Shown piece after piece: positions 1 through 64,000 of a stretch of DNA of 64,000 nt. The stretch comes from Caulobacter soli (GTDB lineage Bacteria; Pseudomonadota; Alphaproteobacteria; Caulobacterales; Caulobacteraceae), in assembly GCF_011045195.1 (NCBI RefSeq), contig NZ_CP049199.1, forward strand, positions 3,038,001 to 3,102,000, read 5' to 3'. The notes under the pieces are model-generated. The model saw only the letters and a program-made list of their open reading frames with translations, was not told the DNA's origin and searched no databases. Numbering within the stretch: position 1 is the first letter of the stretch; each line of letters opens with the position of its first letter. The translations under genes were made by a program, and so were the position numbers.

Positions 1-819
1 GCCCTGCAGGCCAGGGAACACCGCCGAATTGACCTTCTTGATGATGGCCTCGTCATTGGTCAGCACCATGCCGCCGCGCGGACCGCGCAGGGTCTTGTGG
101 GTGGTGGTGGTGACCACGTGGGCGTGCGGAATGGGGCTGGGGAACACGCCGCCGGCCACCAGGCCCGCGAAGTGGGCCATGTCGACCATCAGGTACGCGC
201 CGACTTCATCGGCGATCTGGCGGAAGCGGGCGAAGTCGATGTGACGGCTGTAGGCGCTGCCGCCAGCGATGATCAGCTTGGGCTTGTTGGCCTTGGCCAC
301 CTCTTCGACGGCGTCGTAGTCGATCAGCTGGTCCTGCTGGCGCACGGTGTAGGACACCGGCTTGAACCACTTGCCCGACTGGTTGGCCGGGCTGCCGTGG
401 GTCAGGTGACCGCCGGCAGCCAGGTCCATGCCCAGGAAGGTGTCGCCCGGCTGCAGCAGCGCCATGAACACCGACTGGTTGGCCTGCGAGCCCGAGTGCG
501 GCTGGACGTTGGCGAAGCCGGCGCCAAACAGGGCCTTGGCCCGCTCGATGGCGATGGTCTCGATCTCGTCCACATACTCGCAGCCGCCGTAGTAGCGCTT
601 GCCCGGATAACCCTCGGCATACTTGTTGGTCAGGATCGAGCCCTGGGCCTCCAACACGGCGCGCGAGACGATGTTTTCCGAGGCGATCAGCTCGATCTGG
701 TTCTGCTGGCGGGTCAGCTCCAGGCCGATGCGATCGAAGATGTCACGGTCGGCCGCGGCCAGGTCGGCGCCGAAGAAGGCGCTCTTGTCGGCGGTGATAT
801 TGTTGGCCGGTGCGGTCAT
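1..819 (-). CDS. glyA: Serine hydroxymethyltransferase, 3' part missing
   Basis: Converts serine and tetrahydrofolate to glycine and 5,10-methylene-THF in the cytosol, using PLP. The first 273 residues are in the window; the gene runs off the left edge. The N-terminus reads [19 protein letters not shown], followed by the family's ELIASEN stretch and the [13 protein letters not shown] substrate-site segment. The PLP lysine is in [11 protein letters not shown] at about residue 242. The start is ATG at 819, preceded by a purine-rich CAGGAGAG. It is divergent from the MucR-type gene, with about 200 bp between them. Its glycine product feeds the neighbouring hemA reaction. Identification is secure. 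Confidence 0.96.
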
Positions 820-1022
820 GGACGCTCTCCTGGGGCTGGGAGACTGAAAGGGTCGGACTCGGGCGGGAGTCGGTCGCGCTCTCTTTACCCCCCTTCGCGC
901 CACGATCAATCCGGGAACCACGCCGCAAGCCGAAGCGTTGCGGAAGAACCGGAGCCAGTACGACTGGCGCGCCCGGTGTTTTGGTGACTTCCAGACGGAC
1001 CCACAGGTTGGGCGGAGCGGGT

Positions 1023-1460
1023 ATGGCGATGGCGTACGGCGAGGCGGAAACCAACGACGACGACGTCGATATCCTGGGTCTCAGCGCCGGAATCGTGGCT
1101 GCCTATGTGGCTCAGAACACGGTGGCGCGCACGGCGATCCCCGAACTCATCCGGTCCGTCCACGGGGCGCTTTCCGCGCTGGGATCCTCGCAGGCCGAGC
1201 AACCCACTGAACGCAACAAGCCCGCCGTGCCGGTCTCGCGCTCGGTGCAGCGCGACTACATCGTCTGCCTGGAAGACGGCAAACGCCTGAAGATGCTCAA
1301 GCGCTACCTGCGCACCCACTACGACATGAGCCCCGAGGAATACCGCCGCAAGTGGTCGCTGCCCGGAGACTATCCGATGGTGGCTCCGGCCTATGCCGAG
1401 CGCCGCTCGGACTTCGCCAAGTCGATCGGACTGGGCAAGGGGAAGATGCGGGGGCGGTAG
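1023..1460 (+). CDS. MucR/Ros-family transcriptional regulator with altered zinc finger
   Basis: 145-residue DNA-binding protein of the Ros/MucR family, which in alphaproteobacteria silences or tunes envelope, motility and cell-cycle genes. The N-terminal helical oligomerisation half ([15 protein letters not shown], then [12 protein letters not shown]) is followed by a C-terminal Ros-type finger region with the diagnostic [21 protein letters not shown]. Of the four zinc positions of Ros, the second Cys is Asp (CLED) and the first His is Tyr (KRYLRTH), so classical CCHH zinc binding is doubtful. ATG at 1023 has GGCGGAG upstream; ATG at 1029 is an alternative start. Family assignment is firm; targets cannot be read from sequence. 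Confidence 0.9.
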
Positions 1461-1469
1461 AGCGGCGAA

Positions 1470-1590
1470 CACTTGCCCCCTACGGATCGCTTCGCGATCG
1501 TCTTCCCCCACAGGGGGAAGAGGCTTAAGCGCGAGCCTCCGCCCCCTACTGGGGCGGACAGACGGCGAAGCCGTCAGGTGGGGGCAAGTC
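1470..1590 (-). repeat. Solo copy of the four-hairpin palindromic array
   Basis: About 120 bp closed by the terminal inverted repeat ACTTGCCCCC / GGGGGCAAGT. Inside are four stem-loops: GATCGC-gaa-type, CTTCCCCC/GGGGGAAG, CCGCCCC/GGGGCGG and GACGGC-gaa-GCCGTC. The same array occurs at 11140-11253 and 48731-48861. Stem sequences differ between copies in a base-pair-preserving way (GATCGC/GCGATC here, GACCGC/GCGGTC in the other two). It sits between the ends of the convergent MucR gene and hemA, so it could also act as a bidirectional terminator. Strand is given to match the other copies. Unlike them, it lacks the roughly 460-nt upstream element. Confidence 0.85.
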
Positions 1591-1599
1591 TTAAGTGAA

Positions 1600-2826
1600 C
1601 TAAGCCGCGTGGCCGCCCATGCGCGCCACGTTGCAGTGCGCCCAGAGCTTTTCCATCGCCGTGACCAGCTTGCGCATCATCTCGTCGGTGTGGAACGGCG
1701 TGGGCGTGAAACGCAGGCGCTCGGTGCCGCGCGGCACGGTCGGATAGTTGATCGGCTGCACATAGACGCCGTGGTCGGCCAGCAGCATGTCGCTGATCAG
1801 CTTGGTGTGGACGGGGTCGCCGACCAGCACCGGGACGATGTGGCTGTCGTTGTCCATCACCGGCAGGCCGGCGGCCTTGAACATCGCCTTCAGGGTCCTG
1901 GCGCGCTCTTGGTGAGCTTCGCGGACTTCGGGATGCTGCTTGAGGTACTTCACGCTGGCCAAGGCGCCGGCGGTGAGCGCGGGCGGCAAGGACGTCGTGA
2001 AGATGAAGCCCGAAGCGACCAGGCGAATGGCGTCCACCACCAGGGCGTCGCCGGTGATGTAGCCGCCCATCACGCCGAACGCCTTGCCCAGGGTGCCTTC
2101 GATGATGTCGATCTGGTCCATCAGGCCGTCGCGCTCGGCGACGCCGCCGCCGCGCTCGCCGTACATGCCGACCGCGTGGACCTCGTCCAGATAGGTCATG
2201 GCGCCGTACTTCTTGGCCAGGGCCACGGTGCCGGCCATGTCGGCGATGTCGCCGTCCATGGAATAGACGCTCTCGAAGGCGACCAGCTTGGGCGCATCGG
2301 CCGGCGCCGCGGCCAGCAGTTGCTCAAGGTGAGCCAGGTCGTTGTGGCGGAAGATGTGACGCTCGCAGCCGCCGTTTCGGATGCCGGCGATCATCGAGGC
2401 GTGGTTCTGGGCGTCGGAGAAGATGATCAGGCCCGGCAGGATCTTCTGCAGCGCCGACAGGCTGGCCTCGTTGGAGACATAGCCCGAGGTGAACAGCAGG
2501 GCCGCTTCCTTGCCGTGCAGGTCGGCCAGCTCGGCCTCCAGCTCGACATGGTGGTGGTTGGTGCCCGAGATGTTGCGCGTGCCGCCCGAGCCCGAGCCGT
2601 GGTTGTCGATCGCCGCGTGCATGGCGTCCAGCACCACGGGATTCTGGCCTTGGCCCAGATAGTCGTTCGAGCACCAGACCACGATCTCGCTCTCGCCGCC
2701 GTCCGGACGGGTCCAGGTGGCGCGCGGGAAGGCGCCGCGATGGCGCTTCACGTCGGCGAACACCCGATAACGGCCTTCGTCGCGGATCTGGTCGACGACG
2801 CTACGGAACGCGGCTTTGTAGTCCAT
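1600..2826 (-). CDS. hemA: 5-aminolevulinate synthase
   Basis: Condenses glycine with succinyl-CoA to 5-aminolevulinate, the committed haem step in alphaproteobacteria (C4 pathway); PLP-dependent and cytosolic. 408 residues, normal family length. Visible motifs are the glycine-rich [23 protein letters not shown], the [10 protein letters not shown] aspartate/histidine pair, and the Schiff-base lysine K248 in [11 protein letters not shown] at 2826. The stop lies about 10 nt from the palindromic array at 1470-1590, which may end transcription. hemB, the next enzyme, is 3.5 kb away on the other strand. In this group hemA is normally regulated by oxygen or haem demand, but no clear operator is visible here. 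Confidence 0.97.
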
Positions 2827-2974
2827 GGTGTCTTTATCCGACGGACTGTGACGAGTCCGATCGGTCCCTTCTCAAGGCTTGGCTTTTCGCACCAGCGACG
2901 CGCGCTGTCCACATAGGGACGTTTACCTAAGACGCCCATGACGCGAATGGACGCGTCGATTTCGCGAACGAACA

Positions 2975-3008
2975 GGCCGGCGACCTCGCGGTCGCCGGCC
3001 CTTTATTT
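2975..3008. terminator. Strong hairpin downstream of the lipoprotein gene
   Basis: A perfect 11-bp stem GGCCGGCGACC / GGTCGCCGGCC with a TCGC loop (2975-3000), followed on plus by CTTTATTT. It lies between hemA and the end of the minus-strand gene at 3032, so it most likely ends that gene's transcript. The better U-run is on the plus strand, which leaves orientation uncertain. Confidence 0.6.
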
Positions 3009-3031
3009 CAGTATCGGGATGGCGGTTTTTG

Positions 3032-3832
3032 TTACCGCGCCCCGGCCGGCTTGCGGAACTTGTAGATGAACTGGTCGGTCTTGCCGCGGATCGACGGGTC
3101 GAAGACGCTGAGCTTGCGGGTGTCGGACGCGTCGCGCAGCACGCGGCTTTCGCCCTCGAAGATGAAGCCGGCGGCGGTGACTTCCCGCTTCACGGCCTCG
3201 GGATCGATGCGGTGCAGGGTCTCGGTGTCGCGCAGGCCCGAACCCGGCTCGGCCGCGTGGTCCAGCACCAGATAGACGCCGCCGGGCTTCAGGGCCTTGA
3301 AGATCTGGCGGTTGACCACCGACAGGTCGGCCGGCCCCATGAACTTGTCGTGCATGTCGTGGTAGTTCTGGGCGGTGAACACCAGGTCCAGCTTCTCCGG
3401 CGCGGCGAAGTTGGGCAGCGTGTTGAGGATCACCGACACGTTCTTGTAAGCCGGATCGGTGGCGATGGCCTTCACGGCCGGCTCGCGCTTGGCCAGCTTG
3501 GTCAGCTCATCCGGCACATAGGCGTAGACATGGCCCTTGGGTCCGACCGCCTTTGAGAAGATGCGGGTGAAATAGCCGCTGCCGGGAATCAGGTCGGCGA
3601 CCTTGGCGCCCGGCCTGACGCCGGCGAAGGCCAGGGTCTGGCCCGGCAGGCGGTTCTCGTCGCGCACCATGTCGGCGGCCGGACGGTTCGGGTCGGACAG
3701 GGCGGCGGCGATATTGGCCGGCACCGCGGCGGGCGCGTCGGCCGGCGGCGGCGGGGCGACGGGGCCCATCGGAGTCGTGGCGCAGCCCGCCAAAGCAAGT
3801 ACGGCGACGAGGCTGAGTAGCGGCTTACGCAT
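3032..3832 (-). CDS. Class I SAM-methyltransferase-fold lipoprotein
   Basis: 266 residues. The N-terminus is a lipoprotein signal, MRKPLLSLVAVLALAGC with Cys at about 17, followed by a Pro/Ala-rich linker. The body looks like a Rossmann methyltransferase: VADLIPGSGYFTRIFSKAVG (motif I with its glycines), LDLVFTAQNYHDMHD, and LKPGGVYLVLDHAAEPGS (post-motif). This resembles the predicted-methyltransferase family COG4798, often found as exported proteins. A lipid-anchored, periplasm-facing methyltransferase would lack SAM, so it may bind another ligand. That is inference. It is a single gene with its own downstream hairpin. Fold assignment is good; substrate unknown. Confidence 0.82.
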   Translation of the reverse strand: MRKPLLSLVAVLALAGCATTPMGPVAPPPPADAPAAVPANIAAALSDPNRPAADMVRDENRLPGQTLAFAGVRPGAKVADLIPGSGYFTRIFSKAVGPKGHVYAYVPDELTKLAKREPAVKAIATDPAYKNVSVILNTLPNFAAPEKLDLVFTAQNYHDMHDKFMGPADLSVVNRQIFKALKPGGVYLVLDHAAEPGSGLRDTETLHRIDPEAVKREVTAAGFIFEGESRVLRDASDTRKLSVFDPSIRGKTDQFIYKFRKPAGAR

Positions 3833-3888
3833 GGGTATTCCTTCCGACGGCGTCTTCTTCGTTGGCGCAAGCTAGCGCAGCAATCACG

Positions 3889-4941
3889 CTACGTCAGCGA
3901 CGACCATTCCTGATCGGCCGGCAAAGGCGCGAAAATCTCGTCCAGCATCGCGTCGGAAACGTCCTCGAGCTTGGCCGGATCCCACTTCGGGGCGTTGTCC
4001 TTGTCGATGATCACGGCCCGGACGCCCTCGATGAAGTCGTGCTTCTGGACCACCCGAGCGCCGATCCGGTACTCCATGGCCATGTTGTCGGCGAAGTCCG
4101 TGAGCGCCGCGCCGGCCTCCAGCTGGCGGAAGGCCACCTTCAGCGTCTGGGGCGACTTGGTCTTCATCGTCGCCAGCTGGGCCTTGCCCCAGTCGCTGCT
4201 GTCGGCGTCCAGGAACTCGAAGATCTGCTCGACGCTCTCGCCGACGAACAGGCGGTTGAGGTCCTGCTCGAAGCTGACCAGCGGGGCCTTGCCGGCGTCG
4301 GCCCGGTACTTCTTCAGAATGTCGTCGATGCGACGCGGGTCGGCGACGATGGCCTTCTTCAAGCCCTCTATGGCGCCGAACTCGACGAAGTGGGTGGCGA
4401 TCCCCAGGCGCAGGCAGTCCGCGCCCTTGATCCGCGCCCCGGTCAGGGCCAGCCACAGCCCCGCCTTGCCCGGCAGGCGCGGCAGGTACCAGCCGCCGCC
4501 AACGTCCGGGAACAGGCCGATGCCGGTCTCGGGCATGGCGAAGGTCGTGCGCTCGGTGGCGATCCGATAGTGAGCCGGCATCGAGATCCCGACGCCGCCG
4601 CCCATCACCACCCCGTCCATCACCGCCACCACCGGGGTCTCGTAGGTGAACAGCAGGTGGTTCAGCTGGTACTCGGTGTGGAAGAAGGCCCGCGCCTCGA
4701 CGCCGTCCCCCGCCCCGCTGTGGGCCAGCATGCGGATGTCGCCGCCAGCGCAGAACCCGCGCTCGCCCGCATGGTCGATGATGACCATGTAGATCTCGGG
4801 ATCCTCCTGCCAGTCCAGCAGGGCGGCGATCATGATCTCGCACATGGTCTGGGTCAGGGCGTGCAGGGCCTGCGGCCGGTTCAGCGTCAGGCGGCCGACG
4901 TTCTTCTGAACGCGGACAAGGACTTCGGGTTGGTCGGTCAT
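3889..4941 (-). CDS. Enoyl-CoA hydratase/isomerase family, probably 3-hydroxyisobutyryl-CoA hydrolase
   Basis: 350-residue crotonase-superfamily enzyme. Length and motifs fit 3-hydroxyisobutyryl-CoA hydrolase (valine degradation): RPQALHALT near the N-terminus, the oxyanion-hole segment ERGFCAGGDIRMLA, then DGVVMGGGVGISMPAHYRIATE with FAMPETGIGLFPDVGGGW, and a C-terminal extension absent from plain hydratases. The start is ATG at 4941, whose ATGA overlaps the stop of the upstream histidine-phosphatase gene by 4 nt, so translation is probably coupled. A hydroxyisobutyrate-dehydrogenase-like enzyme, the next step in the pathway, is encoded at 11270-12124 but not in the same operon. A plain enoyl-CoA hydratase is the alternative. 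Confidence 0.88.
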   Translation of the reverse strand: MTDQPEVLVRVQKNVGRLTLNRPQALHALTQTMCEIMIAALLDWQEDPEIYMVIIDHAGERGFCAGGDIRMLAHSGAGDGVEARAFFHTEYQLNHLLFTYETPVVAVMDGVVMGGGVGISMPAHYRIATERTTFAMPETGIGLFPDVGGGWYLPRLPGKAGLWLALTGARIKGADCLRLGIATHFVEFGAIEGLKKAIVADPRRIDDILKKYRADAGKAPLVSFEQDLNRLFVGESVEQIFEFLDADSSDWGKAQLATMKTKSPQTLKVAFRQLEAGAALTDFADNMAMEYRIGARVVQKHDFIEGVRAVIIDKDNAPKWDPAKLEDVSDAMLDEIFAPLPADQEWSSLT

Positions 4942-5567
4942 ACGGTGTCCTTGGCGGTTTCCTTGGCGCGTTCGGGATCTTCGACCGGTTCGCATTCGAA
5001 GCGATCGATCTGGCCCGCGTTCAGTCGGTAAAGCGCGTCCTGCGGCACGTCCAGGTCCAGGACCTGCGCACGCGACAGGCCGGCATAGGCGCCGCGCAGC
5101 AGGCGGCCGGCGACGCCGTGGCTGACCACGATCAACCGGCGCTCCGGCTCGGCGGCCTGCTCCCCCAACCAGGCCGACACCCGCGCCATCAGCTGGTCGT
5201 AGGTCTCGCCGCCCGGCGCGGCGAAGAACCATTCCCGGCTGGCGAAGGCTTCGGGATGCTGGCGCGCGATGTCGGTGCGCAACAGCCCTTCCCAGTCGCC
5301 CAGGCCCAGCTCCATCAGCCGATCATCGAATTCCACAGGCAGGCCCAGGCGCGCCCCGATGATCCCGGCCGTGTCGCGCGTACGCCGCAGCGGGCTGGCG
5401 ATGATCCGCCAGTCGGCCGGCGGATCGCGGGCGATCAGGTCGCGCAGCAGGTCGCCCATGGCCCCGGCCTGGGCCCGGCCCAGCGGCGTCAGGTCGGAGT
5501 CCAGCTGCCCCTGCAGGCGAAGCTCGCGGTTGTAGAACGTCTGGCCGTGGCGGCAGAGATAGATCAC
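4938..5567 (-). CDS. Histidine phosphatase (phosphoglycerate-mutase-like)
   Basis: Cofactor-independent histidine-phosphatase-family enzyme of about 209 residues. The catalytic RHGQT with nucleophile His is immediately N-terminal (VIYLCRHGQTFYN). SPLRRTRDTA carries the second arginine, GLGDWEG supplies the acid/base Glu region, and VSHGVAGR the second catalytic His. GTG at 5567 puts RHG at residues 6-7, usual for the family, with AGCGGAG upstream. An in-frame ATG near 5657 would add 30 residues and is less likely. It overlaps the CoA hydrolase by 4 nt. The substrate could be a sugar phosphate, a nucleotide-linked intermediate such as alpha-ribazole phosphate, or another phosphoester. Confidence 0.87.
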   Translation of the reverse strand: MIYLCRHGQTFYNRELRLQGQLDSDLTPLGRAQAGAMGDLLRDLIARDPPADWRIIASPLRRTRDTAGIIGARLGLPVEFDDRLMELGLGDWEGLLRTDIARQHPEAFASREWFFAAPGGETYDQLMARVSAWLGEQAAEPERRLIVVSHGVAGRLLRGAYAGLSRAQVLDLDVPQDALYRLNAGQIDRFECEPVEDPERAKETAKDTV

Positions 5568-5779
5568 GTGGCGCGGCTCCGCTCGAAAGTCGCCCCTTCC
5601 TAATGGCGGAACATCGCCCGCGCCATGACCGCTACGCCGGCCAAGTGTGGTAAACATGTCCCACTGCGTGACTTTGAATGCGGCAACGCACGAAAGGCGG
5701 GAACCAAATGTCGCACCGCCCTTGATCAGCCACGCCTCCGGTATCAAATCGCCCCCATCGGAGGCGTCGTCTTTCTGTC

Positions 5780-6220
5780 ATGCGTAAGTTCACTGCTGTT
5801 TTCGCCGCCCTGGCGGCTCTTTTCACCGTGTCGACGGCTCAAGCAGCCGACCTGGGCGTCTGGACCGGCCCCAAGGACAACGTGCGCGTGGCGATCAAGA
5901 GCTGCGGGACCAGCACCTGCGGCACCGTCGTCTATGCCAGCCCGAAGGCCGAAGCCGACGCGCGCAAGAGCGGCCTGACCACCCTGGTCGGCCAGCAGCT
6001 GCTGCGCGACTTCGAACCGACCAGCCACGGCAACATGCGCGGCAAGGTCTTCGTGCCGACGCTGCACGTGACCCTGATCGGCACCGCCGAGTTCATCGAC
6101 GCCCACACCATGAAGGCCAAGGGCTGCGTCCTGGGCGGTCTGCTGTGCAAGTCGCAGACCTGGCGCCGGATCGACACCGTCACCGCCAAGAACGACGCCA
6201 CCGCCAGCTTCGCCCCCTAA
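5780..6220 (+). CDS. Secreted DUF2147-family protein
   Basis: 146 residues with a cleavable signal peptide (MRKFTAVFAALAALFTVSTAQA, cut after AQA). The mature part starts DLGVWTGPKDNVRVAIKSCG and has the DUF2147 pattern: a W near the N-terminus, paired cysteines (SCGTSTCGTVVY), the GKVFVP segment and a C-terminal KGCVLGGLLCKSQTWRRI. Probably periplasmic; the family is thought to bind small molecules, and the function is not established. A second DUF2147 protein is at 45189-45608. ATG at 5780; the region upstream overlaps only the antisense of the phosphatase leader. Confidence 0.85.
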   Translation: MRKFTAVFAALAALFTVSTAQAADLGVWTGPKDNVRVAIKSCGTSTCGTVVYASPKAEADARKSGLTTLVGQQLLRDFEPTSHGNMRGKVFVPTLHVTLIGTAEFIDAHTMKAKGCVLGGLLCKSQTWRRIDTVTAKNDATASFAP

Positions 6221-6307
6221 AGGGTCGGGGCCGGCGACGTCGTTCGCCCGCCCCTTAAGCAACCAACCGCCTTGCCTCGCGCCGCCCGTCGCGCGAAACC
6301 GTGGGGC

Positions 6308-7324
6308 ATGACCACCCCGCCCCTCGCTCCCTACCCCGCCACCCGCCTGCGCCGCCTGCGCCAGGCCGACTGGACCCGTCGCCTGGTTCGCGAAACCACG
6401 CTGACGCCCTCCGACCTGATCTGGTCGATGGTGGTGCATGAGGGCGAAGGCGTGATCCCGGTCGCTTCGATGCCGGGCGTCGAGCGCCTCAGCGTCAAGG
6501 ACGCCGCCAAGGCCGCCGTCCGCGCTCGCGACCTGGGCATTCCCGCCATCGCCATCTTCCCGCACATCGACGGCGCGCGCAAAGACGCCACCGGCTCGAT
6601 CGCCGCCGATCCGGATGGCGTCATCCCTCGCGCAGTCAAGGCCATGAAGGACGCCGCCCCCGAGGTCGGCATCATGTGCGACGTGGCCCTGGACCCCTTC
6701 ACCGACCACGGCCACGACGGCGTGGTCGAGGGCGGCCGCATCCTCAACGACCCGACCATCGAGCGCCTGATCGAACAGGGATTGATGCAGGCCGAAGCCG
6801 GCGCCGACATCCTGGCGCCGTCCGACATGATGGACGGCCGGATCGGCAAGCTGCGCGCGGCGCTCGAAGGCGCCAACTTCCAGGACACGATGATCATGTC
6901 CTACGCGGCCAAGTACGCCTCGGCCTTCTACGGCCCGTACCGCGACGCGATCGGCTCGGCCAAGCTGTCGGCGGGGCCCAATGGTCAAGGACTGGGCGAC
7001 AAGAAGACCTACCAGATGGACCCGGCCAACACCGAGGAAGCGATCCGCGAGGTCGCGCTCGACATCGCCGAGGGCGCCGACATGGTCATGGTCAAGCCGG
7101 GCCTGCCCTATCTGGATATCCTGCGCCGCCTGGTCGACGAGTTTCGCATGCCCACCTACGCCTTCCAGGTGTCGGGCGAGTACGCGATGATCAAGGCCGC
7201 CGGCATGAACGGCTGGATCGACGAGGAGCGCGCGATCCTGGAAAGCCTGACCGCCTTCAAGCGGGCCGGCGCCGCCGGGATCATCACCTATTTCGCGCCC
7301 TGGGCGGCGGAAAAGCTGGGCTGA
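6308..7324 (+). CDS. hemB: Delta-aminolevulinic acid dehydratase (porphobilinogen synthase)
   Basis: Condenses two 5-aminolevulinate molecules to porphobilinogen. 338 residues. Both Schiff-base lysines are visible: K202 in MSYAAKYASAFYGP and K263 in MVMVKPGLPYLD. The metal-site segment reads DVALDPFTDHGHDG, with Asp/Ala in place of the three cysteines of zinc-type enzymes, so this is the magnesium/potassium-dependent class. ATG at 6308 was chosen because the N-terminus then matches the family; a start at 6272 adds 12 non-conserved residues. An AraC-type regulator gene begins 1 nt after its stop and is probably co-transcribed. Confidence 0.97.
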   Translation: MTTPPLAPYPATRLRRLRQADWTRRLVRETTLTPSDLIWSMVVHEGEGVIPVASMPGVERLSVKDAAKAAVRARDLGIPAIAIFPHIDGARKDATGSIAADPDGVIPRAVKAMKDAAPEVGIMCDVALDPFTDHGHDGVVEGGRILNDPTIERLIEQGLMQAEAGADILAPSDMMDGRIGKLRAALEGANFQDTMIMSYAAKYASAFYGPYRDAIGSAKLSAGPNGQGLGDKKTYQMDPANTEEAIREVALDIAEGADMVMVKPGLPYLDILRRLVDEFRMPTYAFQVSGEYAMIKAAGMNGWIDEERAILESLTAFKRAGAAGIITYFAPWAAEKLG

Positions 7325-7325
7325 C

Positions 7326-8189
7326 ATGGCCACGCCGAGAACCGCCTTCAGCCAGGGCCGGTTCTACGGCGTTCCCACCGTCGAGCGGCGACTGCCCGCG
7401 GTGCGCGTCGCCCATCTGTCCGCGACGATCAGCGCCGACGGCGTCGAGGAACACAGCCACGACGACGCCCATTTCGTGCTCGCCACCCATGGCCGCTACC
7501 TGACCACCGCCGCCGGCCCCGAGACCGAGGGCCCGGCCCTGGTGTTCAACCCGCCCGGCGTGATCCACCGCGACCGCTTCGTCGGCGCGGGCGGCTATTT
7601 CCTGGCGGTCAGTTTCGAAGCCCCGGCGTGGCGCGCTTTGGCCGAGGTCTCACGATCGCCGGCGAGCGACGCCTTGCGCCTGACCGGCCCGGCCGCCCGC
7701 CGCGCGGCTCTTCGCCTGATCCGAACCGTGCTGAACCGCGACGCCGAGGCGGTCACCCTCGAAGGCCTGGGCCTGGAGCTGGCCGCCCAGGCTCTGTCGC
7801 CGACGCCCGAGAGCGATCACCCGCCGCCTTGGCTGGCCATCGCCGAGACCTTCCTGGCCGACAGCTTCGACCAGCCGATCGCCGTGTCCGACCTGGCGCG
7901 CGCGGCGGGCGTGCACCCGGTGCATCTGGCGCGCGGGTATCGCCGCTGGCTGGGCGCGGCGCCGGGCGAGCGGCTGCGCGCGCGGCGGCTGGAACGCGCC
8001 GCCGACCTGCTGATGGCGGGCCGCGTCTCGATCGGCGAGATCGCCCAGGCGGCCGGCTTCTGCGACCAGAGCCACCTGAACCGCCAGTTCCGCCAGGCCT
8101 ACGGCGTCACCCCCGGCGAGTTCGCGCGGCTGTGCGGCCGGCGGCCGGATGTTTCAAGCGTCCAAGACGAGGCCACGACGGCGGCCTAG
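7326..8189 (+). CDS. AraC-family transcriptional regulator with cupin-like sensor
   Basis: 287 residues. The N-terminal half is a cupin-like ligand-binding domain ([16 protein letters not shown], then [11 protein letters not shown], both histidine-rich as in AraC cupins). The C-terminal half is a double helix-turn-helix: [26 protein letters not shown] for the first, [26 protein letters not shown] for the second, ending [10 protein letters not shown]. It starts 1 nt after hemB, so co-expression is likely. Whether it regulates hemB or the downstream hydrolase (32 nt away) cannot be told from sequence. Family call is firm. Confidence 0.92.
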
Positions 8190-8220
8190 ACCACGCGCGA
8201 TCGCCGCCTGGAGAGTCCTC

Positions 8221-9339
8221 GTGAAGCGCCTGCTGCTCGCCGCCCTGATCCTGTTCGCGCCCCTGGCCGCCCCGATGGCCGCTCAAGCCGCCCCGTCGGA
8301 CTGGCCCACCGCCACGCCGGCCGCCGAAGGCCTGTCGGCCGACAAGCTCGACGCCATGTCGGCGGCCATCAAGGCCGGCGCGTTCCAGCAGATCACCAGC
8401 GTGCTGATCGCCCGTCACGGCAAGCTGGTGTTCGAGGCCTATTACGACGACGACAAGGCTGGCGGCGGTCCCGAGGCGCGACGCAACACGCGCTCGGTGA
8501 CCAAGACCGTGACCGCCATGCTGACCGGCGTCGCCCTCGATCGCGGCGCCCTGCCCGGCGTCTCCGCCCCCATCAAGCCCTACCTGAAGGATCGCCCGCC
8601 CACCGCCAATCCCGATCCACGCAAGGATCGCGTGACGGTCGAGGACCTGTTGACCATGAGTTCGATCGCCGAATGCGACGACGACAACGATTTCTCGCGC
8701 GGCAACGAGGAGCGGATGTACCCGATCGAAGACTGGGTCGGCTTCTATCTGGACCTGCCCGTGCGCGGCTTTCCCAGCTGGACGCCCAAGCCCGAGGCCT
8801 CGCCCTACGGCCGCAGCTTCAGCTACTGCACCGCCGGCGTGGCCACCCTGGGCGCGGTGATCCAGGCGGCGGTCGGCCAGCCCCTGCCCGCCTTCGCCGA
8901 CGCGGTGCTGTTCGGCCCTCTGGGGATCGAGAAGCCCGAATGGCAATTCTCGCCGTTGGGCCTGGCCCAGGGCGGCGGCGGGCTGGGCCTGCGCAGCCGC
9001 GACCTGCTGAAACTGGGCCAGCTCTACGCCAACGGCGGCCGGTGGAACGGGCGTCAGGTCTTGCCCGCGACCTTCGTCGCGACCGCCACGGCCCCGCACG
9101 CCCAGGCGCGGGAGGACGCCGACTACGGTTATCTGATCTGGTTGCAGACCTTCCCGGGATCGGACGGCAAGGGCCACAAGGCCTGGGTGATGAGCGGCAC
9201 GGGCGGCAACAAGGTGGTGATCGTCCCCGACCTGTCGCTGGTGGCGGTGATCACCACGACGAACTTCAAGGTCCCCAAGCCGCACGCGATCTCGGAACGG
9301 CTGCTGACCGATCACATCCTGGCGGCCGTGACGCCCTAA
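8221..9339 (+). CDS. Secreted serine hydrolase, class C beta-lactamase fold
   Basis: 372 residues starting at GTG 8221 with GGAGAG upstream; this start gives a clean signal peptide ([18 protein letters not shown]...AAQA). The catalytic SxxK is SVTK in [14 protein letters not shown]. The usual Tyr-x-Asn appears as YCT ([11 protein letters not shown]), so the Asn is replaced. The C-terminal KTG-like box is around [12 protein letters not shown]. Such proteins are periplasmic esterases or D-amino-acid peptidases more often than true beta-lactamases. It follows the AraC gene by 31 nt on the same strand, so they may share a transcript. Exact substrate unknown. Confidence 0.87.
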
Positions 9340-9384
9340 TTCGGCTCGCTGACTCGACTCGGCTCCGTCGCTAGGCTGGAGTTC

Positions 9385-9786
9385 ATGACCCGCCCCAGCA
9401 TCGACATCGTCACCGCCGTGATCCGCGACGAGGCCGGCTGCATGCTGGTGGTGCGCAAGCGTGGCACGGCGATCTTCATGAAGCCTGGCGGCAAGCGCGA
9501 GCCCGGCGAGGACGACCTGACCGCCCTGGCTCGCGAGCTGGAAGAGGAGATTGGCGGCCGGCTGGTCTCGGCCTCGCGGCTCGGCCAGTTCGAGGCCCCA
9601 GCCGCCAACGAGCCCGGCTTCACCGTGCGCGCGGCGACCTATCTGGCCCAGGTCGAGGGGCGGATCGAGGCCCGCGCCGAGATCGAGGAACTGGCCTGGA
9701 TCGATCCGGCCGCGCCGGGCGACATCAGGCTGGCCCCGCTGATGCGGGTGGTGCTGAGCGCCCTGCTGGAGCGCCCCACGGCCTAG
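9385..9786 (+). CDS. NUDIX hydrolase
   Basis: 133 residues. The Nudix box is complete: GGKREPGEDDLTALARE followed by LEEEIGG, with the catalytic REL-EEE glutamates, starting at about residue 38. The preceding VVRKRGTAIFMKPGGK resembles the substrate-binding strand of MutT-like enzymes. It hydrolyses a nucleoside diphosphate linked to another moiety; the specific substrate cannot be inferred. ATG at 9385 lies 45 nt after the serine hydrolase. Its TAG stop overlaps the stop of the convergent gene 9783-10187 by 2 nt. Confidence 0.93.
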   Translation: MTRPSIDIVTAVIRDEAGCMLVVRKRGTAIFMKPGGKREPGEDDLTALARELEEEIGGRLVSASRLGQFEAPAANEPGFTVRAATYLAQVEGRIEARAEIEELAWIDPAAPGDIRLAPLMRVVLSALLERPTA

Positions 9787-10187
9787 AAGCGCTCGAAAGC
9801 CTCGCGCAGTTGGCCGGCCCGTCGACCTTCCGGCCGTATCATCAGGAATTTTCCCGCCCATGCGCCGGGCACCGACCATCGCCCCTCGATTTCGGTGGCG
9901 TCGTCATTGAGCGCACCGTCATAGGCCACGGCATGGACCCATCCGTTCGTACCGTCATAGGTCTTGGTGAACTGAACGCCCCGCCCGTCGCGACCGCCCA
10001 GCAAGGTCGCATAGACCTCGACAGGGGCCCCGTCGTGTTCCCGCGCGATCTCGTGGATCGAGCCGCTCAACCACGCGCCGCTTTCGAGCAGAGTCGCGGT
10101 GAAGCTGACGGGCGCCAAGGCCTGAGGATAGGAATACAGACCCTGCCAAATCCCCGTCAGATTGTTCGCGTCGCGGCTCATCACCAA
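9783..10187 (-). CDS. Conserved hypothetical protein
   Basis: 134 residues, no signal peptide and no membrane segment. It begins MVMSRDANNLTGIWQGLYSYP (a second possible start is the ATG two codons later) and contains GAWLSGSIHEIAREHDG, AYDGALNDDATEIEGRWSVPGAWAGKFLMIR. The 'TGIWxGxYxYP ... EIEGRWSxPGxxxGxFxM' layout suggests a small beta-barrel or lipocalin-like fold. I recognise no named family with certainty. It converges on, and overlaps by 2-3 nt, the NUDIX gene. Confidence 0.75.
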   Translation of the reverse strand: MVMSRDANNLTGIWQGLYSYPQALAPVSFTATLLESGAWLSGSIHEIAREHDGAPVEVYATLLGGRDGRGVQFTKTYDGTNGWVHAVAYDGALNDDATEIEGRWSVPGAWAGKFLMIRPEGRRAGQLREAFERF

Positions 10188-10348
10188 TCCAACCTTGGCC
10201 TTGCGGCGGATAGGTCGCTATCGCCCCGCGCGCGTCAAGGTCGAGCCTCTCGCGCGAAACCCGGAACGGGCTTAGGGTGTTTTCAGTGTTCGGCCCGAGG
10301 CCGCGTACGACGGTCTGGTCCGAACCTCAACGATAGCGGAGGTGACGC

Positions 10349-10621
10349 ATGCCCGTCGATGTCAGGGACGCCGATTTCAACGACACCGGAAAGCCCGAAC
10401 TGCTCGCCCACGAGCAGACCTATCACGGATTCAGCATCCTCCTGCGATGGTGCATGCTGGGCCTGGCCACCGTCATTCCCACCCTGACCCTGTGGTTCGC
10501 CACTCCAGCCGGCTTCCTGGGCGGGCTGATCGTCGGGATCGTGGTGTTCGCCATCGGCTACGCCATCCTGGTGCGCCACGAAGAAAAACAGCCCCTGAAC
10601 CTATGGGTCGAGGGCCGGTAG
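10349..10621 (+). CDS. Small membrane protein, aa3-type cytochrome oxidase subunit IV-like
   Basis: 90 residues. A hydrophilic N-terminus is followed by HEQTYHGFSILLRW, which matches the H/E-x-T-Y-x-G-F signature of the short bacterial aa3 oxidase subunit IV family (COX4_pro_2 type). It has two hydrophobic helices at about residues 34-52 and 54-74, rather than the single helix usual in this family. ATG at 10349 has GGAGG 6 nt upstream. No other oxidase subunit gene is nearby, so an oxidase role is inference from the motif only. Confidence 0.72.
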   Translation: MPVDVRDADFNDTGKPELLAHEQTYHGFSILLRWCMLGLATVIPTLTLWFATPAGFLGGLIVGIVVFAIGYAILVRHEEKQPLNLWVEGR

Positions 10622-10674
10622 AGACGGCTGACGGGGACATGCCCTTGGGCGTGTCCCCGGCTTGGCGCCGCCCA

Positions 10675-11139
10675 GCCCCCTGAAATTCCTGCGCTAAATC
10701 TTTATTCCCCTCACCCTTTCGGGCTCGCCGTATCCTGTACCCACCTCGACGCAGGGAAAGGGCGCATGGCCAGCGACCGATGCGGCGGCGAGGGGCGATC
10801 GAGCGGGAAGCTTTGTCGGTTGTCTTTCGAGACCAAACCTCGCGTCTCTGGTGCCGGTCGGGCCTGGAACACAGATACGACGTGACGTGAGGGTCGACTT
10901 AGCAGCAGGCGAGCGGTGACAGGCTCGCGGTCCGGGACTGGGGTTCGTTGACCCAGCCCGCCCGTCGGAGGCTCCAAGGCGAGGCCCTAACAGGGCTCAG
11001 CGTCGCGGGCTTTCGGATAACGACCGCGCGGGGCGGCAGGCTTCGTCGAAACGGTATTCTTTTTCAAAACCCGGACGATGTCCGGCGCTCCGCGACCCTT
11101 TCCGATCAGCTCACAGCCAGATTGGCGTGGGATCACACT
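10675..11139 (+). ncRNA. Candidate large structured RNA element, copy A
   Basis: No convincing gene lies between 10622 and 11269. This stretch is homologous to the minus strand of 48862-49325. Shared blocks include GTATCCTG-N2-CCCACCT (10730-10746), GATCGAGCGGGAAGC (10797-10811), GGTCCGG (10929-10935) and CTTCGTCGAAACGGTA (11041-11056). Stems differ but stay paired: 10909-10914/10923-10928 and 10938-10942/10952-10956 here have differently sequenced counterparts in copy B. Indels between copies are not multiples of three. A Caulobacter-type -10 element GCTAAATC lies at 10693-10700, though no good -35 is seen. The four-hairpin array at 11140-11253 follows directly. It could be an RNA gene or a non-coding mobile element. 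Confidence 0.5.
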
Positions 11140-11253
11140 CACTTGCCCCCACCTGGCGGCTTTGCCGCCTGTCCGCCCCCGTAGGGGGCGGAGGACGAGC
11201 CTCTTCCCCCGGAGGGGGAAGACGACCGCGAAGCGGTCCGTAGGGGGCAAGTG
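11140..11253 (+). repeat. Four-hairpin palindromic array, copy A
   Basis: Closed by perfect 11-bp ends CACTTGCCCCC / GGGGGCAAGTG. In order it contains GGCGGC-ttt-GCCGCC, a CCGCCCCC/GGGGGCGG hairpin, CTTCCCCC/GGGGGAAG, and GACCGC-gaa-GCGGTC. Compared with the copies at 1470 and 48731, the first hairpin changed from GACGGC/GCCGTC to GGCGGC/GCCGCC, a paired change. It is contiguous with the RNA-like element upstream and lies just after the end of the minus-strand gene at 11270, so it may also terminate that transcript. Confidence 0.88.
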
Positions 11254-11269
11254 TTCGCCCGCTAAGACC

Positions 11270-12124
11270 CTACTTCTCCAACCGCGCCACGAGGCTGGAC
11301 GTATCCCATCGATGACCGCCCATCGCCTGAACCTCGCCGTAGAAGCCGTCGATCAGCGCGGTGCCCTCAAGCTTGGCGCCGTTGACGGTCGCTTCGGCCA
11401 GGGCGATGCCAAGGTCCTTGCGCATCCAGTCGACCGCGAAGCCGAAGTCGAACTTGCCTTCCGACATGGTCTTCCAGCGGTTCTCCATCTGCCAGGACTG
11501 GGCCGCCCCCTTGGAGATCGCCGCCAGCACGTCGTCGGTCGGCAGGCCGGCGCGCTTGGCGAAGTGCAGCGCCTCGGCCACGCCCTGGACCAGGCCGGCG
11601 ATGGCGATCTGGTTGCACATCTTGGTCAGTTGGCCCGCGCCCGACGTGCCCATCAGGCGGATCGCCTTGGCGTAACCCATCAGCACCGGCTCGACCCGGG
11701 CGTAAGCGGCCGCGTTGCCGCCGGCCATGATCGTCAGCTGGCCGTTCTCGGCCCCCGCCTGGCCGCCCGACACCGGAGCGTCGACGAACGTGCGGCCGAC
11801 GGCGCGGGCGGCGGCGTCCATCTCGCGGGCCACCGTGGCCGAGGTGGTGGTGTGGTCGACGATCACCCCGCCTTCCGCCATGGCCGGCAGCAGCTGCGCC
11901 ACCACGTCGCGGACGTCGTCGTCATTACCCACGCACAGGCAGACCAATTCGGCGCCCGCCACCGCCTCGGCGATGGTCGGCTGGGACGCGCCGCCGTGCT
12001 TTTCGACCCAGCGGGCGGCCTTGTCGGGGCTGCGATTGAAGACGGTGACCTCATGGCCCGCGGCCTTCAGGTGGCCCGCCATCGGAAAGCCCATCACGCC
12101 CAGGCCGATAAACGCCGTCTTCAT
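11270..12124 (-). CDS. NAD(P)-dependent beta-hydroxyacid dehydrogenase (3-hydroxyisobutyrate dehydrogenase-like)
   Basis: 284 residues. The N-terminal Rossmann fold MKTAFIGLGVMGFPMAGHL carries the GxGxMG motif. The substrate-binding signature DAPVSGGQAGAENGQL is at about residues 116-131. The catalytic lysine segment GAGQLTKMCNQ follows, and the C-terminus is all-helical. This is the 3-hydroxyisobutyrate / tartronate-semialdehyde reductase family. The specific substrate is not determined by these motifs; valine degradation is plausible because the preceding pathway enzyme is encoded at 3889-4941. ATG at 12124. It is divergent from motB across a 116-bp intergenic. Confidence 0.92.
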   Translation of the reverse strand: MKTAFIGLGVMGFPMAGHLKAAGHEVTVFNRSPDKAARWVEKHGGASQPTIAEAVAGAELVCLCVGNDDDVRDVVAQLLPAMAEGGVIVDHTTTSATVAREMDAAARAVGRTFVDAPVSGGQAGAENGQLTIMAGGNAAAYARVEPVLMGYAKAIRLMGTSGAGQLTKMCNQIAIAGLVQGVAEALHFAKRAGLPTDDVLAAISKGAAQSWQMENRWKTMSEGKFDFGFAVDWMRKDLGIALAEATVNGAKLEGTALIDGFYGEVQAMGGHRWDTSSLVARLEK

Positions 12125-12240
12125 GCCGCCAACTCCTTATTGCAACGCGCCGACATCGCCCTTCGCGGCCGCGATCGCAACGGCATTTTAACGTCCAGGC
12201 CTCAGGTTCGCTCGAACAGAGTTAAGCAGGCTTAAGCACA

Positions 12241-13143
12241 ATGGCCGTCAGCGGCGACCAGCCGATCATTGTCATCAAGAAGGTCAAGAAGGGCGGCGGC
12301 CATGGTCACCATGGCGGCGCCTGGAAGGTGGCCTATGCCGACTTCGTGACGGCGATGATGGCCTTCTTCCTGCTGATGTGGCTGCTGAACACGACCAGCC
12401 CCGAGCAAAAGCAGGGCATCGCCGACTATTTCGCGCCGGCTTCGATTTCGTCCAGCACCAGCGGTTCGGGCGGGATCCTGGGCGGCACCTCGCTGGGCGA
12501 CGACGGCGCCAAGGCCGACGGCAAGATGTCGGTCATCCAGCAGATGGCCCCCGAAGCCCCCAAGGACACCAACAAGGACGGCCAGAGCTCGGCCTCGGCC
12601 AATCTCGACTCGGCCAGCGAGGAAGCCCTGCGCGACGCCCTGGCCAAGAAGGAGCAGGACAGCTTCGCCTCGGCCGCCCAGTCGCTGCGCCAGTCGCTGC
12701 AGGACATGCCGGAGCTGGCGGAACTGTCCAAGCAGATCATGATCGACCAGACCCCCGAGGGCCTGCGCATCCAGCTGATCGACCAGGATGGTCGCTCGAT
12801 GTTCAAGGAGAACTCGCGCGAGCCGAACGACCGGGCCCGCATCCTGCTGCGCGCCGTGGCCAAGGTGATCAACCAGCTGCCCAACCGCATCACCATTTCG
12901 GGCCACACCAGCGCCAGCGCGGCGGGCAAGCGCGCCGACAGCGACTGGGCCCTGTCGGCCGAGCGCGCGGACGCCTCGCGCCAGGTGCTGCGCGGGGCCG
13001 GCGTCGACGAGGACCGCATCTATCAGGTGTCGGGCAAGGCCAATTCCGAACCACTGTACGCGGACGACCCCACCCTGCCCGGCAACCGCCGCATCTCGAT
13101 CGTGCTGTTGCGCGAAAAGCCGGTCCTTCCCGATGGCCTGTGA
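12241..13143 (+). CDS. motB: Flagellar motor stator protein MotB
   Basis: 300 residues. A basic N-terminus with HGHHGGAWKVAYADFVTAMM leads into a single transmembrane helix (about 35-52) carrying the proton-binding Asp34. A Ser/Ala/Gly-rich linker holds the plug region. The C-terminal OmpA-like peptidoglycan-binding domain spans about 170-295 (ITISGHTSASAAGKRADSDWALSAERA-type motif; LPGNRRISIVLLR at the end). It anchors the MotA-MotB stator to the cell wall. motA is not adjacent. ATG at 12241 lacks a good Shine-Dalgarno; a palindrome TTAAGCAGGCTTAA lies just upstream at 12222-12235. An imperfect inverted repeat after the stop (13147-13194, CATCTGC/GCAGATG) may terminate transcription. Confidence 0.95.
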   Translation: MAVSGDQPIIVIKKVKKGGGHGHHGGAWKVAYADFVTAMMAFFLLMWLLNTTSPEQKQGIADYFAPASISSSTSGSGGILGGTSLGDDGAKADGKMSVIQQMAPEAPKDTNKDGQSSASANLDSASEEALRDALAKKEQDSFASAAQSLRQSLQDMPELAELSKQIMIDQTPEGLRIQLIDQDGRSMFKENSREPNDRARILLRAVAKVINQLPNRITISGHTSASAAGKRADSDWALSAERADASRQVLRGAGVDEDRIYQVSGKANSEPLYADDPTLPGNRRISIVLLREKPVLPDGL

Positions 13144-13267
13144 CGCCATCTGCGGCGCGATGACGCTCACGCGTGCTGCGCAGCTTGCGCAACCGCTGCA
13201 GATGCCGCCTAATCCCTTATCGGCCCGGTATCGTGGGCGAGGCCACTAGAGGGATCGGGCGCTTTCC

Positions 13268-14119
13268 GTGACGCAGCATTTTCCAACGCGACAGCTGCGC
13301 TTCTTCCTCACGGCGCCCACGCCTTGTCCCTATCTGCCCGGCCGCGAGGAGCGGAAAGTCTTCGCCCACCTGCCGCTGTCCGACGGCCCGACCGTCAATG
13401 ACAGCCTGACCCAGGTCGGCTTCCGTCGCTCCCAGAACATCGCCTATCGGCCCGCCTGCGAGACCTGCCGCGCCTGCCAGTCAGCTCGCGCCCCGGCCGG
13501 CGACTACGTGTTCTCGCGGTCGGAACGCAAGGTTCTGACCCGCAACACCGACCTGGAACGCCATCTGGTCGAGGCCGAGGCGACGCTGGAGCAGTTCGAA
13601 CTGCTGCGCCGCTATCTGCTGACCCGCCACGCCGATGGCGGCATGGCCGAGATGACCTGGCCCGACTATGTGGCCATGGTCGAGGACACGGCGGTCCGCA
13701 CCCACCTGATCGAATACCGCCTGCGCTCGCAAGACCGCGGCCCGGGCGACCTGATCGCCTGCGTGCTGGTCGACGTGCTCGCCGACGGTCTCTCGCTGGT
13801 CTACAGCTTCTACGATCCCAGCCTGACCAAGCGCAGCCTGGGCTCGTTCATCATCCTGGACCACATCCTCCAGGCCCAGCTCAACGCCCTGCCCTACGTC
13901 TATCTGGGCTACTGGGTGCCGGGCAGCGAGAAGATGGCCTACAAGGCGCGCTTCTCGCCGCTGGAAATCCTCAAGCCCGGCGGCTGGGCCCTGATGTCGG
14001 CCCGCGAGCGCGGCGCCCGTCCGCCCAAGCCGGTCGGATGCGGCTCCAACGCCGGAGTCGAACTCAGCGACGCCGAACCGGCCGAGCTGGGGGGCTTCCC
14101 CAGCCCGGGCAAGCCCTAA
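13268..14119 (+). CDS. bpt: Aspartate/glutamate leucyltransferase (bacterial ATE family)
   Basis: Transfers leucine from Leu-tRNA to N-terminal Asp/Glu of proteins, marking them for ClpS/ClpAP degradation (N-end rule). 283 residues. Diagnostic features are TPCPYLPGREERKVFAHL at the N-terminus, GFRRSQNIAYRPACETCRACQSARAP with the conserved Cys cluster, and LGYWVPGSEKMAYKARFSPLE near the C-terminus. The GTG start at 13268 fits the family's N-terminus. It is a single gene about 125 nt after motB; no shared function is evident. Confidence 0.92.
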   Translation: MTQHFPTRQLRFFLTAPTPCPYLPGREERKVFAHLPLSDGPTVNDSLTQVGFRRSQNIAYRPACETCRACQSARAPAGDYVFSRSERKVLTRNTDLERHLVEAEATLEQFELLRRYLLTRHADGGMAEMTWPDYVAMVEDTAVRTHLIEYRLRSQDRGPGDLIACVLVDVLADGLSLVYSFYDPSLTKRSLGSFIILDHILQAQLNALPYVYLGYWVPGSEKMAYKARFSPLEILKPGGWALMSARERGARPPKPVGCGSNAGVELSDAEPAELGGFPSPGKP

Positions 14120-14183
14120 GCAGAGCGTGGCAGCCGAAAGTGTCAGCGGTTTCGGCGCCCGCCACGCTCCACTCAAAGACCGC

Positions 14184-14954
14184 TTAGCGGGTGAAGCTGA
14201 CCCCGCCGTCCACCGTGACGGCCGAGCCCGTCACATAGTCGCCGGCCCGCGAGGCCAGATAGATCGCCGCCCCGGCCATGTCCTCGGTCGTGCCGATCCG
14301 TCCGGCCGGGATGCTCTTGGACACCGCGTCCGAATGATCGCGAGCCACCTTGTTCATGTCCGAGGCAAAGGCGCCCGGCGCGATGCAGCTGACGGCGATG
14401 TTGTCGGCCGCCAGGCGGATGGCCATGCGCTTGGTCATGTGCAGCAGGCCGGCCTTGGACGCGCCATAGGGATAGGTCTCGTCGGTCGTCACCGACTGGC
14501 CGTCGATCGAGGCGATGTTGATCACCTTGGCCACGTGATCCTTGCCGGCAGCGCGTAGGTGGCCGATCAGGGCCTGGGTCAGGAAGAACGGGGTCTTCAT
14601 GTTCAGGTCCACGACCTTGTCCCAACCGCTCTCGGGGAACTCGTCGAACGCCGCGCCCCAGGCCGCGCCGGCGTTATTGACCAGGATGTCCAGCTTGTCC
14701 TCGCGCTCGGCGATCCGGGCGACCAGGCCGTTGATGCCTTCCAGGGTCGAGACGTCGGCCGGCAGCGAGATGCACTCGCCGATCGCCGACAGCTCCTCGG
14801 CCGTCGCGTCGCAGGCGGCGGCCTTGCGGGCCGAGACGTATACACGGCGGGCGCCGTAGGTCAGGAAGCCCTCGGCGATCATCTTGCCGATGCCGCGCGA
14901 GCCGCCGGTGACCAGGGCCACGCGGCCCTTCAGGGAAAACAGGTTCTGCATCAT
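14184..14954 (-). CDS. SDR-family oxidoreductase
   Basis: 256 residues. Classical short-chain dehydrogenase: cofactor motif VTGGSRGIGK at about residue 16, NNAG at about 92, catalytic Ser in INIASIDG, and YxxxK as YPYGASKAG. It ends in VTGSAVTVDGG, as typical SDRs do. The length and RVYVSARK segment resemble the RhlG/3-ketoacyl-ACP reductase group. Two adjacent ATGs (14954, 14951) are possible starts. It lies 13 nt after the stop of the nitronate monooxygenase-like gene, so it is the last gene of a three-gene operon of NAD(P)- or flavin-dependent enzymes. The physiological substrate is unknown. Confidence 0.92.
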   Translation of the reverse strand: MMQNLFSLKGRVALVTGGSRGIGKMIAEGFLTYGARRVYVSARKAAACDATAEELSAIGECISLPADVSTLEGINGLVARIAEREDKLDILVNNAGAAWGAAFDEFPESGWDKVVDLNMKTPFFLTQALIGHLRAAGKDHVAKVINIASIDGQSVTTDETYPYGASKAGLLHMTKRMAIRLAADNIAVSCIAPGAFASDMNKVARDHSDAVSKSIPAGRIGTTEDMAGAAIYLASRAGDYVTGSAVTVDGGVSFTR

Positions 14955-14967
14955 GGGGGTCGGTCTT

Positions 14968-15906
14968 TCAAAAGCCGCGGCTGGCGGCGAGCGCGCCCAG
15001 CCGCTGGGTGATGTCGAAGAACTGGGCGACGGTCTCGTCGACAATCTGGGCGACCGGCTTGACCGCGTCGATCAGGCCGACGGTCTGGCCGGCGAGCGCC
15101 GGAGCCGCCTCCATGTCGCCGCCGAAATAGACGCCGAGGATGCCCTTCAGGACATCGGGCGGCATAAGGCCGGCGTCATGGATTTCGCGGGTGAGCTCGG
15201 ACTTCAGGGCGCGAATGCAGGGGCTGGCCTTCTTGTTCAGCACCCAGGTGCCGGTCTCCTTGGCGCCGGTGATCGCGGCCTTGTAGTTGGCGTGCACCGG
15301 GCTTTCGGCGGCGCTGACGAAGCGGGTGCCCATCTGGATCGCCTCGGCCCCTAGGGCGAAGGCCGCGGCCATGCCGCGTCCGTCGCAGATGCCGCCGGCG
15401 GCGATCAGCGGAACATCGACCCGGGCGCGAATGGCCTGCAACAGCACCAGGGTCGAGACCTCCTCGGGGTTCTTGAAGCCCCCGCCCTCGGCCCCTTCCA
15501 CCACCAGGCCGTCGACACCCGCCTCGACGCATTTGACCGCCGCGTCGACGGTGGGCACGGCGTGATAGACGACGATGCCGGCGTCCCGCAGCGGTCCGAC
15601 GAACTTGGCCGGACTGCCGGCCGAGGTGGTGACGAACTTGACCCCGCTCTCGCAGACGAAGCGCAGCATGGCGCCGTCCTTGAGGAACAGGATCGGCAGG
15701 TTGACCCCGAACGGCAGGCCGCTGTCGGCCATCTTGCGGATCTCGGCCTTGCAGTTTTCAGTCTCGCCGGACGAGGTCTCGATGATCCCCAGTCCGCCGG
15801 CCCGCGAGACCGCGCTGGCCAGCGGATAGCGGGCGATCCAGCCCATGGGGGCTTGGACGATCGGATATTTGGCGCCGGTGTGGGCCAGGACGCGGTTGCC
15901 GGTCAT
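14968..15906 (-). CDS. Nitronate monooxygenase-like flavoprotein (NPD/2-nitropropane dioxygenase family)
   Basis: 312 residues with a TIM-barrel FMN enzyme pattern: YPIVQAPMGWIARYPLASAVSRAGGLGII at the N-terminus, then GVDGLVVEGAEGGG, VPLIAAGGICDGRGMAAAFALGAEAIQMGTRF. These are the hallmarks of the NPD family, which includes nitronate monooxygenases and enoyl-ACP reductase FabK. The start ATG (15906) overlaps the stop of the upstream quinone-reductase gene by 4 nt (ATGA). Operon position between a quinone reductase and an SDR suggests a role in fatty-acid-like or xenobiotic oxidation; this is inference. Confidence 0.9.
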   Translation of the reverse strand: MTGNRVLAHTGAKYPIVQAPMGWIARYPLASAVSRAGGLGIIETSSGETENCKAEIRKMADSGLPFGVNLPILFLKDGAMLRFVCESGVKFVTTSAGSPAKFVGPLRDAGIVVYHAVPTVDAAVKCVEAGVDGLVVEGAEGGGFKNPEEVSTLVLLQAIRARVDVPLIAAGGICDGRGMAAAFALGAEAIQMGTRFVSAAESPVHANYKAAITGAKETGTWVLNKKASPCIRALKSELTREIHDAGLMPPDVLKGILGVYFGGDMEAAPALAGQTVGLIDAVKPVAQIVDETVAQFFDITQRLGALAASRGF

Positions 15907-16865
15907 GGGATCAGCAGCACCCGGCCGACGGCCTGACGGCTCTCTATATAGGCATGGGCGGCGGCGGCTTCCGACAGCGGGAAGGTCCGGTCGATCAGCA
16001 CCTGCAACTCGCCCCGCGCCGCCTCGTCGATCAGTTGCTGGATCATGTCGTGCACGCGATCGGTCATGATCTCCGCGCCCAGGAACACGCCGGTCAGGCT
16101 GCGATTGCCGCCCATCAGCGACGACACATCCACCTTGGTCGGTTCACGCCCCGCCTGGCCGACCAACGAGATGCGACCGCGATAGGCCAGCGACAGGATG
16201 CTGGTCTGCAGAGTGGGTCCGCCGACAGGATCGACCACCACGTCAACGCCATTGCCCTTGGTCAGCTTCATGACCTCGGCGACCACGTCGTCGCGGCCAT
16301 AGTTGATCCCATGATCAAGACCGAAGGACTTGAGGCGCTCCAGGCGCTCGTCGCTGGACGCCGTGGCCAGCACCGTCGCCCCTGCTCGCTTGGCCAGTTG
16401 GATCGCCGCGACGCCCACGGCCCCAGCGCCGGCCTGAACCAGCACGGTCTCGCCCGACTTCAGGTGGCCCGCGCCGAACAGGCACTCGTGCGCCGTGCCG
16501 AACGGCACCGGGATCGCGGAGGCCTTCTGGATGTCGAAGCCGTCGGGGATCGGCCAGGCGTTGCGGGCCGGCACGCTGCGCAATTCGGCGTGCGAGCCGA
16601 AGGCGTTCACGGTCACCACCTTCTGGCCGACCTTCAGATGCGTGACCTCGGCGCCGACCTCGATGATCTCGCCGGCCGCCTGGTAGCCGACGATATGCGG
16701 ACTGCCCGCCATCTGGCCGCCGCCACGATTAAGCGTGTCGCCGCCTTCGATGCTGACCGCCTCGACGCGAATGACCACGCCGCTGGGATAACAAGGCGGA
16801 TCGGCGACATCTTCGTATTTCAGCACGTCCGGCGAGCCGGTTTCGTAGTAGACGGCGGCCTTCAT
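15903..16865 (-). CDS. Zinc-free alcohol dehydrogenase / quinone oxidoreductase family
   Basis: 320-residue MDR-superfamily enzyme: MKAAVYYETGSPDVLKYEDV at the N-terminus, the catalytic-domain segment VGYQAAGEIIEVGAEV, the NADPH-binding motif VLVQAGAGAVGVAAIQLAKRAGA (about 140-163), and C-terminal AAAHAYIESRQAVGRVLL. The zinc-site cysteines of true alcohol dehydrogenases are missing, as in quinone oxidoreductases (QOR/zeta-crystallin). It is the first gene of the operon 16865 to 14184; the next gene overlaps it by 4 nt. Electron acceptor specificity unknown. Confidence 0.92.
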   Translation of the reverse strand: MKAAVYYETGSPDVLKYEDVADPPCYPSGVVIRVEAVSIEGGDTLNRGGGQMAGSPHIVGYQAAGEIIEVGAEVTHLKVGQKVVTVNAFGSHAELRSVPARNAWPIPDGFDIQKASAIPVPFGTAHECLFGAGHLKSGETVLVQAGAGAVGVAAIQLAKRAGATVLATASSDERLERLKSFGLDHGINYGRDDVVAEVMKLTKGNGVDVVVDPVGGPTLQTSILSLAYRGRISLVGQAGREPTKVDVSSLMGGNRSLTGVFLGAEIMTDRVHDMIQQLIDEAARGELQVLIDRTFPLSEAAAAHAYIESRQAVGRVLLIP

Positions 16866-16909
16866 GGCGACCTCCCTAAGCTTTGTTTTATTGGCCCTTG
16901 TCGGGCGTC

Positions 16910-18238
16910 CTATTTCGCAGGATCGACCAGGGCCTGGTAGACCAGGGTGGCGGCGTCATCGTCGATCTTGGCCAGGGCCGGGTCGATCTCCTTGGCCAGG
17001 ATGTGGATCATTCCCAGCATGAAGAGGTCGTTCTTGGGATCGATCCAGAACCAGGTGCCGGCCGCGCCGCCCCAGCTATAGGTCCCCTCGCCTCGCAGCG
17101 TGCCGGCCCGAGCCGGATCGGTGACCACCGCGACGTCGAGACCGAACCCGACGCCTCTGGCCGGCGAGAATTGAGCGCCCGGCGCAGCCATCACGATGTC
17201 GGTCAGGTGGTTGCTGGCCATCAGCTGGATCGTGCCCGGCGACAAAATGCGTGCGCCGTCCAGCTGGCCGCCGTTCAGCAGCATCTGGGCGAAACGGGCA
17301 TAGTCGGCCGTGGTCGAGACCAACCCGCCGCCGCCCGAGGCGATCGCGGGCGGCTTGCTGACGTCCAGCACCATGAAATTGTCGGCCGGCTTCAAGGCGC
17401 GGGTCTTGGGATCGGGAATATAGAGCGCGGCCAAGCGGTCCTGCTTGGTCGGCGGAACCCAGAAGGCGGTGTCGGTCATCTTCAGCGGATCGAAGATACG
17501 GCTCTTCATGAAGTCGGCCAGGCTCATGCCCGACAGCCGCTCGACGATCAGTCCCTGGATGTCGACCGAGACGCTGTAGCGCCATTCGGTCCCCGGCTGG
17601 CTGGCCAGGGGCAGTTTGGCCAAGGTGGTCAGGAACTCGGCCTGGGTCTTGGAGCCCAGCAGGCCGCTATCGCGATAGGCCTTCTCGACCGGCTGATCCG
17701 TGCGCAGACCATAGGCGAAGCCGCCGGTGTGGCTCATGATCTCGCGCATGGTCGGCGCGCGCGTCGCCGGCTCGGTGATGAAGGTCCCGTCGGGGTTCTG
17801 GCCCTTGTAGACCTGCAGGTGAGCCAACTCGGGCACGAACTTGGTGACCGGATCGTCGAGGCGCCATTTGCCCTCTTCGAACAGGATCATCATCGCCACG
17901 CCGGTCACCGGCTTGGACTGGGAATAGATCCGGAAGATCGTGTCCTTGGTCATCGGCGCGCCGCCGATCGCCGTCTTGCCGAAGGTCTCGTAGCTGACGA
18001 TCTTGCCATGGCGAGCGACCATGGTGATCGCGCCCGGCAAGTGACCCTGGTCGACCAGGCCCTGCATGTAGACGTCCAGGCGCTTGAGGCGTTCGGGCGA
18101 GAAGCCCTCGGCCTCCGGTGCTGCGGGGGCCAGGATCGCCGCCGTCGGCGCCTTGGGAGCGCTCCAGGCCGGAGCGCCCGCGAAGGCCATGACGGCAAAC
18201 GCCGCCGCCATCATCCGCCGAACTCGCATCGCCACCAC
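16910..18238 (-). CDS. Secreted serine hydrolase, family VIII esterase-like
   Basis: 442 residues with a signal peptide (about 1-27, ending AWSA). The class C beta-lactamase fold is shown by catalytic SQSK in RIYSQSKPVTGVAM and by YSVSVD, where the usual Tyr-x-Asn reads Tyr-Ser-Val. The C-terminal GTYSWGGAAGTWFWIDP is the W-G-G form typical of family VIII carboxylesterases (EstB type) instead of a KTG box. Most likely a periplasmic esterase. ATG at 18238, with another ATG three codons on. It is preceded by the divergent tRNA-Thr gene. It is unrelated in operon terms to the other class C-like hydrolase at 8221. Confidence 0.88.
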   Translation of the reverse strand: MVAMRVRRMMAAAFAVMAFAGAPAWSAPKAPTAAILAPAAPEAEGFSPERLKRLDVYMQGLVDQGHLPGAITMVARHGKIVSYETFGKTAIGGAPMTKDTIFRIYSQSKPVTGVAMMILFEEGKWRLDDPVTKFVPELAHLQVYKGQNPDGTFITEPATRAPTMREIMSHTGGFAYGLRTDQPVEKAYRDSGLLGSKTQAEFLTTLAKLPLASQPGTEWRYSVSVDIQGLIVERLSGMSLADFMKSRIFDPLKMTDTAFWVPPTKQDRLAALYIPDPKTRALKPADNFMVLDVSKPPAIASGGGGLVSTTADYARFAQMLLNGGQLDGARILSPGTIQLMASNHLTDIVMAAPGAQFSPARGVGFGLDVAVVTDPARAGTLRGEGTYSWGGAAGTWFWIDPKNDLFMLGMIHILAKEIDPALAKIDDDAATLVYQALVDPAK

Positions 18239-18366
18239 CCCGAACAGTTGTTTGAGCGCACCTTAGCTTGGTTTGGCCGCGCGGCAATGGATCAGGTTGG
18301 CGCCCGCACTTGCCCGCCCCCCATCCTTGCCGCTAAGGAGAACGCCCGCTCGGCGTAGCGGTGTTG

Positions 18367-18441
18367 GCCGGATTAGCTCAGCGGTAGAGCAGCGGTTTTG
18401 TAAACCGAAGGTCGGGGGTTCAATCCCCTCATCCGGCACCA
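18367..18441 (+). tRNA. tRNA-Thr (anticodon UGU)
   Basis: A cloverleaf can be drawn in full: acceptor GCCGGAT / ATCCGGC, D arm GCTC-AGCGGTA-GAGC, anticodon loop TTTGTAA with anticodon TGT, T arm GGGGG-TTCAATC-CCCTC, and an encoded CCA (18439-18441). The outermost anticodon-stem pair is a G-A mismatch, which is tolerable. TGT reads ACA/ACG threonine codons. Confidence 0.96.
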
Positions 18442-18520
18442 TTTTCCCGCCTATCAGATCGACATAGAAACGCCGCCCGATCCGTGTGGATCGAGCGGCG
18501 CCTTGCAACCTCGCGATAGA

Positions 18521-21037
18521 CTAGAACGTCTTGCGCAGGGTCACGCCATACATGCGCGGCGGGGTCGGATAGCCGCTGTAGCTGCCGTCCTGAGCCACGG
18601 TCGGGAAGGTAGCGATCAGGCTCTCATCGTTGGTCAAATTGCGAACCCAGAGCGTCGCTTCCAGCTGATGCGCGTCGTTGGTCACGCCCAGGCTGGCGTT
18701 GACGATGCTCTGGCCCCAGGTGCCGATGTCCGGCGGGGTCGTCTCGCTGAGCTGCGACTTGCTGGTGTAGTCGTATTCGACGCGCAGATAGCCACCATAG
18801 CCCTTGCCCAGCTCATGCGAGATCGTGGCCGAGGTCGATAGGCTCCACTTGGGGATACCCGCCGGCTTGTCGCCGGTCAGATCGCGGAAGTTGGGCCGCA
18901 GACCGGTCGACGGGTTCACCGGGCAGCGCGCGGTGTCGTAATTCACGCAGGCCGCGCCAGTGAACGAGTCATAGGTCGGATCCAGGTACGTGGCCGAAGC
19001 GGTCAGCGACAGCCAATCGATCGGACGATAAGCGCTGTCGACCTCGAAGCCCTTCACCGACTCCTCGCCAGCGTTGACCAGGCTGTAGCCGATGCCGGTA
19101 TAGGCGTTGGACTGGAAGCCCTTGATCGACTGATCGAAGACCGCGAGGTTCAGGTAGCCACCTTGGAAGTTGGCCTTCAGGCCTGCTTCGTAGACGCTGA
19201 CATCCTCGGGCGCGGCGGTGCGGCCCACGCCATTGGCGTTCGGCGGACGGCTGTCGGACGACAGGTTGTAGGCGCCCGCCTTCCAGCCCGTCGAATAGCT
19301 GACATAGGCGTTGACCCAACCGAAGTCGTAGGCGGCGCGGACGGCGTAGGTAACCTTGTCGCCTTTCAGCTCACCCGACTCGTTGGCGTTGGGGAAGTTG
19401 ACCGGCCCGTGGGTCGGCGAGTTGCCGTAGTAGAATTGCAGGCTGCCCAGAGCGCCGTACAGGTTGCCGGGCAGACCCAGGGCGGTGAACTGCGGCACCG
19501 CCTGCAGGTTCAGCGCCGAGAACGGGTCGCGCAGAACCACGTCCGAGACCACGCGCTTGCGGTCGTTCAGATAGGACAGGCCGCCGGTGATGGTCAGCTT
19601 GTCGGTGATCTTGTAGTCGGCCTGGCCGAACAGCGAATAGGACCGCTGCTTCATCGAATAGTCGTCGTCGATGCCCTGCCCGGCCTGGAAGTAGGTCGAA
19701 CCCGGACGGATCGACGGGGTGGCCAGGCTCTGCAGGAATTCCAGCGCATAAAGGTTCGACTTGCCGGTCAGGGCCGGACGGATGGTCGACGGCAGGGCGG
19801 CCAGCAGCGCCGCCGGCACCTGGCCGCTCAGCCCTTCGGCATAGGCCCGGATGTCCGAGCCGTAGTTGATCGTCCGGCCCGTATCGAGCTTTTCATCCTG
19901 GTAGAAGCCACCGATCAGCCAGTTGAACGGGCCGTCGCTGCTGGAGGCCAGACGCAGTTCTTGGGTGAAGGTCTTGATGGTGTTGCCATCGTCCTTGTTG
20001 GCCAAGTCGGCGCCGGTGAAGTCGACGTCCTGGAACGAGGCGCTGGTCTGCTCGCGATAGGCGGTGATCGAGGTCAGCTTGGCGAAGCTGAGGTCGTGGT
20101 CGACCTGACCCGAGATTCCCTTGCCCGTCAGGCGGTTGGTCGGATCGGTGTTGAAGACCACGTCACGGTCGAACTTCTTGGCCGGATCGCTGATCGGCTT
20201 GCCCAGGCCGAACGGCGCGGGCGCGCCGATGAACTGGGTGGCCGGACCGTTGTAGATCGAGTTCACCGCGCAGCAGACTTCGGTGATCTTGTTGTAGTCG
20301 GCGATGACCCGCACGGTGGTCGCGTCGGTCGGAACCCACAACAGGTCGCCGCGGATCGACCAGCGATCGCGGTCGTTGACGTCATTGCCGGTGGTGATGT
20401 TGGTCGCGTAGCCATCACGCTTGTTGAGGCTGCCCGACAGGCGCACGGCGACTGTGTCGCTCAGCGGACCCGTGACCGTCGCCTTCACTTGGCGCGCGTC
20501 GTAGTTGCCGAGCGTGACCTCGGCCTTGCCGCCGAAATCGAACTGAGGCTGCTTGGTCACGATGCTGATGGCGCCGGCCGAGACGTTCTTGCCGAACAGG
20601 GTCGACTGCGGACCGCGCAGGACTTCGATGCGCTCGACCTCCGGCAGGTCGTCCAGCGCCGAAGCGGAACGCGAGCGATAGACGCCGTCGATGAAGACGC
20701 CGACCGAGCTTTCGATCCCGTCGTTGCCATTGCCGTTGCCAAAGCCGCGGATGATGAAGTTGGTTTGGCTGGCGGCGTTGAACTGCGAGACCTTCAGCGA
20801 CGGCACCACCGACTGCAGGTCGATCAGATCGCGGATCTGGGCGCGCTCGATAGTCTTCTGCCCGGTGACCGCCACCGAGATCGGCACGTCCTGCAGGGTC
20901 TGTTCGCGCTTGGTCGCCGTAACGATGATTTCTTCGACGGTCGCGTTGGAGGTCGGCGGGGTTTGGGTCTGCGCCAGGGCGGGTCCAGCGACCACGAGGG
21001 CCAACAGCGACGCGCCGACGAAATGCACCTTCTTCAC
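18521..21037 (-). CDS. TonB-dependent receptor
   Basis: 838 residues. GTG at 21037 with AGGGAGAA just upstream gives a normal signal peptide (VKKVHFVGASLLALVVAGPALAQ). A TonB-box-like EEIIVTATKRE is followed by the plug domain (VPISVAVTG, IRGFGNGNGNDGIESSVGVFIDGVYRSR, ERIEVLRGPQSTLFGKN) and a 22-strand barrel ending in an aromatic residue (MYGVTLRKTF). It imports a bulky nutrient across the outer membrane with TonB-ExbBD energy. The long 'iron-complex/sucrose/xenobiotic' subtype is common in Caulobacter and sphingomonads. Substrate unknown. It is divergent from a TetR-type gene, which is its likely regulator. Confidence 0.93.
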   Translation of the reverse strand: MKKVHFVGASLLALVVAGPALAQTQTPPTSNATVEEIIVTATKREQTLQDVPISVAVTGQKTIERAQIRDLIDLQSVVPSLKVSQFNAASQTNFIIRGFGNGNGNDGIESSVGVFIDGVYRSRSASALDDLPEVERIEVLRGPQSTLFGKNVSAGAISIVTKQPQFDFGGKAEVTLGNYDARQVKATVTGPLSDTVAVRLSGSLNKRDGYATNITTGNDVNDRDRWSIRGDLLWVPTDATTVRVIADYNKITEVCCAVNSIYNGPATQFIGAPAPFGLGKPISDPAKKFDRDVVFNTDPTNRLTGKGISGQVDHDLSFAKLTSITAYREQTSASFQDVDFTGADLANKDDGNTIKTFTQELRLASSSDGPFNWLIGGFYQDEKLDTGRTINYGSDIRAYAEGLSGQVPAALLAALPSTIRPALTGKSNLYALEFLQSLATPSIRPGSTYFQAGQGIDDDYSMKQRSYSLFGQADYKITDKLTITGGLSYLNDRKRVVSDVVLRDPFSALNLQAVPQFTALGLPGNLYGALGSLQFYYGNSPTHGPVNFPNANESGELKGDKVTYAVRAAYDFGWVNAYVSYSTGWKAGAYNLSSDSRPPNANGVGRTAAPEDVSVYEAGLKANFQGGYLNLAVFDQSIKGFQSNAYTGIGYSLVNAGEESVKGFEVDSAYRPIDWLSLTASATYLDPTYDSFTGAACVNYDTARCPVNPSTGLRPNFRDLTGDKPAGIPKWSLSTSATISHELGKGYGGYLRVEYDYTSKSQLSETTPPDIGTWGQSIVNASLGVTNDAHQLEATLWVRNLTNDESLIATFPTVAQDGSYSGYPTPPRMYGVTLRKTF

Positions 21038-21439
21038 GTTATTCTCCCTGAGCATTGTTTTTGTCGTTCTCGTGCGCACGGCGGCTTCGAAGGCCACGAC
21101 GCGCGCCGCCCCGTCCGCATTTGGCGCGGGAAGGTCGGCGATCTTTTCGGTTGAGCGGTATGGCGACGACGTGGCGCGGCGCATCACCCTCGGCGAGGGC
21201 GCGGACACGGTCCTGCGCGGCGTTCGCGGCCATTACGATTTCCCCCGGGGATACGACGCCTGTTTCGGCGTTTCGCATTCCTAGGGACGATTCTAGTACA
21301 CCCCAGATATTCTAGGGCAAGTTAGAAATTTGAGGATGAAACGGAACACCGTTCTTAGAATGCTTGCCCAGGACGGCGTCGGACCGCTACCAATGCGGAA
21401 GTTCCGTAAAGAGAACACCCAGGGGAGCAGGGGAAAGCC
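21038..21439. other. Intergenic region between TonB receptor and TetR gene
   Basis: 402 bp with no supportable gene. The left half is GC-rich and featureless to my reading. The right half (about 21279-21329) is AT-richer and carries the TTCTAG repeats described separately. Promoters for both divergent genes must lie here. Confidence 0.7.
21279..21329. promoter_or_regulatory. Candidate operator cluster for the divergent TetR regulator
   Basis: Three ATTC(C)TAG units occur at 21279, 21292 and 21311. The last is part of the inverted repeat TTCTA-N8-TAGAA (21312-21316/21325-21329). TetR proteins usually bind palindromes in the divergent intergenic region, so this is the best operator candidate for control of the TonB receptor and the regulator itself. 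It is inferred from symmetry and position only. Confidence 0.45.
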
Positions 21440-22084
21440 TTGAGCGGCGACAACGACATCGCGACGGCCACGCTGGACGGCCACAAGCCGCTGTCGCACA
21501 GCCCCAAGTCGGCCAAGAAGCGGGACGCCATCCTTCGGGCGGCCACCGAGATCATCAATATCAAGGGCTACGCCCTGGCGACGATGACCGAGATCGCGGC
21601 CGCCCTCGATCTGCGCGACGCGGCGCTCTACTATTATTTCCCGAACAAGCAGGGCCTGGTTTTCGCCTGTCATCAGAGTTCGCTGGAGCGTTTCGAGCGG
21701 GTCTTGAGCGAGACCAACGCCGAAGGCGGAACCGGATTCGAAAGACTGGAACGCTTTCTGAGAGCGCTCCTGAAGGAGTCGGGCCGCAATGGTCCCCTGC
21801 TCTATTTCGGCGATCGCTCCTACCTGGACGAAGGCCAACGCGACGCGATCGCCGCTTGCAGCGAACATCTGACCCGCCGACTTGAGCGAATAATTCAGGA
21901 CGGCATGGCCGACGACTCGATCACCACCTGCGAGTCGTCGCTGGTCGTCCAATTGCTGCTGGGCATGCTGATCTGGCTGGCCAAGTGGGTGCCGACTGTC
22001 GAGGGCGTGACGGTCGATCGCCTGATGGCGGCGATTGGCGTCGTCGGCCTTCAGGGTCTGAGAAACGACGCGCGGCCGGCCTGA
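21440..22084 (+). CDS. TetR-family transcriptional regulator
   Basis: 214 residues starting at TTG 21440, supported by GGGGAAAG 4-10 nt upstream. The N-terminal HTH is clear at about residues 28-75: KRDAILRAATEIINIKGYALATM, then TEIAAALDLRDAALYYYFPNKQGLV. The C-terminal ligand and dimer domain is not assigned. Divergent from the TonB-dependent receptor gene, which it probably represses in response to the receptor's substrate or a breakdown product. Confidence 0.9.
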   Translation: MSGDNDIATATLDGHKPLSHSPKSAKKRDAILRAATEIINIKGYALATMTEIAAALDLRDAALYYYFPNKQGLVFACHQSSLERFERVLSETNAEGGTGFERLERFLRALLKESGRNGPLLYFGDRSYLDEGQRDAIAACSEHLTRRLERIIQDGMADDSITTCESSLVVQLLLGMLIWLAKWVPTVEGVTVDRLMAAIGVVGLQGLRNDARPA

Positions 22085-22100
22085 CCGCGCGCCCCGTCAT

Positions 22101-22322
22101 TCAGGCGCCCAACAGGGCCTCGTAGCGGGCGACGTTCTCGGCCAGCCACTGGCGCAGGCGTTCCAATTCGCTGATGTGGACGTGGGTCTCGTCCTGCACG
22201 TCGCCGTCTTCGGTGCGCGCCACCTGCAGCTTGCCGCTGCGCAGGGCTTCCAGGCGCTGGTCGAGCGCCTCCTGCTCGGCCTTGTGTCGCTCGACGACGC
22301 GATTGATTTCGGCCTTGTCCAT
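22101..22322 (-). CDS. Small hypothetical coiled-coil-like protein
   Basis: 73 residues from ATG 22322 (GGAGACCGAGT upstream); a start at 22343 would add seven residues. Charged and helical: MDKAEINRVVERHKAEQEALD then RLEALRSGKLQVAR, a central acidic TEDGDVQDETHVH, and SELERLRQWLAENVARYEALLG. Likely two helices separated by a turn. No signal or membrane segment. I do not recognise a family. It converges with the TetR gene, 17 nt apart. Confidence 0.7.
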   Translation of the reverse strand: MDKAEINRVVERHKAEQEALDQRLEALRSGKLQVARTEDGDVQDETHVHISELERLRQWLAENVARYEALLGA

Positions 22323-22436
22323 ACTCGGTCTCCAGAAGATCACTTGAAGTCCGAGTTTAAGGCGCGCGCCGAGGCGCGTCGATCAAACTATATCCGTGAG
22401 GAATGTCCGGGCGCCCACCCGCCCGGACCGCCGAGC

Positions 22437-22610
22437 CTAGTTATGCACCCAGCGGCAGACCTTCTGCTTGTGACCGTGATGGCGCTCCCACTTGCAGACC
22501 TTGTGCTCATGGCGATGGTGGTTGTCGCGCGCCGAAGCGGGGGCGACAGCGGCCAGGCTCAAGGCGGCGGCGGCGAGAGCGGCGGTTCCGAACAGTTTGG
22601 CGAAAGTCAT
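22437..22610 (-). CDS. Small secreted His/Cys/Trp-rich protein
   Basis: 57 residues from ATG 22610. The signal peptide is MTFAKLFGTAALAAAALSLA...APASA. The mature peptide is only about 30 residues and contains two near-repeats: HEHKVCKWERHHGH and KQKVCRWVHN (core KVCKW / KVCRW). Histidines and two cysteines suggest metal binding or an intermolecular disulfide in the periplasm; this is inference. A stand-alone sRNA candidate lies upstream on the same strand (22731-22812), with a terminator separating the two. Confidence 0.72.
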   Translation of the reverse strand: MTFAKLFGTAALAAAALSLAAVAPASARDNHHRHEHKVCKWERHHGHKQKVCRWVHN

Positions 22611-22730
22611 GTGCGTCTTGTCCTCCCAGACGTGAACGACCGAAGGCGGTCGCGAAGACCGTCCCATCGCGATGTTGTCGCCATGTTGCGATGTGTTTCC
22701 CAGCTGTCGGAACGTGCGACCGCACAGGTC

Positions 22731-22757
22731 AAAAAAAGCCCGGCGCAAAGGCCGGGC
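22731..22757 (-). terminator. Intrinsic terminator of the candidate sRNA
   Basis: Minus strand: stem GCCCGGC / GCCGGGC with a 6-nt loop, directly followed by TTTTTTT (22737-22731). It is one of the cleanest Rho-independent terminators in the window and does not belong to any protein-coding gene upstream on that strand. Confidence 0.85.
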
Positions 22758-22812
22758 AGTCATTAGGGAGGAAACGCCCAGGAAGGGCAGGAGCGCCAAA
22801 GGCGGCTCCACG
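22731..22812 (-). ncRNA. Candidate trans-acting small RNA with anti-SD motif
   Basis: Reading on minus: promoter TTGATC (22841-22846), 16-bp spacer, TAGTTA (22819-22824), predicted start near 22812. Then comes a GAGC-c-GCC/GGC-GCTC hairpin (22791-22808), a GCCC-ttcct-GGGC hairpin (22776-22788), a single-stranded TTTCCTCCCTAATG (22761-22774) complementary to Shine-Dalgarno sequences, and an intrinsic terminator (7-bp GC stem, 22738-22757, plus seven T). The region holds no open reading frame of note. This layout is that of an Hfq-type sRNA with a C-rich seed. No match to a named sRNA is claimed. Confidence 0.6.
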
Positions 22813-23070
22813 CGTTGATAACTAGTGCGGCGGGACAGCCGATCAAGGGCAAGGACGCCGGCCATTAAGGTGAAGCTGTCGAGAGCGCCCGTTTGTATGC
22901 CAAATGGGCAATCGTAAGCCCGCTGCCCAAAGCCTGAGCGCGCGCCGTTCGCGCGAAGGGCGAAAAGACAGGTTTCCAGCGTCTCCTCCTGACGGCGATT
23001 CGTATCCGTCGCGGATCGATGCCGTCGCGACGCTTGGCGCCCGGCCGGGGAAGGCGCTACGAGACGGCGC

Positions 23071-23526
23071 ATGACCGTTCTCTACATCGACGCCGACGCC
23101 TGCCCCGTGAAGGACGAGGTCTACAAGGTCGCCGCACGCTATGGCCTGAAGACCTTCGCGGTTTCCAACAGCTGGATCCGCGTGCCCCTGACCCCGGCCA
23201 TCGAGCAGATCGTGGTCGACGCGGGTCCCGACATCGCCGACGACTGGATCGCCGAGCGGGCCGGTCCGGGCGATGTGGTGATCACCAATGACATTCCATT
23301 GGCCGACCGCGTGCTGAAGGCCGGCGGTCAGGCCCTGGGCACGACAGGTCGGCTGTTCACGGTCGACACCATCGGTTCGGCCCTGGCCTCGCGGATGATC
23401 GGCGAACACCTGCGCTCGATGGGCGAGGTCACCAGCGGCCCCAAGGCCTTCGGCCCCGCCGATCGCTCCAAGTTCCTGCAGGCGCTGGACACCGCTGTCG
23501 TGAAAGCCCGGCGCGTGGTCCGATGA
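23071..23526 (+). CDS. YaiI/YqxD-family protein (DUF188, PIN-like)
   Basis: 151 residues. Signature N-terminus MTVLYIDADACPVKDEVYKVA, with D-A-D-A-C-P conserved, then VSNSWIRVPLTP, DIADDWIAERAGPGDVVITNDIPLADRVL, and the C-terminal SKFLQALD. The family has a PIN-like fold and is predicted to be a metal-dependent nuclease; function is not proven. ATG at 23071. Its TGA overlaps the arfB ATG by 4 nt, indicating coupled translation and a possible link to RNA or ribosome quality control. Confidence 0.93.
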   Translation: MTVLYIDADACPVKDEVYKVAARYGLKTFAVSNSWIRVPLTPAIEQIVVDAGPDIADDWIAERAGPGDVVITNDIPLADRVLKAGGQALGTTGRLFTVDTIGSALASRMIGEHLRSMGEVTSGPKAFGPADRSKFLQALDTAVVKARRVVR

Positions 23527-23945
23527 TCGAGATCACGTCCTGGCTGCGGATCGAGGACGACGAAATCGTCGAGAAGGCCACCCGCGCCTCGGGGCCTGGC
23601 GGTCAGCATGTCAACAAGACCAGCACGGCCATCGAGCTGCGCTTCGACGTACGCAACTCGCCCACCCTGCCCGAGGATGTGAAGACCCGGTTGGAAGCCC
23701 TGGCCGGAAGTCGCCTGACCCAGGACGGGGTGATCGTGCTCTTCGCCCAGGGCAGCCGATCCCAGGAAATGAACCGCCAGGAGGCTCGGGACCGATTGGT
23801 CGACCTGATCCGTCGCGCGACCGAAAAGCCAAAGCCTCGTCGGCCGACCAAGCCCACCTATTCCAGCAAGCTCAAGCGCCTGGAGACCAAGGGCAAGCGG
23901 TCCGGCGTCAAGGCGCTGCGGGGCCGTCCCAAGGGCGACGACTGA
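23523..23945 (+). CDS. arfB: Alternative ribosome-rescue factor ArfB (peptidyl-tRNA hydrolase)
   Basis: 140 residues. Frees ribosomes stalled without a stop codon by hydrolysing peptidyl-tRNA. The catalytic GGQ is at residues 26-28 in SGPGGQHVNKTSTA. The C-terminal tail is long and basic (KPKPRRPTKPTYSSKLKRL...), as needed to occupy the empty mRNA channel. This tail and the short length separate it from RF1/RF2. ATG overlaps the upstream YaiI-type gene (ATGA). The other rescue component, smpB, is at 36179-36637. Confidence 0.94.
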   Translation: MIEITSWLRIEDDEIVEKATRASGPGGQHVNKTSTAIELRFDVRNSPTLPEDVKTRLEALAGSRLTQDGVIVLFAQGSRSQEMNRQEARDRLVDLIRRATEKPKPRRPTKPTYSSKLKRLETKGKRSGVKALRGRPKGDD

Positions 23946-23952
23946 ACCGTTT

Positions 23953-24477
23953 CTAGCCTCGATCCCAACTCGGTTCGACGGGCCCGGGTCCGAACGACAG
24001 CACCTCGTGCTTCCACTCCGGTTCGGTGATCAGCCCGCCGAGGATCTTCTGGAGATAGGTCGCGAGATTGGTCTGCTCCTCGTGGGTGAGCTCGGCGCAG
24101 ACTTCCTGGTTGATCGGATGGATGTCTTCGCGGATCCGTCCCAGGATTTCCTGACCTTCCGGGGTCAGACGAACCACGACCTTGCGACGGTCGGAGGCCT
24201 GAGTCCCGCGCTCGACGAGGCCGTCCCGGATCAGGCCGTCGATCGAGCGGGTCAGGGTGGTGCGGTCGGCGGCCGACAGCCGCGCCAAGCGCGTCATCGA
24301 GCATTCGCCAAACCGTGACAGTGACGCCAGCGCCACCCACTTGGCGAAGCTCAATCCATGCTGCGCGATGCAGTCGGCCGCCAGGGCGCGCCGATGCTGC
24401 TCGGTCTGGTACATCAAGTAGCTGACATAGGTCGGCAACGGCAAACCGCGGCCCTCCCCTTGCTTCTGCTCTGACAT
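23953..24477 (-). CDS. MarR-family transcriptional regulator
   Basis: 174 residues from ATG 24477 (GGGGGAA upstream; a start at 24489 is possible). Winged-helix features: SMTRLARLSAADRTTLTRSIDGLIRDGLVERG (recognition helix), then the wing TQASDRRKVVVRLTPEGQEIL with the typical DRR. The N-terminal ALAADCIAQHGLSFAKWVALASL is the dimer helix. A regulator of unknown ligand. Downstream it converges with arfB, 7 nt apart; the target gene is not evident since the upstream region (24478-24735) holds no divergent gene. Confidence 0.9.
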   Translation of the reverse strand: MSEQKQGEGRGLPLPTYVSYLMYQTEQHRRALAADCIAQHGLSFAKWVALASLSRFGECSMTRLARLSAADRTTLTRSIDGLIRDGLVERGTQASDRRKVVVRLTPEGQEILGRIREDIHPINQEVCAELTHEEQTNLATYLQKILGGLITEPEWKHEVLSFGPGPVEPSWDRG

Positions 24478-24671
24478 GGTTCCCCCCACGCCAAACGGCG
24501 CGCCTTCATCTCACACGCGGCAGCCACGCACAATCACGGCTCCGCTTGCCCGCGCCGATTGCGCGCGCCTGCATGTATTTGGAACGCGACGCCGTTCCCC
24601 CTGGCGTGAACGACAGCGAACGACGTTCGACTGCGGCTAACGTCACGCTAACCATAGAGTTCCAGACGAGA

Positions 24672-24699
24672 CGGCCCCCGCGAACAAGTTCGCGGGGGC
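24672..24699 (-). terminator. 12-bp perfect hairpin after the GcrA-paralogue operon
   Basis: Stem GGCCCCCGCGAA / TTCGCGGGGGCC with a 4-nt loop. It lies 37 nt after the stop of the small gene 24736-24969 on the minus strand. The U-run is weak on both strands, so it may act as an mRNA end stabiliser rather than a strict intrinsic terminator. Confidence 0.55.
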
Positions 24700-24735
24700 C
24701 GTGTATTTCTCGCACTCTGCAAGGATAAAAGCCGA

Positions 24736-24969
24736 TCAGGCCGCGCGGCTGGCGATCGCATCCGGGATCGTGGCGTTGCGCGCGCGGGCCCGGGTCAACC
24801 AGTCGTCCGGATAGGTCTCGCGCACCACGATCGACTTGAACTGCCCCACCGGGATGCGGGTGTGTTCGCCGGGGTTGAGATCGCGCGACACCGAGTGGCC
24901 GGCGAACTCTTCGATGATGGTGATCACCTGGCTGCTGCCGGCGGTGTTCTCGATCAAAACCATGTTCAT
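24736..24969 (-). CDS. Hypothetical protein downstream of the GcrA paralogue
   Basis: 77 residues: MNMVLIENTAGSSQVITIIEE at the start, then FAGHSVSRDLNPGEHTRIPVGQFKSIVV, RETYPDDWLTRARARNA. No signal peptide or membrane segment. The beta-rich middle with NPGEHTRIPVG resembles small 'GEHxxxxV' cupin-like or binding modules, but I cannot name a family. The start is 34 nt after the stop of the GcrA-like gene on the same strand, so it is likely co-transcribed. Confidence 0.72.
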   Translation of the reverse strand: MNMVLIENTAGSSQVITIIEEFAGHSVSRDLNPGEHTRIPVGQFKSIVVRETYPDDWLTRARARNATIPDAIASRAA

Positions 24970-25003
24970 GGGGGTCGTCCTGGAGTTTGGGGTCAGGCGA
25001 TGA

Positions 25004-25495
25004 TCAGGCGGAATACAGTTCGATCCGGGCGGCTGGCTGGCGGGCCCAGGCCTTGACCTCGGACGGCGAGGACAGCTTGCGGAAAGCGCCGCGGGCGTGG
25101 TCATCGCAGTAGGAGCCCCGGGCGGTCTTTTCTCGACCGCAGAAGCCGAAATCGTGGGAGTCGGGATTGCCGATCGGCCAGCGGCAGGAATGGGTTTCGA
25201 GGCCGAGGATGTTCGCGGTCGGCGCCATCTCCGCGATCTCGACCAGACGAAGCGCGGGGCGCGGGGTCGACACGGCGTCTCGGACGACACGGGCGCGGGG
25301 TTGGGCTCGGACGGCGGTGCGCACCGTGGCGCGCTGACGGGCGGGAATATCGCGGACGGTGATGCCCAGACGGTGCACCTTGCCGATCACCGCACTGCGG
25401 CTAACGCCGCCCAATTGGCGCGCCACCTGGCTAGCGCTCATGCCCTCAAGCCACAGCTTGCGAAGTGTGGCGGTGCGCTCTTCGTTCCAGTCCAT
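25004..25495 (-). CDS. GcrA-family cell-cycle regulator paralogue
   Basis: 163 residues. The N-terminal HTH is WLEGMSASQVARQLGG followed by VSRSAVIGKVHRLGI, the hallmark of GcrA. The C-terminal sigma-factor-binding module is HSCRWPIGNPDSHDFGFCGR, then GSYCDDHARGAF, with conserved cysteines and histidine. GcrA binds RNA polymerase sigma-70 and stimulates promoters holding CcrM-methylated GANTC sites. From memory of C. crescentus GcrA, this N-terminus (MDWNEERTATLRKLW) and the short linker differ, so I call it a paralogue rather than gcrA itself. ATG at 25495. No GANTC is seen just upstream. Confidence 0.88.
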   Translation of the reverse strand: MDWNEERTATLRKLWLEGMSASQVARQLGGVSRSAVIGKVHRLGITVRDIPARQRATVRTAVRAQPRARVVRDAVSTPRPALRLVEIAEMAPTANILGLETHSCRWPIGNPDSHDFGFCGREKTARGSYCDDHARGAFRKLSSPSEVKAWARQPAARIELYSA

Positions 25496-25675
25496 GATCT
25501 TGTTTTCCTACCCGCTCGCCGGAGCAGCCCCTCCGGCGCTTTCTGGGTACGTTTATGGTTAATTCTGGTCAATTTTTTATGTGCATACCCACGGTTTGTA
25601 ATCGGGCATTTTGCTTTTACATTCTGTGGGATAACGCGCGTTGTCGCAGGGCGCTCGCGGAAAGATGGCAAGACC

Positions 25676-25701
25676 TTGACCGGATAACGACGTTATATAT
25701 T
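25676..25701 (+). promoter_or_regulatory. Candidate promoter for the cytochrome c gene
   Basis: TTGACCG at 25676-25682 resembles the Caulobacter -35 (TTGACGS) and GTTATATA at 25692-25699 the -10 region. It stands out in an AT-rich 290-bp intergenic (25496-25787) that otherwise holds no gene. The spacing of 9 nt between motifs is at the short edge of the known range. Confidence 0.4.
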
Positions 25702-25787
25702 GGATGCGGAGCCCACAGTTGGGCCAGAAAATGAATGCGGCGCCGCGCCGCACAGCTTGCGGCATAATGTCAGTCGGGGATTAGTAA

Positions 25788-26288
25788 ATGCGTCAGTTTC
25801 ACCTCGCCGCCGCCGCGGTCTTCTGCGTTCTTTTGGCCGGTTGCTCCAAGCCCGGCGCGAGCGCCTCGGACAGCGGCTCCGCGAGTTCGGCGTCCACGGC
25901 GACGCCCACCGACGCCGAAAAGCAGGCCCTGCTCGCCGCCCTCCCCGCCCCCTACAACACCGGCGACCTGCTGAATGGTCAGAGCAAGTTCGCCCTCTGC
26001 CGTTCGTGCCACACCATCACTGAGGGCGGACCGAACATGACCGGCCCCAACCTCTATGGCGTGTTCGGGCGCAAGGCGGGCAGCAAGGCCGACTACAAGT
26101 ACTCGCCCGTCGTCGCCGCGGCCGGCTTCAACTGGGACGCCGAACATCTGGACAAGTGGCTGGATAATCCGCGTGGTTTCATGCCGGGCACCAAGATGAC
26201 TTTCGCGGGCCTGCATGATCCCAAGGATCGCGTCGATCTGATCGCCTATCTGAAGGTCGAGACCGGTTACAAGCCGCCCAAGGGCTGA
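25788..26288 (+). CDS. Class I cytochrome c, lipid-anchored
   Basis: 166 residues. The signal ends in a lipobox (VFCVLLAGC, Cys about 19), followed by a Ser/Ala/Thr linker and a cytochrome c domain: CRSCH haem site (LCRSCHTITEGGPNMTGPNLYG), GRKAGSKADYKYSPVV, and an axial Met in PGTKMTFAG. The layout is that of mitochondrial-type c (c550/cycM-like). It should shuttle electrons at the periplasmic membrane face, with the lipid anchor replacing a helix. It is followed by the NTF2-like pair at 26310 (21 nt gap), with which it may share a transcript. Confidence 0.9.
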   Translation: MRQFHLAAAAVFCVLLAGCSKPGASASDSGSASSASTATPTDAEKQALLAALPAPYNTGDLLNGQSKFALCRSCHTITEGGPNMTGPNLYGVFGRKAGSKADYKYSPVVAAAGFNWDAEHLDKWLDNPRGFMPGTKMTFAGLHDPKDRVDLIAYLKVETGYKPPKG

Positions 26289-26309
26289 GGCGGCTGGAGG
26301 GCTGGAGCC

Positions 26310-26678
26310 ATGGACGACGCGCACGCGCTGCTGACCAAGGTCTACGACGCCTACAACCGGCGCGACTTCGCCGCCTTCTCGGCCCTGCTGACGCCCGACA
26401 TCGACTGGCCCGATCTGATCGAGCACGGTCGCCTGATCGGGCGTGAAGCTGTGGGCGCGTATTGGGCTCGCAACGACAAATCGATCACGATCGACGTCGC
26501 CGTGGTGTCGATCACCGTCTTGCCCGACGGCCGGGTCGCCGCCGACGTCAACCAGATCGTCCGCAACCTGTCCGGCCAAGTCTGGTCGGACAGCTGCGTG
26601 CGCCATGTCTTCACCCTGCGCGACGGTCTGGTGGCCCGGCTCGACGTCGAGATCCCCGACGAGAGACCTCGGCGATGA
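26310..26678 (+). CDS. NTF2/SnoaL-like protein, first of tandem pair
   Basis: 122 residues in a single cone-fold (NTF2-like) domain: VYDAYNRRDFAAFSALLTPDIDWPD at the N-terminus, GREAVGAYWARND, then VSITVLPDGRVAADVNQIVRNLSG and HVFTLRDGLVARLDVEI. SnoaL-like proteins are small isomerases, hydrolases or ligand binders; the function here is unknown. Its stop TGA overlaps the next gene's ATG by 4 nt. The neighbour has the same architecture, suggesting tandem duplication. Confidence 0.85.
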   Translation: MDDAHALLTKVYDAYNRRDFAAFSALLTPDIDWPDLIEHGRLIGREAVGAYWARNDKSITIDVAVVSITVLPDGRVAADVNQIVRNLSGQVWSDSCVRHVFTLRDGLVARLDVEIPDERPRR

Positions 26679-27028
26679 GCGCCGCGACCGACGTGATCGT
26701 CCGCTACTACGATGCGTTGGCGCACCGCGACATCGAGGCGGTCATGACGTTGATGCATCCGGATGCAGAGTTCGGTGACTTCCTGGAGGGCGGCGACGTG
26801 ATCGGCTCGACCGCCGTCCGGGCGTTCTTCCAGTACATGTTCGACACCCTCGCCCCGGACTTCGACTTGCTGGCGATGACGGTCGAGCCCGACGGTCGGA
26901 TACGGGCCGACATGCAGGTGGCCACGCACGATCGCCAGGGCCACATCTGGTCCGACACGCGCAGCTACGCCCTCTATACCGTGGTCGACGGACTGATCCA
27001 CGGTATCGAGCTGCAGGCGGCCATCTAG
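26675..27028 (+). CDS. NTF2/SnoaL-like protein, second of tandem pair
   Basis: 117 residues, same cone fold as the upstream gene: VIVRYYDALAHRDIEAVMTLMHPDAEFGD, STAVRAFFQYMFDTLAPDFDLLAMTVEPDGRIRADMQV, YALYTVVDGLIHGIEL. The order of motifs (DFAAFS/DIEAVM, VEPDGRIRAD/VLPDGRVAAD, IWSDTRSYALYTVVDGLI/VWSDSCVRHVFTLRDGLV) follows its neighbour, indicating a duplication that has since diverged. The start overlaps the upstream stop by 4 nt. It converges with the E1-like gene ending at 27041. Function unknown. Confidence 0.85.
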   Translation: MSAATDVIVRYYDALAHRDIEAVMTLMHPDAEFGDFLEGGDVIGSTAVRAFFQYMFDTLAPDFDLLAMTVEPDGRIRADMQVATHDRQGHIWSDTRSYALYTVVDGLIHGIELQAAI

Positions 27029-27040
27029 GGCCGTAGGCCG

Positions 27041-29395
27041 TCACATCAGCAAGTCGGCGCAGGCGTCCAGGATCGCATCAGCGTCCAGTCGATACTTGGC
27101 GTAGAGGTCCGGCAGGTCACCGGACTGGCCGAATGTCTCCAGCCCCAGCGCCCGCAGCCGCATGCCGCGCACCGAACCCAACCACGACAAGGTCGAAGGA
27201 GCGCCGTCGATCAGCGTCACCAGCCCAGCGTCGCGCGACAGGGGCGCCAGCAGGGTCTCGATGGTCGAGACGCGCGCCACGCCGTCGGTCCAGCGCGACC
27301 GCCCCGCGGCGGTCCAATCACGGTGCAGAACATCGGCCGAGGTCACAGCCAGCAGGCCCGCGCCCGGTTCGTCCTCCAGCACCGCCTCGAACGCCGCCAA
27401 GGCTTCGGGAGCCAGGGCGCCGGCATAGACGATGGCCAACCGCGCGCCGGGCGTCGGCGGCCGCAGCCAGTAGGCGCCGTCGATCACGCCCCGTCGCCAG
27501 GCGTCGTCGGTCCGCTCGGGCTGGGTGATCACCCGGGTCGAGAGTCGCAGATAGGTCGACGCGCCCTGCTCGGCCTGGATCTGGCCGAAGGCGTGGGCCA
27601 TCAGCACCGCCGTCTCGTCGGCGAAGGCCGGTTCGTAGCTGTCCAGACCCGGCTGACTCATGCCGATCAGCGGCGAGCCGATCGATTGGTGCGCGCCGCC
27701 TTCGGGCGCCAGCGTCAGGCCGCTGGGCGTGGCGACCAGCAGGAAGCGGGCGTCCTGGTAGCAGGCGTAGTTCAGGGCATCGAGGCCGCGGGCGATGAAG
27801 GGGTCGTACAGGGTGCCGACCGGAAATAGACGCTCGCCGAACAACGGCGCGGTCAGACCCAGGGCCGCGAGGGCGATGAACAGGTTGTTCTCGGCGATGC
27901 CGAGTTCGACGTGCTGACCGGTCTCGGCCTTGGACCAGACCTGGGCCGACGGAATGCGTCGGCGCTTGAAGACGTCGTCATGGGCCCGGCGCTGGAACAC
28001 GCCGCGTCGATTGACGAAGCCGCCCAGGTTGGTCGAGACCGTCACGTCCGGCGAGGTGGTCACCACCCGGCCGGCGAACTCGTCATCGCGGCGGGCGATC
28101 TCGAACATCACCTTGCCGAACGCCGCCTGGGTCGACTGTTCGCCGCCGCCCAGGACCGGCGCCAGCAGCTCTTCGGCCGTGGGGATGGCGATGGCCGGGG
28201 CGAGGTGCTGACGCTCCACTTGGGCGGCGAACGGAGCTCGCGCCACCAGGCCCTTCAGAGCTGTGTGTTCGGCGGCGGACAGACCCGACAGCGCGTCCCA
28301 CTCCTCGCCCTCGACTACGCCCAGTCGCGAGCGCAGCTCGGCAATCTGGCTTTCGGTCATCAGACCGGCGTGGTTGTCCTTGTGGCCCTGGAACGGCAGC
28401 CGCAAGCCCTTGACGGTGTAGGCGATGAAAAACCGGGGCGCGTCGTCCTGGCTGGCCCGGTCGAAAGCCTCCAGGATGGTCTCCATGCAGTGGCCGCCCA
28501 GCTCGGTCATCAGTTCGCCGAGGTCGGCGTCCTTATAGCCCGCGATCAGCTTCAGGGCCTTGGCGTCGCCGGCCAGGTCCGTGTTGAGCCGCTCGCGCCA
28601 GGCCGCGCCGCCCTGGTAGCTGAGGGCCGCGTAGAGGTCGTTGGGCGCCGTCTCGATCCACGCCTTCAGCGCCTCGCCGCCCGGCTTGGCGAAGGCTTCC
28701 CGCTGGCGCTTGGACCATTTCAGCGTCTCGACCGTCCAGCCGGCGGCCTCGAAGATCTCGCCATAACGAGTGAACATCCGATCCTTGGTGGTCGCGTCCA
28801 GGCTCTGGCGATTGTAGTCGACGATCCACCAGGTGTTGCGGATGTCGTGCTTGCAGGCCTCGATCAGAGCTTCGTAGATGTTGCCCTCGTCCAGCTCGGC
28901 GTCGCCCAACAGCGAGATCATCCGGCCCATCCGCTCGGGCTTCACCGCGCCGCGCGCCGCCAGATAGTCCTGGGTCAGCGAGGCGAAGGCGGTCATCGCC
29001 ACGCCCAGGCCCACCGAGCCGGTCGAGAAGTCGACGTCGTCGGTGTCCTTGGTCCGCGAGGGATAGGATTGGGCCCCGCCCAGAGCGCGGAAAGCCTTCA
29101 GCTTCTCCAGGCTCTGGCGGCCGAACAGGTGCTGGATGGCGTGAAACACCGGGCTGGCGTGCGGCTTGACCGCCACGCGGTCCTGCGGCCGCAGCGCCTT
29201 CATGTAGAGCGCGGTCATCAGGGTGGTCATCGAGGCGCACGAGGCCTGGTGACCACCGACCTTTAGTCCATCGCGGCTTTCGCGCAGATGGTTGGCGTTA
29301 TGGATCGTCCACGACGCCAACCAGAGAATGCGTTCCTCGATGCGGCGCAGAAGCGCAAGCTCCTGCCGCTTCGCCGCCAGAATGGCTTCAGCCAT
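27041..29395 (-). CDS. Homodimeric E1 / transketolase-type thiamine-diphosphate enzyme
   Basis: 784 residues. ThDP motif GDAELDEGNIYEALIEACKHDIRN with YNRQSLDATT (about residues 175-207) follows the AceE-like homodimeric E1 pattern. The N-terminal SRDGLKVGGHQASCASMTTLMTALY and the middle VELGIAENNLFIALAALGL with GERLFPVGTLYDPFIARGLDAL complete the transketolase-like halves. It is about 100 residues shorter than E. coli AceE. It oxidatively decarboxylates a 2-oxo acid, but no dihydrolipoyl partner gene is adjacent. It lies 15 nt downstream of an RND permease gene on the same strand. The substrate (pyruvate, branched oxo acid or other) is open. Confidence 0.85.
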   Translation of the reverse strand: MAEAILAAKRQELALLRRIEERILWLASWTIHNANHLRESRDGLKVGGHQASCASMTTLMTALYMKALRPQDRVAVKPHASPVFHAIQHLFGRQSLEKLKAFRALGGAQSYPSRTKDTDDVDFSTGSVGLGVAMTAFASLTQDYLAARGAVKPERMGRMISLLGDAELDEGNIYEALIEACKHDIRNTWWIVDYNRQSLDATTKDRMFTRYGEIFEAAGWTVETLKWSKRQREAFAKPGGEALKAWIETAPNDLYAALSYQGGAAWRERLNTDLAGDAKALKLIAGYKDADLGELMTELGGHCMETILEAFDRASQDDAPRFFIAYTVKGLRLPFQGHKDNHAGLMTESQIAELRSRLGVVEGEEWDALSGLSAAEHTALKGLVARAPFAAQVERQHLAPAIAIPTAEELLAPVLGGGEQSTQAAFGKVMFEIARRDDEFAGRVVTTSPDVTVSTNLGGFVNRRGVFQRRAHDDVFKRRRIPSAQVWSKAETGQHVELGIAENNLFIALAALGLTAPLFGERLFPVGTLYDPFIARGLDALNYACYQDARFLLVATPSGLTLAPEGGAHQSIGSPLIGMSQPGLDSYEPAFADETAVLMAHAFGQIQAEQGASTYLRLSTRVITQPERTDDAWRRGVIDGAYWLRPPTPGARLAIVYAGALAPEALAAFEAVLEDEPGAGLLAVTSADVLHRDWTAAGRSRWTDGVARVSTIETLLAPLSRDAGLVTLIDGAPSTLSWLGSVRGMRLRALGLETFGQSGDLPDLYAKYRLDADAILDACADLLM

Positions 29396-29410
29396 GCTTC
29401 CTCACCCGGT

Positions 29411-32400
29411 TCAGACGGGTGAGGCATGCCCTTCCCCGCTCTTCTCGCGGGCTTCATAGTCCTCGATCTGCCGCGAAGTCCACTCCGGAGACTTCGTGAA
29501 GCGAGCCAGCAGGTTGTAAAACACCGGCACGACGAACAGAGTCAGCAGGGTGGCGAAGATCGCGCCGGTGAAGATCACCGCCCCGATCGTCTTGCGGCTG
29601 CCCGCGCCCGCGCCGGTCCACAGCATCAGGGGCAAGGCGCCCATGGCCGCGGCGATCGAGGTCATGATGATCGGACGCAGGCGCAGGGCGGCCGCCTCGA
29701 TCACGGCCTCACGGACCTTCAGCCCTTCGTCGCGCAGCTGGTTGGCGAACTCGACGATCAGGATGCCGTTCTTGGCGGCGATGCCGACCAGGATAATCAG
29801 GCCGATCTGGCTGTAGGTGTTGATGGTCGAACCAGCGATCAGCAGGCCGAACAGACCGCCCAGCGCCGCAAGGGGCACGGTCAGCATGATCACGGCTGGG
29901 TGGATCCAGCTCTCGAACTGCGCGGCCAGCACCAGAAACACCAGCAGCAGGGCCAGGCCAAAGGCCAGCCCGACGGCGCCGGACGCTTCCAGATAGTCCT
30001 TGGCCTGGCCGCCCCATTTGACGCTGACGCCGGGGGTCGGATGGGCGGCGGACTGATCCTGGAAGAACTTCACCGCGTCGGCGACCGTGTAGCCGGGGTT
30101 CAGCTGAGTGGTCAGGGTCACCGAGCGCAGGCGGTCGACGCGCGGACGGTCGGGAATGTCGCCGCGCAGTTGAGTGCTCACCACGGTCGACAGCGGCACC
30201 AGGACGCCGGAGGCCGTGCGCACCTGCAGACGGTTCAGATCGTCGACGCTGCGCCGTTGGTCCAGGTTGGTCTGCAGGATGACATCATATTCCTGGCCGG
30301 TCTTGATGTAGGTCGTGGCCTTGCGCGACCCGAACATCGTTTCGAGTGCCCGGCCGATCGACTGGGCTGAAATACCCAGGGTAGCGGCTTTGTCGCGATC
30401 GATCTGAACCGACAAGCGCGGCGAGGTCGGCTCATAGTCCAGACGCGGACGCGACAGGCCGGGATTATCCTGCGACGCGTCGAGGATCGGCTTCATCCAG
30501 TTGGCCAGTTGCACGTAGTCGTTGCCGACGGCGATCAGGTCGACATTGGTGCCGCCGCCGCCGCCACCGCCGCCGCCACGCTGGAAGGCGCCGCGCACCG
30601 AGGCCACCGCGCGGACGCTGGTGATCTTCGACAGGCTCTTGTTGAGTTCGGCGGCGACGTCGTCGGCCGACTTGTTCCGTTCGCCCCAGGGCTTGAGCGC
30701 GATAATGCCGTTGCCGGTGTTGTACTGGTTCTGGTTGAAGCGCGGCACGGCGATGATGGTGCGCTCGGCGACGCCGTCCTGGCGGTACTTGTCGAGAATC
30801 TTCTCGATCCGGTCGGCCACCTTGACGGTGGCGTCGAAGCCGCTGCCCTCGGGGCCATTGATCGCGATGTCCACGCGACCACGGTCTTCGGCCGGCACTA
30901 GCTCCTGCGGCAACACGGCGAACAGGCCGCCGGCGCACAGGGCCAGGACCAGCACGACAAGACCCGTGACGAGCGTGGCCGAGCTCTTGCCCAGCAACCC
31001 TTCCAGCGAATGGCGATAGCTGTTCTTCAGGGCCTCCATGGCGCGATCGACCCGGCTCGACAGCCAGTTGCTCTTGGCCGGCCGCAGCAGCTTGGACGCC
31101 ATCATCGGCGACAGGCTCAGCGCCAGCAGGGCCGAGAAGCCCACGGCGGCGGCGATGGCCACGGCCAGTTCGACGAACAGGCGGCCGATATAACCGGGCA
31201 GGAACATCAGCGGCGCGAACACCGAGATCAGCACGATCGTGGTGGCCACCACCGCGAAGAACACCTGGCGGGTGCCGCGCAGGGCCGCCACGGGCGCGGG
31301 CTCGCCCTCGTCCACCCGGCGCTGGATGTTCTCGACCACGACGATGGCGTCGTCGACGACGAGGCCGACGGCCAGCACCAGGGCCAGCAGCGTCAGCAGG
31401 TTCAGCGAGAAGCCCAGCGGCGCCAGGACGATGAAGGTCGACAGGATGCAGATCGGCGCGACGATCGATGGGATCAAGGCCGAGCGCCAGCTGCCCAGGA
31501 ACAGCAGATTGACCAGAGCCACCAGGACGATCGAGATCCCCATGGTGATCCAGACCTCGTGGATCGCCTCGGCCGTGAACACCGAGTTGTCGATGGCCAC
31601 GATCATCTTCGTGCCGGTCGGCAAGGTCTGGTTGATGGTCGCCACTTCCTTGGCGACCGCGTCGGAGATCGCGACGTCGTTGGCCTGGGACTGGCGGGTC
31701 AGGGCGATGCCGACTTGCTGGACGCCGTTGCCGCGGAAGAGCTTGCGACGGTCGTCGGCGCCTTCTTCCACGCGGGCCACATCACCCAGACGCACCACGA
31801 AGCTACTGGCGTCGGCGCCGCGCAAAGGCAGCTTCAGGAAGTCCTCGGGCTTGGAATAGGCCCGGCTGACGCGGATGGTGAAGTCCTTGGACGTGCTTTC
31901 CAGCGAACCGGCGGGCAACTCGACGTTCTGGGCGTTGAGAGCGTTTTCGACGTCGTCGACCGTCACGCCGCGCGCGGCCATGGCGTCGGCGTCCAGCCAG
32001 ATGCGCATGGCGTAGAGCGGCGCGCCGTACAGGTTCGCCTGGGCGACGCCGGGGATCGTCGACATCCGCTCGACCAGATAGCGGTCGGCGTAGTCGGCCA
32101 GCTCCAGCGTGCTGAGCGACGTCGAGGTCAGGTTCAGGACGATGATCGGCGAGCTGTCGGCGTTGGCCTTGGCGATCTGCGGCGGGTCGGCCTGATCGGG
32201 GAGGTTCGCCGCCACGCGACTGACCGCGTCGCGCACGTCGTTGGCGGCCGCGTCGAGATCGCGGTCCAGAGTGAAGGTGATGGTGATCTGCGAACGGCCG
32301 TCGCGCGAGCTGCTGTTGACCCGGTCGATGCCCTGGATGCCGGCGACCTGGCGCTCGATGATCTGGGTGATCCGCTCCTCGATGACCTCAGCCGAGGCGC

Positions 32401-32554
32401 CGGTATAGGCCGTCGAGATCGACACTACGGGCGGATCGACACTCGGCAGTTCGCGGATCGGCAGGCTTCTGAACGCGGCTAGACCGACCACGCAGAGGAT
32501 GATCGCGGCGACCGCGGCGAAGACCGGGCGGCGAACGGAAAGGTCGGAAAGCAT
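29411..32554 (-). CDS. RND-family efflux permease (HAE1 type)
   Basis: 1047 residues with the two-fold repeated topology of 12 transmembrane helices and two large periplasmic loops. The N-terminus is MLSDLSVRRPVFAAVAAIIL; the periplasmic porter signature is DRDLDAAANDVRDAVSRV. The transmembrane helix-4 proton-relay motif is VLAVGLVVDDAIVVVENI. An oligo-glycine stretch (GGGGGGG) lies in the porter domain. It expels hydrophobic compounds with a membrane fusion protein and outer-membrane channel. Its ATG shares a base with the upstream stop (TGATG), so translation is coupled. No TolC-type gene is nearby. Confidence 0.95.
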   Translation of the reverse strand: MLSDLSVRRPVFAAVAAIILCVVGLAAFRSLPIRELPSVDPPVVSISTAYTGASAEVIEERITQIIERQVAGIQGIDRVNSSSRDGRSQITITFTLDRDLDAAANDVRDAVSRVAANLPDQADPPQIAKANADSSPIIVLNLTSTSLSTLELADYADRYLVERMSTIPGVAQANLYGAPLYAMRIWLDADAMAARGVTVDDVENALNAQNVELPAGSLESTSKDFTIRVSRAYSKPEDFLKLPLRGADASSFVVRLGDVARVEEGADDRRKLFRGNGVQQVGIALTRQSQANDVAISDAVAKEVATINQTLPTGTKMIVAIDNSVFTAEAIHEVWITMGISIVLVALVNLLFLGSWRSALIPSIVAPICILSTFIVLAPLGFSLNLLTLLALVLAVGLVVDDAIVVVENIQRRVDEGEPAPVAALRGTRQVFFAVVATTIVLISVFAPLMFLPGYIGRLFVELAVAIAAAVGFSALLALSLSPMMASKLLRPAKSNWLSSRVDRAMEALKNSYRHSLEGLLGKSSATLVTGLVVLVLALCAGGLFAVLPQELVPAEDRGRVDIAINGPEGSGFDATVKVADRIEKILDKYRQDGVAERTIIAVPRFNQNQYNTGNGIIALKPWGERNKSADDVAAELNKSLSKITSVRAVASVRGAFQRGGGGGGGGGTNVDLIAVGNDYVQLANWMKPILDASQDNPGLSRPRLDYEPTSPRLSVQIDRDKAATLGISAQSIGRALETMFGSRKATTYIKTGQEYDVILQTNLDQRRSVDDLNRLQVRTASGVLVPLSTVVSTQLRGDIPDRPRVDRLRSVTLTTQLNPGYTVADAVKFFQDQSAAHPTPGVSVKWGGQAKDYLEASGAVGLAFGLALLLVFLVLAAQFESWIHPAVIMLTVPLAALGGLFGLLIAGSTINTYSQIGLIILVGIAAKNGILIVEFANQLRDEGLKVREAVIEAAALRLRPIIMTSIAAAMGALPLMLWTGAGAGSRKTIGAVIFTGAIFATLLTLFVVPVFYNLLARFTKSPEWTSRQIEDYEAREKSGEGHASPV

Positions 32555-33696
32555 CAGCCGGCCTTCTTCTGCTTGTGGCCGCCCGAGGCGCCCTTGTCAG
32601 CAGATTCAGCCTTGTCGCCCTTGCCGCCGCCCGGCTTGACCGGCGCGCCGTCCTGAACGCGGTTGAGCCCGTCGCCGACGATCTTGTCACCGGCTTTCAG
32701 GCCCGAAGTGATCTCGACGACGCCATCCACCGTCAGGCCCGTCTGAACCACGGTGCGCCGCGCGACTTGTCCCTTGGGGCCCTTGGCGATCAGAAACACC
32801 GAGGCCTGGTTGCCTTCGAACTGGATCGCCGCTTCCGGCACGGCCACGCCCTGGTGCTGGCCCTGGTCGATGCCGACCTTGATCAGCATGCCGGGCTTGA
32901 GACGACCATCGCCATTAGGGAATTCGGCCCGGGCCTTCAGCGCGCGGGTGGCCGGGTCGATGCGGGTGTCGAGTTGGGCGATGCGGCCTGTGAAGGTCTC
33001 GCCGGGCAAGGCGTCCGGCTTGGCGGTGATCGTCAGGCCTTCGCGCAGGATCGGCAGGTAGCGGTCTGGCACCGAGAAGTCGACGCGGATGAGCGAAACA
33101 TCGTCCAGGGTGACGATCGCCGTTCCGGGGCTGATCAGCGCGCCCGGGGCAATATCGGTAATGCCCACGCGGCCCGAGAACGGCGCGCGGATCACCTTGT
33201 CCAGCTTCTGGGCGCCGGCCGAGGCCAGGGCCGCGCGAGCGGTGTCGCGTGCGGCCAGGTACTGGTCAGCCGAAGCGCGGGGAGCAATGCCCTTGTCCGC
33301 CAGGGTCTTCCAGCGCTGGTATTCCCGATCGGCCTGGGCCAGCTGGGCCTGGGCCTGGGCGATGCCGGCGTCTTCCTGGTCGCCCTTCAGTTCGACCAGC
33401 ACCTGCCCCTTGGACACGGCTTGGCCGTCGCTGAAGTGCACGGCGGTGATCAGTTCGGCGGTGTTGGAGGTGATGGTCACCGACTGGCGGCCCTTGGCCA
33501 TGCCCAGCACCTCGACCCGGTCGGTGAAGGCGCGCGGCTGGACGACAACCTGCGACACAGCCGTGGCGCGACCACCGCCACCCGCACCGCCCTGCCCAGG
33601 AGCCTTGCCGCCAAAGGCCAGTTTCAGTCCGCCCGCCACCAGCATCAGCAGGACCGCGACGACCGCCGCGACGAGGAAGAAGTGTCTGCGGATCAC
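32554..33696 (-). CDS. RND efflux membrane fusion protein
   Basis: 380 residues from GTG 33696 (CGGAG upstream), which gives MIRRHFFLVAAVVAVLLMLV as an N-terminal membrane anchor; a TTG start at 33729 would add 11 residues. Then come beta-barrel and lipoyl halves (RQSVTITSNTAELITAVHFSDGQAVSKGQVLVEL), a coiled-coil hairpin (about 100-150), and APFSGRVGITDIAPGALISPG. It ends in a Lys/Gly/Ser-rich tail (GGGKGDKAESADKG). First gene of the transcript containing the RND permease. Periplasmic adaptor to an unlinked outer-membrane channel. Confidence 0.93.
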   Translation of the reverse strand: MIRRHFFLVAAVVAVLLMLVAGGLKLAFGGKAPGQGGAGGGGRATAVSQVVVQPRAFTDRVEVLGMAKGRQSVTITSNTAELITAVHFSDGQAVSKGQVLVELKGDQEDAGIAQAQAQLAQADREYQRWKTLADKGIAPRASADQYLAARDTARAALASAGAQKLDKVIRAPFSGRVGITDIAPGALISPGTAIVTLDDVSLIRVDFSVPDRYLPILREGLTITAKPDALPGETFTGRIAQLDTRIDPATRALKARAEFPNGDGRLKPGMLIKVGIDQGQHQGVAVPEAAIQFEGNQASVFLIAKGPKGQVARRTVVQTGLTVDGVVEITSGLKAGDKIVGDGLNRVQDGAPVKPGGGKGDKAESADKGASGGHKQKKAG

Positions 33697-33813
33697 GAAA
33701 GGCTCCGGGCGCCGAGAGGAGTCGGCCAAGCTAGCAGAAAGCGGCTCATTAGCCGCCAGCCCTAGCCTTCGTCCAGTGACACACGGATGACCGAATATTA
33801 CAGTCTTGAAATA

Positions 33814-34614
33814 TCAGAACCGCCGCCACACCGCCAGGACGGGTCCGTGATCAGCCGGAGTCTCTTGTCCCGACAACGTCTGGCGCCATCCAGCCTGCAG
33901 GCTCCACGCGCACAGGTCGTGCACGATCGAAATCTCGCGCTTCTGCCACCGGGATTTGGCCGGCTTGGATTCCGCTCGGCCGGCATAGGTCTGCACCATC
34001 AGAAGCCAGTGGGGCGTGGGCCTGAGCCCCGCCGTGGCGTCGATCCGGGTCTCGTCCGCCAGGCCGCTGCGCTTGAGGCGCGCGACCTGCAGTTCGGCGA
34101 AGCCCTGCGCCTTGCGCCACTGCCTCGAGGTTCCCACCAGAAGACGCGCCTCCAGGTCGGTGTCGCCCTGGCCCGGCGCGGCATAGCCCGCGTTGCGTCC
34201 AACCCCGTCCTTGATGGCGCCCAGATAAAGGCTGACCGCTGATCGATCCGTATGCACCAACGCATAGCGCAGACCCAACTCGATGGGGCCGAGTCCTTCA
34301 TAGTCGACGAAATTGTCGTGGCCCCGGGTCACAGCCGCCTTGGTCTGCAGGGTCAGGCGGTCGGTCAGGCCGTACTCGCCGTAGACCGACAGACTTTGGT
34401 CGCGCCGAGGATCGATGGGAACCTCGACCTCGGCGGGATCAAAACCCCTGTCGGCCTTCTGGTCCTCGTACTTCAGGATCAGTTGCCCCTCGCCGTCCCG
34501 CATCGGCCAAGCCCCAGCCTGGGCCGAACCGGCCGCGCCGACCAGCGCGCAAAAGAAAGCCGCCGCGACCCCAAGGACCGCGGCGGCGTTTCGTTTTCGT
34601 CGTTTGGGCGTCAA
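33814..34614 (-). CDS. Putative outer-membrane beta-barrel protein
   Basis: 266 residues. Signal peptide of about 33 residues ending GSAQA. The mature part has alternating hydrophobic and aromatic strands: GQLILKYEDQKAD, LSVYGEYGLTDRLTLQTKAAV, LGLRYALVHTDRSAVSLYLGAIKDG, HWLLMVQTYAGRAES. It ends in AVWRRF, a C-terminal aromatic residue as in barrels. Its ATG overlaps the stop of the upstream aldolase-family gene by 4 nt. I recognise no named family; an outer-membrane structural or porin-like role is inferred. Confidence 0.75.
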   Translation of the reverse strand: MTPKRRKRNAAAVLGVAAAFFCALVGAAGSAQAGAWPMRDGEGQLILKYEDQKADRGFDPAEVEVPIDPRRDQSLSVYGEYGLTDRLTLQTKAAVTRGHDNFVDYEGLGPIELGLRYALVHTDRSAVSLYLGAIKDGVGRNAGYAAPGQGDTDLEARLLVGTSRQWRKAQGFAELQVARLKRSGLADETRIDATAGLRPTPHWLLMVQTYAGRAESKPAKSRWQKREISIVHDLCAWSLQAGWRQTLSGQETPADHGPVLAVWRRF

Positions 34615-35387
34615 TCAGCGTAACCGGGGGATTCCCGGTCGAGTTTGCGCAGACAGCCGGGCCAGGCCAAACCGGCGATCATGCCCATGCCCATGCCCGT
34701 CTGGCTGCGGACCTCGGCCTGGGCCGCGTCCGGAGCCTTGAGCACATTGTCTCGACCGGCGCTGAGCGCCATGACCTGCTGGGCGCAGGCGCGTTCCAGG
34801 AAGAACATCCCCAGCCAGCACTCAGCCGCCGTCATCCCCACGGCCAGGGTGCCGTGGTTGCGCAGCATCATCAGCTTTTTCTCGCCGAGGTCGGCCACCA
34901 AGCGTTCCCGTTCGTCAAGGTTGAGCGCAATGCCTTCATAGTCGTGATAGGCGAGCTGAGGCAAGACAATTAGCGACTGCTGCGATAGCGGCAGCAGGCC
35001 GTCCTTGTTGGCCGACACCCCCACGCCCTGATCAGTGTGCAGGTGCATGACGAAATGGGCGTCCTCGCGAGCGGCGTGGATCGCCGAGTGGATCGTGAAG
35101 CCCGCCGGATTGATGAAGTACGGGGTCTTGTCGATGACGTTTCCGTCAAGGTCGACCTTGACGAGCATGGAGGCGGTCATCTCGCCGAAGAACATGCCGT
35201 AGGGATTGATCAGGAAGTGGTGCTCGGGCCCCGGGATACGGGCCGAGATGTGGGTGAAGATCATGTCGTCCCAGCCGTGGACGGCGACCAGGCGATAGAG
35301 CGCGGCCAGGTCGACGCGGGCCTTCCATTCGGCTTCGCTGACCTGATCCTTGAGCGACGTCGTGATCTGCGTAGCACCGTCGGCCAT
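34611..35387 (-). CDS. Class II aldolase/adducin-family protein
   Basis: 258 residues from ATG 35387 with GGAGGA 7 nt upstream. Conserved: ARVDLAALYRLVAVHGWDDMIFTHISARIPG at the N-terminus, the zinc-binding HLHTDQG, and LRNHGTLAVGMTAAE with the third metal His. The family includes fuculose-1-phosphate and ribulose-5-phosphate aldolases/epimerases and non-enzymatic adducin relatives. This 'class II aldolase/adducin' branch usually lacks a proven substrate. It forms a two-gene unit with the barrel-like gene that overlaps its stop. Confidence 0.9.
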   Translation of the reverse strand: MADGATQITTSLKDQVSEAEWKARVDLAALYRLVAVHGWDDMIFTHISARIPGPEHHFLINPYGMFFGEMTASMLVKVDLDGNVIDKTPYFINPAGFTIHSAIHAAREDAHFVMHLHTDQGVGVSANKDGLLPLSQQSLIVLPQLAYHDYEGIALNLDERERLVADLGEKKLMMLRNHGTLAVGMTAAECWLGMFFLERACAQQVMALSAGRDNVLKAPDAAQAEVRSQTGMGMGMIAGLAWPGCLRKLDRESPGYAD

Positions 35388-35510
35388 GAGCGGATCCTCC
35401 ATAGGTTATCGTTGTTAGCTTGAAGGTCGCGCCGCTGGATGCTTGCGTCAAGCGGCCGTTCGGGACAGGGAGACTCGCGCGTCATCCAATTGGTCCCGAA
35501 CGAGTTTCCC

Positions 35511-36182
35511 ATGATCCCCTGGCAGCATCTCGACACCGCCAAGGTGCCCGGCGACGGCGAGCCGCTGCGGTTGATGCGGCGCGGGACCGAATACTCGATC
35601 ATGACCGGCGGCATCGAGCTAATGAACAGCCGTCTCAGTGGCTCGGAAGAAGCCATGGCCGCCCTCGCCTTCGAGCGGATCGGCGCGCGCCCCAAGGCCC
35701 GGGTGCTGATCGGCGGGCTCGGCATGGGCTTCACCCTGCGCGCCGCCCTCGCCGCCTTCGGGCCCGACGCCGAGATCGTCGTCGCAGAACTTGTGCCAGG
35801 CGTGATCGCCTGGGCGCGGGGGCCGCTGGGGAAGCTGCATGGCGCCAGCCTCGACGATCCCCGCGTGCGCATCCATGAGGGTGACGTCGGTGAGCCGATC
35901 CGCGACAGCGAAGCCACGTTCGATGCGATCCTGCTGGACGTTGACAACGGCCCCGGCGGGCTGAGCCGCAAGGAAAACGATGGCCTCTACAGCCCGACGG
36001 GCCTGGCCGCCGCCAAGCGCGCCCTGCGTCCGGGCGGCGTGCTGGAGGTCTGGTCCTCGACCCGTGACAGCGCCTTCACCACGCGACTGAAGCGCGCGAG
36101 CTACGCCGTCGAGGAGATCGGCGTCCGCGCCCACAAGGGGCGCGGCGCGCGGCATGTGATCTGGATGGCGACGCGGGCTTAA
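35511..36182 (+). CDS. Spermidine synthase-like methyltransferase-fold protein
   Basis: 223 residues starting at ATG 35511. Rossmann-fold core: [30 protein letters not shown] (motif I), [24 protein letters not shown] (the D-x-D-N-G-P of polyamine synthase-like proteins), then [11 protein letters not shown]. Such short proteins are annotated as spermidine synthase-like, but key aminopropyl-acceptor residues are not all evident, so a methyltransferase or an unknown SAM/dcSAM enzyme is possible. Its end meets that of convergent smpB, overlapping by 4 nt at the stops. Confidence 0.85.
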
Positions 36183-36637
36183 TCCCCGCGATCGCCCTTC
36201 ATCAGCCGCGCCTTGTCGCGCTGCCAGTCGCGGGCGGCCTCGGTCTCGCGCTTGTCGTGGTTCTTCTTGCCCTTGGCCAGGCCGATCTCCAGCTTGGCCA
36301 GGCCCTTCTCGTTCCAATAGAGCTTGAGCGGGATCAGGGTGCGGCCGTCCCGCTGGACCGCGCCGATCAGCTTGTCGATCTGCTTGCGGTGCAGCAGCAG
36401 CGTTCGGTGGCGGCGCGGCTCGTGGTTGAAGCGGTTGGCGTGGCCGTAGGGCGGGATGTCGGCGTTGATCAGCTTGATCGTCCGCCCTTCCACCGAGGCG
36501 TAGGACTCGGCGATGTTGGCCCGACCGACGCGCAACGACTTGACCTCGGTGCCCGTGAGCATCAGGCCCGCCTCCATCGTCTCCTCGATGAAGTAGTCGT
36601 ACCGCGCGCGACGGTTCTCGGCGATCGGCTTGGTCAT
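36179..36637 (-). CDS. smpB: SsrA-binding protein SmpB
   Basis: 152 residues. Binds tmRNA and brings it to stalled ribosomes. Features: [33 protein letters not shown] at the N-terminus, [14 protein letters not shown], the [27 protein letters not shown] segment, and the basic tail [12 protein letters not shown] that enters the mRNA channel. ATG at 36637 shares a base with the dapA stop (TGATG), so the two are translated together. dapA-smpB is a conserved order in alphaproteobacteria. The tmRNA gene itself is not in the window. Confidence 0.97.
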
Positions 36638-37521
36638 CAGACCAGACCCGCCTCGCGCATGGCCTCGAGGATCGCCGGCTTCACCGCGTCGTTGCACGCC
36701 GAGATCGGCAGGCGCACGTCGGCCTCGCACAGGCCCAGGTGAGCCATGGCGAACTTGGTCGGCGACGGCGAGGCGTCGAGGAACAGCGCCTTGTGCAGGC
36801 GCACCAGGCGATCCTGCCAGTAGAGCGCCGTCTCCCACGCCCCTTGCAGGCAGGCGTTGATGAACGTGGCGCAGGCGTCGGGGGCGACGTTCGAGGTCAC
36901 CGAGATCACGCCATGACCGCCGTGGGCGATGTAGCCCAGGGCCGTGGGGTCGTCGCCCGACAGCATCACCCAGTCCGGACCGCACAGGACCCGCTGCATC
37001 GAGGCGCGGGTCAGGTCGCCGGTGGCGTCTTTGATGCCGATGATGTTGGGCAGTTGGGCCAGACGGGCCAGGGTCTCGTTGGTGACGTCCGACCCCGTGC
37101 GGCCAGGCACGTTGTAAACGAACACCGGCAGTTGGACCGCGTCGTTGATCGCCTTGAAGTGCTGATAGATGCCTTCCTGGCTGGGACGCACATAGTAGGG
37201 CGTGACCACCAGGGCCGCATCGGCGCCGACGGCCTTTGCGTGGGCGACGAGTTCGATCGCCTCGGCGGTCGAGTTGGAGCCGGCTCCGGCGATCACCGGC
37301 ACGCGGCCACGCGCCGTCTCCACGCACAGCTCAACGACTCGCTTGTGCTCCTCGTGGCTCAGCGTGGCGGTCTCGCCGGTGGTGCCGACCGGCACCAGAC
37401 CATGCACGCCGCCGGCGATCTGGCGCTCGACCAGGGCCACGAAGGCTTTCTCGTCCACCGCCCCATCGCGGAATGGCGTGACCAGCGCCGGAAGAACGCC
37501 TTTGAACGGAGAATGAGCCAT
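36637..37521 (-). CDS. dapA: 4-hydroxy-tetrahydrodipicolinate synthase
   Basis: 294 residues. Condenses pyruvate with aspartate semialdehyde, first committed step of lysine and diaminopimelate synthesis. The TIM barrel has GTTGE (Thr47/48), Tyr136 in VYNVPGRTG, and Schiff-base Lys164 in [13 protein letters not shown] at 37521 gives the standard N-terminus ([19 protein letters not shown]). It overlaps smpB. Upstream is a 260-bp divergent region to the lytic transglycosylase, where shared promoters must lie. Confidence 0.97.
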
Positions 37522-37782
37522 GACTTGCAATTTGCCGTGAGAAACGCGCCGCGATGGTTGCGGCCTGAGGATGGGGGCGGACAATATGTCCCGCTTCCCA
37601 TGTCCCGCAACCGGTCCGTAGCGCTCTTCACCGATTTGGGGACGTTTCTGCACGGGTCAATCCGTTGCGAAGCGGTCTATAGATGCCCAACGGGGTCGAA
37701 CCCGCCGCAAATCGGCCCCGCGATCAGCCGAGAACGGCGAGAATACAGCCCCCAAGGGCCGAGAATCGAAGGAGACGACGTT

Positions 37783-39948
37783 TTGGCGTCAGGGTTGACT
37801 AAGGTCTTGTTGGGCGGCGCGGCTGTCGTCGCGCTCTTTGGGGTGGCCCTCGCCCAGGACGACGTCGACCTGCCTCGCGCGCCGCAGCCCTACACCGGCG
37901 GCGCCACGCCGCGCGGCCTGATCACAACCCCACCCACGGCGACCTACGCCACACCCGCCGAGGCCGACGCCGCCAATCTGCGCACGGCGGTCAGCAGTCG
38001 TGACCCGTCGACGATCCGCATGGCGATGTCCAGCATCCAGGACCCGCTGTCGCGCAAGATCGCCCTGTGGGCGCTGGTCGACACGGCGGCCGAAAGCATG
38101 AGCTTCTTCGAACTGGACCAGGCGCGTCGTGACCTGTCGGGTTGGCCGCGCGCCCAGCGTCGCGAGAACGCCGCCGAGAAGGCCCTGGTCACCTCGGGCC
38201 TGGACGCCCAACGGATGATCGCCTGGTTCGGCGGTCGCGATCCTCAGACCGCCGAAGGCGCTATGGCTCTGGCGGCCGCCTACCAGGCCGCCGGCCGCAC
38301 TAACGACGCCAGCAACCTGATTCGCCGCTGGTGGCGCGACCAGGTGTTCGAGTTGGACGCCCAGCGCGGCATGCTGGGCCGGTTCGGCAACCTGCTGACG
38401 ACCGACGACCACGTCCGTCGCGCCGACATCCTGCTGTACGGCGCCCAGGGTCCCGCGGCCCGCGACATGCTCACCCTGCTGCCGTACGACCAGCAGGCGC
38501 CGGCCCAGGCGCGCATCGCCTTCCGCTCCAACGCCAGCAACGCCAACGACCTCTACGCCGCCCTGTCGCCGGCCCAGCAGGCCCAGCCCGGGGTCGTCTT
38601 CGAGCGCGCCGCCTATCTGCGTCGCAAGGGCCTGGACACCCTGGCCCTACCGTTGGTCAGCCAGTTCCCCGCCCCGCCCCCCAGCGCCGAAGCGGCCTCA
38701 GCCATCTGGCGCGAGCGCAAGCAACTGGTGGTGTCCGCCCTGAAGGCCGGCGACAGCAACGGCGCTTACGCGGCCGCCAACGCCCGCCTGAAGGACGGCT
38801 CGGACGCGGCCGAGAGCGAGTTCTACGCCGGCTGGATCGCCTTGAGCCGCCTCAAGAACCCGGACGCGGCCGCCGATCACTTCGCCCGCATCGCCGAGAT
38901 CGGCGCCTCGCCGATCACCCGTGGCCGGGCTCTCTATTGGCAGGGCCGGGCCGCCGAGGCCCAGGGCGACCGTATCGCCGCCCAGGCCTTCTATGCCGAC
39001 GGCGCGCGCTACATCACCACCTTCTACGGCCAGCTGGCCGCTGAGAAGGCGGGGATCAAGGAGATCCGCCTCGACAAGGATCCGACGATCACCCAGGCCG
39101 ATCGCGCCCGCTTCGAGGGTCGCGAACTGGTGCGCGCGGTGCGCACTCTGATGGCCGCCGGGGCGCGCGACCAGGTCCGCGTCTTCGTGCTTTATATCGA
39201 CGACCAGCTTCCGACCGCCGAGGAAGAGGCCCTGCTGGTCGACCTGGCCCGCGGCTATGGCGACCCGGACCTGGCCATGCGCGCGGTTCGCACCGCCGCC
39301 CAGCGCGGCTTCATCCTGCCCGAGCGCGGCTATCCGTTGCTGGACCACCTGTTCACTCCAGGACCGGGCGCGGCCGAGACGGCCTTCGTCTATTCGATCT
39401 CGCGGCAGGAAAGCAATTTCGACGCCAACGCCCGCTCCGGGGTTGGGGCGCGGGGCATGATGCAGCTGATGCCTTCGACGGCCGCCATCGTCGCCAGGCA
39501 GATGGGCGAAAGCTACAGCGCCGACCGCCTGTCGGATCCGTTCTACAACATGCGCCTGGGCTCGACCTACCTGGGCAGCATGGTCAGCAACTTCAGCGGC
39601 TCGTACGTCATGGCTTCGGCCGCCTACAACGCCGGGCCGGGCCGCCCCGCCGCGTGGGTGACGCTGTGCGGCGATCCGCGCGGCGCGACCACCGATCCGC
39701 TCGACTTCATCGAGTGCATCCCCTTCTCGGAAACCCGCAACTACGTGATGCGGACCATCGAGACGACCATGATCTACCGCGCTCGCCTGAACGGCGGCAC
39801 GGCTCCGCTGACCCTGTCCAGCGACCTGAAGCGCGGCGGCTACAACTATGCGGGACCGGCGAGCGCGGGAGCCTTGCCGCCCATCGGAGGGACGACGGCG
39901 ACCTCTACCGCCATTCCGCAGGGCGGCTACGTGCCCGGAACGCGGTAG
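37783..39948 (+). CDS. Soluble lytic murein transglycosylase (SLT70-like)
   Basis: 721 residues. TTG at 37783, supported by AGGAG at 37770, gives a signal peptide (LASGLTKVLLGGAAVVALFGVALAQ). A long helical superhelix (about 60-500) is followed by the SLT domain: catalytic Glu543 in YSISRQESNFDANARSGVGARG, then MMQLMPSTA, YNMRLGSTYLG, and AAYNAGPGR. It cleaves peptidoglycan glycan strands to 1,6-anhydro-muropeptides in the periplasm. It has a Gly/Thr-rich C-terminal tail. Divergent from dapA. Caulobacter has several such enzymes; which one this is cannot be told here. Confidence 0.94.
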   Translation: MASGLTKVLLGGAAVVALFGVALAQDDVDLPRAPQPYTGGATPRGLITTPPTATYATPAEADAANLRTAVSSRDPSTIRMAMSSIQDPLSRKIALWALVDTAAESMSFFELDQARRDLSGWPRAQRRENAAEKALVTSGLDAQRMIAWFGGRDPQTAEGAMALAAAYQAAGRTNDASNLIRRWWRDQVFELDAQRGMLGRFGNLLTTDDHVRRADILLYGAQGPAARDMLTLLPYDQQAPAQARIAFRSNASNANDLYAALSPAQQAQPGVVFERAAYLRRKGLDTLALPLVSQFPAPPPSAEAASAIWRERKQLVVSALKAGDSNGAYAAANARLKDGSDAAESEFYAGWIALSRLKNPDAAADHFARIAEIGASPITRGRALYWQGRAAEAQGDRIAAQAFYADGARYITTFYGQLAAEKAGIKEIRLDKDPTITQADRARFEGRELVRAVRTLMAAGARDQVRVFVLYIDDQLPTAEEEALLVDLARGYGDPDLAMRAVRTAAQRGFILPERGYPLLDHLFTPGPGAAETAFVYSISRQESNFDANARSGVGARGMMQLMPSTAAIVARQMGESYSADRLSDPFYNMRLGSTYLGSMVSNFSGSYVMASAAYNAGPGRPAAWVTLCGDPRGATTDPLDFIECIPFSETRNYVMRTIETTMIYRARLNGGTAPLTLSSDLKRGGYNYAGPASAGALPPIGGTTATSTAIPQGGYVPGTR

Positions 39949-39973
39949 CGACCGGCCGGAGCCGGGCCTGGTT

Positions 39974-40609
39974 TCAGTCCGTGACCAGGCCGTGCAGCAG
40001 GCCGTCGAGGGTAACTTTCATCAGTTCCTCGCGCGGCGCCCAGTTGCGGTCCGGCATGGTGATCAGCAGCGCCACCAGGCCGTGGCAGGCGGCCCACAGC
40101 ACCTGGGCCGCGCTCTCGCCCGAACCGGTGCGCAGGCGGCCGGCGGCGGCGATCTCGTGGATCGGTCCGCTGAACTCGGCGAAGCAGCGATCACCCAACT
40201 CGGCCGTGGCGGCCTGCTTTTCCTTGGAGATCACATCCCGCGAGCCGCAGAACACCAGCTGATAGGTGTTGGGATTGTCGAGGGCGAACTTCATGTAGGC
40301 CTCGAGCATCAACTTGACCCGCGCCACCGCGTCGATCGGCCGATGGGCGATGTCGACATTGACCGCCAGGAGCTGGCCGATCGCGTCATCGCTGATCTCC
40401 AGCAGGATCTGGTCCTTGTCGCGGAAGTGCATGTAGAGCGCGGTCGACGACACGCCCACGGCGTCGGCGATCTTGCGGATCGTCGCCCCCGCATAGCCCT
40501 CGGCGATGAAAATCCTCTCCGCCGCGGCTAGGATTTCTCCCCGGCGCAGATGGCCGTCGCCTTTCGGCTTGCGGGCCGACTTGTGCGGCTTCTTCAGCGC
40601 GACCGTCAC
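39974..40609 (-). CDS. TetR-family transcriptional regulator
   Basis: 211 residues. A basic N-terminal tail (KKPHKSARKPKGDG) is followed by the HTH: EILAAAERIFIAEGYAGATIRKIADAVGVSSTALYMHFRDKDQIL. The C-terminal domain resembles the TetR_C group with the WAACHGLVALLITMPDRNW segment. It probably controls the divergent glycosyltransferase or itself; the 165-bp intergenic holds the GT2 promoter. Ligand unknown. Confidence 0.92.
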   Translation of the reverse strand: MTVALKKPHKSARKPKGDGHLRRGEILAAAERIFIAEGYAGATIRKIADAVGVSSTALYMHFRDKDQILLEISDDAIGQLLAVNVDIAHRPIDAVARVKLMLEAYMKFALDNPNTYQLVFCGSRDVISKEKQAATAELGDRCFAEFSGPIHEIAAAGRLRTGSGESAAQVLWAACHGLVALLITMPDRNWAPREELMKVTLDGLLHGLVTD

Positions 40610-40711
40610 GATATGGCGTTCCCCTACCTAGTCCCCGAACGCGACACTAAACGGGAATCACACAGAGGTCGCAACTCTCGACGATTTACGCGAAACGCGT
40701 GTTTTTCCGTT

Positions 40712-40740
40712 TGACACTTTATGGTTGAAGATTCGTTATC
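40712..40740 (+). promoter_or_regulatory. Candidate promoter of the GT2 gene with a CcrM site
   Basis: -35 TTGACA (40712-40717), 17-bp spacer, CGTTAT (40735-40740). GATTC at 40731-40735 is a GANTC CcrM methylation site that touches the -10; another GANTC (GAATC, 40655-40659) lies 55 bp upstream. In Caulobacter such promoters can respond to methylation state and GcrA. Inferred from motifs only. Confidence 0.5.
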
Positions 40741-40774
40741 TGCTCGCTGGATCCGATAGAGCGCGGCGGGGGCG

Positions 40775-42238
40775 ATGGCGCGAGAGGAAAGAGACCAGCA
40801 ACAGCGCGCGTTTGCGGCGAATGCGGTCCACGACGGCTGGTTCGAGGGCGAGCTCGATGATCCGACATCGGCGACCAAGCCACAACACGACGGCGCGCAT
40901 CGGCGATTGTCGCGTGGCCAAATCATCGGACTGGCGATCTTGCTCGGGAACCTGCTTCTCCTCGCGTCGACGCAGTTCGACGTGATGCTGCAGGGACTTC
41001 ATCTGCTGTTCTTCGTCGGTTTCATGGGTCACTCGACCGTCAAGCTGGCGGCCGCCTTCACGCCACGCGCATCGCCCCTTGCCCCGCCACTGCCCGACGA
41101 GGCCTTGCCCGCCTATACGATCATCGTCCCCCTCTATCGCGAAGCGGCGGTGGCGGCCGAACTGATCGCCAATCTGGCGCGGCTGGACTATCCACGCGAT
41201 CGCCTGCAGGTGCTGATCGTGCTGGAGGCCCGGGACCACGAGACCCAGGCCGCGTTCGGGGCCCTGGACCTGCCGGCCGGCTTCCAGGTGCTGATCGCCC
41301 CGCCCGGCTCGCCACGGACCAAACCCCGCGCCTGCAACATCGCGCTGGAGCGAGCCCACGGCGAACTGGTGGTGATCTACGACGCCGAGGACGCGCCGCA
41401 TCCCGGCCAGCTTCGCGAGGCCGCCGCGCGTTTCGCCCAGGCCGACGCCGGCCTCGCCTGTCTGCAAGCGCCGTTGCGGATCGAACCCGATCCGCGCTTC
41501 CTGCCCGATCAGTTCGCCCTCGAATACGCCGTGCTGTTCGACGTCTTCCTGCCGGCCTTGGCCCGCTGGGGCCTGCCCTTCCCGCTGGGCGGCACCAGCA
41601 ATCACTTCCGAGCCTGCCATTTACGGGCCGTGTCGGGCTGGGACGCCTACAACGTCACCGAGGACGCGGACATCGGCTTCCGCCTGGCCGCCCAGGGTCA
41701 CCGGCTGGGTGTTCTGACCCTGCCAACCTTCGAGACCGCCCCCACGGCCTTGACCGTCTGGCGGCGGCAGCGGGCGCGCTGGATCAAGGGCCACCTGCAA
41801 ACCCTGGCCGTGCATGCCCGGGGCCGCGCCGCCCGCACCCCGAGCGGCGTCGTGGCGCTGGTGCTGACCCTGGCCTTGCCGGTGGCCTCGTCCCATCTGC
41901 ACGGTCCGATGTTCGCCTGGCTGTTGCTCCAGTGGGTGGGCTCGCTGCTCGACCTGTTCCCCGACGTTCCGGCCATGGACTGGATGCTGATGTTCTTCGG
42001 CTGGAGCTGCGCGGCGATCGCCGGCGCCCAGGCCCAGCGACGGGCCGGGCAACGCGAGAGGATCCTGCCTTTGCTCGGCGCGATCGTCTATTGGCCGCTC
42101 CAGAGCCTGGCGGCGATCGAGGCGCTTCGCCAGTTCGTGGTCGCGCCCTTCCACTGGGACAAGACTCCGCACACGCCCCGCGCCGCCAACCCTCTGCTGC
42201 CCCGCCTGCTGGCTCGGACTGGACGGGCCTTGCCCTGA
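40775..42238 (+). CDS. Membrane-bound GT2 glycosyltransferase (cellulose-synthase-like)
   Basis: 487 residues. Two N-terminal helices (about 50-85) precede a GT-A domain: YTIIVPLYREAAVAAELIANLARLDYPR, the nucleotide-sugar D-x-D region (VVIYDAEDAPHPGQLREA), the second catalytic Asp in YNVTEDADIGFRLAAQGH, and the processive Q-x-x-R-W signature RRQRARWIKGHLQTL. C-terminal hydrophobic helices follow. It likely builds or extends an envelope polysaccharide. Unlike bacterial cellulose synthase it has no PilZ domain. ATG at 40775. Divergent from a TetR regulator. Confidence 0.92.
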   Translation: MAREERDQQQRAFAANAVHDGWFEGELDDPTSATKPQHDGAHRRLSRGQIIGLAILLGNLLLLASTQFDVMLQGLHLLFFVGFMGHSTVKLAAAFTPRASPLAPPLPDEALPAYTIIVPLYREAAVAAELIANLARLDYPRDRLQVLIVLEARDHETQAAFGALDLPAGFQVLIAPPGSPRTKPRACNIALERAHGELVVIYDAEDAPHPGQLREAAARFAQADAGLACLQAPLRIEPDPRFLPDQFALEYAVLFDVFLPALARWGLPFPLGGTSNHFRACHLRAVSGWDAYNVTEDADIGFRLAAQGHRLGVLTLPTFETAPTALTVWRRQRARWIKGHLQTLAVHARGRAARTPSGVVALVLTLALPVASSHLHGPMFAWLLLQWVGSLLDLFPDVPAMDWMLMFFGWSCAAIAGAQAQRRAGQRERILPLLGAIVYWPLQSLAAIEALRQFVVAPFHWDKTPHTPRAANPLLPRLLARTGRALP

Positions 42239-42255
42239 GCGCGTATTGGCGGGGC

Positions 42256-43155
42256 ATGGATCCGACTATCGCCGCCGCCCCCCTCGTCATGCGCACCACT
42301 GGCTGGGCCGACTACGCCTTGCTGGACAGCGGCCATGGCAAGAAGCTGGAGCGCTACGGTCGCTACACCGTCGTGCGCCCCGAGCCGCAGTGCTTCTGGG
42401 CTCCGCGCCTGGACGCCAAGGTCTGGGACAACGCCGACGCCGTCTTCGACCCCTCCGACGAGGACGAGGCCGGCCGCTGGCGCTTCAAGGGACGGCCGCT
42501 GGAGAAATTCGACCTGGCCTGGGGCGAGGCCAAGTTCCACGGCCAGTTCACGCCCTTCCGACATCTGGCCTTCTTCCCCGAGCAGGCCGCCAATTGGGCC
42601 TGGCAGGACCAGCGGGTCCGCGCCTTCAAGACCCGCCAGCCCAAGGTGTTGAACCTGTTCGGCTATACCGGCGTCGCCAGCCTGGTCTGCGCCGCCGCCG
42701 GCGCGGCCGTCACCCACGTCGACGCCTCCAAGAAGTCGGTCGGCTTCGCTCGCGAGAACGCCGCCTTCGCCGGTCTCGCCGACAAGCCGATCCGCTGGAT
42801 CGTCGAGGACGCCCGCCGCTTCGTGGCCCGCGAGGTGCGGCGCGGCTCGCAATATGACGGCATCATCCTGGATCCGCCGAAGTTCGGGCGCGGGGCCGAC
42901 GGCGAGGTCTGGCGGCTGTTCGAGGACCTGGCCGAGCTGACCACGAACTGCGCCCAGATCCTGGCCCCCGACGCCTCGTTCCTGCTGATGAACGCCTATG
43001 CCGCCCGGGTCTCGGGCGCGGCGATGTCGGGCTTGCTGGCTCAGGAGCTGAAGGGCCGCGGCGGTGTGATCGACTGGGGCGAGCTGTCGCTGGTCGAGGA
43101 AAAGGGCGACCGCCAGATCGGCCTGTCGTTCTTCGCCCGCTGGGCTTCGGAGTAA
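42256..43155 (+). CDS. Class I rRNA large-subunit methyltransferase (RlmI-like)
   Basis: 299 residues from ATG 42256. SAM-binding domain: VLNLFGYTGVASLVCAAAGAAVTHVDASKKSVGFARENA, then the catalytic motif region DGIILDPPKFGRG (Asp-Pro-Pro-Lys), followed by LLMNAYAARVSG. It lacks the N-terminal PUA domain of E. coli RlmI, so it is the short alphaproteobacterial form. It may methylate 23S rRNA cytosine; the site is not known. The next gene, also an RNA methyltransferase, starts 5 nt after its stop, so both are co-transcribed. Confidence 0.9.
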   Translation: MDPTIAAAPLVMRTTGWADYALLDSGHGKKLERYGRYTVVRPEPQCFWAPRLDAKVWDNADAVFDPSDEDEAGRWRFKGRPLEKFDLAWGEAKFHGQFTPFRHLAFFPEQAANWAWQDQRVRAFKTRQPKVLNLFGYTGVASLVCAAAGAAVTHVDASKKSVGFARENAAFAGLADKPIRWIVEDARRFVAREVRRGSQYDGIILDPPKFGRGADGEVWRLFEDLAELTTNCAQILAPDASFLLMNAYAARVSGAAMSGLLAQELKGRGGVIDWGELSLVEEKGDRQIGLSFFARWASE

Positions 43156-43160
43156 GCGCC

Positions 43161-43964
43161 GTGAACGCCCCCCAGCACGCCAAGACCGTCACCTCTCTGT
43201 CGAACAACACCGTCAAGGCCGTCCGCGCCCTGCATATGCGCAAGGAACGCGAGGAGAGCGGCCTGTTCCTGGCCGAGGGCCTGAAGATCGTCATCGAGGC
43301 GATCGACTGCGGCCACGCGCCCAAGATCCTGATGTACGGTCGCGACGCCGCCGATCACCCGATGCTGCAGAAGGCCAGCCAAGCCTGCCTGAAGGCCGGC
43401 GGCGAAGTGATCGAGGTCAATCGCGAGATCCTCGAAAAGGTCTCGCGCCGCGACAATCCGCAGGCGGTGGTCGGGGTGTTCAAGCAGGTCTACACGCCGC
43501 TCAGCGCCATCGTGCCGCAGAGCGCCCCGTGCTGGGTGGCCATGCAGGCCGTGCGCGATCCCGGCAACCTGGGCACCGTGATCCGCACCGCCGACGCGGC
43601 CGGCTGCGGCGGGGTGATCCTGGTCGGCGACTGCGTGGATCCCTATTCGGTCGAGGGGGTGCGGGCCACCATGGGCTCGATCTTCGCGGTCAAGATCGCC
43701 AAGGCCAGCATCCAGGAGTTCCTGGCCTGGCGCGACGAGTGGCCCGGCAGCGTGGTCGGCACCCTGCTGACCGCCACGGTCGACCACAAGAGCGCCGACT
43801 ATGTGAAGCCGTCGCTGATCCTGATGGGCAACGAGCAGCAGGGTTTGCCGCCCGAACTGGCCGCCGCCTGCGACGTCAACGTCAAGATCCCGATGCGCGG
43901 CCGGGCCGACAGCCTGAACCTGTCGGTGGCGACGGGGATCATGATCTACACGGTGACCGGCTAG
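43161..43964 (+). CDS. TrmH/SpoU-family RNA 2'-O-methyltransferase
   Basis: 267 residues from GTG 43161. SPOUT-fold signatures: RDPGNLGTVIRTADAAGCGGVILVGD (motif 1 with N-x-G-T), LILMGNEQQGLPPEL (motif 2), and IPMRGRADSLNLSVATGIM (motif 3). The N-terminal substrate-binding domain begins LSNNTVKAVRALHMRKERE. It methylates tRNA or 23S rRNA ribose; which is not determined. The stop TAG overlaps the next gene's GTG by one base, so a three-gene operon runs 42256-44647. Confidence 0.94.
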   Translation: MNAPQHAKTVTSLSNNTVKAVRALHMRKEREESGLFLAEGLKIVIEAIDCGHAPKILMYGRDAADHPMLQKASQACLKAGGEVIEVNREILEKVSRRDNPQAVVGVFKQVYTPLSAIVPQSAPCWVAMQAVRDPGNLGTVIRTADAAGCGGVILVGDCVDPYSVEGVRATMGSIFAVKIAKASIQEFLAWRDEWPGSVVGTLLTATVDHKSADYVKPSLILMGNEQQGLPPELAAACDVNVKIPMRGRADSLNLSVATGIMIYTVTG

Positions 43965-44647
43965 TGCGATCGCGGCGGGGCGTGAGCGTAGCGATCGTCC
44001 TGGCGCTGAGCGCCGTCGCTTCCATGGCTGGCGCCCAAGACGAGCCCGCTCCCGTCGCCTCCATCGAGGCCCCCGCCGACGCGACGCCAGCGATCGGCTC
44101 GGGCCCCTATCGCTACCAGATGACGCTCCGCTACGGCCAGGGCGAGGCCGAGCGGCGCATGCCGTTCGCCCTCAGCCTAAAAGAAGGCCTCCTGCCGTTC
44201 GTGGCCGAGGAGAAGGCGGTCTGGCGCGGCGTGACCGACGACGAAGGCCGCACGCCCGTCTTCGCCCTGCCGAACAGGATCACCGCCAAGGATGTGTTGT
44301 TTCGCCCGCGGCTCGGCGACGGTCCGCTGGGCGAGCAGATGCAGTTCGTCTCCGAGGCCGACGGCCATGGCCTGACGCTCCACTATCGGCTGGTGCTGTG
44401 CACCAGTCCGCCCCAGCAGTTCTCCGGCCTGTCCGACGGCGACGGCGTCACCGCCTACGCCGCCTCGACCACCCCGGCGCATATTCTGGCCTACGCCCTG
44501 GATGACGATCCCCACTTCGTCGGGCGCGACGAGGTGTTGTTCTGGACCGACAAGGCCGAGCCTGGCGTCGATGTCCTGGACCGCAAAGCCGTCAAGGCGC
44601 GGGCTAAGCAATTGAAGGCCAACCGCAAGGCCTGCAAGAAGGCCTAG
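43964..44647 (+). CDS. Secreted hypothetical protein
   Basis: 227 residues from GTG 43964, overlapping the upstream stop (TAGTG); GTG at 43982 is an alternative. The signal peptide VRSRRGVSVAIVLALSAVASMAGAQ is clear. Mature protein: SGPYRYQMTLRYGQGEAERRMPFALSLK, VFALPNRITAKDVLFRPRLG, ending in a Lys/Ala-rich tail. Beta-rich; no family recognised. It is translationally linked to a TrmH-type methyltransferase, though the two are unlikely to share a compartment. Confidence 0.75.
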   Translation: MRSRRGVSVAIVLALSAVASMAGAQDEPAPVASIEAPADATPAIGSGPYRYQMTLRYGQGEAERRMPFALSLKEGLLPFVAEEKAVWRGVTDDEGRTPVFALPNRITAKDVLFRPRLGDGPLGEQMQFVSEADGHGLTLHYRLVLCTSPPQQFSGLSDGDGVTAYAASTTPAHILAYALDDDPHFVGRDEVLFWTDKAEPGVDVLDRKAVKARAKQLKANRKACKKA

Positions 44648-44840
44648 CCGCGACTGGGGCCATTCGCACCGTGCCGAACCTTAAGTCCCCAAGATCGCAC
44701 AAGATATGCTATGATGTGTGGGCGCGTCGGATCTCGACGCCCTTTTCACTCTCAGAAACGCACACCCCGCGACGGTTCGTTCCGCCCTCGGCAGAACGGA
44801 CAGTCGCTGTTGCGTCTCTTATGCGGACGACGAAGACGCC

Positions 44841-45140
44841 ATGGCTCAACGCGCGGAAATCACCAGCATCGCCCGGAACGGGCGCCACAGCACCTACGAG
44901 CGGATCACCCACGTCTGCGGCGGCGTCGACAAGCCGTGGAAGCTGACGATCAAGGAAGCCATCAAGCTGATCGACACCGGCAAGTGGCAGTTCTTCGTCA
45001 TGCGGGACGGCGCGCCGGTGAAGGTCGAGGCGCTGAACAGCCGCACGGGCTGCCGGTATCTTAAGACGGCCAACGACCGGTACGAGCCGCACGACATGCT
45101 GGCCTTGCCCGACTGCCCGGCCGACGAGGCCGTGGCCTGA
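44841..45140 (+). CDS. DUF3892-family small protein
   Basis: 99 residues from ATG 44841. Pattern of DUF3892: ITSIARNGRHSTYERITHVCGG, KPWKLTIKEAIKLIDTGKWQFFVM, APVKVEALNSRTGCRYLKTANDRYEPHDMLALPDCP. The 'YLKTxxD...LLxLPxC' ending is diagnostic. Function unknown; proteins of this family are often small cytosolic accessory proteins. ATG was chosen over a longer in-frame extension (44718) that is not conserved in type. Single gene; a hairpin with one A-C mismatch at about 45149-45174 (GGGGACGGGCC / GGCCCGCCCCC) follows the stop. Confidence 0.82.
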   Translation: MAQRAEITSIARNGRHSTYERITHVCGGVDKPWKLTIKEAIKLIDTGKWQFFVMRDGAPVKVEALNSRTGCRYLKTANDRYEPHDMLALPDCPADEAVA

Positions 45141-45148
45141 CGCCAGGC

Positions 45149-45177
45149 GAATGGGGACGGGCCGACAGGCCCGCCCC
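45149..45177. terminator. Bidirectional hairpin between convergent genes
   Basis: Stem GGGGACGGGCC / GGCCCGCCCCC with a GACA loop and one mismatch, in the 48-bp gap between DUF3892 and the DUF2147 stop at 45189. No run of T follows on either strand, so its strength is uncertain. Confidence 0.5.
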
Positions 45178-45188
45178 CGCTTGGCGAA

Positions 45189-45608
45189 CTACTTGATGCG
45201 CGTCCACTTCTCGGTCTTGCAGAAGGGCGCCACGATGCAGCCCTTGAGCTTCAGCTCATTGGCCGAGACCACGGTGATCGTGCCCGAATAGGTGCCGCCG
45301 TCCGCGGCGTTGTAGACCTTACCGCCGGTCCACTTGGACGGGCCGCCGGTGAAGTCGTACAGCATCTGCATGTTCTTCAGGGGCCGGCCACGCAAGGACG
45401 CGTCCTTATTCTTCTCGTCCTTGACGGTCGGATCCTTCTTGATGTGATCCGAATTGACCAGCTTGCCGCACAGGCTGTTGCCGCAGCGGCTGATCTCGAC
45501 CTGGCCGCCATTGGTCTGGGTCTGCCACAGGCCCGTGGCGTCCTGGGCGAAGGCCGAGGCGGAAACGGCGGACAGGGCCAGCGCGGCGGCGAGGATAGGC
45601 AATCTCAT
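45189..45608 (-). CDS. Secreted DUF2147-family protein (second copy)
   Basis: 139 residues with signal peptide MRLPILAAALALSAVSASAFAQ. Mature part: TGLWQTQTNGGQVEISRCGNSLCGKLV, RPLKNMQMLYDFTGGPSKWTGGKVYNAADGGTYSG, LKLKGCIVAPFCKTEKWTRI. The D/TGLWxT, CG-x-x-x-C-G-K and GTY motifs are the complete DUF2147 set, closer to the family consensus than the protein at 5780. Probably a periplasmic beta-barrel binding protein. Function unknown. ATG at 45608. Confidence 0.9.
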   Translation of the reverse strand: MRLPILAAALALSAVSASAFAQDATGLWQTQTNGGQVEISRCGNSLCGKLVNSDHIKKDPTVKDEKNKDASLRGRPLKNMQMLYDFTGGPSKWTGGKVYNAADGGTYSGTITVVSANELKLKGCIVAPFCKTEKWTRIK

Positions 45609-45703
45609 GGGGTCGTCTCCCTAGTTGTTATCCCTTTCTAACGCGCGTTCGGCTGAACCGGCCATGAATTGATGGCCAAGTTCGAACAAGCCTGGCCGAT
45701 CTC

Positions 45704-46309
45704 CTAGAAGGTCCGGCGTTTCGAGGACGGGCTCGAGCAGGTCGTATAGCTGTCGGCGTTGAGCCTTCCGGCCACCATGCCCAGCTTGGCCGGCAGGTCG
45801 CGGATGTGCGAAGCGCCGGTTTCCTTGACCGCCGCCAGGGCCACGCTGCCGCAGGCGAAGGCGTCCTGCGCGGCGTCGTGGTGCTTGAAGTCCACGCCCA
45901 GGAAGTCGCAGACGGCGTTCAGCTTGGCCGACGGCAGGTCCGGCCAGGTGTTCTTGGCCACCTGCACCGTGCAGATGTAGTCGAAGCAGGGAAACGCCAG
46001 GCCATAGAGCTCGCAGGTGCGACGCATCACGCTGATGTCGAACGACGCATTGTGGGCGATCACCGTCGCCGTCTCGATCCGGGGCCGCAGCCGCGCCAGC
46101 ACGTCCGGAAACGCATCGGCGTCCTCGACATCGGCGGGGCGGATGCCGTGGACGGCGATGTTCCAGCCCGAGAACCGCATGTCGATCGGCCGGATATAGT
46201 GGTGCTCCACCTCGGTGATCCGTCCGTCCTCGATCCAGGCCAGGCCGATGGCGCAGGGGCTGGAGCGTTGTTCGTTGGCGGTCTCGAAGTCGATGGCGAC
46301 GACGGGCAT
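45704..46309 (-). CDS. DEDDh 3'-5' exonuclease (DNA pol III epsilon-like)
   Basis: 201 residues. Exo I: VVAIDFETANEQRSSPCAIG (Asp-x-Glu). Exo II: VIAHNASFDISVMRR. Exo III: HHDAAQDAFACG with the His and Asp that complete DEDDh. It starts 1 nt after the ligA stop on the same strand, so the two are co-transcribed, pointing to DNA repair. As a stand-alone epsilon-like exonuclease it is not dnaQ itself. Substrate may be DNA or RNA. Confidence 0.92.
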   Translation of the reverse strand: MPVVAIDFETANEQRSSPCAIGLAWIEDGRITEVEHHYIRPIDMRFSGWNIAVHGIRPADVEDADAFPDVLARLRPRIETATVIAHNASFDISVMRRTCELYGLAFPCFDYICTVQVAKNTWPDLPSAKLNAVCDFLGVDFKHHDAAQDAFACGSVALAAVKETGASHIRDLPAKLGMVAGRLNADSYTTCSSPSSKRRTF

Positions 46310-46310
46310 C

Positions 46311-48689
<2,379 letters not shown>

Positions 48690-48730
48690 CTAGCGGGGGG
48701 CGGATGTTCCGGGGAGGATTTTGTAGCGAC

Positions 48731-48861
48731 CACTTCCCCCTACGGACCGCTTCGCGGTCGTCTTCCCCCGGAGGGGGAAGAGCCTCCTTGGCGAACGCAG
48801 CACGAGGCTCCGCCCCCTACGGGGGCGGACAGACGGCGAAGCCGTCAGGTGGGGGCAAGTG
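48731..48861 (-). repeat. Four-hairpin palindromic array, copy B
   Basis: Same array as at 11140 and 1470: closing ends CACTTCCCCC / GGGGGCAAGTG (one G lost at the left), hairpins GACCGC/GCGGTC, CTTCCCCC/GGGGGAAG, CCGCCCCC/GGGGGCGG, GACGGC/GCCGTC, with a slightly longer insert before the third hairpin. On the minus strand it directly follows RNA-like element copy B, in the same relative order and spacing as copy A. Confidence 0.88.
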
Positions 48862-49325
48862 GGTGTGATCTCACGCCAAAGGCCATGAGTTGGTGGGAAG
48901 GGTGCGAAGCGCCCGGGCCTCGCCCGGAGTAGCTTTGATTTGAGTACCGTTTCGACGAAGTTCAGGCGCTTCGCGTGGAACCGTTTTCCAGAAGCCTTCG
49001 GATCGCGGATTTTTAACCCGCTCCGATGGAGGCCCCCGACGGGCGGAGAGTCGGCTGAACTCTCCGGACCGTGCGAGCGATTTCAGCCCGCACCTGCTGC
49101 GTTCGCCGATCCCTCGCCGCCTGGGCTTCGTCCTGTGTTTCAAGGAACCTGCCCAGGACGTCCGAAGCGTCACTCAAGACCACCGACGAGCGCTTCCCGC
49201 TCGACCACCCCTGAAAGCCGTTCGGTCGCCGGCCGGACGCCCTCCCCGTGCTCTCAGGTGGGATCAGGATACGGGCGGTCTGGAGGGGTGAGGATAGATT
49301 GGGGTCGAGAAAGTTCAGGGCTTTG
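48862..49325 (-). ncRNA. Candidate large structured RNA element, copy B
   Basis: Homologous, on minus, to 10675-11139 on plus. Blocks: GTATCCTG-N2-CCCACCT (49272-49256), GGTCGAGCGGGAAGC (49206-49192), GGTCCGG (49070-49064), CTTCGTCGAAACGGTA (48960-48945), TTGGCGTG-N-GATCACAC (near 48870). Stems 49093-49086/49078-49071 and 49065-49059/49051-49045 correspond to differently sequenced stems of copy A. On the minus strand the first contains a G-U pair where plus would have an A-C mismatch, which supports minus-strand RNA. A perfect 8-bp inverted repeat AAGTTCAG/CTGAACTT (49311-49339) lies at its 5' edge. Open frames here (for example 48871-49173) are not conserved in frame in copy A. Confidence 0.5.
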
Positions 49326-49441
49326 AAATCTCTGAACTTCAATCTCCATCCGCCGAGGATAAACGCCTGCTGACGGAGACACACGTATGCGCGTGCCTCC
49401 AGGCCCGCACCTTGCTCTCAGACGGCCAAGGAGCCCGCCGC

Positions 49442-50566
49442 ATGTCCCGAACCGCCACGATGTCCCAGGCCGGCCTGTCGCGCGGCGGCGCCCTGGACCT
49501 TCTGCGGTTCGTCGCGGCGCTGTTCATCGTGCTCTATCACGTGGCCGAGCGCGCGCCGGTGTCGCTGTTCGCCATCCATCCGGCCTTCGGGCGCGGCTAT
49601 CTGGCCACCGATTTCTTCCTGATGCTGTCGGGCTATGTGCTGGCCAAGACCTACGGCCCGCGCGTGCTCGGCCCCAAGGATCAGGGAGGGGGCGTGAGCA
49701 CCGCCGAATTCCTCAAGCGCCGCCTGCTGCGCATCTGGCCCGCCCACCTGGTCATGCTGGCCCTGTTCGTGGCCTTCGTTCTGGTCACCGGCGCCATCGG
49801 CCTGGCCCCGCAGAACCCGCAGTGGTTCCAGTGGAGCCAGTTGCCGCCGCAGGTCTTCCTGGTGCAGGCTTGGTTCGTGCCCGGCGCGTCGGGCTGGAAC
49901 ATGCCGACCTGGACCCTGTCGGCCCTGATCGTCTGCTACGCCGGCTTCCCGGCCGCCTGGCGCGCCACGGCCAGGATCGCCTCGCCCTGGACCACCCTGG
50001 CGATCGGCGTGGCGCTGTTCCTGGCCGTCGACCACGCCGCCAAGGTCGTGACGGGCATCCCCGCCCACCAGTTGCCGTTGCGCTTCGGCCTGGTGCGGGG
50101 GATCCCGCTGTTCGTCCTGGGCATGCTGATCGCCCGTCTGCCCACCACGATCGCACCGCGCCTGGCCGATGGCCTGGCCATCCTGGCCGGGGTCGGCGTC
50201 CTGGCCCTGCAGGTCGCTGGCCGCTTCGACCACGCCAGCCTGGCCCTGCTGGGCCTGCTGATCTACGCCGCCGGCGCTTCGGGAGCCAAGGGTTGGGGCT
50301 GGGCCGGCCTGGCGGGTCGCCTGTCGTTCTCGCTGTTCCTGAGCAACCAACTGGTCGCCGTGGTCTGGTTCGGCCTGCTGCGGGCGGTCGAGAGCAAGCT
50401 GGGCGTCCAGGGCCCGATGTTGTGGGTCGCCTGGGCCCTGGCCCTGCCCGCCTGCGTCGCGGCCGCCTGGCTGTTCGAACGCTTCGTCGACGCGCCGTTG
50501 CAGGTGTGGATCAGGGGCTGGTCGCGGAAGGATACAGCGGCCAAGACCGAGCCGGCGCTCGCCTAA
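49442..50566 (+). CDS. Acyltransferase-3 family membrane protein (OafA/OpgC type)
   Basis: 374 residues from ATG 49442 (AGGAG upstream). Hallmark ALDLLRFVAALFIVLYHVAERAP with catalytic His in the first transmembrane segment; then ATDFFLMLSGYVLAKTYG, FLKRRLLRIWPAHLVMLALF, and about ten hydrophobic helices ending in FERFVDAPLQVWI. It O-acylates a sugar or surface polymer on the periplasmic or cytoplasmic membrane face. The substrate is unknown; no polysaccharide cluster is nearby. It follows element copy B in an isolated position. Confidence 0.92.
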   Translation: MSRTATMSQAGLSRGGALDLLRFVAALFIVLYHVAERAPVSLFAIHPAFGRGYLATDFFLMLSGYVLAKTYGPRVLGPKDQGGGVSTAEFLKRRLLRIWPAHLVMLALFVAFVLVTGAIGLAPQNPQWFQWSQLPPQVFLVQAWFVPGASGWNMPTWTLSALIVCYAGFPAAWRATARIASPWTTLAIGVALFLAVDHAAKVVTGIPAHQLPLRFGLVRGIPLFVLGMLIARLPTTIAPRLADGLAILAGVGVLALQVAGRFDHASLALLGLLIYAAGASGAKGWGWAGLAGRLSFSLFLSNQLVAVVWFGLLRAVESKLGVQGPMLWVAWALALPACVAAAWLFERFVDAPLQVWIRGWSRKDTAAKTEPALA

Positions 50567-50584
50567 TTCTCGACACCCCACCGT

Positions 50585-50692
50585 TGTCATCCCGGAAAGC
50601 GCGCAGCGCTTGTCCGGGACCCAGGTGAACCGCACCGCATCTGCCCAGTCCCCTGGGTCACGGACAGCCACTGCGGGGCTTCCGAGATGACA
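50585..50692. repeat. Palindromic TCATCCCGG-type interspersed repeat
   Basis: 108 bp with imperfect 41-bp inverted ends: TGTCATCCCGGAAAGCGCGC ... and its complement ... CCTGGGTCACGGACAGCCAC, meeting around a short centre. It lies between the convergent acyltransferase and recN. It shares the TCATCCCGG/CCGGGACCCAG core with the elements at 58078 and 59031 but differs elsewhere, so it belongs to a related class of extragenic repeats. Confidence 0.75.
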
Positions 50693-50720
50693 GCCGTTTG
50701 AGCTTTGCGGCGCGGTGGAA

Positions 50721-52415
50721 CTACCCGATCAGCGCCTTGGCCGCCGCCCGTGCGGCCTCGGTGACCTCGGCCCCCGACAGCATGCGGGCGATCTCTTCCT
50801 GGCGCTCGGCGGTCGACAGCGGTTCCACCCGGGTGCGGGTCGAGGTGTCGTCGCCGGACTTGGCGATCCGCCAGTGGGCGTCGGCCCGAGCCGCGACCTG
50901 GGCCGAATGGGTGACGACCAGCACCTGGGCGTTCGCCGCCAGGCGCTTCAGGCGCAGGCCCACCGCGTCGGCCACGGCCCCGCCCACGCCCTGGTCGACT
51001 TCGTCGAAGATCATCAGCGGCTGAGGACCTTCGCGGCCCGCCAGGGCCGCCTTCAGGGCCAGGGCGAAGCGGGCCAGTTCGCCGCCGGAGGCGATGGCCT
51101 CCATCGGGCCGAACGGCGCGCCGGGATTGGTCGAGATCTCGAAGGCCACGCGGTCGACGCCGGTGGGGCCCGCGCGATCCTCGTCGAGGGGCTCGACGGC
51201 GACGCGGAACCGGGCCTTTTCCAGCTTCAGCGGCGCCAGCTCGCTCTCGACGGCGGCGGCCAGGCGGTCGCCGGCGGCGCGGCGCTCGGCCGACAGGGCC
51301 TGGGCGGCGTAGAGATAGGCGTCGCGGGCGTCGGCGGCTTCCTGCTCGGCGGCCTTCAGGGCCTCGCCCGAAGTCTCGATGGCCTGCAGCTGGGCGGCGA
51401 ACTCGGCGCGCTTGCCGGGCAGCAGCTCGGTAGCGACGTTCAGCTTGCGGGCCATGGCGCGCAGAGCGAACAGACGCTCCTCGGCCTTTTCCAGGCGGTC
51501 GGGCTCGAACTCGAAGCTCTCGGCGGCGGCGTCGATGGCGGCGACGGCTTCCTGGGCCTCGACCAGGGCGCGGTCGACCGCCTCGCAGGCGGCGGCCAGG
51601 CGGGTGACGGCCGGACCGTCGGCGGGGGCGCCGGCCTGGATGGCGCGGTCGCGGGCCCGTTCCAGGGCGCGGAAGGCGCTGGCCAGCTTGCCCGACAGGG
51701 CGTCACCGCCCAGGGTTTCGCTGGCGGCGGCGATGTCGGCCAGGGCCTTCTCGGCCGAGCCCAGCAGGGCCCGCTCCTCGGCCAGGGCCGTCTCCTCGCC
51801 CTCGCGCGGATCCAGCCGGTCCAGCTCGGACAGGCGCAGGGTCAGTTCCTCGGTCTCGACGGCGGCGCGGTCAGCCAGGTCGCGCAGGGCGGCGGCCTTC
51901 TCGCGGGCGGCGCGCCAGCCGCTCCAGGCCGAGGCCACGGTCGCCACGCGGACCTGCCCGAAGGCGTCCAGCAGGGTGCGATGGGTGCGCACGTCCAGCA
52001 GGCCGACGGTCTCATGCTGGCCATGGACCTCCAGCAGCAGCGCGCCCAGGTCCTTGAGCACCCCGACGCTGGTGGCCTGGTCGTTGACGAAGGCCCTGGA
52101 GCGGCCGTCGGGCGACAGCTGGCGGCGCAGGACCAAGTCCTCGTCGCGGGCGTAGTCCAGGCCCTTGTCGTCCAGATAGGCGAAGGCGGCGTGGTCGGCC
52201 GGCAGGGCGAACATGGCCGTGGCGCTGGCGTGGCCGGCGGCTCCCCGACGAACGAGCCCCGCATCGGCCCGCGCGCCCGTCGCCAGGCCCAGGGCGTCCA
52301 GAATGATCGACTTGCCCGCCCCGGTCTCGCCGGTGAGCGCGGTCAGGCCCGGGCCGATGGCCAGGTCCAGGCTTTCGATGAGCACGACGTCGCGGATGGA
52401 GAGACCGATCAGCAT
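50721..52415 (-). CDS. recN: DNA repair protein RecN
   Basis: 564 residues, SMC-like ATPase for double-strand-break repair. Walker A is in GETGAGKSIILDAL at about residue 30. A long central coiled coil (about 160-400; Ala/Glu/Arg-rich heptads) is followed by the signature IASGGELARFALALKAALAG and Walker B LMIFDEVDQGVGGAVADAV, then VLVVTHSAQVAARADAHW. The N-terminal MLIGLSIRDVVLIESLDL is typical. It lies downstream of bamD on the same strand, which has its own terminator in between. Confidence 0.96.
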   Translation of the reverse strand: MLIGLSIRDVVLIESLDLAIGPGLTALTGETGAGKSIILDALGLATGARADAGLVRRGAAGHASATAMFALPADHAAFAYLDDKGLDYARDEDLVLRRQLSPDGRSRAFVNDQATSVGVLKDLGALLLEVHGQHETVGLLDVRTHRTLLDAFGQVRVATVASAWSGWRAAREKAAALRDLADRAAVETEELTLRLSELDRLDPREGEETALAEERALLGSAEKALADIAAASETLGGDALSGKLASAFRALERARDRAIQAGAPADGPAVTRLAAACEAVDRALVEAQEAVAAIDAAAESFEFEPDRLEKAEERLFALRAMARKLNVATELLPGKRAEFAAQLQAIETSGEALKAAEQEAADARDAYLYAAQALSAERRAAGDRLAAAVESELAPLKLEKARFRVAVEPLDEDRAGPTGVDRVAFEISTNPGAPFGPMEAIASGGELARFALALKAALAGREGPQPLMIFDEVDQGVGGAVADAVGLRLKRLAANAQVLVVTHSAQVAARADAHWRIAKSGDDTSTRTRVEPLSTAERQEEIARMLSGAEVTEAARAAAKALIG

Positions 52416-52505
52416 GTCGCGCAGGATCGCCGGGAATCACGGTTTTTCATAGAGGGCTTGTTCTCGTCACGTTCTCACCGGCTTTTGGAGCCGAGCCGGA
52501 ACGGA

Positions 52506-52537
52506 AAACGGGCCGATCCTGGAGGATCGGCCCGTTT
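52506..52537 (-). terminator. bamD terminator
   Basis: Perfect 14-bp stem AAACGGGCCGATCC / GGATCGGCCCGTTT with a 4-nt loop, starting 5 nt after the bamD stop. On minus it is followed by TTTTCCG, making a plausible intrinsic terminator. Confidence 0.85.
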
Positions 52538-52542
52538 GAAAT

Positions 52543-53463
52543 CTACATCCCCAGGACGCCCCTCAGGCCGCCCTTCTTGGTCTTGGTCGCGCCTGGCGGG
52601 GCCAGGGTGGTGTCCTTGTCGTGGATCAGGCGATCCAGCATGTTCTTCTTGTTGCCGGCCTTCAGCGGCTCGACGGCGGGCTTGAGGCCGTTGTTGGTCA
52701 GCAGCTTGTAGGCCTCGGCGTACCAGGCGTCGCCCGGGAAGTTGTAGCCCAGCACCGCGCCGTTGCGCTTGGCCTCGTCCAGCAAGCCCAGGGTCAGGTA
52801 GCTCTCGACCAGGCGGTAGAGGGCTTCGGGCGTGTGCGAGGTGGTCTGGTGGCGATCCACCACGGTGCGGAAACGGCCGATGGCCGCCAGGGTCTGGCCG
52901 TTCTTCAGATAGTAGCGGCCGATCGTCATTTCCTTGCCGGCCAGCTGGTCGCTGACCATGTCGATCTTCAGGCGCGCGTCCTGGGCGTATTCCGAGTTGG
53001 GATAGCGCTGGACCACGTCGCGCAGCGCGGCCATGGCCTGCTCGGTGGCGGCCTGGTCGCGGTTCACGTCGACGATCTGCTCGAAATAGCAGATGGCCTT
53101 CAGATAGTAGGCGTACGAGGCCGACGGGTTGCCCGGGTACAGGCCGATGAAGCGGTCGGCGTCCGAGATCGCCTCGCTGTACTGGTTGCCCTGGTAGTGC
53201 GCGTAGCCGGTCATCAGGATCGAGCGGCGCGACCATTCCGAATAGGGGTGTTGGCGCTCGACCTCGCGGAAGTAGTCGACGGCCTCGTTCCAGTTGCCGC
53301 GGTCCAGGCGGTTGGCGCCGGTCGAATAGAGCAGCTCCACCGGGCGCTCTTCATAGGCCAGAGACGGCTTCTTGTGTTTGCCCGCGCAGGCGGAGACCGA
53401 CAGGGCGACCAGCACGGCGGTCGCGACGGTAGCGGCCTGGCGTCCCGAGAAATTACGAAGCAC
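52543..53463 (-). CDS. bamD: Outer membrane assembly factor BamD
   Basis: 306 residues from GTG 53463 (GAGGGTGAAA upstream). Lipoprotein signal ending SVSAC (Cys about 26). Tetratricopeptide-like repeats follow: RPVELLYSTGANRLDRGNWNEAVDYFREVERQHPYSEWSRRS, then NQYSEAISDADRFIGLYPGNPSASYAYYLKAICYF, ... IGRYYLKNGQTLAAIGRFRTVVDRHQTTSHTPEALYRLVESYLTLG. This is the conserved BamD/ComL pattern. With BamA it folds outer-membrane proteins. lpxC lies upstream on the same strand, an order common in alphaproteobacteria. Confidence 0.95.
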   Translation of the reverse strand: MLRNFSGRQAATVATAVLVALSVSACAGKHKKPSLAYEERPVELLYSTGANRLDRGNWNEAVDYFREVERQHPYSEWSRRSILMTGYAHYQGNQYSEAISDADRFIGLYPGNPSASYAYYLKAICYFEQIVDVNRDQAATEQAMAALRDVVQRYPNSEYAQDARLKIDMVSDQLAGKEMTIGRYYLKNGQTLAAIGRFRTVVDRHQTTSHTPEALYRLVESYLTLGLLDEAKRNGAVLGYNFPGDAWYAEAYKLLTNNGLKPAVEPLKAGNKKNMLDRLIHDKDTTLAPPGATKTKKGGLRGVLGM

Positions 53464-53663
53464 GGACTTTTCACCCTCGAAGCAAACGTGCGCCCCTGCG
53501 CCGTGCAAGGCTTCTACACCACGCCGATGCGGGCGCAAATGGAAGCCGAGCCGTGACGAGGATACGCCCCAAGACGCAATCCCCCGAGGAATCCGCCCAA
53601 ACCCTACAGACATCGGCTTTTTGACCAAATCAGGTCGAAGACCGATGCGTTCGTATCAGATTG

Positions 53664-54560
53664 TCAGACGGCTTGCGCCAGTTCCACCGAATGCGCGCGC
53701 ATCCGCCAGGCCGAGGGGTTGGCCATCAGGGCCCGGACGATGGCGTTGTTCAGGCCGTGGCCGGCCAGGACGCCCTCGAAGCGGCCGATGATCGGCGCGC
53801 CCAGCACGTAGAGGTCGCCCACCGCGTCCAGCGCCTTGTGGCGCACGAACTCGTCGGGACGGCGCAGGCCTTCGGGGTTCAGGACCCGGTCGCCGTCGAT
53901 GACCACGGCGTTCTCCATCGAGCCGCCGCGGGCCAGGCCGATGGCGCGCAGGGCCTCGACGTCGCGGACGAAGCCGAAGGTGCGGCAGTCGGACAGCTCG
54001 GCGCGGAACGATTCCTCGTCGACGGCCAGGTCGACGCGCTGGCGGCCGATGGCCTTGCTGTTGAAGGCGATCTCGAAGGCGACTTCGAAGCGGTCACACG
54101 GCGACAGGCTGGCCAGCTTGTCGCCCTCCTCGACCACGACGGGCGCGAGGATTTCGATGTAGCGGCGGGCGGCTTCCTGCTTGCGGCGACCGGCGCGGTC
54201 CAGGATCTGGACGAAGGGCTCGGACGAGCCGTCCATGATCGGAACCTCGGGACCGTCCAGCTCGACGACGCAGTTATCGATGGCGAGGGCGGCCAGGGCG
54301 GCCATCAGGTGCTCGATGGTCGAGACGCGCACGTCGGCGGCGTTGTTGATGACGGTGCCCAGCTGGGTCTGGCAGACGGCGTCGGGCGAGACCGGCACGC
54401 GGTTGTCGCGATCATGGACGTCGGTGCGCACGAAGACGACGCCGGCGTCGACCGGCGCCGGGCGCACGGCGACGCGCACGTGCGATCCGGTATGCAGGCC
54501 CACCCCGGCGAAAATCACCGGTCCGGCGACCGTATGCTGAAAATATGCCGAAGCCGACAC
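53664..54560 (-). CDS. lpxC: UDP-3-O-acyl-N-acetylglucosamine deacetylase LpxC
   Basis: 298 residues, zinc enzyme of the committed lipid A step. Motifs: GPVIFAGVGLHTGSHVRVAV at the N-terminus, STIEHLMAALAALAIDN (metal His), DGPEVPIMDGSSEPFVQ, then EFVRHKALDAVGDLYVLG (metal His/Asp) and LAGHGLNNAIVRALM (catalytic His). The start is GTG at 54560, placing the conserved region at residue 8 as in homologues. Divergent from the S9 peptidase. It precedes bamD with a 200-nt gap, which contains a long imperfect hairpin (53611-53647). Confidence 0.97.
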   Translation of the reverse strand: MSASAYFQHTVAGPVIFAGVGLHTGSHVRVAVRPAPVDAGVVFVRTDVHDRDNRVPVSPDAVCQTQLGTVINNAADVRVSTIEHLMAALAALAIDNCVVELDGPEVPIMDGSSEPFVQILDRAGRRKQEAARRYIEILAPVVVEEGDKLASLSPCDRFEVAFEIAFNSKAIGRQRVDLAVDEESFRAELSDCRTFGFVRDVEALRAIGLARGGSMENAVVIDGDRVLNPEGLRRPDEFVRHKALDAVGDLYVLGAPIIGRFEGVLAGHGLNNAIVRALMANPSAWRMRAHSVELAQAV

Positions 54561-54660
54561 TTGAAACCCTTACCTACCAGCGGGGCGGTTCACTGACCGC
54601 CTTCTCGCCCCACGTACCATTTAGGGACAATGCTGCGTCGCGGCAAAGCAAGTCCTGTTT

Positions 54661-54688
54661 CGGATTGTTACCTTACTAGCGGATTGTT
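54661..54688. promoter_or_regulatory. Direct repeat in the lpxC / S9 peptidase intergenic region
   Basis: CGGATTGTT occurs at 54661-54669 and again at 54680-54688, centre to centre 19 bp (about two helical turns), within a 287-bp region that is unusually T-rich. It may be a binding site for a dimeric regulator of either divergent gene. No named regulon motif is recognised. Confidence 0.35.
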
Positions 54689-54847
54689 TTTGATGGCTTT
54701 TTTGGTCGATCAGTGGTCACTTTTTTGTCGCATTGCAGAGCTTACGCCGTTCAGGGACGATCTTTCGCCTTCCCCTGGCTTCGCGCGCACGTCCTCGCTA
54801 GGCTCTGGCTGTTTTTCGACGCCAACACCCTCCTGGATCCCGTTTCG

Positions 54848-56941
54848 ATGACCAAGACCTTGCGCATAGCCGCCTCCGCCCTCGCCTTGTCCCTGGCCGC
54901 CTTCGCCGTCGCGCCGGTGGCTCTGGCGCAAAGCGGCCGAGGCTTCACCGCCAAGGACATGGTGCAGCTGGAGCGGATCAGCGATCCGCGCGTGTCGCCG
55001 GACGGTCGCTTCGTGGTCTACAGCCTACGGACGATGGACCTGCCGGCCAACAAGGCCTCGATGTCGCTGTGGATCGCCGACCTGAAGGCCAAGATGGCGC
55101 CGCGCCGGCTGGCCGTCTCGGAAGGCGGCGCGACCAGCCCCCGCTGGTCGCCGGACGGCAAGGGCCTCTACTTCATCTCGGGGCGGACCGGCGGCCTGGA
55201 CCAAGTCTACCGCACCGACGCGGCCGGTGAGACCGCCATCCAGGTGACGAAGGCTCCGTTCGACGTCGGGGCCTTCAAGATCGCGCCGGACGGCAAGACC
55301 ATCGTCATCGCCCAGACCGTGTTCCCCGATTGCGACACGCTGGACTGCACCAAGGACAAGCTGGCCGCCAAGGGCGGGGTCAAGACCACCGGCGTGGTCT
55401 TCGACAAGCTGTTCATCCGCCACTGGGACGCCTGGAACGACGGCCTGCAGAACCACCTCTACGCCCTGGCGCTGAACGAGGCGGGCGTGGCGACAGGCGC
55501 GCCGGTGGCGCTGATGAACGGCTTCAACGGCGATGCGCCGACCAAGCCGTTCGGCGGCGACGAGGACTTCGTCATCACCCCGGATGGCAAGTCGGTGATC
55601 TTCTCGGCCAAGCCGGCCGACCGCGAGGAGGCCTGGAGCACCAATTACGACCTGTGGCGCGTTCCGCTGGACGGTTCGGCCAAGCCGGTCAACGAAACCA
55701 CGACCAACAAGGCCATGGACTCCCAGCCCACCGTCTCGCCCGACGGCAAGGCCACCGCCTGGCTGGCCATGAAGCGCCCTGGCTTCGAGGCCGACCGCCT
55801 GGCGATCATGGTCCGCGAGGGCGACAAGGTCCGCGAGCTGTCGCCCGCCTGGGACCGTTCGGCCCAGTCGATCACCTGGAGCGCCGACGGCCAGACGATC
55901 TACACGACGGCGGAAGACATCGGCCAGACCAAGCTGTTCGCGGTCGACGTCAAGACCGGCAAGGTCAACGCCCTGACCGGCGAAGGCCATGTCAGCGCGC
56001 TCGCCCTGGGCGGCGGAACCCTGGTCTACGCCCAGGACAACCTCAAGGGCCCGGCCCAGCTCTACGCGATCCCCACCGGCAAGAAGGCCGGCGCGCCCAT
56101 CAAGCTGACCAACAACAACGCCGAGGCCCTGGCCGGCGTGGCCATGGGCGAGGCCGAGCAGTTCAGCTTCCCCGGCTGGAACGGCGAGACCGTGCACGGC
56201 TATGTGGTCAAGCCGGCCAATTTCGATCCGGCCAAGAAGTACCCCGTGGCCTTCCTGATCCATGGCGGCCCGCAGGGATCGTTCGGCAACCTCTTCCACT
56301 ATCGCTGGAACGCCCAGACCTACGCCGGGGCCGGCTACGCCGTGGTGATGATCGATTTCCACGGCTCGACCGGCTACGGCCAGGCCTTCACCGACGCGAT
56401 CAGCCAGCATTGGGGCGACCGCCCGCTGGAAGACCTGCAGAAGGGCTGGGCCTTCGCGACCGGCAAGTACGGCTTCCTGGACAAGGACCGCGCCTGCGCC
56501 CTGGGCGGTTCGTACGGCGGCTTCATGGTCAACTGGATCGCCAGCCAGTGGAAGGAGCCGTGGAAGTGCCTGGTCGACCACGACGGCATCTTCGACAGCC
56601 GCTTCATGGGCTATTCCACCGAAGAGCTGTGGTTCAGCGAGTGGGAAAACGGCGGCCCGCCCTACGCGGCCAACACCACCTACGCCAAGTTCAACCCGGC
56701 CGACCATGTCGACCAATGGAGCGTCCCGACCCTGGTGGTCCAGGGCGGCCAGGACTTCCGCGTGCCGCTGGAAGAAGGCATCGGGACCTTCACGGCCCTG
56801 CAGCGCAAGGGCGTGCCCAGCAAGCTGCTGTACTTCCCCAACGAGAACCACTGGGTGCTGAAGGCCCAGAACTCGGTGCAGTGGCACGACGAAGTGCAGA
56901 AGTGGCTCGACAAGTGGACCAAGGGCGAACCCGCCCAATAA
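54848..56941 (+). CDS. Secreted S9-family prolyl oligopeptidase/dipeptidyl peptidase
   Basis: 697 residues from ATG 54848, giving a signal peptide (MTKTLRIAASALALSLAAFAVAPVALAQ). N-terminal beta-propeller with WD40-like blades (DPRVSPDGRFVVYSLR, SPRWSPDGKGLYFIS, QPTVSPDGKATAWLAM). The C-terminal alpha/beta hydrolase carries nucleophile Ser in ALGGSYGGFMVNW, Asp in VVQGGQDFRVPLEEG and His in FPNENHWVLK. Cleaves short peptides in the periplasm, likely for nutrition. Single gene; a longer in-frame start is unlikely because it removes the signal. Confidence 0.95.
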   Translation: MTKTLRIAASALALSLAAFAVAPVALAQSGRGFTAKDMVQLERISDPRVSPDGRFVVYSLRTMDLPANKASMSLWIADLKAKMAPRRLAVSEGGATSPRWSPDGKGLYFISGRTGGLDQVYRTDAAGETAIQVTKAPFDVGAFKIAPDGKTIVIAQTVFPDCDTLDCTKDKLAAKGGVKTTGVVFDKLFIRHWDAWNDGLQNHLYALALNEAGVATGAPVALMNGFNGDAPTKPFGGDEDFVITPDGKSVIFSAKPADREEAWSTNYDLWRVPLDGSAKPVNETTTNKAMDSQPTVSPDGKATAWLAMKRPGFEADRLAIMVREGDKVRELSPAWDRSAQSITWSADGQTIYTTAEDIGQTKLFAVDVKTGKVNALTGEGHVSALALGGGTLVYAQDNLKGPAQLYAIPTGKKAGAPIKLTNNNAEALAGVAMGEAEQFSFPGWNGETVHGYVVKPANFDPAKKYPVAFLIHGGPQGSFGNLFHYRWNAQTYAGAGYAVVMIDFHGSTGYGQAFTDAISQHWGDRPLEDLQKGWAFATGKYGFLDKDRACALGGSYGGFMVNWIASQWKEPWKCLVDHDGIFDSRFMGYSTEELWFSEWENGGPPYAANTTYAKFNPADHVDQWSVPTLVVQGGQDFRVPLEEGIGTFTALQRKGVPSKLLYFPNENHWVLKAQNSVQWHDEVQKWLDKWTKGEPAQ

Positions 56942-56964
56942 TGCGCTCTTAAATTGCAGCTATT

Positions 56965-56998
56965 CGCCCCTTCCGTTGGTTTGGAGACGGAAGGGGCG
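56965..56998 (+). promoter_or_regulatory. Hairpin covering the Shine-Dalgarno of the 57002 gene
   Basis: 12-bp perfect stem CGCCCCTTCCGT / ACGGAAGGGGCG (56965-56976/56987-56998) with a 10-nt loop. The 3' arm contains GGAAGGGG, the only good Shine-Dalgarno for ATG 57002. The stem lies 24 nt after the peptidase stop. It could be an intrinsic terminator (no T-run) or block ribosome access until melted. Confidence 0.55.
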
Positions 56999-57001
56999 GC
57001 C

Positions 57002-58069
57002 ATGTTTCATCTGTTTCGCGCGATCTCGAACCGATTCACGCTGCATTCCAGACTGGGCGGACGTTATGCCGAGGCCCGGATCCTGGCCGCCGAGCTGGAC
57101 CTGGACCTGACCGAGATCGCCCTGCGCCACGGCGGCCACGGTCACGCCGAAGAAGATTCGACGACCGACGACAACAGCCAGGCCGAGCGCGAAGAGAAGT
57201 TCAAGCGTCTGACCGAGGGCTTCAACAGCCCCTACCCCAGCGAACAGATCGCCGCCGCCGTCGACCTGCGCAAATGGATGGTCCGCGACTACGGCCTGGA
57301 GCGGCTGAAATGGTTCGTGCCGCAGCTGCGCGAACGCTACATCCAGGCCGTCGGACCCAAGAACCTCAAGCTCGACCACGTCACCTTCGCCGGCGAGGAC
57401 GCCACGCGCGCCGAGCTGGAAGCCGAGGCCTTGAGCCTGCTGGAACGGCTGAAGCTGCTCTATACGCTCAGCAGCGAGCGCGAGGTCCTGACCGGCCGGA
57501 TGCGGCGCTGGGCCCTGGGGCTGCTGTGCTGGCTGTTCCTGGCCCTGATGTTCACCCGGGTGCTGCCCAACATCACCCCGCCCGGCGCCATTCGCGAAGC
57601 GGTGACGGTGATCGCCAACTTCTCGCTGATCGCCTTCGTGGGCGCGGCCGGGGCCATGGTCTCGGTGCTGCGCCGCACGGAATCGGCCATGGCCTCGGCC
57701 TCGTCCGAGATCGATCCCGTGCGCCAGGTCAGCGCCCTGAGCCAGGGCCTGACGGCGGTGTTCATCGCCGCCTTCGTGGGCATGTCGGTGTCGTTCGTGC
57801 TGGTGGCCTTCTTCGCCAGCGGCCTGGTGCGGGACGGGGCGATCGTCGGGACCGGCGCGGCGACGCTGTTTCCGCAGATCGTGCCCTGCCGCTACGACTG
57901 CCCGATCACCCTGGTCAATCGCGGCCTGATGTTCCCCGAAGCCCTGGACGCCGCCAAGATGATGGTCTGGGCCTTCATCGGCGGCTTTTCCGAACAGCTG
58001 GTGCCGGACGTGCTGGATCGGCTGACCAAGGCGGCGCGTCAGACCAAGAAGCCGTCGGAGGCGGCTTAG
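57002..58069 (+). CDS. Hypothetical multi-pass membrane protein
   Basis: 355 residues from ATG 57002. The N-terminal 160 residues are soluble: MFHLFRAISNRFTLHSRLGG, an acidic EEDSTTDDNSQAEREEK stretch, and helices (LERLKWFVPQLRERY). Hydrophobic helices at about 177-195, 205-228 and 262-285 contain IANFSLIAFVGAAGAMVSVLRR and FIAAFVGMSVSFVLVAFFAS; another lies near 318-335. No recognised family; it could be a membrane scaffold. It shares orientation with the S9 peptidase but has a strong hairpin in front. Ends 8 bp before a MITE-like repeat. Confidence 0.78.
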   Translation: MFHLFRAISNRFTLHSRLGGRYAEARILAAELDLDLTEIALRHGGHGHAEEDSTTDDNSQAEREEKFKRLTEGFNSPYPSEQIAAAVDLRKWMVRDYGLERLKWFVPQLRERYIQAVGPKNLKLDHVTFAGEDATRAELEAEALSLLERLKLLYTLSSEREVLTGRMRRWALGLLCWLFLALMFTRVLPNITPPGAIREAVTVIANFSLIAFVGAAGAMVSVLRRTESAMASASSEIDPVRQVSALSQGLTAVFIAAFVGMSVSFVLVAFFASGLVRDGAIVGTGAATLFPQIVPCRYDCPITLVNRGLMFPEALDAAKMMVWAFIGGFSEQLVPDVLDRLTKAARQTKKPSEAA

Positions 58070-58077
58070 TTTTTGAT

Positions 58078-58204
58078 CCGCTCATCCCGGCGAATGCCGG
58101 GACCCAGATCCTAAAGCTGAGTGGCTGATTGGATTAGCTCGGCGCTCGTGGCGTCAGCCGCACCGCCATTCCATCTGGGTCCCGGCATTCGCCGGGATGA
58201 GCGG
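58078..58204. repeat. MITE-like element, perfect terminal inverted repeats
   Basis: 127 bp with 32-bp perfect inverted ends beginning CCGCTCATCCCGGCGAATGC (58078-58109 and 58173-58204). The 63-bp centre is related to that of the element at 59031, which has exactly the same total length. It sits between convergent stops. No coding potential. It fits a non-autonomous element moved by a transposase elsewhere, or an extragenic palindrome. Confidence 0.85.
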
Positions 58205-58216
58205 AGGAAAGGGCCC

Positions 58217-58960
58217 CTAAACCCGTCCGGTCGCCACCGCCCAGGTCAGCCGGGCTCGCGTCTCCAGTTCGCCCAGTTCACGACCGCGCGTCTGGGCCCG
58301 CGCCAGGGCGGCCGGGGCGGCGGCCGGGAACGCGGCCACCGGCAGGGTCTTCAGCGCCGCGTTCGCCTTGGCCCGGGCCGCGTCGACCCGGCGGCGGACA
58401 TCGGCCCCCGTCCAGTCGGCCGGCAGGCGCTGGACCCCTGCCCGCTTCAGTCGCCACAGGCCCGCCAGGCCATAGGCCCGGGCGGCGTCCTGCACGGCAT
58501 GGAGGTCGGCCTTCGGATCCAGCCGCCAGGCGGCCAGCATCATCACCGCCCCGGCCGTGGCGTCGACATAGGCCAGGACCTCCCCCTCGGTGTCGAACGG
58601 CGCGGCCTCGAGGTCGGCCATGCGGGCCTCGGCCATTTCGGCCAGGGCGCTCAAGGGGTAGCCGGCGGCGGCCACGGCCTCGACGGTGGGATGCTTGCGG
58701 GCGGGCTGGCCGGCGGCGATCTCGTCCATGGCCTCGCGCCACCAGGTCAGGCGGATCTCGCCCATCAGGGCGTTGCTGACCCCGCCGGCCACCCGGGCCA
58801 GCTCGTAGTTGAAGGCGTACAGCGCGATGACGTCGGCCCGCGCCTTGGGATCGGCGATGAAGCGGCTGGCCAGCCAGCGGTCGGGATCGACGCGGCGCAC
58901 CAGGGCGTCCAGATCGGTGTCCGGACCGTCGTTGCGGTGGGTTATGTCCAGCGTGGTCAT
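58217..58960 (-). CDS. Phytoene/squalene-synthase-like protein, NDUFAF6 type
   Basis: 247 residues. Matches the all-alpha isoprenoid synthase fold: RFIADPKARADVIALYAFNYELARVAGGVSNALMGEIRLTWWREAMDEI. The first Asp-rich motif of true squalene synthases is missing, and the NYELA...GEIRLxWWR pattern is that of the NDUFAF6-like branch, which in mitochondria assists respiratory complex I assembly. So catalysis is doubtful. It lies close to the NDUFAF3-like gene at 59973, with a PuuD-like gene between. ATG at 58960. Confidence 0.82.
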   Translation of the reverse strand: MTTLDITHRNDGPDTDLDALVRRVDPDRWLASRFIADPKARADVIALYAFNYELARVAGGVSNALMGEIRLTWWREAMDEIAAGQPARKHPTVEAVAAAGYPLSALAEMAEARMADLEAAPFDTEGEVLAYVDATAGAVMMLAAWRLDPKADLHAVQDAARAYGLAGLWRLKRAGVQRLPADWTGADVRRRVDAARAKANAALKTLPVAAFPAAAPAALARAQTRGRELGELETRARLTWAVATGRV

Positions 58961-58987
58961 GGGCGCGCCTTATGCGCCGCGTCGTCC

Positions 58988-59018
58988 AAAAGAAAAAGGC
59001 CCGCCGAGCCGGCGGGCC
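58988..59018 (-). terminator. Intrinsic terminator of the PuuD-like gene
   Basis: Stem GGCCCGCCG / CGGCGGGCC (58998-59006/59010-59018) with a 3-nt loop; on minus it is followed by TTTTTCTTTT. It belongs to the gene ending at 59165, but a 127-bp repeat element now separates stop and terminator. Confidence 0.85.
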
Positions 59019-59030
59019 TTTCTAAAAATT

Positions 59031-59157
59031 CCGCTCATCCCGGCGAATGCCGGGACCCAGATCCTAAAGCTGAGAGGCCGATTGGAAGAGCTCAGTGCTC
59101 TTGGCGTCGACCACACCGCCCTTCCATCTGGATCCCGGCATTCACCGGGACGAGCGG
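59031..59157. repeat. MITE-like element, second copy
   Basis: 127 bp, same length and plan as the element at 58078. The left end is identical over 32 bp; the right end has three changes (for example ATTCACCGGGACGAGCGG). The centre shares AGATCCTAAAGCTGAG and later blocks. It is lodged between the stop of the PuuD-like gene and its terminator, so it is transcribed and could alter the 3' end of that mRNA. Confidence 0.85.
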
Positions 59158-59164
59158 AGATAAA

Positions 59165-59779
59165 TCAGTTGAACAGCGTCTGGTACATCGTCATGCAGGC
59201 CAGCATCGGAATGCTGAGCAGCGTGTTGATGCGCGAGAACAGCATGGCCATCTTGGCCGCCTTGGCCTTGGCGTCGGCGTCCACCTCGACGATGCCCAGG
59301 GCGCGCTTCTGGTTCGGCCAGATCACGCCCCAGACGTTGAGGAACATGATCGTCGCCAGCCACATGCCCAGGCCGATGAAGGTGAAGCCCATGTCGACGC
59401 CGCGCTCGTAGCCGCCCCACAGGCCGAAGGTCGCCGCCTCGCCCAGATAGCCGCGGGCATAGGCCAGGGCCACGCCCATCACCCAGGTCGCCAGCGCCGC
59501 CCAGCGGAACCAGAACAGCGCCTCGGGGGCGATGTACTTGGAGACGGCCGGTTTCAGCTCGGCCGGAATCTGCGGCATCACGCGGATCTGCACGAAGTTG
59601 AAATAGTACAGCAGCCCGATCCACAGGATGCCGAAGAACACGTGCAACAGGCGGAACACCGCCTGGAAATAGGCTTCGTCGAAGCCGTGCGGGCTGTGCC
59701 CGAAGCCGAACGCGATCACCAGCGCCAGGGCGACGCTGAGGATGATGGTGTTGCGGAAATTGGAAAGTAGCGCGGTCAT
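59165..59779 (-). CDS. PuuD-like membrane protein without cytochrome domain
   Basis: 204 residues, about five hydrophobic helices: TIILSVALALVIAFGFG, FRLLHVFFGILWIGLLYYFNFVQ (His, Trp and Tyr conserved), ALFWFRWAALATWVMGVALAY, MGFTFIGLGMWLATIMFLNVWGVIWPNQKRAL. This resembles the membrane part of urate hydroxylase PuuD. The C-terminal cytochrome c domain of the longer family members is missing. The start is ATG 59779. Urate oxidation is not supported by neighbours, so a general electron-transfer role is possible. Confidence 0.78.
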   Translation of the reverse strand: MTALLSNFRNTIILSVALALVIAFGFGHSPHGFDEAYFQAVFRLLHVFFGILWIGLLYYFNFVQIRVMPQIPAELKPAVSKYIAPEALFWFRWAALATWVMGVALAYARGYLGEAATFGLWGGYERGVDMGFTFIGLGMWLATIMFLNVWGVIWPNQKRALGIVEVDADAKAKAAKMAMLFSRINTLLSIPMLACMTMYQTLFN

Positions 59780-59860
59780 GTTTCAGGCCCCCTAATGCCC
59801 CTGCTTGCGGTCAGGTATAGGGCGCCGCGCAGAGTCGGCAAATAGACAGGACAGAACCGC

Positions 59861-59969
59861 CCTGCGTCCTTCGAGGCTTCGCTACGCTACGCACCTCGGG
59901 AAGAGGACTTCAGAACACCCACGAACCTCATCCTGAGGCGCCCGCGAAGCGGGCCTCGAAGGACGCAGG
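59861..59969. repeat. Palindromic repeat with 17-bp perfect ends
   Basis: CCTGCGTCCTTCGAGGC at 59861-59877 and its exact complement at 59953-59969. Internal hairpins are CCTCATCCTGAGG and GCCCGC-gaa-GCGGGC. It differs from the other families in the window. It lies between the PuuD-like and NDUFAF3-like genes and stops 3 nt before the latter's stop codon. Confidence 0.8.
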
Positions 59970-59972
59970 ATC

Positions 59973-60329
59973 TCAAACCGCGATCAGGGCCGCCGCCAGT
60001 CGCCGGCCTTCGCTGGCCAGGACGTTGTAGGTGCGGGCCGCGCCTTCGGTGCTCATGAACTCCAGCCCCACGCCCGCCGCCTTCAGCGCGTCGCGCACGG
60101 GGCGCGGCGGCAGGGCGTTGACCAGCCCCACGCCTAGCAGCACGAACTCGACCGCCCCGCCCGCCGCGAAGACCTCGGCGAAGTCGTCGGGCGTCAGGGT
60201 CGCCAGGCTGACGGCGGACCAGGTCAGCGGCTGATCGTCCAGGATCAGCAGCGAACCTGGACGCCAGTCGCCCGAGACGCGGAAACCGCCGCCGCCCCAG
60301 GCGTCGATCGATGGCGGCTGGCGCAGCAT
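59973..60329 (-). CDS. Mth938-domain protein, NDUFAF3-like
   Basis: 118 residues. Mth938/DUF498 fold: IDAWGGGGFRVSGDWRPGSLLILDD, LTPDDFAEVFAAGGAVEFVLLGVG, then LKAAGVGLEFMSTEGAARTYNVLASEGRRLAAALI. This matches NDUFAF3, the complex I assembly factor found next to secF in many alphaproteobacteria. ATG 60329 shares one base with the secF stop (TGATG), showing translational coupling. Its exact bacterial role is not proven. Confidence 0.88.
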   Translation of the reverse strand: MLRQPPSIDAWGGGGFRVSGDWRPGSLLILDDQPLTWSAVSLATLTPDDFAEVFAAGGAVEFVLLGVGLVNALPPRPVRDALKAAGVGLEFMSTEGAARTYNVLASEGRRLAAALIAV

Positions 60330-61279
60330 CAGGGCCGGGTGCCGGCGCCGAGCTTGATCGGCGTGGCTTCCTCATCGCCCCGCTTGACGCCCCAGACCAG
60401 GATCAGCGGCAGGGCGATGTAGATCGACGAATAGGTGCCGATGATGATGCCGAAGGTCATGGTGAAGACCAGCGGGAACAGCACGGGGCCGCCGAAGAAC
60501 ATCGTGCCGCCCAGGGCCAGCAGGGCCGTGGTGCCGGTGATGATCGTCCGCGACAGACGCTCGTTCTCCGACAGGTCGATGATGTCGCGCAGCGGCGTGG
60601 TCTTGTACTTGCGCAGATTTTCCTTGAGCCGGTCGAAGGTGATGACCTTCTCGTTCATCGAATAGCCGATGACCGTCAGCAGGGCGGCGATCGAGGTCAT
60701 CGAGAACTCGATCCGCAGCACGGACAACAGGCCCAGGGTCAGGACGATGTCGTGGAACACGGCCACGACCGCGCCGGTGCCGTAGGACAGGCCGAAGCGG
60801 AACCAGATGTAGCCCAGCATCAGGGCCAGGGCGATGCCCAGGGCCATGAAGCCCTTGCCCAGCAACTCGCCCGAGACCTTGGCCCCGATCGCCGAGTGCG
60901 ACGGGATGGTCATGGTCGGGAAGCGCTGCTTCAGCTTGTTTTCCAGGTCGACGGCGGCCTGGTTCGGGTTCTGGTTCGCCTCGGGCAGGAAGCGGATCAT
61001 GGCGTTGTTGGGCGAGCCGAACGGCTGGACCTGGGCGTCATGGGCGCCGAAACTGGCCAGGGCCGTGCGCAGCTCGCCGGTGGGGATCGGGGTGGGCATG
61101 CGCGCTTCCAGCGCCACGCCGCCCTTGAAGTCGATGCCCAGGTTCAGCCCTTGCGTGAAGAACGACACGCCCGAGCCGAGGATCAGCAGGAGAGAGAAGA
61201 TCGCGGCGACAGGCGCCCACTTCACGAAGCGGAAGTGGGTCGAGCGCGGGATCAGGCGAATAAGGGGCCAAGAAGCCAT
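60329..61279 (-). CDS. secF: Protein translocase subunit SecF
   Basis: 316 residues. Six transmembrane helices; signature LNLGIDFKGGVALEAR near residue 50, then TSIAALLTVIGYSMNEKVITFDRLKENLR (D4-type motif), ALLALGGTMFFGGPVLFPLVFTMTFGIIIGTYSSIYIA. Partner of SecD, drawing preproteins out of the SecYEG channel with proton motive force. ATG 61279 follows the secD stop by 8 nt. Fourth-position partner is the NDUFAF3-like gene. Confidence 0.97.
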   Translation of the reverse strand: MASWPLIRLIPRSTHFRFVKWAPVAAIFSLLLILGSGVSFFTQGLNLGIDFKGGVALEARMPTPIPTGELRTALASFGAHDAQVQPFGSPNNAMIRFLPEANQNPNQAAVDLENKLKQRFPTMTIPSHSAIGAKVSGELLGKGFMALGIALALMLGYIWFRFGLSYGTGAVVAVFHDIVLTLGLLSVLRIEFSMTSIAALLTVIGYSMNEKVITFDRLKENLRKYKTTPLRDIIDLSENERLSRTIITGTTALLALGGTMFFGGPVLFPLVFTMTFGIIIGTYSSIYIALPLILVWGVKRGDEEATPIKLGAGTRP

Positions 61280-61287
61280 GGTGATCC

Positions 61288-62889
61288 TCAGGCGATCGGC
61301 AGCTTCTTCGGCTTGGCGACCTTGAACCACCAACCGATGAGCACTTGGGTAATGAGAATGGCGGTGAACAACGAGGTGAACACGCCGATGAGAAGCGTCC
61401 AGGCGAAACCTTTGACCGGTCCGGCGCCCATGGAGAACATGATCAGGGCCGAGATCACGCTGGTGATGTTGGCGTCCATGATCGAGACCAGTGCCCGTCG
61501 GTAGCCGGTGTCAGCCGCCGACATGGGCGACCTCCCGGCCGCGGCCTCGTCGCGCATCCGCTCGTAGATCAGCACGTTGGCGTCGACCGCGACGGCCAGC
61601 GTCAGGATCAGGCCGGCGATGCCGGGGAAGGTCAGCGTCGCCTGGGTCATCGACATGATGCCGATGATCATCAGCACGTTGACGAACAGGGCGATGGCCG
61701 CGAAGCCGCCGAACAGGCCGTAGGCCAGGATAATGAACACGAACATCGCCGCCGCGCCCACGGCCAGCGAGATCGAGCCGGCCCGCACGGCGTCGGCGCC
61801 CAGCTCGGCCCCCACGGTGCGTTGCTCTTCCAGGTTCAGCTTGGCCGGCAGGGCGCCCGAGTTCAGCAGCAGGGCCAGCTCGGCGGCGCTTTCCGGCGTG
61901 AAGTTGCCGGTGATGATGCCCGAACCGCCCGGCAGGGGCTGGTTGATGCGCGGGTCGGAGATGTACTTGCCGTCCAGGACGATGGCGAAGCGCTTGCCGA
62001 CATTGCGGGTGGTGGCGTCGCCGAACTTGCGCGCGCCGGCCCCGCCGAAGCGGAAGCCGACCACGGCCTGGCCGCTCTGGTTGTCGAACTCCTGGCTGGC
62101 GGACACGAGGTCCTCGCCGGTCACCAGGGCCCGCTTGGAGACCGGGATCGGCGGAGCGCCCGGCTGGACGCCCGGGATCACCACCACGCTCGGCGGAATG
62201 CGGCCGGCGATCATGTCGTCCTGGGTGACCGTCTCGTCGACCATCTGGAAGGTCAGCTTGGCGGTCTGGCCGATGATCGCGCGCAGCTTCTCGGGATCGC
62301 TTTCGCCGGCCGCCTGGATGACGATCCGGTTGCTGCCCTGCGGCGTGATGATCGGCTCCTTGGTGCCCATCTTGTCGATCCGGTTGCGAATCGTCGTGAT
62401 GGACTGGGTCACCGCCTTGACGGCGTCGGCCTTGGCGGCCTCCGGCACGAAGCTCAGCTCCAGCTGGCCGCCGCCCTTGTTGTTGATCGTGGTGTCGCGA
62501 CCGCTGATCGTGCCCGCCAACGGCCCGCCGATGGTGCGGCGCAGCTGGCTGACCGCCTGATCCACCTTGCTCGGATCGGTGATGCGGACCCGAACGATCC
62601 CGCCCGCCTCGCCCAGCTCGCCGAACTCGATCTGATCGTTGCGCAGCGTGGTCCGCACGTCCTCGACCATGTTGGTCAGGCGTTCGGCGCGCAGCGCATC
62701 GGTGTCGACCTCATAGAGCAGGTAGGAACCGCCCTGCAGGTCGAGGCCGAGGTTCAGCTTCTGATGGGGAACCCAGCCGGGAAGCGCGTCGAGCGTCTTC
62801 TGCGGCAGAAGGTTCGGCAAGGTGAAGACGATGCCGAAGATCACCGACAGTATGACGGCGGTGATCTTCCAGCGGGAGAGGGTCAGCAT
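61288..62889 (-). CDS. secD: Protein translocase subunit SecD
   Basis: 533 residues. N-terminal helix, periplasmic P1 domain (LNLGLDLQGGSYLLYEVD, EPIITPQGSNRIVIQAAGES), and the C-terminal helix bundle with GAELGADAVRAGSISLAVGAAAMFVFI, LTLAVAVDANVLIYERMRDE (D5 motif), and VTSVISALIMFSMGAGPVKGFAWTLLIGVFTSLFTAI. Works with SecF and YajC in protein export. ATG 62889. The gene order yajC-secD-secF is conserved. Confidence 0.97.
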   Translation of the reverse strand: MLTLSRWKITAVILSVIFGIVFTLPNLLPQKTLDALPGWVPHQKLNLGLDLQGGSYLLYEVDTDALRAERLTNMVEDVRTTLRNDQIEFGELGEAGGIVRVRITDPSKVDQAVSQLRRTIGGPLAGTISGRDTTINNKGGGQLELSFVPEAAKADAVKAVTQSITTIRNRIDKMGTKEPIITPQGSNRIVIQAAGESDPEKLRAIIGQTAKLTFQMVDETVTQDDMIAGRIPPSVVVIPGVQPGAPPIPVSKRALVTGEDLVSASQEFDNQSGQAVVGFRFGGAGARKFGDATTRNVGKRFAIVLDGKYISDPRINQPLPGGSGIITGNFTPESAAELALLLNSGALPAKLNLEEQRTVGAELGADAVRAGSISLAVGAAAMFVFIILAYGLFGGFAAIALFVNVLMIIGIMSMTQATLTFPGIAGLILTLAVAVDANVLIYERMRDEAAAGRSPMSAADTGYRRALVSIMDANITSVISALIMFSMGAGPVKGFAWTLLIGVFTSLFTAILITQVLIGWWFKVAKPKKLPIA

Positions 62890-62945
62890 GGATTACAGGC
62901 TCTAGACGACGCCTTTCGGCGCCCCTTGGTCACGACGAAGGGTGA

Positions 62946-63254
62946 TCAGCTCTTGGGGTCGTTGGCCGGGGCCGGTTCGCCCTTGGCGCGGATCTCGGCG
63001 ATCATGCTCTTGACCACCTTGACGGTCACGCCCTGGGCGATCTCGACGCCCACTTCGGTTTCCTCGACACGGACGATCTTGCCCAGCATGCCGTTCGACA
63101 GAACCACGTTGTCGCCGCGCTTGACGGCGGCGATGGCGGCGGCGTGCTGCTTGGCGCGCGTTTGCTGCGGGCGGATCAGCATGAAGTAGAAGAGCACGAC
63201 CATCAGGATGATGGGCGCGATCTGGATCAGTTGGGCTTGCAGTCCACCGGACAT
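62946..63254 (-). CDS. yajC: Preprotein translocase accessory subunit YajC
   Basis: 102 residues. One N-terminal membrane helix (IQIAPIILMVVLFYFMLIRPQQTRAKQH) and a cytosolic domain (AIAAVKRGDNVVLSNGMLGKIVRVEETEVGVEIAQGVTVKVVKSMIAEI). It joins SecDF at the translocon. ATG 63254. First gene of the yajC-secD-secF-NDUFAF3-like transcript, divergent from the DUF815 ATPase. Confidence 0.95.
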   Translation of the reverse strand: MSGGLQAQLIQIAPIILMVVLFYFMLIRPQQTRAKQHAAAIAAVKRGDNVVLSNGMLGKIVRVEETEVGVEIAQGVTVKVVKSMIAEIRAKGEPAPANDPKS

Positions 63255-63375
63255 GTCGTCTCCAAGAAATTCTAGCTGGCGTCCCGCCACACATGGGGGT
63301 CCCGCCAAGTCGGCGGAAGCTATGCGTTCACCTCCCCTTTTGCAATGACGGCGAGGTGGGTCTAGGAGGCAACAC

Positions 63376-64000
63376 ATGACCGACGCCGCCCTGCCCCTGC
63401 TCGCCCGCATCGCCGACGCCTTGGAGCGCCTGGCCCCGCCCGCTCCGGCCGCCCCTGACTTCGACGGCGCGCGCCTTTTCCGACACGAGCCGGGCGGCGG
63501 TAGCTTCGTACCGGCGCCCGACTATCCGATGGCGCTGGACCTGCTGATCGGCGTCGAGCGGCAGAAGGATCGGTTCGTCGAGAACCTGCGCCGCTTCGCC
63601 CTCGGCCTGCCCTGCAACCACGTGCTGCTGTGGGGCGTGCGCGGCACGGGCAAGAGCTCGCTGACCAAGTCGGCCTTCATGGTGCTGGCCGCCGAATATC
63701 CGGCCCTGAAGCTGGTCGAGGTCGACCGCGACGAGGTCACCGCCCTGCCCCCGCTGTTCGACCTGCTGCGCACGCGGTCGGAACGCTTCGTGGTGCTGTG
63801 CGACGACCTGTCGTTCGAGGACGGGGCCGCGGCCGCCAAGGCGCTGAAATCGGCCCTGGAGGGCGGCGTGGCCGGCCCGCCGGAGAACGTGCTGTTCGTC
63901 GCCACCTCCAACCGCCGCCACCTGATGCCGCGCGACCACGCCGAAAAGCAGGGCGCGATCGCCGCCGCCGAGGACGCCGAGGAGGAGATGAGCGTCTCCG
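63376..64000 (+). CDS. DUF815-family AAA+ ATPase, 3' part missing
   Basis: At least 208 residues; it continues past the right edge. ATG 63376 has AGGAGG 6 nt upstream. N-terminal helices (LARIADALERLAPP), then LLIGVERQKDRFVENLRRFALGLPCNHVLLWGVRGTGKSSLTKSAFM with Walker A GVRGTGKSS at about residue 94, and Walker B VVLCDDLSFEDG. Continues with ENVLFVATSNRRHLMPRD (sensor 1). The acidic AAEDAEEEMS at the edge is family-typical. Function unknown; the family is conserved in proteobacteria. Confidence 0.93.
   Translation, partial: MTDAALPLLARIADALERLAPPAPAAPDFDGARLFRHEPGGGSFVPAPDYPMALDLLIGVERQKDRFVENLRRFALGLPCNHVLLWGVRGTGKSSLTKSAFMVLAAEYPALKLVEVDRDEVTALPPLFDLLRTRSERFVVLCDDLSFEDGAAAAKALKSALEGGVAGPPENVLFVATSNRRHLMPRDHAEKQGAIAAAEDAEEEMSVS

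Follow-up and report, generated by a model that had tools for sequence, protein, structure and literature searches.

For the element treated here as copy A, whose RNA core lies at 10744..11103 on the plus strand of the window (the whole 64,000-nt stretch of the Caulobacter soli genome that was analysed), membership of a new, multicopy family of structured RNAs is well supported by sequence comparison. We put at roughly 60% the probability that copy A is one member of a high-copy family of independent genes for putative trans-acting structured RNAs. Bacterial cell biology uses Caulobacter as a model genus, and the family would add to it a pseudoknotted RNA of 360 to 400 nt that occurs in up to 34 copies per genome and has no match among Rfam families. 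The clear fold and the conserved loops make the predicted RNA directly testable in culturable species.

The core of copy A, a member of subfamily A, extends from helix P0 to the 3′ strand of helix P1 and was delimited with at least 34 genome copies, alignment A1 (25 copies) and structure counts. The core of copy B (subfamily B; 48895..49258, minus strand) was delimited by homology, alignment A1 and structure counts, and scores 135.3 bits with the covariance model. Sequence comparison confirmed the homology between copy A on the plus strand and copy B on the minus strand that an earlier note on this DNA had reported. That note had described a two-copy duplication of a single unit of ∼590 nt; instead, the genome holds at least 34 copies, and the presumed unit separates into two modules, namely the core (∼10744-11103) with a 3′ hairpin reaching ∼11132, and a palindromic array at ∼11140-11253. 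The array of copy A (11140..11253, plus strand) consists of four hairpins, lies outside the RNA family and forms inverted-repeat pairs with 1464-1525 and 48808-48879. Since such arrays occur at many genome sites that have no core, the ∼590-nt unit is a composite. BLAST of copy A against its own genome gave at least 58 matches (40 of 139 candidates scored), which fell mainly into two classes, covering either the RNA core (∼10728-11113) or the hairpin array (∼11135-11259). The palindromic array beside copy B, located by sequence comparison, is at 48731..48861 (minus strand), and a third lies near 1464-1589. These GC-rich four-hairpin arrays (1464-1589, 11140-11253 and 48731-48861) have ends of the form CACTTGCCCCC...GGGGGCAAGTG and are dispersed in the genome with or without an RNA core. 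A different palindromic repeat of 130 bp, with CATCCCGGCGAATGCCGGGA-type ends, is present in two copies with 89% identity at 58077-58206 and 59030-59159.

All of the at least 34 copies in the C. soli genome are on the main contig (C1; 0 of 34 on C2), and they fall into five subfamilies. This count is a lower bound, as it was obtained with a covariance model of the P7-P8 domain for which 150 of 5,955 first-look candidates were scored; all 34 matches cover the full model. BLAST searches with the cores of copies A and B retrieved 25 full copies (10 in subfamily A, 7 in B, 4 in C and 4 in D), with core lengths of 360 to 398 nt. Nine further copies found with the model make up the fifth subfamily, E, in which the order of helices is alike as judged by eye; the sequences inspected were thus the 25 of subfamilies A to D and the 9 of subfamily E. 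A single decayed copy, a tail fragment near 2234584, was noted among the BLAST matches listed (best 40 scored).

In copy A, the predicted fold (all plus strand) is closed by helix P1, which pairs 10755-10761 with 11096-11102 (100% of cells paired; double changes, i.e., changes on both sides of a pair, in 2 of 6 counted pairs). Helix P0 joins 10744-10752 to 10785-10793, with double changes in 8 of 9 pairs across 83 sequences; its 5′ strand precedes P1 whereas its 3′ strand is enclosed by P1, so that the two form a pseudoknot. Between the 5′ strand of P1 and the 3′ strand of P0 is the P2 hairpin (10763..10784; double changes in 5 of 7 pairs, 83 sequences). Two long-range helices belong to the core: P3 (10795-10801 with 11021-11027; double changes in 2 of 7 pairs, 92% of cells paired) and the nearly invariant P4 (10803-10807 with 10961-10965). 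A variable domain that runs from the GAGCGGG motif to P5 (10808..10905) has an identity of 0.36 to 0.68 between subfamilies and is nearly missing in some copies from other species (L254, L278 and L280). It is followed by hairpins P5 (10909..10928; double changes in 4 of 6 pairs), P6 (10934..10959; 5 of 7 pairs) and P7/P7b (10966..11015; 2 of 8 and 4 of 8 pairs), and then by the P8 domain (11028..11093; double changes in 1 of 8 pairs, 99.5% paired), which carries the conserved sequence GTCGAAACGGT at 11045-11055. Past P1, a 3′ hairpin, CTCACAGCC..GGCGTGGGA (11110..11132), was recognized in the alignments by eye, without statistics. Two of these elements had already been named in the earlier note, which proposed stems at 10909-10914/10923-10928 and 10938-10942/10952-10956; they correspond exactly to P5 and to the inner part of P6, and copy B forms the same pairings through other bases.

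For the 25 copies, RNAalifold predicted 72 pairs, 24 of them with double changes; P0 and P2 were missed by the program, added by eye and then counted. Over the resulting 78 pairs, 95.6% of cells are paired, compared with a mean of 86.7% in shuffled alignments and 41 to 50% when the structure is slid along the alignment, the fold being favoured relative to the slid versions in that it was partly derived from the same 25 sequences. Changes on both sides were found in 31 pairs (21.6 shuffled), double-change cells numbered 203 (shuffled mean, 68.2), and the covariation score was 0.351 (0.183 shuffled, 0.05 to 0.12 slid); for none of these four measures did any of 500 shuffles reach the observed value. 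A fifth measure, the number of further pair types, is weak, giving 72 compared with 68.2, a value reached by 40 of 500 shuffles. P0 and P2 were also counted in 83 distinct 5′ segments from many species, a set that includes some of the sequences in which the two helices were first noticed: double-change cells numbered 217 (85.6 shuffled, 22 to 70 slid), 85.5% of cells were paired (70.8% shuffled), and 13 pairs had double changes compared with 9.6, with 8 of 500 shuffles as high. Compensatory change thus exceeds the controls, as is asked of a structured noncoding RNA gene, and covariation lies well above both shuffled and slid expectation.

The same comparison was extended to other genera, where 18 of 21 loci yielded a segment, all of them from one genus (g3) and none from the loci of g13 and g21. 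In these g3 sequences, P5 forms all six pairs in 14 of the 15 sequences with the loop motif, by means of several different stems (the motif was not found in 3 of 18), and P8 forms all eight pairs in 17 of 18. In the alignments, compensatory change preserves the predicted fold throughout the Caulobacter copies and likewise preserves P5 and P8 in this second genus. P4 and the inner pairs of P8 hardly vary, and covariation therefore speaks neither for nor against them. G-U pairs are present at many of the paired positions. Single-sequence folding energies gave z scores of −0.66 (copy A) and −3.08 (copy B); the value for copy A is unremarkable, so the evidence for the fold is comparative.

Within P8, two inner pairings exclude each other: 11044-11054 may pair with 11071-11077, or the latter may instead be part of a hairpin at 11071-11085. 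The strand CCGGRC accordingly finds its partner either upstream, in GYC(GAAA)CGG, or downstream, in GYCCGG. For the first alternative, the flanking pair occurs in five types and is formed by 116 of 118 segments, where 90.2 would be expected from independent columns, a count that takes related segments as they come and covers the 118 of 128 segments that fit the pattern. For the second, an exchange between A-U and G-C preserves pairing in the alignments as judged by eye. The two exclusive P8 pairings are a possible conformational switch.

A −10-like box, TATCCT, precedes the core of copy A at 10731..10736 (plus strand), and the A and T of the pattern TAnnnT are invariant in 83 aligned sequences. 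In the same alignment, the corresponding box of copy B, GTATCCT, with its start region, occupies 49257..49272 (minus strand). Variants such as CATAAT, CATACT, GTACTCT and similar sequences take its place elsewhere, and the hexamer of some g3 copies bears little resemblance to any consensus. As the box lies ∼7 nt before P0, the RNA would start at or next to P0. The promoter suggested in the earlier note, GCTAAATC (CTAAATC, 10693-10699), is present in just 4 of 10 subfamily-A copies and gives way to TATCCT as the box of the family. An upstream dyad, TTCAAAGCCCTGAA (also given as TTCAACGCCCTGAA), lies ∼70 nt upstream of P0 (49314..49327, minus strand, in copy B) and recurs in many copies of subfamilies A, B and E and in some of D; it is mostly missing in g3. 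With up to three mismatches, the dyad was found in 45 of 110 upstream regions compared with 28 of 2,200 shuffled ones, a few of the matches lying at other positions. A simple pattern scan of copy A revealed neither a consensus sigma-70 promoter nor an intrinsic (U-run) terminator.

Protein coding, which the earlier note had considered unlikely on account of indels that are not multiples of three, was ruled out by stop codons and by mostly nontriplet indels. All six frames are interrupted by stops in nine of the ten subfamily-A cores, and hence no single frame stays open across the core in every one of the 25 copies. The indel pattern is borne out within subfamilies A to D, where the lengths that are not multiples of three number 98 of 133 (A), 48 of 64 (B, six copies, L049 being left out), 6 of 6 (C) and 27 of 27 (D); a conserved open frame was not found.

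DNA matches to copy B were found in 40 of 61 genomes of the genus, including its own (best ≤11 candidates scored in each). A covariance-model search of the family Caulobacteraceae gave matches in 65 of 199 genomes, which belong to 4 of 22 genera (best ≤16 candidates scored in each, under stricter filters); the other 134 gave no model match under the filters used. Given this patchy occurrence, the RNA is not needed across the whole family Caulobacteraceae. In a class-wide sample, the model matched 3 of 337 genomes, all of them Caulobacteraceae and one of them the C. soli genome itself. Twelve genomes carry 1 to 32 copies each, with 150 candidates scored per genome; G012 has 8 and G040 has 9. 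In addition, an exact-pattern scan for two motifs (a 5′ motif and a second motif) in named genomes gave at least 16 both-motif matches among 138 loci (L095-L232), many matches being due to chance. Caulobacter sp. BK020, UNC358MFTsu5.1, Root1455, HMWF025 and UNC279MFTsu5.1 are among the both-motif matches listed. Two Caulobacter loci (L165 and L198) lack the second motif yet match the model; a haloarchaeal locus (L131, no model match) and one with the motifs 13 nt apart (L152) were taken as chance. The full-length set comprised 60 loci, from which L003, L082 and L092 were missed; after a false L196 segment was dropped, 57 remained, 41 of which entered alignment A2, and alignment A3 contains 83 of 105 distinct 5′ segments. 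In one genome (G035), adjacent or split cores at C24:192375-193074, C23:369323-369820 and C9:107054-107355 perhaps reflect tandem copies or assembly effects at repeats. Copy B had no match in phages or plasmids, and the 10 viral contigs that carry the 5′ motif all lacked both the second motif and a model match. A phage or plasmid origin was rejected on the lack of matches to copy B, the only query used.

The copies in the window do not share a genomic neighbourhood. Copy A is flanked by a gene for a small COX4-like protein (a match below the cutoff) and a gene of the 3-hydroxyisobutyrate dehydrogenase type, copy B by ligA and an acyltransferase gene, and these four genes are unrelated to each other. 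By a heuristic based on GC3, the right-hand gene points toward the RNA at 18 of 25 sites, with 3 of the other 7 calls resting on doubtful frames and 2 of the 18 genes being short and >1 kb away. With the right-hand gene mostly convergent, a leader-type riboswitch is unlikely for most copies. At the ligA/acyltransferase site in 16 genomes, the element lies between the two genes in two, beside ligA with the acyltransferase gene elsewhere in two, and is absent from between adjacent genes in five, the remaining seven being uninformative. That this site is filled in some genomes and empty in others shows that the element was gained, lost or exchanged through some DNA-based process, and the element as such may be mobile. 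In one genome (G144), a subfamily-A core occupies the place beside ligA as judged by eye, and the ligA site of relatives carries other types of palindromic array. For the copy A site, the element was found between both flanking genes in 2 of 16 genomes, beside the right-hand gene in 1 and on contigs starting inside the element in 2, with 11 unresolved.

Subfamily A has two upstream types, whose upstream identity to each other is 0.47 to 0.59 while that of their core segments is 0.88 to 0.98; in its far part, upstream type 1 shares an identity of 0.84 with the upstream region of subfamily B, from which the core segments differ (0.38 to 0.80). By these identities, upstream regions and cores are evolving separately. 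A tree of 39 subfamily-A cores was built from 50 loci, 6 of which gave no core by motif search and a further 5 of the 44 being omitted (four from G035 with Ns or broken 5′ ends and one chimeric-looking from G033). It requires 9 changes of genome label, compared with a minimum of 6 and a shuffled mean of 24.6. Two genomes (G006 and G144) account for one change each, the C. soli genome for three and G033 for two, with strays (L010 and L356); the rows of G035 and G044 show no clear clustering, values as low being reached by 47 and 500 of 500 shuffles, respectively. Cores from the copy A site of the C. soli genome, G006 and G144 group with paralogues from their own genomes, and that of G035 falls in a mixed group with weak support. 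The pattern on the tree, with cores clustering mainly by genome and not by site, is one of concerted evolution, at least in subfamily A. Gene conversion best accounts for cores that are specific to a genome at sites that genomes share, although the pattern may also be compatible with recent transposition. To our knowledge, it would be unusual in bacteria for dispersed RNA genes other than those for rRNA and tRNA to evolve in concert. One C. soli copy (L049, G000:C1:1358717-1359213) combines, by eye, a subfamily-B 5′ part, a D-like middle and a B-like 3′ part, which suggests recombination between subfamilies.

Searches of the window and 18 loci against Rfam at strict and lax thresholds gave no relevant match, the sub-threshold hits being of the chance type; the lowest E value, 0.0013, came from a plant miRNA model over L253 (36.8 bits, cutoff 77.5). 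The earlier note had likewise recognized no known RNA class, and its suggestion of a novel large bacterial RNA family agrees with the covariation, the Rfam result and the lack of a frame open in all copies. Within the window, Rfam did place a suhB/mmgR small RNA at 22724-22795, and a tRNA-Thr gene is at 18367-18441. OLE, ROOL, GOLLD and raiA are RNAs of several hundred nucleotides or so, multibranched and often pseudoknotted, with narrow lineages and obscure functions, and such large ornate RNAs may be the nearest functional idea by analogy. By that description, the Caulobacter RNA is likewise large, multibranched, pseudoknotted and confined to a narrow lineage, but it has no Rfam match, reaches 34 dispersed chromosomal copies and evolves in concert. 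HEARO, the omega RNA of IscB-IsrB elements, is a multicopy structured RNA dispersed in genomes, as is the RNA described here; unlike HEARO, the latter lacks an Rfam match, is flanked by COX4-like, dehydrogenase, LigA and acyltransferase genes and resides in a genome without a Y1 transposase match. HDV-like ribozymes have a P1/P2 pseudoknot of characteristic strand order, with a catalytic cytosine in the joining strand before the 3′ strand of P2. The order here (P0 5′, P1 5′, hairpin, P0 3′, large domain, P1 3′) matches theirs, and HDV-like catalysis was considered for that reason; however, only ∼2 nt separate P8 from the P1 3′ strand (columns 405-406 of A1: GA in subfamily A, AC in B, AG in C and CG in D), and with no conserved cytosine at that point and no Rfam match the idea was rejected. 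A hammerhead, considered for the sequence CGAAAC, was dropped by eye, as the CUGANGA core is missing. CcrM-associated intergenic repeats (CIR) of Caulobacter and Brucella are described as two-arm elements of ∼110 bp with GANTC at the loop (PMC2229807). They too are dispersed intergenic repeats with an RNA-like fold, but GANTC occurs in just 1 of our 25 cores, which at 360 to 398 nt are far longer. Another report gives 106 new noncoding RNAs for C. crescentus (PMC4117421), among which members of the present family may be included. In the literature listings searched, in which subscription journals were poorly covered, no mention of the present family was found; related papers are PMC4117421, PMC11005374 and PMC2229807.

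As for function, the members of at least one group of copies stay similar to each other in each genome, which indicates that the RNA is probably a working one. The predicted RNA would be transcribed and act in trans as RNA, most likely as an abundant scaffold with a protein partner that recognizes the conserved GAGCGGG, GATAACG and GTCGAAACGG sequences. The variable domain could specify a separate partner or target for every subfamily, and the exclusive P8 pairings could act as a conformational switch. Many copies would serve dosage, with gene conversion keeping them alike, as in rRNA operons. We tentatively propose, as a specific version that we find somewhat less likely than not to hold in full, a new class of abundant bacterial RNA on a par with rRNA-like housekeeping or RNP scaffold RNAs, encoded in Caulobacteraceae by tens of dispersed genes that gene conversion homogenizes; a dedicated protein would bind its pseudoknotted core, and its P8 domain would switch between the two exclusive helices.

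The main rival to independent trans-acting RNA genes is a nonautonomous mobile element (resembling a MITE, or dependent as a satellite on some unknown element), in which the structured transcript serves only its own spread and the copies are selfish; we consider this unlikely, though it merits serious weight. It would account for the at least 34 dispersed copies, for a ligA site that is filled in some related species and empty in others, for the two diverged upstream types around nearly identical subfamily-A core segments and for the palindromic repeats found as neighbours. A survey of mobility enzymes, in which RVT_1 and Y1 transposase were searched, also bears on it: RVT_1 was found in 5 of the 12 genomes rich in copies and in none of the 7 that are copy-poor, and Y1 transposase in 2 of 12 and 4 of 7, respectively, five of the copy-poor genomes having no model match and two (G016 and G051) being classed as such by the lack of a DNA match to copy B. 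The C. soli genome itself, however, has no match to either enzyme. A derivative of a retroelement, retron or group II intron was rejected for want of RVT_1 in that genome, and an IS200/IS605 or REP-RAYT element for want of Y1; the RNA-based mobile element offered as one option in the earlier note is not supported in that form, since the genome has at least 34 copies yet no match to either enzyme. By eye, neither terminal inverted repeats nor a target duplication were seen at the copy boundaries or at the ligA site, where the flanks are so diverged that a duplication may have escaped notice. Decayed copies were hardly noted, the phage, plasmid and viral-contig searches described above yielded nothing, and cores at a shared site cluster by genome, all of which tell against selfish spread.

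A cis-acting RNA, i.e., a 3′-end or leader element such as a terminator, stability element or riboswitch-like structure for neighbouring genes, would suit the intergenic position of the copies in the window and the switch-like alternative pairing of P8. We judge it improbable, given a −10-like box right before the RNA, a convergent right-hand gene at most sites by the GC3 heuristic, four unrelated flanking genes and no U-run terminator in copy A. Least probable of all, and very much so, is a DNA-level repeat, such as a site for recombination or chromosome organization, that is palindromic by chance and for which RNA is irrelevant. The confinement of all copies to the main contig would fit such a role; P0, P1 and P3, on the other hand, are long-range or pseudoknotted helices that covary yet have no simple equivalent as DNA hairpins, and the G-U pairs and the conserved −10-like box likewise favour an RNA gene.

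One further observation concerns copy B and its neighbour. Positions 49115-49132 of copy B are an exact 18-nt reverse complement of the ligA mRNA at 47715-47732 (encoding the motif RRLGFV), possibly by chance, and the same 18 nt complementary to ligA are carried by some other subfamily-B copies.
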